A model generated the notes under the pieces. That model was given only the letters and a program-made list of their open reading frames with translations, did no database searches and was not told the DNA's origin. Of a DNA stretch of 25,109 nucleotides, positions 1 to 25,109 are shown piece after piece. The stretch's first letter is position 1; each line of letters opens with the position of its first letter. A program made the translations under genes and the position numbers. The DNA lies in IMG/VR virus record IMGVR_UViG_3300020411_002758, positions 1 through 25,109 of that record; one strand, 5' to 3'. The DNA is from a virus.

Positions 1-52
1 CGAGACTTACAAATTATATTTACTTATACTTATTAAGATTAAGGAGAAAAAA

Positions 53-355
53 ATGGCACTAGACAGCTCAACACACGCAGCCTATATCACCAAGCTTAGA
101 GAATGGTTTGGCGAAGACGGCTCTGACTATAATGAAAAATGGTCGCAAACAATAACAGTATATAAAGTAGGAAGCTCTGTTCCTATAGAAGACAGAAGTA
201 TGGACAAGCTATTAGAAAATTATTTTACTAGTTCTATTGAAGTTTTAAGCAGAAGAATGGGAGGGGTCGATTCTGGATGGGTTGAAACTATAGTATTGGG
301 CAACCACACTAAGACGGATGAGAAAAACTTATTCGTAGAATATTTTGGAGAATAG
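53..355 (+). CDS. Hypothetical protein, 100 aa, structural block
   Basis: I do not recognise this protein. The start is well supported: an AAGGAG ribosome site lies 7 nt before the ATG. It is soluble and mixed-charge, with no signal peptide or membrane segment, and has an aromatic-rich C-terminal third ending in an acidic tail. It is followed after only 2 nt by the 379-residue tail-like protein and reads the same way. It probably belongs to the virion or tail operon continuing from the left, but nothing in the sequence shows a specific role. Coding is likely because of the ribosome site, the tight spacing to the next gene and the ordinary amino-acid composition. Confidence 0.75.
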   Translation: MALDSSTHAAYITKLREWFGEDGSDYNEKWSQTITVYKVGSSVPIEDRSMDKLLENYFTSSIEVLSRRMGGVDSGWVETIVLGNHTKTDEKNLFVEYFGE

Positions 356-357
356 TC

Positions 358-1497
358 ATGGCATATTGTAAAATAGTTTTAAACACAGGCTCGACTTTGG
401 TATATTCCACAGACGTTTTTAACATTATAACTGACGTTATTGATGGCACTATAGATAGTCAAGCAGATTTAGAAGCTGCAAGTTATAGTACGGGAGTAAA
501 TTTAGGAGCAAGTACCTATACTGGTACCAAACCTACGGCGGGGATCTATAGTATAGAGCAATTTAATAGTGGAGGCTCAAATTCGGGTAGTTGGTATGTA
601 AGTACCTATATTAAAAAATACCATTATGCAAAAAATCAGGTAAGCGGGTTTGATCCGTATCAGCATATTTGGTTAGAAACTGAGGATAGCTATGCATTTA
701 GATGGACTGTAGCGGATTCAGCGGGTAATCTCAAACTACCAACAAATAGTCGTAGTCGTTACTGGACTAAGTATAATAACGACACTAACTGGAAGGTCGG
801 TGATGAGACAATGGACTATATTCATAATATTCATATTATTTGTAATGATACTACTCTTGCTATTTGGGTAGAGTATAACACTATGGACGCGAACGGCGAA
901 GTTGCTTGGGTGGCAATTACTGACCATGAATTTAGACAAACTGTAGATACCTACATGCACTCTGCAGAAGCTACTTGGTATCCTGGTAGTGCTCATTGGG
1001 GTCTGTGGATGAACACGCTTCAAGCTGACGCTGGAGATTCGGTAGGAACAACAGATGATACACATGCTCACGCTAGTGGCAAGATAATTTTCTTAGATGC
1101 AGCAGGAGGTACCTGGCGAGCTCCAGATATCAATGATGAAAGTAATTATCATTGGCAGCCTGCTACGTCAGCATCACATGGTTATCCCATGCTGTATCCT
1201 GCACCCTATCTTAGTGTTCGCGCAACAAAAGCAAGTACTGGAATCGTACACCAATTAGTTCCATTAAATTATTTGGGTCAACATAATGATAATGTCACTT
1301 ATGGAGACGCAGACCCTGAGTTTGCTAGACTTATGAATTGGTATAGAACCACTGATAATTTAACAATGGGCACTAGAATACAAGTAGGAAGTGACTTCTA
1401 CAGAGTTTTCAGAGGATGGAACTGTGGAACAAGTGACCCAAACACTGCAGCACAAAAAGCTTGCGTTGCTTTTCCTGAAAATAACGTTCCATACTAA
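358..1497 (+). CDS. Putative virion/tail-associated protein, 379 aa
   Basis: A large acidic protein very rich in Thr, Asn, Ser, Gly, Trp and Tyr, the composition usual for phage tail-fibre or host-contact proteins. It has no signal peptide and no membrane segment. The C-terminal third (about residues 280-379) contains a compact region with ARLMNWYRTTDNLTMGTRIQ and a cysteine pair near the end, possibly a globular tip or capping domain. The start has GGAG 8 nt upstream of the ATG and overlaps nothing. It sits between a small unknown gene and an Ig-like protein, both on the plus strand, which fits a tail operon. The assignment as structural is inference from composition and context; no family was identified with certainty. 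Confidence 0.65.
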   Translation: MAYCKIVLNTGSTLVYSTDVFNIITDVIDGTIDSQADLEAASYSTGVNLGASTYTGTKPTAGIYSIEQFNSGGSNSGSWYVSTYIKKYHYAKNQVSGFDPYQHIWLETEDSYAFRWTVADSAGNLKLPTNSRSRYWTKYNNDTNWKVGDETMDYIHNIHIICNDTTLAIWVEYNTMDANGEVAWVAITDHEFRQTVDTYMHSAEATWYPGSAHWGLWMNTLQADAGDSVGTTDDTHAHASGKIIFLDAAGGTWRAPDINDESNYHWQPATSASHGYPMLYPAPYLSVRATKASTGIVHQLVPLNYLGQHNDNVTYGDADPEFARLMNWYRTTDNLTMGTRIQVGSDFYRVFRGWNCGTSDPNTAAQKACVAFPENNVPY

Positions 1498-1536
1498 GAT
1501 GTACTCAAAGGTATAAAAAACGGGGGATAACATAAC

Positions 1537-2313
1537 ATGGCAACACTAACTAGTACCCTACAATACTGGAACGGAACCATCGGCGCTCGAACCACTACTG
1601 TGAACGTTAACTCAGATGACACTCTTGTAATTACTATCTATAGTAACAATGAGACTTGGTATAGTGGAACTAATAGTAATTGTACCAGATCTCCAACACA
1701 AGGAAGTCATGCTGGCACCTGCACATTAAGTTTTAGTTCTTCGGGTAGTTACACTATACGTTTTTCCCATCAAAGGTGGGGCTGGGCATGGTACTATCAC
1801 ACGTATCAGGGTACAGTAACTGTAGTTAATCCTACTCTTACAGCTGTTGATATATCTCCAGCAACAGCAACTATAAACGATGGGGACGGGAGCCAGGCTT
1901 TTACAGCTAACCCAACTGGTGCGGCTAATGATATAGTTTATGCATGGTCACTATCAGGGGATACAGACAACGCTACTCTGAGTTCTAGTAGTGGTAATCC
2001 TGTTACAGTTACTACAACAAATGAATTAGACCATAGCCAAGAAACTATTACTATAACGGTAAGTGCTACTTCTAGTGCTGCTGGAGTTTCTTCAGGGATT
2101 ACAGATACTGCCACACTTACTCTAAATCACGCTACTACTCCTATAGGAGTCCTGCCACTAAATAATCAAGAAGTAGGTTTAATTGGAGAAGTTCAGCATA
2201 TAGGAGCCCCGCCACTAAATAACCAAGAAGTAGGTTTAGTTGGAGAACTTGAGACTCTAGGAGCTAAACCAAGAGAGATTTCAAGAAGTTCTGCACCAAT
2301 ACAACGTTGGTGA
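1537..2313 (+). CDS. Ig-like domain virion protein with C-terminal tandem repeat, 258 aa
   Basis: The N-terminal half (about 1-92) is Thr/Ser/Trp-rich beta-strand sequence. Residues about 95-198 read as a bacterial Ig-like/PKD-type domain: strand pattern beginning LTAVDISPATATI, a YAWSLSG core, then TITVSATS and TATLTL. Such domains decorate phage tails and capsids and often bind host surface glycans. Residues 203-240 are two 19-residue repeats sharing PLNNQEVGL, followed by a basic tail ending in RW. It is the last gene before the terminator at 2317-2349. The ribosome site is weak (GGGG about 11 nt upstream of the ATG). A host-contact or decoration role is inference; the Ig-like fold call is moderately sure. 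Confidence 0.7.
   Translation: MATLTSTLQYWNGTIGARTTTVNVNSDDTLVITIYSNNETWYSGTNSNCTRSPTQGSHAGTCTLSFSSSGSYTIRFSHQRWGWAWYYHTYQGTVTVVNPTLTAVDISPATATINDGDGSQAFTANPTGAANDIVYAWSLSGDTDNATLSSSSGNPVTVTTTNELDHSQETITITVSATSSAAGVSSGITDTATLTLNHATTPIGVLPLNNQEVGLIGEVQHIGAPPLNNQEVGLVGELETLGAKPREISRSSAPIQRW
2143..2256 (+). repeat. Two tandem 57-bp repeats inside the Ig-like protein gene
   Basis: Two adjacent in-frame units, 2143-2199 and 2200-2256, encode 19-residue repeats with a shared core PLNNQEVGL[IV]GE. Differences are mostly synonymous or conservative, so the repeat is kept as protein. A short third start (LGAKP) follows. Confidence 0.85.
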
Positions 2314-2316
2314 TAA

Positions 2317-2349
2317 TAAAAAAGGGAGCATAAAGCTCCCTTTCTTTTT
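2317..2349. terminator. Bidirectional intrinsic terminator at convergent junction
   Basis: A perfect 9-bp stem (AAAGGGAGC, 2321-2329, with GCTCCCTTT, 2335-2343) and 5-nt loop. It is flanked by an A-run on the left and a T-run on the right, so it has a U-tract when read from either strand. It separates the plus-strand tail genes from the minus-strand replication operon, and both gene sets end here. Confidence 0.9.
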
Positions 2350-2590
2350 AAGACTCTTCAGTCTGTTCTTCTGCAGTGGGTTCTTCTTCGACCTCATCCT
2401 TCAGAATTTGTGTAAAACCTTTCTTAGCAACTTCAAGCTGGTCAAGTCTTGCTCTTGTTTGTGAGATCTGCTGATCCAAATCTTGAATCTGAGCTACACA
2501 ATACCTTGCTTGTTCTGATAAGTCATCAATGACATAATTTTTATCATTAAAAGTAAGAACAGGTTTTTCTGTGGCTTCCGGTTCTGCCAT
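2348..2590 (-). CDS. Small coiled-coil phage protein, 80 aa
   Basis: Residues about 10-25 form a short beta-type segment (VLTFNDKNYVIDDLS). It is followed by a helical heptad-rich stretch (about 25-65) and a highly acidic Glu-rich tail. This layout matches a widespread family of small marine-phage proteins of unknown function (I recall the label DUF6447, not verified). The start has AGGAG 7 nt upstream, between it and the nrdB stop. It is the last gene of the long minus-strand operon, right before the terminator. Its placement after nrdB does not itself show a link to nucleotide metabolism. Function unknown. Confidence 0.8.
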   Translation of the reverse strand: MAEPEATEKPVLTFNDKNYVIDDLSEQARYCVAQIQDLDQQISQTRARLDQLEVAKKGFTQILKDEVEEEPTAEEQTEES

Positions 2591-2599
2591 TTCTTTCTC

Positions 2600-3556
2600 C
2601 TATTTAAAGATATCTTTCCAATTTCCACTAGTACTTGCTCGTGCATACTCAGTGGCCCTATTTTCAAAAAAGTTAGTATGTTCTACTCCATTTAGAATAT
2701 AGTCTAACCATGGTAATGGATTATTTTTACTATGAAAAATTGCTTTCATGCCTATTCCAAGAAGCCGCCGATCCGCAATATATCTAATATACTCTTTGAC
2801 CTCAGTAGCAGTCAATCCGGTTATTTCAGCACTTTCAAAACAAGTATCTATAAAAGCATCTTCTAGCTCAACAACGCGCTCTGCAGCACAGTAAATTTCA
2901 TACTTTAACTCATCGTTCCAAAGTTCTGGATTCTCACGAATAAACTCCTTAAAAAGTCTACTCATGCTTTCTACATGAAGAGTTTCGTCTCGAATACTCC
3001 ATGTAACAATTTGACCCATTCCTTTCATAAAGTTATGACGAGGAAAATTCAACAGTATAGCAAAGCTACTGAATAACTGTACGCCCTCTGTAAAGGCACT
3101 GTATACAGCCATGGTTTTAGCTAATCCTACATCCGTTTTTGTATCAAACATACTCAAGTACTCATGTTTATCTGACATGGATTTTACTTGAGTAAACATC
3201 TGATACTCACTATCGTCATAACCAAGCGTCTCTAGTAAAAGAGAATACGCTTCTTGATGTACTGCTTCCATGTTTGCAAAAGCAGATAACATCATTCTTA
3301 CTTCTGGCTGTTTAAATGTAGGCAAGTAGTGAGTAGCATACCCACAAGCCACATCTACGTCAGCCTGAGTAAAAAACCTAAAAATGTTTGACAATAGCTT
3401 TCTATTGTCATCACTTAATTTCTCTCTAAAATCTTTTAGATCATCCGCAAGCGGAACTTCGTCTGGAAGCCAGTGCATATGTTGCTGTGTTTTATACGCC
3501 TCAAATGCCCACGGATAATTAAAAGGTTTATAATAATTTCTTTCTTCTAATAACAT
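2600..3556 (-). CDS. nrdB: Class Ia ribonucleotide reductase, small (beta) subunit
   Basis: Makes and holds the tyrosyl radical/di-iron cofactor that starts NDP reduction in NrdA. At 318 residues it is close to the compact phage/eukaryote-type length. Visible di-iron ligands: an Asp at 66 or 68, E97 and H100 (EAVH), E157 (FTEGVQ), E191 and H194 (RDETLHVE). The radical tyrosine follows at Y104, four residues after the histidine, as in E. coli (H118/Y122). The C-terminal tail required for docking to NrdA is present. It lies 5 nt downstream of the 54-residue membrane protein that separates it from nrdA. All key residues are present, so it should be active. Confidence 0.95.
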   Translation of the reverse strand: MLLEERNYYKPFNYPWAFEAYKTQQHMHWLPDEVPLADDLKDFREKLSDDNRKLLSNIFRFFTQADVDVACGYATHYLPTFKQPEVRMMLSAFANMEAVHQEAYSLLLETLGYDDSEYQMFTQVKSMSDKHEYLSMFDTKTDVGLAKTMAVYSAFTEGVQLFSSFAILLNFPRHNFMKGMGQIVTWSIRDETLHVESMSRLFKEFIRENPELWNDELKYEIYCAAERVVELEDAFIDTCFESAEITGLTATEVKEYIRYIADRRLLGIGMKAIFHSKNNPLPWLDYILNGVEHTNFFENRATEYARASTSGNWKDIFK

Positions 3557-3560
3557 CTTT

Positions 3561-3725
3561 TCACCAATTATGTACTATATTTGTCATGATGAAAAAACAG
3601 GTCACAAAGTTGACAAGTACGATTAACGTTCTTAGTATTGCTACTATGTTATCATACTCTGCTGTTTTTTCATCACTAAAACTCCCTATTGTATATTTCC
3701 AAATAGTCCAGATTTTACCCCTCAC
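3561..3725 (-). CDS. Small single-span membrane protein between nrdA and nrdB, 54 aa
   Basis: Read directly from the minus strand. GTG at 3723-3725 opens a 54-codon frame overlapping the last codons of nrdA and ending (TGA) 4 nt before the nrdB ATG. AAGGA lies 10 nt upstream of the GTG, inside nrdA. The protein starts basic and aromatic (MRGKIWTIWKYTIGSFSDEK), has a short charged stretch, then a hydrophobic helix at about 27-50, and ends in NIVHNW. The layout (WKYTIGSFSDEKT..YDN, then a membrane helix) resembles small hydrophobic proteins I recall from other marine phages; that recollection is unverified. Function unknown. The tight packing on both sides and the ribosome site make it a real gene rather than a spacer. 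Confidence 0.75.
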   Translation of the reverse strand: MRGKIWTIWKYTIGSFSDEKTAEYDNIVAILRTLIVLVNFVTCFFIMTNIVHNW

Positions 3726-5490
3726 AGGCTAAGCATCCTTCTTCATCATCAAAATCGAATATATATTCTCTGAGTTTTTCATCCGATACTACTTCGGCTC
3801 TCTTCAGGGCTTCACTTCGTAGATAATAAAGAGTTTTTAATTTTCTAGTCCACGCCATTAAATGTACGTTATGTAATTCTTGTTTTGATACATCAGCAGG
3901 AAAAAACATATTTACACTTTGTGCTTGACAAATATGTTCTTGCCTATCTGCGGCATGCTCTATTACCCATCTTTGATCAATTTCTACTGCTGTTTTAAAG
4001 ATGTCTTTTTCATATTCGTCTAAACAGTCAAGGTGTTGTACTGATCCGTTATTAGTAATAATAGACTTCCATATTTCTTCTGTGTTTTCCCCTTTACCTT
4101 CCAATAGTTCTTCCAAGAAAGGATTTTTTAAGAGAGAACTTCCTGTCTTAGTTTTCTGTGTAAATGCGTTAGCCCTGTAAGGCTCAATGCTAGGGGAAGT
4201 GTTGCCACAAACAATACTACTGCTAGCATTAGGAGCAATGGCAAGCAGATGAGCGTTACGGACACCACCACCGTACCACTTACTGTCTGGGCATTCACCA
4301 CGCTCTTCTGCCAACTCTCGAGTAGCTTTGGATGCTTCAGTTTTGATGTGTGTGAAAGCCCTAAGGTTAAAACTTTTTGCCAAAGCACTCTCAAATGGTA
4401 TTCTTCGTTTCTGGAGGTAGGCGTGAAAACCCATCGCTCCGAGACCCAACGATCTTTCTTGTGATGCAGAAAACCTCGCACGCGCCAATTCATCTGGCGC
4501 ATTGTTGATAAAATACTCGATAACATTGTCGAGCATGCGTATAAGGTCAGGAATAAAAGTCTCGCAAGTTGACCACTCATCATATTTCTCCAAATTAACA
4601 CTTGACAAACAACAGACAGCAGTCCGTTCATTATTTGTAGGAAGGGTTATTTCACTACAAAGATTACTCTGATTAACTTTTAGTCCTAATAACTTTTGGT
4701 ATTCGGGCAAAGCTTCGTTTATAGTATCTTCAAACATTATATACGGTTCGCCAGTTTCTACTCGATTCTGAATAATTTTTATCCATAATACTTTTGCAGA
4801 AATAGTCTTTGTAATCTCCCCCGAATGTGGGTCAATTAGATCCCAACTATCGTCAAAACCTTCAATATTTGTAGCATTTGCGATAGTCTGCATAAACTTA
4901 TCAGATATTATAACAGCGTGGTGAAGATTAATAGACTTGCGATTAATGTCGCCTCCAGTAGGTTTGCGTACATCCAAAAATTCCTCAATCTCAGGATGAT
5001 CGATTGGTAAATATGCTGCATAAGAACCTCTCCTAGTTACTCCTTGACTGAACGCGAGCATTTCAGCATCAACAACTTTCAAAAAAGGTATAACTCCTGT
5101 ACTTTCACTTCCATGAGATGTTTTAGATCCAACACTTCTTACATCTCCCCAATATCCACCAATACCTCCACCTACAGAAGAAAGCCATGCATTCTCTGTA
5201 TAGTGTCCCGCAATTCCACCACGACTATCTGGTACGTAGTTTAAAAAACAACTAATTGGTAGCCCTCTACTACTTCCTCCATTAGAAAGAACTGGCGTAG
5301 AGTACATAAACCAGAGCTGGCTTGCGTAATCATAAATACGCTGTGCCATCTCATCAGAGTCTGAGAAGATTTTCGCCGCACGTGCGAAAGCCTCTTGAGG
5401 GGACTTCTCGTGATCTAATAAGTACCTGTCATTTAGTGTTTTAATACTAAATTCAGGTAAATTTTCGTCTCTTTGATAATTTATTTGCAC
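3715..5490 (-). CDS. nrdA: Class Ia ribonucleotide reductase, large (alpha) subunit, no ATP cone
   Basis: Reduces ribonucleoside diphosphates to deoxy forms with NrdB and an external dithiol donor. Visible catalytic features: C81 (GLPISCFLN) and C293 (AVCCLS) as the active-site disulfide pair; N276, C278 and E280 (NLCSE) as the radical cysteine motif; the LAIAPNASSSIVCGNTSPS phosphate-binding loop at 416-434; Y555/Y556 for radical transfer; and the C-terminal shuttle pair C586/C589 (CLAC). At 591 residues it is about 150 shorter than E. coli NrdA, and the missing part is the N-terminal ATP cone. It should therefore lack overall-activity inhibition by dATP. The start is GTG (5488-5490), overlapping by one base the TAG of the upstream 5' nuclease; the next Met is residue 48, too late. 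C-terminal codons overlap the 54-aa membrane gene. Confidence 0.95.
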   Translation of the reverse strand: MQINYQRDENLPEFSIKTLNDRYLLDHEKSPQEAFARAAKIFSDSDEMAQRIYDYASQLWFMYSTPVLSNGGSSRGLPISCFLNYVPDSRGGIAGHYTENAWLSSVGGGIGGYWGDVRSVGSKTSHGSESTGVIPFLKVVDAEMLAFSQGVTRRGSYAAYLPIDHPEIEEFLDVRKPTGGDINRKSINLHHAVIISDKFMQTIANATNIEGFDDSWDLIDPHSGEITKTISAKVLWIKIIQNRVETGEPYIMFEDTINEALPEYQKLLGLKVNQSNLCSEITLPTNNERTAVCCLSSVNLEKYDEWSTCETFIPDLIRMLDNVIEYFINNAPDELARARFSASQERSLGLGAMGFHAYLQKRRIPFESALAKSFNLRAFTHIKTEASKATRELAEERGECPDSKWYGGGVRNAHLLAIAPNASSSIVCGNTSPSIEPYRANAFTQKTKTGSSLLKNPFLEELLEGKGENTEEIWKSIITNNGSVQHLDCLDEYEKDIFKTAVEIDQRWVIEHAADRQEHICQAQSVNMFFPADVSKQELHNVHLMAWTRKLKTLYYLRSEALKRAEVVSDEKLREYIFDFDDEEGCLACEG

Positions 5491-6329
5491 TATGCTATCC
5501 CTTGTAAAATATTACATTTCTGTTGAATGTCTTTTATATTTTCTTCTCCAATGGCTTCGTTACAAAAAGCCAGTAAATCCATAATTTCAAAGTTAAGAAG
5601 CAGTCTTTCTTTGTGGTCATTTAAACTGTGAATAAACTTGTATCTACTATCTATAGGACAAGCATCGTATATATCAAATAAAGTACCGTATTTCTTAACT
5701 AGATCATTTGCGCGTTTTGGACCGATTCCTGGAATACCCGGAATGTTGTCCCCGCTGTCGCCAGTTAGGCATTTAATTGATATATAATCCTCTACAATAA
5801 AATCGTGAGACTCAGACCAGTTTTCTGCTGTAGTCTCCTTACGATTAACATAAGAAAATCTTGACACATTGTCTTTTATTAGTAAGTCCCAGTCTCTATC
5901 TGAGCTAACTAACCAAATATGCTCTGCTTCTAGATTAACACTTAAATACCCTGCAATATCATCTGCCTCTACTCCGTCGTAACGTAACACAGTACAGGTT
6001 TCTTCTAAGCATCTTAGGGTATACTCCATCTCTTCATAAAAACGTTCAAAAGCTAATTTTTCTTCTTCTGTTTGTTTTTCGTATCTTTCCTTTCTACTTT
6101 GTTTATATTCTGGATAGAGATTTTTTCTATATGTACTGTTCCCCTTGTCAGAAGCTATAATTATTTTTCCACAGTTATAGCTCCTAGCAAGGGAGTGAAC
6201 AGTCTTTATATAATCTTCAGAAAAATCTGATCTATTTTGGTGTTTCCACCTGAAACCTAAGTTTAAAGCATCTAAAATTAATACTCTGTCTTCACTGGGT
6301 TTTTGCAAGTTCTGAAACGTTTTCGCCAT
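5490..6329 (-). CDS. 5'-3' exonuclease / flap endonuclease (T4 RNase H / Pol I 5' nuclease family)
   Basis: Removes RNA primers and 5' flaps during lagging-strand maturation. Its polymerase partner at 12983-15265 lacks this domain. Acidic metal-binding motifs appear in family order: LDALN (D20), the ASDKGNSTYRKNLYPEYK helical-arch entry, VEADD, SSDRDWD, then LTGDSGDNIPGIPGIGPKRA, which contains both the last acidic site and the helix-two-turn-helix DNA-binding motif. At 279 residues it is the usual phage length. The start overlaps the end of the PD-(D/E)xK nuclease gene by 38 bp, and its stop overlaps the nrdA GTG. It belongs to the same transcript as SbcCD and RNR. No key residue is missing. 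Confidence 0.93.
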   Translation of the reverse strand: MAKTFQNLQKPSEDRVLILDALNLGFRWKHQNRSDFSEDYIKTVHSLARSYNCGKIIIASDKGNSTYRKNLYPEYKQSRKERYEKQTEEEKLAFERFYEEMEYTLRCLEETCTVLRYDGVEADDIAGYLSVNLEAEHIWLVSSDRDWDLLIKDNVSRFSYVNRKETTAENWSESHDFIVEDYISIKCLTGDSGDNIPGIPGIGPKRANDLVKKYGTLFDIYDACPIDSRYKFIHSLNDHKERLLLNFEIMDLLAFCNEAIGEENIKDIQQKCNILQGIA

Positions 6330-6762
6330 TTATAAATCTCGGTTTTTCGTTAATTAACCACTCTTCTGCTAACATTACATAGCAGTCTAAGTGTCCTACA
6401 AACATATACTTCTTTGTTTTTTGAGGTTTGTCTTTTACAACAACAAAAAATTTAGATCTGTTATATTTGAAAAATAAAACAGGTTTCTTACCTACCTGTT
6501 TTGCTTGTCGGGTGGATTGTTCCCACCATCTAATAAATTCATTAGACTTATTAGTTAAAACTTTGTCGTCAAAGTGAGAATTTTTATAAAACTTCACTTC
6601 AATGCAATAATTCATTGGGGTATCTGGTATAAATATATCCCCTTTCATAAAAGGTAATGCTCCTGACATTGGGACTCTTTCAAAGGCAAGTCCTGTATGT
6701 TTTCTTAACATCTCTCGAATTTGTTTTTCTCCCATGGCTCCTTTAGCTCGGGAATCAACCAT
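6292..6762 (-). CDS. PD-(D/E)xK endonuclease, Holliday-junction-resolvase-like
   Basis: A 156-residue protein with the nuclease pattern of the Hjc/PD-(D/E)xK type. An N-terminal helix carries SRAKGAMGEKQI (E12); GD follows at 41-42 (MKGDIFIP) and ExK at 55-57 (CIEVKF); then a helix with WWEQSTRQAKQ and strands PVLFFKYN and KFFVVVK. These residues form the one-metal cleft that cuts branched DNA. It sits directly after SbcC and before the 5' nuclease, so a role in resolving recombination or replication junctions is likely, but junction specificity is inferred. A different PD-(D/E)xK substrate, such as flaps or host DNA, remains possible. The gene starts 14 nt after the SbcC stop, with AGGAG upstream. 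Confidence 0.78.
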   Translation of the reverse strand: MVDSRAKGAMGEKQIREMLRKHTGLAFERVPMSGALPFMKGDIFIPDTPMNYCIEVKFYKNSHFDDKVLTNKSNEFIRWWEQSTRQAKQVGKKPVLFFKYNRSKFFVVVKDKPQKTKKYMFVGHLDCYVMLAEEWLINEKPRFINGENVSELAKTQ

Positions 6763-6776
6763 TATTAGTCTCCTTT

Positions 6777-8582
6777 TTACTCTAATCTACTAATATTAGA
6801 TTCTTTTATAACTTCGACCTTCTCCAATAAAGGATGGGTCCAACCGTGGGATACTATATAAGTATTGAGCCCTTCTTCTTCAAGCAGAACTTCTACTAAC
6901 TTCTCACGGCCTGTTTCATCTAACACATTAATAACTTCATCTAAGAATAAAACATTTAATCTACTCTTAGAAATACTACTCATTAGTTTTCGTATTGATA
7001 CTAATGTTGCAGTGTTTACTCTCGCTAGTTCTCCACTACTTAAAGCTAGAATGTCCACGCTTTTACCGTTGTCTGATAAGTCTACATTGAGTTTGTCGTT
7101 TTCTACAACAAAATTTAAATTAAACCTACCATCACTTAGCTCTGCTAAGTATTCATTGGTTAAGTCTTCAAAATCTTTAACTAAGTTTTCTAACTTATAG
7201 GCTATTAGGCCATTATTAGAAAATGCTCGTTTAAGTATTTCTAAGTTTGTGTGAACTTTTTCTTGCTTAGATAAGTCTTTCTCAAGTCCTTTAAGTTGTT
7301 CTGTAAACTCTTCGGTTTGTTCGAGGATGACTTGGATTCTTGTATTGTGTTTTTGTCTTTTTGAATTTTCATCAATAACCTCCTGTAGATTACTTCTAGC
7401 ACTTTTTACTTTATCCATGAGTATTTTTATATTGTCTTTCAACTCATTGGCATCTAATATATCTGATGGCAAAGTAAGGTCTACTCTGCCATACAGATCC
7501 TCAAAATCTCTTTGCATTTTTTGTTTACTCGTAATTATCGAGTTAGTCATTTTTATCTGCTCTATTTTTTGCTCAAGATTTTTTACCTCGCTTTCCGCCT
7601 TTTGGCTTCTTTCGTGGCTTTGGTTTTTTAGGTTTTGAATTACCGTATGGTTTACCTCCTGCTGGCATGTCGGGCACTCCTTTTTTAGACTACTTAAATG
7701 AGTAATCTCCTTGGCGGATTCTTGTATAATTCGCCTATTTATTCCTAGTTCAGACTGTAAATCATCATAGGACCTAATTCCTTTCTCTTCTTCTCCTTTA
7801 AGCGTAAAATCGTTAGGAGATATATCAGCAAGTAGTTCTCTGTATGTATTATTTTCTCGAATTTTTTTATTTTTTTCGGAAATATTTTCAAAATCTAGTC
7901 GTAACGAACGTATTTTCTTCTCATCTTCTTCCGAAATTTCTGGCAATTTTAACTCGGGAAGTATGTTGGTAGACTCTAATTTATTGTCTTCGAGCCATTT
8001 TTCAACAGTATCACACTTACTCTGAATACTTGTAATTTCATTACTGATTTCTTTGTCAATTTCTCGAAAAATATCATAATACTTACTGTATTCTTCTACT
8101 CCAAATAGATCCACTAAAAACTTTTTCCTATTAGCATCCGTAGCAGTTAAAAACTGTAAACTAGCAGTTGTATTTTGGTACACTAACTGAGAGAAGGTTT
8201 TAAAATCTAAACCTAAAATATCTTCCAGAGTTTTATATGTATTAGTTGCTGTGTGGCTAGAAATATCTTCTTTACCTTTAAACAGCTTTACCTTTATAGT
8301 ACCTCTACTACGTCTTACTTCGATTCTATATTTTTCTTTTTCCACAGAAAAATCAAGGAATATATTATATCCCTTATTAAATTCTCGATTCTGTATGTCA
8401 GCTTTCTTGATACCTTTTGAGTTCTTATTATATAATACCTCTTCAAGTATTAGAGGTATAGAAGACTTACCGGCACCATTTTTTCCTAAAAGCTGTGTTA
8501 AAGTAGTATTCTCTAAGTCTATTGAATTATTACTACCATAACTAAAACAATTATCCCAATGCAATTTCTTTAGAGTAATCAT
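6777..8582 (-). CDS. SbcC/Rad50/T4 gp46-like recombination ATPase
   Basis: The ATPase arm of a Mre11-Rad50-type nuclease that resects DNA ends for recombination-dependent replication. Domain order: Walker A GKNGAGKS (33-40); N-lobe with YQNTTASLQFL Q-loop region (about 130-150); coiled-coil arm about 165-460 broken by a zinc hook CPTC (303-306); ABC signature LSSGELARV (514-522); Walker B LNVLFLDEV (542-550); and switch histidine H579 (VSHG). Its 601 residues match T4 gp46 (short arm) rather than bacterial SbcC (about 1000). The start overlaps the SbcD-like gene by 32 bp, which fits a stoichiometric pair. All ATPase motifs are intact. Confidence 0.93.
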   Translation of the reverse strand: MITLKKLHWDNCFSYGSNNSIDLENTTLTQLLGKNGAGKSSIPLILEEVLYNKNSKGIKKADIQNREFNKGYNIFLDFSVEKEKYRIEVRRSRGTIKVKLFKGKEDISSHTATNTYKTLEDILGLDFKTFSQLVYQNTTASLQFLTATDANRKKFLVDLFGVEEYSKYYDIFREIDKEISNEITSIQSKCDTVEKWLEDNKLESTNILPELKLPEISEEDEKKIRSLRLDFENISEKNKKIRENNTYRELLADISPNDFTLKGEEEKGIRSYDDLQSELGINRRIIQESAKEITHLSSLKKECPTCQQEVNHTVIQNLKNQSHERSQKAESEVKNLEQKIEQIKMTNSIITSKQKMQRDFEDLYGRVDLTLPSDILDANELKDNIKILMDKVKSARSNLQEVIDENSKRQKHNTRIQVILEQTEEFTEQLKGLEKDLSKQEKVHTNLEILKRAFSNNGLIAYKLENLVKDFEDLTNEYLAELSDGRFNLNFVVENDKLNVDLSDNGKSVDILALSSGELARVNTATLVSIRKLMSSISKSRLNVLFLDEVINVLDETGREKLVEVLLEEEGLNTYIVSHGWTHPLLEKVEVIKESNISRLE

Positions 8583-9513
8583 GAAATGTACTTAATATAT
8601 CCTTTACTTTATTATCTTCTAGCTCTAGAATGTAGCTTAAATATTCTACTAATTCTTCCTCTATTGTCATTTCTTTGTCTAATACTAGAGCTGTTTCTGT
8701 TTTTCTTTTAATAACTTTCTTATCCAACAGGTCAGAGTTAGCAACGTTTGATAGCTCTGCTATATCTCCTTCTATCTCATAGATTGTATGGTCAAACTCT
8801 GTTGGAACCATCTCTTTTTCGCTTGACACAGTTTTTCTTAATAACTGTGGTAAATCATCGAATTTATACCACTTCCAACTAATAGCAGCGTCCAGTTCGA
8901 TAATTATGTATCCTGTTTCTACTTTATTCCTGTGAAACTGAGTTGTCATAGGACTTCCAGGATACACTATATTTAATTGTGTATTTGTATGACTATGTAA
9001 GTCACCTGCAAATATCACAGGAAAAGGTTCAAATCTTTTTAAATCTACCTCAGGTGTAACATGAGGTGGGATAGCTCCCCTAACATGAGTAAATAACGGT
9101 TGCCTAATATTGAAATCCTTTGCATGCCATTTACCATGTAATTCACAGTAGGGGAGTATCCCGAAATGATCTTCAGTATAGTTAGAAACTATAACCTCTA
9201 TTAACGGATTCACCTCCTTAGATGCTTTTTTCAATTGTGTTAGAAAAGTTTGATGTTTTTTAGTGGCTTCATGATTCCCGTCGTATATAAGGGTACGCAC
9301 CCCCACGCCACTGATGAACTCAAAATATAGCTCTAACTCTGTCATGGAAGGAATCCGATCAAACAGATCCCCTCCGATGACATGAAGATCAACACTTTTT
9401 TCTAGTTTATGTATCTTTTCAAAGAACATAGTATATCGTTCACGCGCCCACTCCTCCGGCACGTTTTTCTGACCAATTTTTAAGTGCCAGTCGGCGGTAA
9501 ACAATATTTTCAT
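8551..9513 (-). CDS. SbcD/Mre11/T4 gp47-like nuclease subunit
   Basis: The metallophosphatase nuclease partner of the SbcC-like ATPase. Phosphodiesterase motifs appear in order: DWH at 8-10 after a hydrophobic strand, GGDLFD at 47-52, DGNHE at 78-82, then FTHVRG and AGDLHSH around residues 140-175. These residues hold two Mn ions for exo/endonuclease activity. The C-terminal part (about 215-320) is the capping and ATPase-binding region. At 320 residues it is the length of T4 gp47. It starts at the stop of the ssDNA-binding protein gene (TAATG overlap) and overlaps the SbcC gene by 32 bp. Confidence 0.93.
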   Translation of the reverse strand: MKILFTADWHLKIGQKNVPEEWARERYTMFFEKIHKLEKSVDLHVIGGDLFDRIPSMTELELYFEFISGVGVRTLIYDGNHEATKKHQTFLTQLKKASKEVNPLIEVIVSNYTEDHFGILPYCELHGKWHAKDFNIRQPLFTHVRGAIPPHVTPEVDLKRFEPFPVIFAGDLHSHTNTQLNIVYPGSPMTTQFHRNKVETGYIIIELDAAISWKWYKFDDLPQLLRKTVSSEKEMVPTEFDHTIYEIEGDIAELSNVANSDLLDKKVIKRKTETALVLDKEMTIEEELVEYLSYILELEDNKVKDILSTFHDYSKEIALG

Positions 9514-10142
9514 TAGTAAGGTAAGTCCTCTAGTTCTTCTTCTACGTCCTCAGGAACTTCTGCAGAACCTCTACTGACTCCTTCTAAGAAGTCTTTTTGA
9601 GATTCTGGAGTAGGTCTAGGAAGAAGCTCCTCCATAGACTTTAGTCCTTCGACTAGTTTTTGTTCGTCTTTGTCTAAAGCACGAACTTTACATTTGAGAG
9701 TTTGTAACTGATACTCAACATTATAAACGTTAGGGCCAGTCTTAACTCGTTTGAATTTTACATCCCATCCAGTTTCTGGATCTGTGGGATCACCGAGGTC
9801 TTCTGCTGCAAGCATGACTTGCTCAAGAAGTTTCTTTTTAAGATTAAGAATCTTAACCTCGCCATTGTGAATACACTGAATGGCATATGCCCATCCACAC
9901 TTTTTCTCCGGATGGTACTTTCGTACCCAATCAGTTTCTACATTATCGAAAGTCTCAGAGTCTCGATTAAATGCTAAACACTCCATAGGAATGTTCTTAT
10001 TGTTCTCACCTTGTACCCAGTATACATAACGAGGAAGAATATCCCCAACTAAACGTACACTGTTATCTCCATCCACATACTGGTATTGTACCAATGAGGA
10101 TTTTTGTGCAGAACCTTTTGCGTCTCCAAATTTTAACGCCAT
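9513..10142 (-). CDS. Putative single-stranded DNA-binding protein (gp32 role)
   Basis: The start is the ATG giving MALKFGDAKG, because AAGGAG lies 7 nt upstream; a longer frame to 10187 has no ribosome site and would overlap the previous gene. The 209-residue protein has a basic N-terminus and a central beta-rich aromatic region (NSVRLVGDILPRYVYWV, then CGWAYAIQCI), which suits an OB-type fold. Its C-terminal tail is Glu/Asp-rich and ends in DLPY. An acidic tail after an aromatic, basic core is the standard design of phage SSBs. The context (UvsW-like helicase upstream, SbcCD downstream) agrees. I see no clear Cys4/His zinc site like that of T4 gp32. The family call rests on layout and on resemblance to marine phage SSBs that I recall; not proven. 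Confidence 0.7.
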   Translation of the reverse strand: MALKFGDAKGSAQKSSLVQYQYVDGDNSVRLVGDILPRYVYWVQGENNKNIPMECLAFNRDSETFDNVETDWVRKYHPEKKCGWAYAIQCIHNGEVKILNLKKKLLEQVMLAAEDLGDPTDPETGWDVKFKRVKTGPNVYNVEYQLQTLKCKVRALDKDEQKLVEGLKSMEELLPRPTPESQKDFLEGVSRGSAEVPEDVEEELEDLPY

Positions 10143-10143
10143 A

Positions 10144-10536
10144 TTATTTTCTCCTTGCGTCTTCATACTTAAAGTGGATGTTTCCATCCTCTAAAGTAAG
10201 TAGTCTGTTGTTGTTAATTGCGTCTTCCTCTATATTAGTATAAAGGAAGTCTAGTGTTGTACTACCTTCATGGATATACTTAGCATAACTACGACGACTT
10301 GCTAAAGAAAAATATTGCATAATCTCAGAAGTCGTGTAGTTTTTGTATTCATAAAAGATAGGTGCAGCGTTTACTAAAAAAGAATCACCTTCATAGTTCT
10401 TGCTTATGTAACGATACAAAGGATCTTTCCTATTACTAGGAACAACCTTGAAAGTTAACCATCGCATAATTACAAAGATATCTCTTTTGTTACCTGCTGT
10501 ATCTTTTACGATCTTTTTCCAATTAAATAGTACCAT
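10144..10536 (-). CDS. Hypothetical protein between UvsW-like helicase and SSB, 130 aa
   Basis: Not recognised. The N-terminal part is basic (FNWKKIVKDTAGNKRDIF), followed by MRWLTFKVVP and an aromatic-rich middle; the end is charged (DARRK). There is no membrane segment. It ends 2 nt before the SSB start and overlaps that gene's ribosome site. The ATG lies only 3 nt past the -10 box of the promoter at 10539-10567, so a transcript from that promoter would begin inside this frame. Either the gene is mainly read from upstream transcripts, or translation starts further in; Met24 at 10467 is the first in-frame ATG but has no good ribosome site. The coding call is sound; the start is uncertain. 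Confidence 0.72.
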   Translation of the reverse strand: MVLFNWKKIVKDTAGNKRDIFVIMRWLTFKVVPSNRKDPLYRYISKNYEGDSFLVNAAPIFYEYKNYTTSEIMQYFSLASRRSYAKYIHEGSTTLDFLYTNIEEDAINNNRLLTLEDGNIHFKYEDARRK

Positions 10537-10538
10537 AT

Positions 10539-10567
10539 ATTATATCAAAGTGGGCAGGAAATGTCAA
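10539..10567 (-). promoter_or_regulatory. Sigma-70 promoter before the SSB/SbcCD/RNR operon
   Basis: Minus strand: TTGACA (10562-10567), a 17-bp spacer ending in TTTGA, and TATAAT (10539-10544), which is full consensus. The upstream flank ATAGTTC is shared with the promoters at 21004 and 22089. It lies in the 42-bp gap after the UvsW-like gene. The ATG of the next gene starts only 3 nt past the -10. Confidence 0.88.
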
Positions 10568-10578
10568 GAACTATTTTT

Positions 10579-11859
10579 CTATATGTTTTTGATTTCATAT
10601 CCCTGCTTCATGTAGTATCCTGTACGATTATTCGCTTGCTTTCTAGCGGTATTACCTTTTAGGTTAATATCTATAATTACAGGGTCTTTCTTTCCTTCTT
10701 TAATTCTTATAACTCGGCCTATTAACTGAGTTAATAAAGGATCATTGTTTACAGGAGTACCAAGTACAAGACAACTTAATGCGTCCAAAGATACTCCCTC
10801 TGAAAATATTGATTGTGTGCCAAATAATACATTTTTATCTTTATTGATTTCTTCCATCATAGCAGGTCTTTCTTCGTGTGGAGTTTCTCCTGTAATCACA
10901 ATAGCACTGTCTCCTACAAGCTTTGCACATTTTTTTAAAAATTCTACTCTATCTCCTACCACTAAAACTTTATGCCCCTTTGCTGCGTAGGTTGCTGCTA
11001 TAATAGCTACTTCGTGTTGATACTCCTCATTATAAGCTAGATGATTTATCTTTTTTGCCCATGGAGTTCCCCCTCCATCTAAGAAACGTATACTAGAATG
11101 AATTACGTGAATCTTAGGTGGCATATAATTTTCTTTAGGAGGAAAGTAAACTGTAGGGCTAAAATAATCTCTAAACACTACATGTTTTCCGTCTTTTCTC
11201 TCAATCGTTCCTGACAGGCCAATCTTATATCGTGCACGACATTTATCAATAATTTTTCTAAACGTCGGGGAGGATACATGGTGCATCTCATCGAGTATAA
11301 CTGTCCCAAATTCATTTATTATGTCGGGCACTCTCCTTGTGAGTGTTTGTACATTACCTATGACGATTGGACCTGTTAGGTCGAACTTTCCACTACCTAT
11401 TATGGCAGGTTTAATTCCAAATACTTTTTCTACTTCACGTTCCCACTGACTTCTTAGTGCTACAGTATGAACAATTACTAATGTTTTCTGTTTAAGTTTG
11501 CTAGCGATAGCTAAACCTGTAAATGTCTTACCCCAACTGACCCAAGCGTTGATTATACAACTGTCTTCCACTGCTTCATAGACTTCTTTCTGACTCGCAC
11601 GTAATTCATAACGAAATTCTGGGAAGTCCATCGGCGCAAGCTTGCGTTTATCGCTTATTTCATACCCCTCAGGTACTAAATCGAATCGACCAGACGGAAC
11701 TGTTATCGTACCTTGCTTAACTATGCCCATATTTTTAATAATCGTAGGCGGATCAAGAGGATTATACGATGGTATAGAGTATGTCAACTCTTTATCGATA
11801 ATCCCTTGAGTGGCAGGATCTATGTTCATGTAAATTTTATCAGATACTACTGCTTTCAC
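10579..11859 (-). CDS. UvsW-like superfamily 2 DNA helicase
   Basis: Remodels branched DNA: fork regression, D-loop removal and the switch to recombination-dependent replication in T4. SF2 motifs: Q-type lead ELRASQKEVYEA (85-96), motif I with GKT at 110-112, motif Ia LVIVHTVAL, motif II DEMHH (190-194), motif III SGT (216-218), motif V region SEGVSLDAL, motif VI QLIGRVIRI (378-386). Motif I is odd: AWVSWGKT replaces the usual PTGxGKT, though the catalytic GKT is kept. It has 426 residues (T4 UvsW about 500), with a short N-terminal region. The start is GTG (11857-11859), just after the previous gene's TAG; a good ribosome site is lacking, so translation is probably coupled. Confidence 0.9.
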   Translation of the reverse strand: MKAVVSDKIYMNIDPATQGIIDKELTYSIPSYNPLDPPTIIKNMGIVKQGTITVPSGRFDLVPEGYEISDKRKLAPMDFPEFRYELRASQKEVYEAVEDSCIINAWVSWGKTFTGLAIASKLKQKTLVIVHTVALRSQWEREVEKVFGIKPAIIGSGKFDLTGPIVIGNVQTLTRRVPDIINEFGTVILDEMHHVSSPTFRKIIDKCRARYKIGLSGTIERKDGKHVVFRDYFSPTVYFPPKENYMPPKIHVIHSSIRFLDGGGTPWAKKINHLAYNEEYQHEVAIIAATYAAKGHKVLVVGDRVEFLKKCAKLVGDSAIVITGETPHEERPAMMEEINKDKNVLFGTQSIFSEGVSLDALSCLVLGTPVNNDPLLTQLIGRVIRIKEGKKDPVIIDINLKGNTARKQANNRTGYYMKQGYEIKNI

Positions 11860-11861
11860 AA

Positions 11862-12434
11862 CTATCTCGTTATCCTTTGTTCATAACTAGCTTCTTTTTC
11901 TACCCACCAAGGCGGTTTTTCTCTTCCTTTCCACGAAGCAAAAGTAGCTTTATCTTTGTGATAAAATCTACGGTAAGCTGCTACTGCATCTTGGCCTTTG
12001 AGCTCGTCTGGCATAGCCTGAGCAAAAGGAGTGAGTCCATCTCTTGGTAAGCATAGTGGGTCTGGTAGCTTGAGTATGACACTATGCACTGATTTGTGGC
12101 TTTTTCCGTATCGGTATCCATACTCACTGTTGAGAGCCAATGCATAGCAGTATAACCACTCATAATTATCCAAGCTAGTACGACCCCAAATAGTGCAAGG
12201 GTGGTTATACATAGTTGGAAGGTATGGGAAATCTCGTTCTTCATTTTTCTTAGCCTCCTTCAACACAGCCCACTCTTCTGAAGTGAGCTTTCTCGGAATA
12301 TACCCTAAATACTTATCCACCCAATGATTAGTACACAGCATTTGTGCGGCTTCTAAAGGCATTTTAACAATGTGCTTATCTACATGATATTCGGCACATT
12401 TATCTATGTCTGTATCTAAAACAAATATATTCAT
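11862..12434 (-). CDS. Conserved phage protein of unknown function, 190 aa
   Basis: The N-terminus MNIFVLDTDIDKCAEYHVDK, followed by HIVKMPLEAAQML, is a distinctive conserved motif with Asp, Cys and several His that could bind metal or nucleic acid. The centre carries NHPCTIW and DNYEWLY, and the C-terminus carries AVAAYRRFYHKDKATFASW followed by basic residues and PPWW. I recall this pattern from many aquatic phages, where it is usually left as hypothetical; I have no verified function. It overlaps the preceding gene by 4 bp (ATGA) and is followed by the UvsW-like gene. The regularly placed His, Cys and Trp suggest an enzyme rather than a structural protein, but this is speculation. Confidence 0.82.
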   Translation of the reverse strand: MNIFVLDTDIDKCAEYHVDKHIVKMPLEAAQMLCTNHWVDKYLGYIPRKLTSEEWAVLKEAKKNEERDFPYLPTMYNHPCTIWGRTSLDNYEWLYCYALALNSEYGYRYGKSHKSVHSVILKLPDPLCLPRDGLTPFAQAMPDELKGQDAVAAYRRFYHKDKATFASWKGREKPPWWVEKEASYEQRITR

Positions 12435-12913
12435 ATCTTTCTTTTACTATCCTTTTTCCATTCCTCGGAAAACTCATAAAGTAACCAGGGGTAGTTCTTT
12501 TCATATAAAATACCCGCCCAACGCATAAGAGGACTAGGAGGTCTTGGTACTTCAAAAGGAAAATTAATATCCTCAATCCATACTAGACTTACTATATCCC
12601 TGTTTTGTACTTTATAAATAAGATGATACCTCAAGGGAACCATACGAGTTTTTTCATAACTAAAAACTTCTCCTTCAGAGTTTATAAACCTTTTAGAAGA
12701 AGATTTTAGTAATGAAGGAATATCATGTACTGCTTTTTTTAACGGATAAACGTTGGGATAAGGAGTCCTAAGTCTCCTCAGTCCCAACGTCTCTCCTTCG
12801 GTATTTTTATCGTCTAAACATTTTCCATCGGCGAAAAGAATCCCATCGATTTCTTCAATGTCAGCCTCTTGAGGCAAAACGTACAATGGAAATGTTAAGT
12901 CGGCTAATACCAT
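12431..12913 (-). CDS. Hypothetical protein downstream of DNA polymerase, 160 aa
   Basis: Not recognised. It is a soluble protein with a beta-rich middle (MVPLRYHLIYKVQNRDIVSLVWI) and a proline-rich stretch (EVPRPPSPLMRW) before a basic C-terminus ending in DSKRKI. The ATG is embedded in the stop region of the 32-residue membrane protein, so translation is probably coupled. Its end overlaps the 190-residue gene by 4 bp. It belongs to the primase-polymerase transcript, which suggests a role in DNA metabolism, but the sequence shows nothing specific. Confidence 0.78.
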   Translation of the reverse strand: MVLADLTFPLYVLPQEADIEEIDGILFADGKCLDDKNTEGETLGLRRLRTPYPNVYPLKKAVHDIPSLLKSSSKRFINSEGEVFSYEKTRMVPLRYHLIYKVQNRDIVSLVWIEDINFPFEVPRPPSPLMRWAGILYEKNYPWLLYEFSEEWKKDSKRKI

Positions 12914-13002
12914 CCATTCACTATATTAGCTATAATTATTATACAAGTGAATACGCCTAAGATTTCGTAAAACCACTTCCATCTAATTAACCATTTCTCC
13001 AT
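12904..13002 (-). CDS. Putative single-span membrane microprotein after DNA polymerase, 32 aa
   Basis: Read from the minus strand. An ATG at 13000-13002 in the last codons of the polymerase gene, in another frame, opens 32 codons ending in a TAG that overlaps the next gene's start. The peptide has a basic, Trp-rich amphipathic start (MEKWLIRWKWFYE), a hydrophobic helix (ILGVFTCIIIIANIV) and ends NGWY. The space between polymerase and next gene is otherwise unexplained, and the overlaps at both ends are typical of this operon. A GGAAAG about 12 nt upstream is a weak ribosome site. Its end, NIVNGWY, recalls NIVHNW at the end of the 54-aa protein between nrdA and nrdB. Confidence 0.55.
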   Translation of the reverse strand: MEKWLIRWKWFYEILGVFTCIIIIANIVNGWY

Positions 13003-15265
13003 ATTGTTTCTCGAACTTTCCAAAGCTGTAATCTTCTCCTACATCGAAGTCACAGCCTACAGGGGCTCCTTCTATCACACAACCTTCACGGGGTTTTTGA
13101 ACGAAGTATTTTAATTTTTCGCAGTAGTACTCAACTTCTGCGTCGGGTACTTCTGCGAGTATCGAGTCGTGTACAAGGGCAAAGATTCTACTCTTTAACC
13201 CAAAGTTTTTAATATGAGTATTCATATCAATAGCGCCAAGTAAATTAATATCACTAGCAGTAGATTGTACTAAGAAATTAATACCGGAGCGCACTTCATG
13301 AGAAGCAACTCCTTTATCACTACTAAAAACATTAGGGAGCCTGCGCTTTCTTCCAAAAATAGAATAGATATAACCATTCTTAGAAATCTCTAGTTTTTTG
13401 TCCTCTAGCCACTTCTTTAGTTTAGAAAACTCTCCGAAGTAATCGTTAATTACTTCCTGAGCTTCTGAAATAGAAAAGTATGTACCAGAGTCTTTAGTTA
13501 CTTGAGCAGAAATCTTACTAGGACCTGCTCCATACATAATACCAAAAGTAACAGCTTTTGCTGCTTGTCTTTTAACAGAGTAATACTCTGCAACTTCTTC
13601 CACTTCACAAGGAAGATGAAATACAGTTTTAGCAATGGTACTATGAAAGTTTCCTCCTTGACGGAACACATCTTGTAATTTTTTATCCTTAGCAAGAACT
13701 GCTGCTACATACACCTCGGCAGTGGTCAAATCCATTGCAACAATCTGATGGCCTTCTTTGGCCTTGATACACCCCTTGACAATAGGATTGTCACGAGGAA
13801 TTTGTTGCATATTTAGTTTGCCGGAGCTGCTGAGACGACCAGAAGTAGTGCCGTGCAGATTAAAATTAGTACGGAGATGGCTGTCCCTATCCAACTGCGG
13901 GATGATTTTATCAAGGTATGTATTCTTAATCTTGCTCTTCTGACGAATATCAAGAATGAATTTGGGAACCTCATGGTCTTCTCCTAGTTGTTGAAGCACT
14001 TCCGCATCTGTAGAATGTGCTCCTGTACCGGTCTTCTTTCCTGTAGGATTTAGACCGATAAAATCGAACAGTAACTTTCGTAATTGAACGGTACTGTTCG
14101 GATTGAATTCCTTGTCTTGAAATCTTTCAAACTCTTTAACTTCTTTGAATTTGTACAGTTCAAGCTCTGCATTACGTATATCATTCTCCATTAACTCTTG
14201 AGCTACCTCAAGGCGTTTTCTATCGAACGGCACACCAGAGTCTTGAACGTCTTTTAAGAATTGCATACCAGGAACTAGAATTTGACGATAGACTCTTCTA
14301 ATCAAAGGGTCTTTGTCAAGCTCTTCTTTAAAATGTTTGAAGATACGAAGAGTTACAACTGCATCCATAGAAGCATAAACTTGTATCAAATCAAACGGTA
14401 TCATTTCAAAGGTAAAGTCTCCTTTAAGGAGGCCATTCCTTCTACAATAGTCATCTATGAACTCATACATAGGCTTTTCATAATCTCCATAGGGAGTATG
14501 TTTAATAGCCAATCCTTTAAGTCCATGATTTCCAGGCACTTCGTTTAGCATATATGACATAAGCATTGTATCATCTATTCTAGGAAATTCAAAGTTAAAA
14601 TGATACTCAAGCATTGCTAAGTCGAACTTAGCATTGTGCATAATAACACTCTTCTCAATAAAGAGTTTCTGCATTAGGCTAGTTACTTCGTCGTCTATAC
14701 AATCAGTACTAATATATACTCCTGTATCTTCTTCATACGCCATACTAATCCCAAGAATATAGCCGTCCCGAGGATACAACCCTGTAGTCTCTGTGTCAAC
14801 TGCAACATGGGTAGTATTACTATCAAGGGCTTTTTGAACCCACTCAAGAGCTTCTTGAGTGTCAGTAATACCATAAAACTTAGACTCATCTATTTTCACG
14901 TTAGTCAACTCGCCAGAGATGTAAGCTTTTAACTTAGACACTGCATCATCCCAAGTATCTTTAGACTCAGGCTTAAAAGCGAGCATGCCTGGGTTAATTA
15001 CAGGAATAAATTTATCTGAGATAAGTCTACCACAATGTTCTGTAATAGATCTTTCTTTGGTAAAATGTTGAAGTGCTTCAGACCCTACTAGTATTATAAA
15101 GTCATAAGCATCAATGTCAATATCTATATCAACATCACGCTTAAGAATCTTTTTCTTAGTTCTATCTGAACATAAAGCAAACCGATCAAATTGAAAATCA
15201 TTCTCGAAATGACGAATAAAATCGGTTTTACTTTCTACTTTTTCAACAAGTGCTACATTAGCCAT
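12983..15265 (-). CDS. polA: DNA polymerase I, family A, with 3'-5' exonuclease
   Basis: The replicative polymerase, 760 residues. An N-terminal region (1-130) without motifs precedes the proofreading exonuclease: D157/E159 (DTET), N211-D215 (NAKFD), Y297-D301. Polymerase motif A is DLTTAEVYV with D512 and E517, motif B is KRQAAKAVTFGIMYG (K570, F574, Y578), and motif C is VHDS (H699, D700). Motif A departs from the textbook DYSQIELR, and motif C has Ser where Glu is usual; the metal aspartates remain. F574 aligns with E. coli Phe762, the state reported to go with lytic rather than temperate marine phages. There is no 5' nuclease domain; that function lies at 5490-6329. It overlaps the primase by 8 bp. 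Confidence 0.96.
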   Translation of the reverse strand: MANVALVEKVESKTDFIRHFENDFQFDRFALCSDRTKKKILKRDVDIDIDIDAYDFIILVGSEALQHFTKERSITEHCGRLISDKFIPVINPGMLAFKPESKDTWDDAVSKLKAYISGELTNVKIDESKFYGITDTQEALEWVQKALDSNTTHVAVDTETTGLYPRDGYILGISMAYEEDTGVYISTDCIDDEVTSLMQKLFIEKSVIMHNAKFDLAMLEYHFNFEFPRIDDTMLMSYMLNEVPGNHGLKGLAIKHTPYGDYEKPMYEFIDDYCRRNGLLKGDFTFEMIPFDLIQVYASMDAVVTLRIFKHFKEELDKDPLIRRVYRQILVPGMQFLKDVQDSGVPFDRKRLEVAQELMENDIRNAELELYKFKEVKEFERFQDKEFNPNSTVQLRKLLFDFIGLNPTGKKTGTGAHSTDAEVLQQLGEDHEVPKFILDIRQKSKIKNTYLDKIIPQLDRDSHLRTNFNLHGTTSGRLSSSGKLNMQQIPRDNPIVKGCIKAKEGHQIVAMDLTTAEVYVAAVLAKDKKLQDVFRQGGNFHSTIAKTVFHLPCEVEEVAEYYSVKRQAAKAVTFGIMYGAGPSKISAQVTKDSGTYFSISEAQEVINDYFGEFSKLKKWLEDKKLEISKNGYIYSIFGRKRRLPNVFSSDKGVASHEVRSGINFLVQSTASDINLLGAIDMNTHIKNFGLKSRIFALVHDSILAEVPDAEVEYYCEKLKYFVQKPREGCVIEGAPVGCDFDVGEDYSFGKFEKQYGEMVN

Positions 15266-16094
15266 ATATAAATTCCTTTAAGTCCTCTACTCTTTGTTGG
15301 GTTAAATCTCCCGGATCTGTTCCTCTTGCTATAGGTAGTATATTACTGAATAACTGAGCTTCGTCACATAGTTCTGCTACTTTTTCTGCAGCACTTTGTC
15401 CCGCGTCGTCTCCATCAAAAAAGATGTGTATTCCTTGTACACCTATAATTTTCAATAAAGATATCTTGTAGATATCCATATTATTAGTTCCAAAACAGCA
15501 AACGGCATTTGTAAGGCCCTTATCTATTAAGTTAAGAGCATCAAAAATACCTTCTACTAAAATTATTGTTCCTTCTATAATATCTGGCATAGCAGGAAAC
15601 AAAGGCATTTTACTACCACGAGGATGTATCATATACTTCGGTATAATATTACTATTTAGTCCTCTTCCTAAAAAGACTCTAGTTTTTCCAGACATATCTT
15701 TTATAGGAAACACAAGCCTGCCTGCATACTCTTTTTGAACGTGAGTAAAGGCTTCATACTTAGCAAGTGTTTCTGCAGAGATACCGCGAAAACTTCCCAC
15801 GAAAGGCATAGCTTTTGCAGGCATCTTTAGTCCTACATTTTCTGCTCTAGTCTCAGTAATTTTAGAACGTAGTCTATGTAATCTGACTTCTTTTGCACTC
15901 TGAACTTTGCCGAAATGTGTAAAGATATTACCGCGAAAACCACAACTAAAGCAGTGCATAACGCCCGTAACCTTATCTACACGAAGAGAAGGATTATGGT
16001 CATCATGGTCTGGATTTAAACACTTGATCTGAAAGTCTTGTCCAGATACAGTGTATACCAGCTTTTCTTTATTTAAAAGTTCTATTACATCCAT
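15258..16094 (-). CDS. DnaG-type DNA primase (stand-alone)
   Basis: Makes RNA primers for lagging-strand synthesis. The N-terminal zinc site is CLNPDH...CFSC (C25, H30, C48, C51). A linker follows, then a TOPRIM domain with LVEGIFDAL (E181) and FFDGDDAG (D227, D229, D230). At 278 residues it lacks the C-terminal helicase-binding domain of bacterial DnaG and the helicase fusion of T7 gp4; the helicase is encoded separately at 17073-18407. The ATG is exactly 7 nt after the -10 of the promoter at 16101-16129 and has no ribosome site, so the mRNA from this promoter should be leaderless. Its end overlaps the polymerase start. Confidence 0.94.
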   Translation of the reverse strand: MDVIELLNKEKLVYTVSGQDFQIKCLNPDHDDHNPSLRVDKVTGVMHCFSCGFRGNIFTHFGKVQSAKEVRLHRLRSKITETRAENVGLKMPAKAMPFVGSFRGISAETLAKYEAFTHVQKEYAGRLVFPIKDMSGKTRVFLGRGLNSNIIPKYMIHPRGSKMPLFPAMPDIIEGTIILVEGIFDALNLIDKGLTNAVCCFGTNNMDIYKISLLKIIGVQGIHIFFDGDDAGQSAAEKVAELCDEAQLFSNILPIARGTDPGDLTQQRVEDLKEFIYG

Positions 16095-16100
16095 TTATAT

Positions 16101-16129
16101 ATTATCTCAAATTTTAAGAAAAATGTCAA
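16101..16129 (-). promoter_or_regulatory. Sigma-70 promoter for the primase-polymerase operon
   Basis: Minus strand: TTGACA (16124-16129), 17-bp spacer ending TTTGA, GATAAT (16101-16106), with extended -10 TGA. The -35 box contains the TGA stop of thyX. The primase ATG begins at the expected transcription start. Confidence 0.88.
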
Positions 16130-16767
16130 GATTTAATTATGGGAAAGATAGAAGCAATCACCTCTGCTACTGCTAATGCAATTTCTGAGTGCTCTAGTTG
16201 AGTGCCGTTTTCTTTTCTTAATTCAACATAATGAACCCAGCTTCTTAATGTACCATTCACATAAAGCCTACTTACTGTATTTCCTTCAGGCAGTATTGCT
16301 CTTGCTTGTTCTTTAGCTATACCGTTTTTAATAGCCCACTCGTAAGCCTCTGTTGCAGTTTCTATTACTACTTCCTGCTTCCAAGCCCATTCTTCACGTA
16401 ATTTTGCATCTTCTGTAGGAATACTATTTTGTCTGTTCTTAGGATCTTGTAGTCTTGCTTCCCGTATCTCAAACTGTAAGTCTTTTGTAGGATCTGCGTA
16501 TCTTTGAGAAAACTCTTGAAAAGCAAAACTTCTATGTCTTAGTATCTGACGTGCAATATCACGAGTTGTTTCAATCTCTAAACACGCACTTACCATTTCT
16601 AAAGGAGACCAGTGTTTGTGTTTGATTAAATACTTTACTAATTTTTCACTAGTTTCTTTATTATTTTGGTTTCCAGGATTACTAACTCTAGCACAATAAG
16701 CTACCAAATCTAATGCTGATTCATTGTAGTCAGGCGCTTGACTGTGACTAATTAATTTAACTTTCAT
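16126..16767 (-). CDS. thyX: Flavin-dependent thymidylate synthase
   Basis: Methylates dUMP to dTMP using FAD, NAD(P)H and methylene-tetrahydrofolate. The signature RHR (77-79) followed by FAFQEFSQRY, with S87 and R89, is the ThyX motif RHRx7S. The C-terminal half contains RAILPEGNTVSRLYVNGTLR, the second conserved block. At 213 residues it is the standard length. The ribosome site AAGGAAA lies 6 nt upstream of the ATG. It lies between a 26-residue membrane peptide and the primase promoter, and its stop codon falls inside that promoter's -35 box. Together with RNR and MazG it feeds dTTP to phage replication independently of host ThyA. Confidence 0.95.
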   Translation of the reverse strand: MKVKLISHSQAPDYNESALDLVAYCARVSNPGNQNNKETSEKLVKYLIKHKHWSPLEMVSACLEIETTRDIARQILRHRSFAFQEFSQRYADPTKDLQFEIREARLQDPKNRQNSIPTEDAKLREEWAWKQEVVIETATEAYEWAIKNGIAKEQARAILPEGNTVSRLYVNGTLRSWVHYVELRKENGTQLEHSEIALAVAEVIASIFPIIKS

Positions 16768-16782
16768 TTTTATTTTCCTTTT

Positions 16783-16863
16783 TTATATGCCGGTACAACT
16801 ATCTAACATATATGTGACTATTACTAGTATAAGAAAGCAAAGCCAAACTTTTCCTTCACTCAT
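16783..16863 (-). CDS. Putative membrane microprotein upstream of thyX, 26 aa
   Basis: Read from the minus strand. The ATG at 16861-16863 overlaps the stop of the 74-residue gene (ATGAGTGA), with TTGGAG 9 nt upstream. The 26 codons give a short hydrophilic start (MSEGK), a hydrophobic helix (VWLCFLILVIVTYML) and DSCTGI. It fills the otherwise empty gap before thyX, ending 15 nt before its ATG. A good ribosome site plus stop/start overlap make translation plausible. Function unknown; similar microproteins follow nrdA and the polymerase gene. Confidence 0.55.
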   Translation of the reverse strand: MSEGKVWLCFLILVIVTYMLDSCTGI

Positions 16864-17080
16864 CTGTATTACTCCAAGATATTATAGTGTCTTTTTGTAT
16901 ATCTTCCCATTTTTGTCGATCTATATCCCACATAACTAACTTATCGTTATTAGGATTTTGTATTAGCAGATAGTCCTGATCTTGCAGTGTCCCTCTAATC
17001 TTTTTTGTATTTCCAGATATTAAACTGGTGTATTCAATAGTTACTATGCCTTTGCTTAAAGCTTCAATTATATTAATCAT
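16856..17080 (-). CDS. Small SH3-like phage protein (DUF2693-like), 74 aa
   Basis: A beta-rich small protein: GIVTIEYTSLISGNTKKIRG (strands), TLQDQDYL, then DKLVMWDIDRQKWEDIQKDT. The pattern 'strand with basic Lys/Arg, TL, then V-W-D-x-x-x-x-x-W' matches my memory of DUF2693, a small family in phages and bacteria that looks like a nucleic-acid-type SH3 barrel; not verified. I chose the ATG at 17078-17080, which overlaps the helicase stop (GATGATTAA); a TTG one codon earlier is also possible. It is translated together with the helicase, so it may be an accessory to replication. Function unknown. Confidence 0.78.
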   Translation of the reverse strand: MINIIEALSKGIVTIEYTSLISGNTKKIRGTLQDQDYLLIQNPNNDKLVMWDIDRQKWEDIQKDTIISWSNTDE

Positions 17081-18407
17081 CAATCTCCATCTCTTCTTTT
17101 AGCTTGGCCTTTTCCATAGGATTAAGAGCAGACCTTGGCCCAATTTTGAGAGTGTCCCATGCCATTTCACTTGTGAAACTATCCATAGATCCATTACGCA
17201 TTTTCTTACAATCAAATGTTATACATGAGTCTACTTCCGTCCATGTTTCCAGTGCAAAAGCAGCATCAGCCGCATCAAGGATGCCTTTTGCGAAGCGTGC
17301 TTCGCCAGTTGCATCGGTTTGGTAAGGAGAAAAGATGAGCACACCGTAATCTTGTGCATACTGTTTCAATGCCTTACTAACTTCGATTTGCTCTGTCCAA
17401 TCATACTGACCATTACGTCCTGGAGTACTTGAACGTTTGACTTGGTTTAAATAGTCAACTATTACTACTTTTATATCCGATACCGATATCTTATGCTCTA
17501 TTTCAGATTTGATCTTCGCTAGAGTAAGAGAAGGTTCATATACTATATCCATTTGTGTAGGTCTTAATTCTAACTTAGTAACATCTTGTTGAAACTTATC
17601 AAAATCTCTTGTCTCTAAGTAACGATTCAGCGTTTCCTCGCTCCCTTCGAACCTTCCAGCTTGAAACTTAGCGAGTATATCGTATTCTATATCCGATATC
17701 ATTCTCTCATTTATCCTCTTTAGAGGAATACCTGTAGCGGTAGAAACCATTCGTCTGAATACTTGTTCTTTAGTCATTTCTATTGTAAAATATAAAGAAC
17801 TCGCATCGTTTAAGTACTGATTTACTGCAATATTTGTACAGGTAAAAGATTTACCAGCACCTCTTCTACCTCCAAGAAGTATAAGATCCTGTTTGGTAAA
17901 TCGCATTCCTTGGTCGTATTCATCATTCAGACCTAAAGGAATATAACTTTGAATATCTTCTTCTGTTGCTAAAATAGATATTTTTTGCATACTAACAGAT
18001 TCAGTATCCAAATCAACTTTATTTCTTAGAGTAAGAACTATCTCTTCCATAGCTTCTATATTCTCTTCGGCACGAGACATTGCTACAGAGTTATCCAAAT
18101 ACTTATCTATTTCATCAAGTATTTCTCCTTGAGTGTATTCATTTTTTAGATACTCAAGAAGAAGGTAGGGTTCCGATTCTATGTCTAAAGATTTTAAGGC
18201 TGTTACTTTTTCTTTTACTTCCCTACTGGGTACACTAAGTAGTAAATCATCAAAAGTAGGTAAAGCGTTTTCCAGCTCAAAATGTTTAGAGATAGCACGG
18301 TAAATACTATGATATTCTTTGGGTAAATAATGAAGTTGCAGGTTCCCCCAGGTTTCTAAATCCTGTTCGGTAATAACAGAGCTGAGTAGGGCTGAGGCAA
18401 TATTCAT
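17073..18407 (-). CDS. Replicative DNA helicase, DnaB/T4 gp41-like
   Basis: A ring helicase that unwinds the fork and recruits primase. The N-terminal helical domain (about 1-135) is followed by a RecA-fold ATPase: Walker A GGRRGAGKS (179-187), SLYFTIEMTKEQV (motif with Glu for water activation, 204-216), Walker B VVIVDYLNQVKR (314-325), sensor segment GVLIFSPYQTD (355-365) and a DAADAAFALE C-terminal block with FDCKKMRNG. At 444 residues it fits gp41 and DnaB family lengths. It starts 25 nt after the hairpin terminator of the HTH gene; no consensus promoter is visible, so expression probably relies on read-through or a weak promoter. It overlaps the 74-aa gene at its end. Confidence 0.93.
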   Translation of the reverse strand: MNIASALLSSVITEQDLETWGNLQLHYLPKEYHSIYRAISKHFELENALPTFDDLLLSVPSREVKEKVTALKSLDIESEPYLLLEYLKNEYTQGEILDEIDKYLDNSVAMSRAEENIEAMEEIVLTLRNKVDLDTESVSMQKISILATEEDIQSYIPLGLNDEYDQGMRFTKQDLILLGGRRGAGKSFTCTNIAVNQYLNDASSLYFTIEMTKEQVFRRMVSTATGIPLKRINERMISDIEYDILAKFQAGRFEGSEETLNRYLETRDFDKFQQDVTKLELRPTQMDIVYEPSLTLAKIKSEIEHKISVSDIKVVIVDYLNQVKRSSTPGRNGQYDWTEQIEVSKALKQYAQDYGVLIFSPYQTDATGEARFAKGILDAADAAFALETWTEVDSCITFDCKKMRNGSMDSFTSEMAWDTLKIGPRSALNPMEKAKLKEEMEIDD

Positions 18408-18431
18408 CTAATATTCTTACGTTTTTTGAAG

Positions 18432-18465
18432 CCAAAGAAAGGCGGACACCGCTAAGTATCCGCCT
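18432..18465 (-). terminator. Intrinsic terminator after four-module HTH gene
   Basis: On the minus strand a 10-bp stem (arms 18456-18465 and 18440-18449, with one G-U pair) with a 6-nt loop is followed by TTTCTTT. It is GC-rich in an AT-rich region and lies 22 nt past the stop of the 241-residue gene. Confidence 0.8.
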
Positions 18466-18486
18466 ATCAATTGAATCAAAAGACTC

Positions 18487-19212
18487 TTAACCTGCTGCTT
18501 TTTCTTTTTTAGCGGCTCCGTCGTAGTCTTGTGCGATGAGACCTCGTCGAGTAAGCATAGTTTTAACACCACGCTCGGTTTTACCAATCTCTTCTGCGAT
18601 TTCCTCTACCGTCATATCGGAAATATCACCAAGCTCAGTCAACGGATCGACTGTATTAGCAGATTTAGTCTCCCTCTGAGGAGGGATAGCTTCAATCTCT
18701 CCTGTGCGCAGGAAGGACAATGCTTTTCCGCGAATAGAATTAACAGGCCTTTCAAGGGCGTCTGCGATGTCTTCTACAAAAGCACCGTCATTTACCATTT
18801 CCAAGAACGTAGCTTCTTCGTCTTCACTGTAAGTACGAACGCTAACAGGCTTCTCAGCCGGCTTTACATGGTCAGTGAGTTCCATGGAAAGAATTTTTCC
18901 TTGGATTGATTTTGCACTATACTTTCCGCTAGCGAAAGTTTCTGCAATTTCTGCATAAGTATATATGCCAGAGTTGTCCTCAACAAAAGAGGCTAAAGTA
19001 GCTTCTTCTTTTTCAGAAAAGGTACGAGTGCTGGCTGCGGAGGCCAATTCCACTTCGTATCCCATTTTCCTCAGTTTTGAGGAAACTGAACGAGAACTTG
19101 TTTCAAGCGATTCTGCAGCGTCTGCAACGGTAGCTTGAGATACCGGGCTTTCGTCACCGACAAAGCTGGTTAGCTGGTCGGTACGATCTTCAGTCCACTT
19201 AGGTACTGCCAT
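18487..19212 (-). CDS. Four-module HTH/Myb-like DNA-binding protein, 241 aa
   Basis: It contains four similar tri-helical modules at about 5-55, 63-112, 126-170 and 192-230. Modules 1-3 begin with an aromatic followed by T/S-E (KWTED, TFSEKEE, TYSEDEE) and end in a recognition-type helix (SVSSKLRKMGY, SIQGKILSMEL, SIRGKALSFLR). The fourth, TVEEIAEEIGKTERGVKTML followed by TRRGL, resembles the HTH of the 117-residue protein at 21709. The tail is KKEKAAG. This repeated Myb/SANT-like layout points to a DNA-binding or DNA-organising protein or regulator. It starts 1 nt after the ligase C-terminal gene with TTGGAG upstream, and is followed by its own terminator, so it shares the promoter at 19972. 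Target and role unknown. Confidence 0.82.
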   Translation of the reverse strand: MAVPKWTEDRTDQLTSFVGDESPVSQATVADAAESLETSSRSVSSKLRKMGYEVELASAASTRTFSEKEEATLASFVEDNSGIYTYAEIAETFASGKYSAKSIQGKILSMELTDHVKPAEKPVSVRTYSEDEEATFLEMVNDGAFVEDIADALERPVNSIRGKALSFLRTGEIEAIPPQRETKSANTVDPLTELGDISDMTVEEIAEEIGKTERGVKTMLTRRGLIAQDYDGAAKKEKAAG

Positions 19213-19213
19213 A

Positions 19214-19945
19214 TCAAATCTCCAAAATATTTGTTACTATTTTTATTCCCATTGCCTCTGCTTTTTTAGTTTTGCTTGAAGCAATTCCACTTTCATTAAC
19301 TAAGACTTGCGTCTTTTTAGTTATGTTATCTTTCAACACAAAGCCTTTTTCAGCTAAGAACGGTTCTGCTTCTTTCTTGGTTTTAAAAGAAGCTAGCTTA
19401 CCAGATATTACAACCTCTACCATATTATGACTAAGGTTTGTTGTTACCTTCCAAGAGAAAGGCAGTAACTTCCAGTTTGTAGTCCTCTTCCAATTAAGAA
19501 GATTTTCCGTTGTTTTTGGTCCGAGTCCTGCTTTATTACAAGTTTCCGTTGTAATCTCATCTATGTGAGATACATACTTACATATCTTCTCTGCAGCAGT
19601 CCGGCCAAACAAGGGTATAGAAAATGCTGGGAGCAAGTCTTGTAATCCTGCTCTTTTACTGTATTCTATTTCTGACAGCAGTTTGTCACTAATCAACTTA
19701 CTACCCAGCTTTAACTCTACAAAATCTTTATCTATGGTATAAATTTCGTCAAGAGACTGTAGCCCTAACTTAGCTATTGTTTTTGGTCCCAAACCTTTTA
19801 TTCGTAAGGAACTAGCAAAGTGTTGTATAATCTTGTCACCTTTTGCACCACAGCTAGAATTGATACAATACAGCATATCGTTTCTCCACTCAACCTCTCC
19901 CAAACAACTTGGACATTGTGTAGGTGGAGTTATTTCTTTTAGCAT
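19214..19945 (-). CDS. NAD+-dependent DNA ligase, C-terminal half (Zn finger, HhH, BRCT)
   Basis: A four-cysteine zinc finger (C16/C19...C32/C37 in the frame counted from the TTG at 19960; 11, 14, 27 and 32 from the ATG) is followed by helix-hairpin-helix repeats (SLRIKGLGPKTIAKLG; AGLGPKTTENLLNWK) and a C-terminal BRCT domain (VVISGKLASFKTKKEAEPFL... SSKTKKAEAMGIKI). This is exactly the C-terminal half of bacterial LigA; the catalytic half is the neighbouring upstream gene. It has its own promoter (19972-20001) and a ribosome site GGGAAAG before the ATG at 19945, which I chose over the TTG at 19960. The two proteins presumably assemble into one ligase; phage T5 is also annotated with separate ligase A and B subunits. 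Confidence 0.9.
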   Translation of the reverse strand: MLKEITPPTQCPSCLGEVEWRNDMLYCINSSCGAKGDKIIQHFASSLRIKGLGPKTIAKLGLQSLDEIYTIDKDFVELKLGSKLISDKLLSEIEYSKRAGLQDLLPAFSIPLFGRTAAEKICKYVSHIDEITTETCNKAGLGPKTTENLLNWKRTTNWKLLPFSWKVTTNLSHNMVEVVISGKLASFKTKKEAEPFLAEKGFVLKDNITKKTQVLVNESGIASSKTKKAEAMGIKIVTNILEI

Positions 19946-19971
19946 GTGGTTCTTTCCCAAAGTGAGTATAT

Positions 19972-20001
19972 ATTATAACAAAAGTAATCAATAAAAGTCA
20001 A
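19972..20001 (-). promoter_or_regulatory. Sigma-70 promoter between the two ligase genes
   Basis: Minus strand: TTGACT (19996-20001), 18-bp spacer and TATAAT (19972-19977), preceded by TG. It starts right after the TAA of the ligase N-terminal gene; the ATG of the C-terminal gene lies 27 nt after the -10, like most of its sister promoters. Confidence 0.85.
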
Positions 20002-20004
20002 GAT

Positions 20005-20976
20005 TTATTTTTTCACACGTCCGGTAATTCTAGGAATTATATCTCCCGATCTAATCACACTTACCTGACATCCGATTTCTAGATCCAAACTTTCGATGTA
20101 TTTCATGTTATGTAACGTAGCTCTACTTATAGTAGCGCCATCTATTTCTATAGGCTCTAGTATTGCTACAGGAGATATTACTCCTGATTTTCCTACTTGC
20201 CATTCAACGTCTGTAAGGGTTGTTTCTACAGCTTCCTTTCTGACTTTATACGCAAAAGCCCCTCTAGGATGGTGCGCTGTATACCCCAACTTCTCAAAAA
20301 TTTTGTTAGAGTCTAGCCTCCAAACTATACCGTCTTGAGGAAACTCATTCCAGTCCCTATCCAGAACAGTGCTAAATCGTAGACCTTGTAATTTTGTCAT
20401 ATCTCCAGCATAGCTGTTAGATAAGTAAGGCATAACACCGTGTGCGACAAAGGTCAAGTCACGAGAGAGAAACTCGTTTATATCCTTCAGGTTCAAAGCA
20501 CCTGCAGCATAATTACGAGCATTGGGTATTGTTTTGGGAGAGACAATCTCTCCCGTGACTTGAATTTCTTTGTCTGTTATAGGCACTGTTTTAGGTACTA
20601 GAAAGCATACTGGAGAAAGAAACTTAGAAGTAATATCTATACCTTCTTTTCCATCTCCGCGTGTTAGTACTCTTTCTAATACTCCCTGTTTATACTGTAA
20701 AGCTACTGATGCTCCATCAAGTTTTGGAGTAGTCAAAACACTTTTATCAGAATAAGAAGCTAGAGGGTGCTCTCCCGAGTCTGAGAAGTGCTTTTGTAAG
20801 CTATACATTCGATACATATGCTTAACTCTAGCACCATCAAGATTATATCCTACTTTATTCCAGTCATGCTCTTCTGCCAAACGATCAAACTGTTCGTCAG
20901 ACATAATAGGAGAACCTTCATAATAAGCTTTACTTGCTTTTTCTAGTAGCTCTATAACTTGTGCTTTTAATCTCAA
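20005..20976 (-). CDS. NAD+-dependent DNA ligase, N-terminal catalytic half
   Basis: Seals nicks via an enzyme-AMP intermediate. The NMN-binding domain Ia region is AYYEGSPIMSDEQFDRL (17-33). The adenylation lysine is K85 in TPKLDG, followed by RGDGKEG (106-112), TGEIV (141-145), the ARNYAAGALN block (153-162), DGIVWRLD (215-222) and FAYK (241-244). The OB domain is present: WQVGKSGVISPVAILEP and RATLHN, ending RSGDIIPRITGRVKK. The gene stops exactly where LigA would continue into its zinc finger, which is the next gene. At 323 residues it is about half of LigA. The start is TTG (20974-20976) with GAGGAAAG upstream; it lies 28 nt after the -10 of its promoter. Confidence 0.92.
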   Translation of the reverse strand: MRLKAQVIELLEKASKAYYEGSPIMSDEQFDRLAEEHDWNKVGYNLDGARVKHMYRMYSLQKHFSDSGEHPLASYSDKSVLTTPKLDGASVALQYKQGVLERVLTRGDGKEGIDITSKFLSPVCFLVPKTVPITDKEIQVTGEIVSPKTIPNARNYAAGALNLKDINEFLSRDLTFVAHGVMPYLSNSYAGDMTKLQGLRFSTVLDRDWNEFPQDGIVWRLDSNKIFEKLGYTAHHPRGAFAYKVRKEAVETTLTDVEWQVGKSGVISPVAILEPIEIDGATISRATLHNMKYIESLDLEIGCQVSVIRSGDIIPRITGRVKK

Positions 20977-21003
20977 AATGCTTTCCTCAACTTTCTAAAA
21001 CAT

Positions 21004-21032
21004 ATTATCTCAAAAAACAGGGAAATTGTCAA
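21004..21032 (-). promoter_or_regulatory. Sigma-70 promoter for the ligase N-terminal gene
   Basis: Minus strand: TTGACA (21027-21032), 17-bp spacer ending TTTGA, GATAAT (21004-21009) with extended -10. The TGA stop of the PC4-like gene lies inside the -35 box. The upstream flank ATAGTTC is shared with two other promoters. Confidence 0.9.
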
Positions 21033-21334
21033 GAACTATTATAAGCTTCGGTAAAAGCATCCTGGAAATGTTCAAGTATCCTATCTCTACTTTCAGCAAG
21101 AGACAGGATTTCTACTAATCCGGTAAATAGTTCGTAAGAATTAGTAAGGTCAAGCGGCATTGCTATACCATCTTTTGTAGGTAACCAATCTTCTTCAAAG
21201 CTCAAATAATACTTCCTTAAATGTAAATACTCTCTTCCTCTAAACGTATTTACGGTTAATCTTATCTGAAATGCCCCGTCTTCTGAAACATGAACTATTC
21301 GGCTAAATTCTTCAGGAGCCTGCCAAATATCCAT
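21029..21334 (-). CDS. PC4-like ssDNA-binding/transcription coactivator protein, 101 aa
   Basis: The central region reads like the PC4/Sub1 fold: AFQIRLTVNTFRGREYLHLR (strands 1-2 with R-x-Y/F-L-x-I/L-R), KYYLSFEEDWLPTKDGIAM (the 'P-T/G-K-x-G-I' turn before strand 4), then a long helix SYELFTGLVEILSLAES. PC4-like proteins are dimers that bind ssDNA or melted promoters; some phages encode them. It starts at the stop of the 88-residue gene (TGATG overlap), and its own stop lies in the -35 box of the ligase promoter. A role in transcription or ssDNA handling is inferred from fold only. Moderately confident in the family. Confidence 0.72.
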   Translation of the reverse strand: MDIWQAPEEFSRIVHVSEDGAFQIRLTVNTFRGREYLHLRKYYLSFEEDWLPTKDGIAMPLDLTNSYELFTGLVEILSLAESRDRILEHFQDAFTEAYNSS

Positions 21335-21600
21335 CAGCGTTCGTTTTTTAGTACTGCAGCGAGAGGAACAATGCTAGTTACTTTTTCAGGTTTCAGTAAG
21401 CGGTAAGAATCAGTATCCCAGCAAAAAAGTAAAACACTATCATTACTTTCTTTTGCTCGATTCTTTTTAGCTTGAATATATTTTGGCGAAAAATCTAAAG
21501 TACAAACATTATACTTTAGTTTGTTTGAATTAGTACTCCTATAAGTAATTATTGCATCGCCATACTTATTAACAGTATCTATAAAGTCTTGTTTAGTCAC
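21334..21600 (-). CDS. Conserved hypothetical protein upstream of PC4-like gene, 88 aa
   Basis: Not assigned. The sequence has AIITYRSTNSNKLKYNVCTL (strand-turn-strand with basic residues), DFSPKYIQAKKNRAK, SVLLFCWDTDSYRLLKPEKV and a hydrophobic end IVPLAAVLKN. It looks like a small beta-barrel with a basic face. The start is GTG (21598-21600), with TAGGAA about 11 nt upstream. It follows the terminator at 21660-21691, with no consensus promoter in between, and is coupled to the PC4-like gene by a 1-nt overlap, so the two may work together. Function unknown. Confidence 0.75.
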   Translation of the reverse strand: MTKQDFIDTVNKYGDAIITYRSTNSNKLKYNVCTLDFSPKYIQAKKNRAKESNDSVLLFCWDTDSYRLLKPEKVTSIVPLAAVLKNER

Positions 21601-21659
21601 GGATTTTAATTCCTAATCAATCCGCATCAACAAGGTGTTAGGTCATTTCTTTGGGTAAG

Positions 21660-21691
21660 AAAAAACTCGGGGAGTATTTCATCCCCGAGTT
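21660..21691 (-). terminator. Strong intrinsic terminator after 117-aa HTH gene
   Basis: A perfect 9-bp stem, arms AACTCGGGG (21664-21672) and CCCCGAGTT (21683-21691), with a 10-nt loop. On the minus strand the stem ends in a run of T. It lies 18 nt past the stop of the 117-aa gene, closing the short transcript from the promoter at 22089. Confidence 0.92.
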
Positions 21692-21693
21692 CG

Positions 21694-21714
21694 GACTAGC
21701 TTTACTAGCTAGTC
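21694..21714. repeat. Second inverted repeat overlapping the HTH gene stop codon
   Basis: Arms GACTAGC (21694-21700) and GCTAGTC (21708-21714) with a 7-nt loop; the stop codon is inside the second arm. It stacks directly on the terminator hairpin, 2 nt apart. It may stabilise the mRNA end or be an operator for the HTH protein. Confidence 0.7.
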
Positions 21715-22062
21715 ATTTATGGAACGGATTACTCCGGCCAGGTACTGAGCTGCTTTTCCAGACAACTTGTCAATAATATCGTTATCAACAGTTTGCCCCG
21801 CGTCTGTAATAGCGGCAATCAGTTCTTCTTGCATAGCAGCCTTGCTTACGCGGCCACCGCCAGAGGAACCACCGTTCCCATTAGAAGCTGGAGTCTTCTT
21901 AATATATACTCCTGCTTTAGTAAGAATCATACGGACTCCGTTTGGACTTTCGTCTAACTCTTCCGCTATGTCTTTAACAATTTCCATACTAGTCTCAGGA
22001 GTCGGGTTTGCCTCCTCGTACATAGAAACTGCTTCTGCTTTTTTATCGTCATCCCACGCCAT
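21709..22062 (-). CDS. Small HTH DNA-binding protein with Gly-rich linker, 117 aa
   Basis: The N-terminal module (about 1-55) contains IVKDIAEELDESPNGVRMIL followed by TKAGVY, a helix-turn-helix closely resembling the last module of the 241-residue protein at 18487 (TVEEIAEEIGKTERGVKTML). A Gly/Ser/Asn-rich linker (about 59-70) joins it to a helical C-terminal domain (72-117) with SKAAMQEELIAAI and IDKLSGKAAQYLAGVI, possibly for oligomerisation. It is monocistronic, with a consensus promoter (22089-22117), a good ribosome site (TTGGAGAAAT) and a strong terminator, so it is probably produced in large amounts. It could be an abundant nucleoid-like protein or an early regulator; both are inference. 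Confidence 0.8.
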   Translation of the reverse strand: MAWDDDKKAEAVSMYEEANPTPETSMEIVKDIAEELDESPNGVRMILTKAGVYIKKTPASNGNGGSSGGGRVSKAAMQEELIAAITDAGQTVDNDIIDKLSGKAAQYLAGVIRSIND

Positions 22063-22088
22063 TTTTATTTCTCCAAAAATGTCTAAAT

Positions 22089-22117
22089 ATTATGTCAAAA
22101 AATAACCTACATGTCAA
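22089..22117 (-). promoter_or_regulatory. Sigma-70 promoter for the 117-aa HTH gene
   Basis: Minus strand: TTGACA (22112-22117), 17-bp spacer ending TTTGA, CATAAT (22089-22094) with extended -10. It shares the upstream flank AAAATAGTTC. The ATG lies 27 nt after the -10. Confidence 0.9.
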
Positions 22118-22126
22118 GAACTATTT

Positions 22127-22312
22127 TTAAGTAGCTTCTAAAATAGCTTTGTACTGTATGTCCTCTGCCCTTTCGTCTGTCCACTTGTGCCCACAATCCC
22201 AGCACGTCATAGCTGGAACTATGACAGCTATTTGCCTATTGTTATATAGGAATTGTACTATTTCATTCTGTTCCTCGTATTCTACTGAGTTACACTGAGG
22301 GCAATTATTCAC
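22127..22312 (-). CDS. Small zinc-ribbon protein, 61 aa
   Basis: Two cysteine pairs, CPQC (4-7) and CWDCG (37-41), about 30 residues apart form a zinc ribbon. Between them lies a beta-hairpin-like stretch (IVQFLYNNRQIAVIVPAMT), as in the N-terminal domain of YgiT/MqsA-type proteins. The start is GTG (22310-22312) with a perfect AGGAGG 8 nt upstream. It is the last gene of the transcript from the promoter at 24876. It probably binds nucleic acid or protein; there is no nearby toxin gene to suggest an antitoxin. Function unknown. Confidence 0.8.
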   Translation of the reverse strand: MNNCPQCNSVEYEEQNEIVQFLYNNRQIAVIVPAMTCWDCGHKWTDERAEDIQYKAILEAT

Positions 22313-22324
22313 TTTATATTCCTC

Positions 22325-22462
22325 CTACCTTTTCCTAGCTAAATTAAGATTTAACTTAAGTTTGCTATTTTCTTCCTGCAATTCTTTGATACGTTGATAA
22401 GCTGAATATAACTGTTCATTTAAGTCAGCTACGTTTTTCTTATGAGCTTCTTCTTCAGTCAT
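22325..22462 (-). CDS. Small coiled-coil protein, 45 aa
   Basis: Read from the minus strand. The ATG at 22460-22462 overlaps the stop of the 69-residue gene by 8 nt, and the frame ends in TAG, whose last G begins the GAGG of the next gene's ribosome site. The whole peptide is one charged helix with leucine heptads (NVADLNEQL, RIKELQEENSKLKLNL) ending basic in ARKR, like a short bZIP. It fills the gap between two real genes and its stop coincides with the next ribosome site, so it is very probably translated. Function unknown; dimerisation or DNA contact is possible. Confidence 0.75.
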   Translation of the reverse strand: MTEEEAHKKNVADLNEQLYSAYQRIKELQEENSKLKLNLNLARKR

Positions 22463-22664
22463 CCAACATCTCGATTGCGTCTTGTTTCTCTTTTGCATTT
22501 GCTAGAATCTCCACTTGAGCATCGATAGCAGCCAAAACGTCTGGGTGCTCTCCAATACCCACTGGGTTTGTGAGATAAATCTCAATATTAGCCCGGGCTT
22601 CTGCAATGATGCCGTCATACTTAGACACCAAAGCATCCAAAATCAAATCTCTATCAACAGCCAT
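22455..22664 (-). CDS. Small hypothetical protein, 69 aa
   Basis: An all-helical acidic protein: LILDALVSKYDGIIAEARAN, a loop with NPVGIGEHPDV, then LAAIDAQVEILANAKEKQDA. This helix-loop-helix with the conserved-looking NPVGIGEHPD loop looks like a small family of accessory phage proteins, not identified. The ATG overlaps the TAA of the membrane protein before it (TAATG), and its stop overlaps the start of the 45-aa coiled-coil gene. Confidence 0.78.
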   Translation of the reverse strand: MAVDRDLILDALVSKYDGIIAEARANIEIYLTNPVGIGEHPDVLAAIDAQVEILANAKEKQDAIEMLDD

Positions 22665-22933
22665 TATTCTTTTCCCATTAATCCATTTATAAAATTAGTT
22701 AAAAACGCTTCTCTATTCCACAGAATTAGAAGGTTAAAAACTCCAAGTATTATACAACCGATAAAAAACAATATTCCTGCAAAGAATATTGTATACCAGC
22801 TTCTTAGTACAACATTACTATTATCATGCAAGCGAAGGTACTTCAGCGCAGGCATGAAAATAGCCGTAAAAGTCACTACAGCTCCTGACAAAGCAAAAGC
22901 CGCGTAAAAAATCATCATTTCCTCTAAATTCAT
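22664..22933 (-). CDS. Two-span membrane protein, 89 aa
   Basis: Two hydrophobic helices (about 6-30 and 45-72) are joined by a basic, hydrophilic loop (KYLRLHDNSNVVLRSW). A good ribosome site (AAGGACG) precedes the ATG. The charge distribution places the loop in the cytoplasm. It could be a holin-like or host-envelope-modifying protein, but it lies in an early accessory operon with no lysis gene nearby, so I do not assign holin function. Function unknown. Confidence 0.75.
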   Translation of the reverse strand: MNLEEMMIFYAAFALSGAVVTFTAIFMPALKYLRLHDNSNVVLRSWYTIFFAGILFFIGCIILGVFNLLILWNREAFLTNFINGLMGKE

Positions 22934-22948
22934 ACATCGTCCTTATTA

Positions 22949-23269
22949 CTAAGATTGCCAAGGCACTCCGTTCTCTTTTTGAGGGTTTTTTGATTCAGCT
23001 ATCTGTGCCGCAACAGCGGTCTCTACGTTAGAAACAACATTTGCTCCTAATATTGTTTTTGCCCAGCCAATTACTATGTCTTTAGTAACATCAGCATAAG
23101 CAATAAACTTTTTTAGGTCATTAACAGGTAGACTTTCTACTCCATAAACTCTACCCACATGATCTCCTACTACTTCATAACACTCCCAGTGGATAGCATT
23201 TATAACATCAGATTTATCTCCAAAGGTTCTATGTCTTTCTAAGTTAGTTATATCCCAAGTTACGGCCAT
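22949..23269 (-). CDS. Conserved phage protein of unknown function, 106 aa
   Basis: I set the start at the ATG giving MAVTWDITNLERHRT because AAGGAG lies 8 nt upstream; a frame reaching 23455 would run 175 nt into the neighbouring gene and has no ribosome site. The N-terminal half is beta-rich (VINAIHWECYEVVGDHVGRVYGV); the second half is VTKDIVIGWAKTILGANVVSNVETAVAAQIAESKNP, ending in GVPWQS. I recall the W-I/V-x-N-L-E-R start and the IGWxK ... VPW end from many marine phage proteins of unknown function. Its operon is accessory, so no function is inferred. Confidence 0.8.
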   Translation of the reverse strand: MAVTWDITNLERHRTFGDKSDVINAIHWECYEVVGDHVGRVYGVESLPVNDLKKFIAYADVTKDIVIGWAKTILGANVVSNVETAVAAQIAESKNPQKENGVPWQS

Positions 23270-23280
23270 TTTACTTCTCC

Positions 23281-23976
23281 TTAAGCCCTTAATCTTTGTT
23301 CTATATTTACACCATAGTTTACAAGATGTTTCAGGCTTCCCAGTTCGTAAGCTAACTGATGTGCGTTGAACCCTAAAGGTCTTGTTCCAGCCCACCAATT
23401 TGCATACATACCTTCTTTCCACTCTACCATTTCGTACACATATACCTCGTAGCATTTTGCTCCGTACTTCGATACATAATCCATCCTGGTATCTTCTTTT
23501 GTAACTATTGCTGCAGAGTTATAAAATACACTCCACACTATTTCATTTTCTGAAAATTCTTCGGACACGCACTGTTCAGGAAGCATATATGTTCCTGCTT
23601 TTTCTTCGTCTTTAGAAAGTTTCTGAGGAACACCCACTCGCTCTATTATGTTTTTAACAAAAGAGGGAGAGCGAAACATATAAGAAGCAATTTCAGAAAC
23701 TGGACTACCCGCTAGGTAGCCTTCAATAGCTGTTATTATTTCATGTTTGCTTGCAGGTTTTCCTCTGTTTTCTGCTTTTCTTTTATCCCTATAGGCTTTT
23801 TTATCTATGTACTCTTCTATAATAGTACTAAGCCTTTTAGTATTATAACTAATGTTTAATATAGCACATGCTTCCTTTTTAGTAATCGGACTTTCTGCAT
23901 CAAGCAGCTCTATTACATGCTGTATATTAGAATTAGTTAGTTTTTCGTGTGCTTTCTTTTTTACGCCTCTAGGCAC
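23281..23976 (-). CDS. Phage HTH protein, MPRGVKK family, 231 aa
   Basis: I choose the GTG at 23974-23976, giving MPRGVKKKAHEKL, because GGAGAAG lies 9 nt upstream and because I recall relatives in marine phages starting MPRGVK. A TTG at 23991 is the longer alternative. The N-terminal HTH (about 14-55) is IQHVIELLDAESPITKKEAC followed by AILNISYNTKRLSTIIEEY. A second HTH (about 75-105) is IITAIEGYLAGSPVSEIASY followed by MFRSPSFVKNII. A C-terminal domain (about 125-231) contains SVFYNSAAIVTKED and AGTRPLGFNAHQLAYELGSL. This suggests a sequence-specific DNA-binding protein of a large phage family with unknown task. It starts inside the end of the DUF3310 gene (overlap). Confidence 0.8.
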   Translation of the reverse strand: MPRGVKKKAHEKLTNSNIQHVIELLDAESPITKKEACAILNISYNTKRLSTIIEEYIDKKAYRDKRKAENRGKPASKHEIITAIEGYLAGSPVSEIASYMFRSPSFVKNIIERVGVPQKLSKDEEKAGTYMLPEQCVSEEFSENEIVWSVFYNSAAIVTKEDTRMDYVSKYGAKCYEVYVYEMVEWKEGMYANWWAGTRPLGFNAHQLAYELGSLKHLVNYGVNIEQRLRA

Positions 23977-24205
23977 GAGGATCTTCTCCAATACTTCTAC
24001 GCAGATACCATATAGCTTTTCTTATGTCTTCTTCTTCCTTTCCCTTTAGGTGGGCTCTCCAAACATACTTAAACGCATTGATTCTGCAATAATCTTGTAC
24101 CTCATCTTCTCCAAACGCAGCAGCCATAGCATCTATACACTCAATAGAGTCATCCCTGCTATAGTGCTCAGGAAGATTTACAGGATCATAAATGTCTGTT
24201 GTCAA
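23969..24205 (-). CDS. DUF3310 family protein, 78 aa
   Basis: The sequence shows the DUF3310 pattern: P-x-HY (LPEHYSRDDSIECIDAM), then YCRINAFKYVWRAHLKGKEEE and DIRKAIWYLRRSI. This family is common in phages and is sometimes annotated as nucleotide-kinase related, but its activity is not established. The start is TTG (24203-24205) with AGGAGGGG 5 nt upstream, a very strong ribosome site that decides the unusual start codon. It overlaps the neighbouring membrane protein gene by 20 bp and the HTH gene by 8 bp. It lies in one operon with MazG. Confidence 0.88.
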   Translation of the reverse strand: MTTDIYDPVNLPEHYSRDDSIECIDAMAAAFGEDEVQDYCRINAFKYVWRAHLKGKEEEDIRKAIWYLRRSIGEDPRA

Positions 24206-24443
24206 TATCCCCTCCTTTTAGTTTGAATTTCTGTAAAATTTCTTCAGTCTGTTTTGCAATTTCTAGCTGTTGAGCATTAAGGGCTTTTTTCTGTTCTTCT
24301 ACTGTGGGGTATTTCCACCACCAAATTATATCACCCATATCTGTTATCTCCTTAGCCATTGGTATGGCAAAATTTATTACCCAAAAGTAACAAACCCAAC
24401 CGTAACCAAGTACGGCAAGTATAGAAAGTAAATTATATATCAC
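24186..24443 (-). CDS. Membrane protein with cytoplasmic helical tail, 85 aa
   Basis: An N-terminal hydrophobic stretch (about 2-29, LLSILAVLGYGWVCYFWVINFA) is followed by a Trp-rich segment (IIWWWKYPTVEEQ) and a charged helix (ALNAQQLEIAKQTEEILQKF). The start is GTG (24441-24443), overlapping the MazG end by 11 bp; GAGG is immediately next to it, too near to be a good ribosome site, so re-initiation after MazG is likely. Single span, C-terminus probably in the cytoplasm. Function unknown. Confidence 0.72.
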   Translation of the reverse strand: MIYNLLSILAVLGYGWVCYFWVINFAIPMAKEITDMGDIIWWWKYPTVEEQKKALNAQQLEIAKQTEEILQKFKLKGGDIDNRHL

Positions 24444-24849
24444 CCTCTTGTCTGTTTTCGGACCGAAATGCTTCGAATCCGCCTGGGTATCTTGCTTCTA
24501 ATTTTCGAATGTTTTCTCGAATTACTTCTTCTGGAGTCACATTTAATGCATAAACAGCCTGCATCCAATACCACATGATGTCTCCTAGTTCTCGAACTGC
24601 ATGAAAATGTGTAGATTCACCCATTTCTTTTCCTTGGAAAACACACTTCTTTATGATCTCTGAGAACTCGCCGGTTTCGGCCGGAAGGCCGACAGCTGCG
24701 GTAAGTAGTTGAGGCCAATTTACCTCTGGCTCATCAATTCTTCTATGGGAAAGACCCGCCATACGATCCATAAACTTAGTATGTCTTAGAGTTTCTTCGG
24801 AAGTTACCGATATTACAAAGTCACGATATTCTTCTAAATCAATACTCAT
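24433..24849 (-). CDS. mazG: MazG-like nucleotide pyrophosphohydrolase
   Basis: Hydrolyses (d)NTPs, or possibly other nucleotides such as (p)ppGpp, to monophosphates; common in marine phages. The metal-binding residues are E58/E61/E64 (LPAETGEFSEIIKK) and E87/D90 (RELGDIMWYW), the all-alpha NTP pyrophosphatase pattern. I set the start at the ATG giving MSIDLEEY because GAGGAG lies 7 nt upstream and the -10 is 27 nt away; a longer frame to 24870 would include the ribosome site. At 138 residues it is a single MazG domain. It is the first gene of the transcript from 24876. Substrate not determinable from sequence. Confidence 0.9.
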   Translation of the reverse strand: MSIDLEEYRDFVISVTSEETLRHTKFMDRMAGLSHRRIDEPEVNWPQLLTAAVGLPAETGEFSEIIKKCVFQGKEMGESTHFHAVRELGDIMWYWMQAVYALNVTPEEVIRENIRKLEARYPGGFEAFRSENRQEGDI

Positions 24850-24875
24850 TTGCTTCTCCTCAATTTTCAAAAAGT

Positions 24876-24904
24876 ATTATCTCAAAAATCAAGAATTTTG
24901 TCAA
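24876..24904 (-). promoter_or_regulatory. Sigma-70 promoter for the MazG operon
   Basis: Minus strand: TTGACA (24899-24904), 17-bp spacer ending TTTGA, GATAAT (24876-24881), extended -10, upstream flank AAATACTTC. It lies right after the 38-aa gene. The MazG ATG lies 27 nt downstream of the -10. Confidence 0.9.
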
Positions 24905-24913
24905 GAAGTATTT

Positions 24914-25030
24914 TTAGCGAAACATGATCCATAACAAGATAAAAAATCCTATTAAAAATATAGAGGAGTGTTTAGGATCTGTCTTTATTGCCTGCCAAAG
25001 AGTGAGGTCCTCTTCGTCTTCTTCATTCAT
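24914..25030 (-). CDS. Putative single-span membrane protein, 38 aa
   Basis: Read from the minus strand. The ATG at 25028-25030 overlaps the stop of the oxygenase gene (ATGA). The peptide has an acidic start (MNEEDEEDLTLWQAIKTDPK) and a hydrophobic helix (SSIFLIGFFILLWIMF) ending in R. It ends 9 nt before the MazG promoter, so gene, promoter and next gene are packed without waste. The upstream ribosome site is poor (AGG 10-13 nt away); coupling with the oxygenase stop is likely. Function unknown. Confidence 0.65.
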   Translation of the reverse strand: MNEEDEEDLTLWQAIKTDPKHSSIFLIGFFILLWIMFR

Positions 25031-25109
25031 CGAAACCAACCTACTAGGGAATGACGCGCTCCAGCGGTCACGGGAGTGACTTGATGCCAGAGTTCTGATT
25101 TAAATATTA
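25027..25109 (-). CDS. 2OG-Fe(II) oxygenase, C-terminal fragment (cut by window edge)
   Basis: The last 26 complete codons before the stop at 25027-25029 read IFKSELWHQVTPVTAGARHS followed by LVGWFR. This is the C-terminal block of 2-oxoglutarate/Fe(II) oxygenases (prolyl-4-hydroxylase/PiuC type): a strand, then WH with the distal iron-binding His, PVT-x-G-x-R with the 2-oxoglutarate-binding Arg, and a hydrophobic last strand. Only the end is seen; the HxD motif lies outside the window. Such genes are frequent in marine phages; their substrates are mostly unknown. The stop overlaps the next gene start by 4 bp. Confidence 0.83.
   Translation of the reverse strand, partial: IFKSELWHQVTPVTAGARHSLVGWFR

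Follow-up and report, generated by a model that had tools for sequence, protein, structure and literature searches.

Why should a phage divide its NAD+-dependent DNA ligase between two genes and carry a promoter-like sequence between them? This arrangement is found in a 25,109-base fragment of an uncultivated T5-like phage (an IMG/VR virus record; the whole fragment is called "the window" below). LigA and LigB are two separate, intact open reading frames (ORFs), both on the minus strand, with a stop codon, a promoter-like site and a ribosome site between them. It is very probable that the two proteins are the subunits of a T5-type heterodimeric NAD+-dependent ligase that seals nicks, and that the middle promoter starts a ligB-D5 operon.

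The two ligase genes and their surroundings

The genes in this part of the window are arranged in the order PC4, LigA, LigB, D5, helicase, primase and polymerase, which is the order found in T5 and its relatives, and the phage lineage of the window belongs in the T5-like group. No match was found when cultured phages were searched for near DNA relatives of the window. The replication block is extended by class I ribonucleotide reductase subunits, an exonuclease, SbcC/SbcD-like proteins, an ssDNA-binding protein and a helicase (2600-11859, minus strand), and ThyX is situated at 16126-16767 (Pfam). Two ORFs of 379 and 258 amino acids at 358-2313 (plus strand), oriented opposite to the replication block, gave no match in a PHROGs search. 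The polymerase may start further downstream than its ORF (12983-15265), because a perfect TTGACA-16-TATAAT sequence lies within the 5' part of that ORF (15093-15120, minus strand). For GCGCGGTG, which we take to be the T5 nick consensus, the window has four one-mismatch sites against 2.5 expected, which is no signal.

LigA (20976-20005, minus strand) has 323 amino acids and consists of domain Ia, a nucleotidyltransferase domain with the KLDG motif (K85) and an OB fold. Its start codon is TTG, with GAGGAAAG at 20988-20981. The best PHROGs match is phrog_3359 (E 4.7e-102), and the Pfam matches are DNA_ligase_aden (E 1.8e-27) and DNA_ligase_OB (E 1.6e-28, residues 251-322). The features of an NAD+-dependent ligase are all present: domain Ia ahead of the nucleotidyltransferase domain (AYYEGSPIMSDEQFDRL), the acceptor lysine of KxDG with the other nucleotidyltransferase motifs, and the OB fold. 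Among the positions that never vary across 81 LigA proteins are Y18, K85, D87, G88, R106, G107, E143, D215, G216 and K244; D31, which like Y18 belongs to domain Ia, is found in 80 of the 81. In an alignment by eye with E. coli LigA, the domain Ia positions of His23 and Tyr35 are occupied by Tyr and Phe in the LigA of the window, which counts against the two-subunit ligase reading. A protein search with LigA found T5-like phages at about 37-48% identity and other phages below 33%.

LigB (19945-19214, minus strand) has 243 amino acids when counted from the ATG at 19945; the ORF in full, from TTG 19960, occupies 19960-19214 and has 248. It carries the remaining domains of an NAD+-dependent ligase, namely a four-Cys Zn finger, an HhH region and a BRCT domain, and the four Cys are invariant in all 62 LigB proteins compared. 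The best PHROGs match is phrog_3498 (E 7.2e-51), and LigB also corresponds to the C-terminal region of phrog_3869, a family of full-length ligases. Pfam alone gave LigB no match; its matches came from PHROGs, from PDB sequences and from the fold.

The cut between the two proteins is at the border of the OB fold and the Zn finger, which falls at roughly residues 390-400 in the E. coli enzyme. The match of LigA to the E. coli protein runs up to residue 389 and that of LigB begins at residue 400; LigB also aligns along residues 400-650 of 1dgs. On the 656 positions of phrog_3869, LigA covers 11-383 and LigB covers 388-645. As the halves abut at 383/388, nothing of substance has been lost at the cut. 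Two adjacent genes divided at this border are the arrangement of a T5-type heterodimeric ligase, and the single chain that is usual in bacterial LigA is not required of the NAD+-dependent ligase family.

Structure models were built from alignments of 29-30 relatives. The LigA model (pLDDT 89.9) has 9i5i_A as its best PDB match. The LigB model (pLDDT 90.1) is closest to 9hu3_B, also matches 2owo and BRCT domains, and agrees with the LigB chain 9hu3_F to 2.0 A over 166 columns. The high full-length rmsd of the models against these chains, which come from the phage PR1 ligase described below, probably reflects a different placement of domains. LigA, with its OB fold, would bind NAD+ via domain Ia and become adenylated at Lys85 of KLDG, and LigB would use its Zn finger, HhH and BRCT domains to close the clamp around nicked DNA. 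Jointly the two proteins would seal nicks in the phage DNA, both those of replication and, as in T5, those of the packaged genome.

Promoter-like sites and the ligB-D5 unit

Along the minus strand, the LigA stop codon (20007-20005) is followed by TTGACT (20001-19996), an 18 nt spacer and TATAAT (19977-19972). This promoter-like site (20001-19972) has 11 of 12 consensus matches. Beyond it lies the ribosome-binding-like GGGAAAG of LigB (19958-19952, minus strand), read from the sequence. The promoter-like site before LigA, TTGACA-17-GATAAT (21032-21004, minus strand), also has 11 of 12 matches, with TG ahead of the -10 box, and sits 27 nt before the TTG start codon.

LigB probably starts at ATG 19945 rather than at TTG 19960. 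The ATG is favoured because it stands 6 nt after GGGAAAG and 26 nt after the end of the -10 box (the family median is 27 nt). TTG 19960 nearly coincides with the predicted transcription start, so a length of 243 amino acids is probable.

The gene for a D5-like DNA-binding transcription regulator (19212-18487, minus strand) starts 1 nt past the LigB stop codon. Its match, phrog_323 (E 4.5e-44), is annotated "transcriptional regulator, D5-like", and this HTH protein is the homologue of T5 D5. A terminator-like hairpin with an 11-pair stem (18440-18465, minus strand) closes the unit. In relatives the spacing between LigB and D5 is at most 33 nt, D5 follows LigB directly in all 104 that have D5, and the hairpin after D5 is found at 61 of 66 loci compared with 1 of 66 shuffled. 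LigB followed by D5 is also the T5 replication gene order. Since the promoter-like site before LigB, the adjoining D5 and the hairpin recur, ligB-D5 is, as judged from sequence, a conserved transcription unit. LigA would be driven by its own promoter, and the middle promoter would start a separate ligB-D5 operon ending at the hairpin, from which LigB and the D5 regulator would be made together. The middle promoter would be explained most simply by the supply of D5, ligB being the first gene of the operon.

These results agree with the first-pass annotation, which had placed the division at the OB/Zn finger border, had read the gap, with its stop codon, TTGACT-TATAAT promoter and GGGAAAG site, as something other than a simple frameshift, had given each gene its own promoter and ribosome site, and had placed LigB for co-transcription with an HTH protein.

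Conservation in relatives and alternative explanations

The survey set comprised IMG/VR relatives and cultured T5-like phages, with 135 distinct complete LigA genes, each read to its stop codon. In none of the 135 is LigA fused to LigB. A LigB promoter was counted when 10-12 of 12 positions matched within 200 nt upstream of LigB; by this measure a near-consensus sigma-70 site is found at 107 of the 109 distinct loci with LigB in reach, with a 17 nt spacer in 101 of the 107. LigB was not seen at 26 of the 135 LigA loci; in most of these cases this is because the available sequence stops within 2.5 kb. For 13 of the loci lacking LigB the entire record was examined, and LigB was found in one only (L024), about 5 kb downstream of LigA; none was seen in the other 12, most of which end soon after LigA. 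At L034 and L151 LigB is absent over about 4 kb.

In marine relatives the gap between LigA and LigB is an insertion hotspot of 0.2-5 kb (L017, L022, L026, L030, L032, L045, L048, L065 and L097). An ORF of 121-145 amino acids (KVGIASGKDW..IKRSRGF) recurs there, often immediately before LigB; two copies tested against Pfam gave no match. The other inserts encode SET domain, 2OG-Fe(II) oxygenase, carbamoyltransferase, radical SAM/SPASM, QueC-like and peptide deformylase proteins. In Klebsiella phage vB_KpnS_Uniso31 (ON637170.1, 52087-53046) the LigA gene is labelled "putative tail protein", which seems to be a misannotation.

According to the first-pass annotation, an assembly error or a recent mutation would have to be suspected if reads showed one intact frame or if relatives carried a full-length ligase gene. 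There is no second read of this phage, which is represented by a single IMG/VR fragment without a near DNA match among cultured phages. Nevertheless, a sequencing error, misassembly or recent break is exceedingly improbable and is rejected by the 135 distinct unfused relatives, by the recurrent promoter-like site before LigB, by the 0.2-5 kb of other genes within the gap of several relatives, and by the retention of a start codon, a ribosome site and the conserved residues in both halves. The full-length phage ligase that was inspected, a single 1899 nt gene of Rhizobium phage RHph_TM21B found with LigA as the query, is of the same enzyme family as the LigA of the window, but it comes from another phage family and has 32% identity. 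Were the promoter match incidental, LigA, LigB and D5 would be on one transcript. This is very improbable, even though the window yielded no terminator between the two ligase genes, and promoter-like sites on both strands of the scanned half-window are not enriched overall (30 found and 34.4 expected in shuffles). The six half-window sites that match at 11-12 of 12 positions all belong to the minus strand, the strand of the ligase genes. The site before LigB combines an 11 of 12 match with a near-fixed distance to the LigB start, and its counterparts in the relatives have to be set against shuffles of 57 distinct gaps, in which 10 of 12 matches were reached in 3.9% of trials. Where the gap of a relative is short, a score of at least 10.5 is reached by 97.7% of the LigA-LigB gaps compared with 0.2% of equal-length windows of LigA coding sequence, the mean best scores being 11.5 and 7.7. 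T5 and PR1 both carry annotated promoters in the corresponding position.

A third explanation is that LigB is made in excess for a role of its own outside ligation, for example as a nick- or DNA-binding protein working with D5. The promoter-like site is more constant before LigB than before LigA, where it is found in 71 of 106 relatives, and LigB invariably adjoins D5, the pair being closed in most cases by a terminator-like hairpin. However, the need for D5 can by itself explain the promoter, and promoter-like sites are common before other genes of the region. LigB also retains the ligase order of Zn finger, HhH and BRCT, and the PR1 structure shows its homologue together with LigA on nicked DNA. 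Such a separate role is therefore unlikely. We likewise regard as doubtful the broader proposal that across T5-like phages LigB uses the D5 promoter, exceeds LigA in amount and has a second nick- or DNA-binding role with D5 that prevents re-fusion of the two genes. The preferred reading remains a two-subunit ligase with the middle promoter serving ligB and D5.

Comparison with known ligases

A two-gene ligase with an inner promoter is the ordinary arrangement in T5 and its relatives and is already known. The T5 record (AY543070, Demerecviridae) has, like the window, ligA and ligB as two genes for the NAD-dependent ligase subunits A and B, and an annotated promoter before ligA. The precedent that the first-pass annotation had seen in T5 therefore holds. 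Its view that a dedicated promoter between the parts is unusual does not: the T5 record has two, P-K28b and P-K28a, PR1 has one, and nearly all of the surveyed relatives have one by sequence match. The T5 gap is 202 nt long, whereas the window has a single promoter-like site in a gap of 59 nt. In both phages D5 comes directly after ligB (overlapping its end in T5) and is followed by the D6 helicase; D5 is annotated in T5 as a regulator of replication and late transcription. Protein identity between the window and T5 is only moderate (31% for LigB).

The new part is a modest extension, namely that the same ligB-D5 unit recurs in uncultivated relatives. Throughout the T5-like group the ligase is consistently encoded by two genes with an inner promoter and is not a broken gene. 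That ligB and D5 so constantly form one unit prompts the question, open to testing, of how the subunits are dosed.

The closest structural counterpart is the two-chain NAD+ ligase of Providencia phage vB_PreS_PR1, seen on nicked DNA in PDB entries 9hu3 and 9i5i. The entries are titled "PR1 phage heterodimeric DNA ligase" and were assigned to PR1 by 100% identity over 321 residues. Among the papers covered by the literature search, none described these entries or a two-subunit phage ligase. LigA identity between the window and PR1 is only about 40%. By analogy with these structures, LigA and LigB of the window would associate and use NAD+ to seal nicks; the heterodimer, the nick sealing and the activity of the promoter are all suggested by relatives. 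PR1 has an annotated promoter in the gap between ligA and ligB, where the window has its promoter-like site, but also an annotated terminator after LigA, which has no detected equivalent in the window.

The bacterial enzymes (E. coli 2owo and T. filiformis 1dgs) have the same domains in the same order as are found across the two phage halves. In bacteria, however, LigA is one chain of about 670 residues and in the phages LigA and LigB are two chains. The stretch from domain Ia to KLDG is shorter in the phage of the window than in bacterial LigA, the lysine being K85 in the former and residue 115 in the latter.
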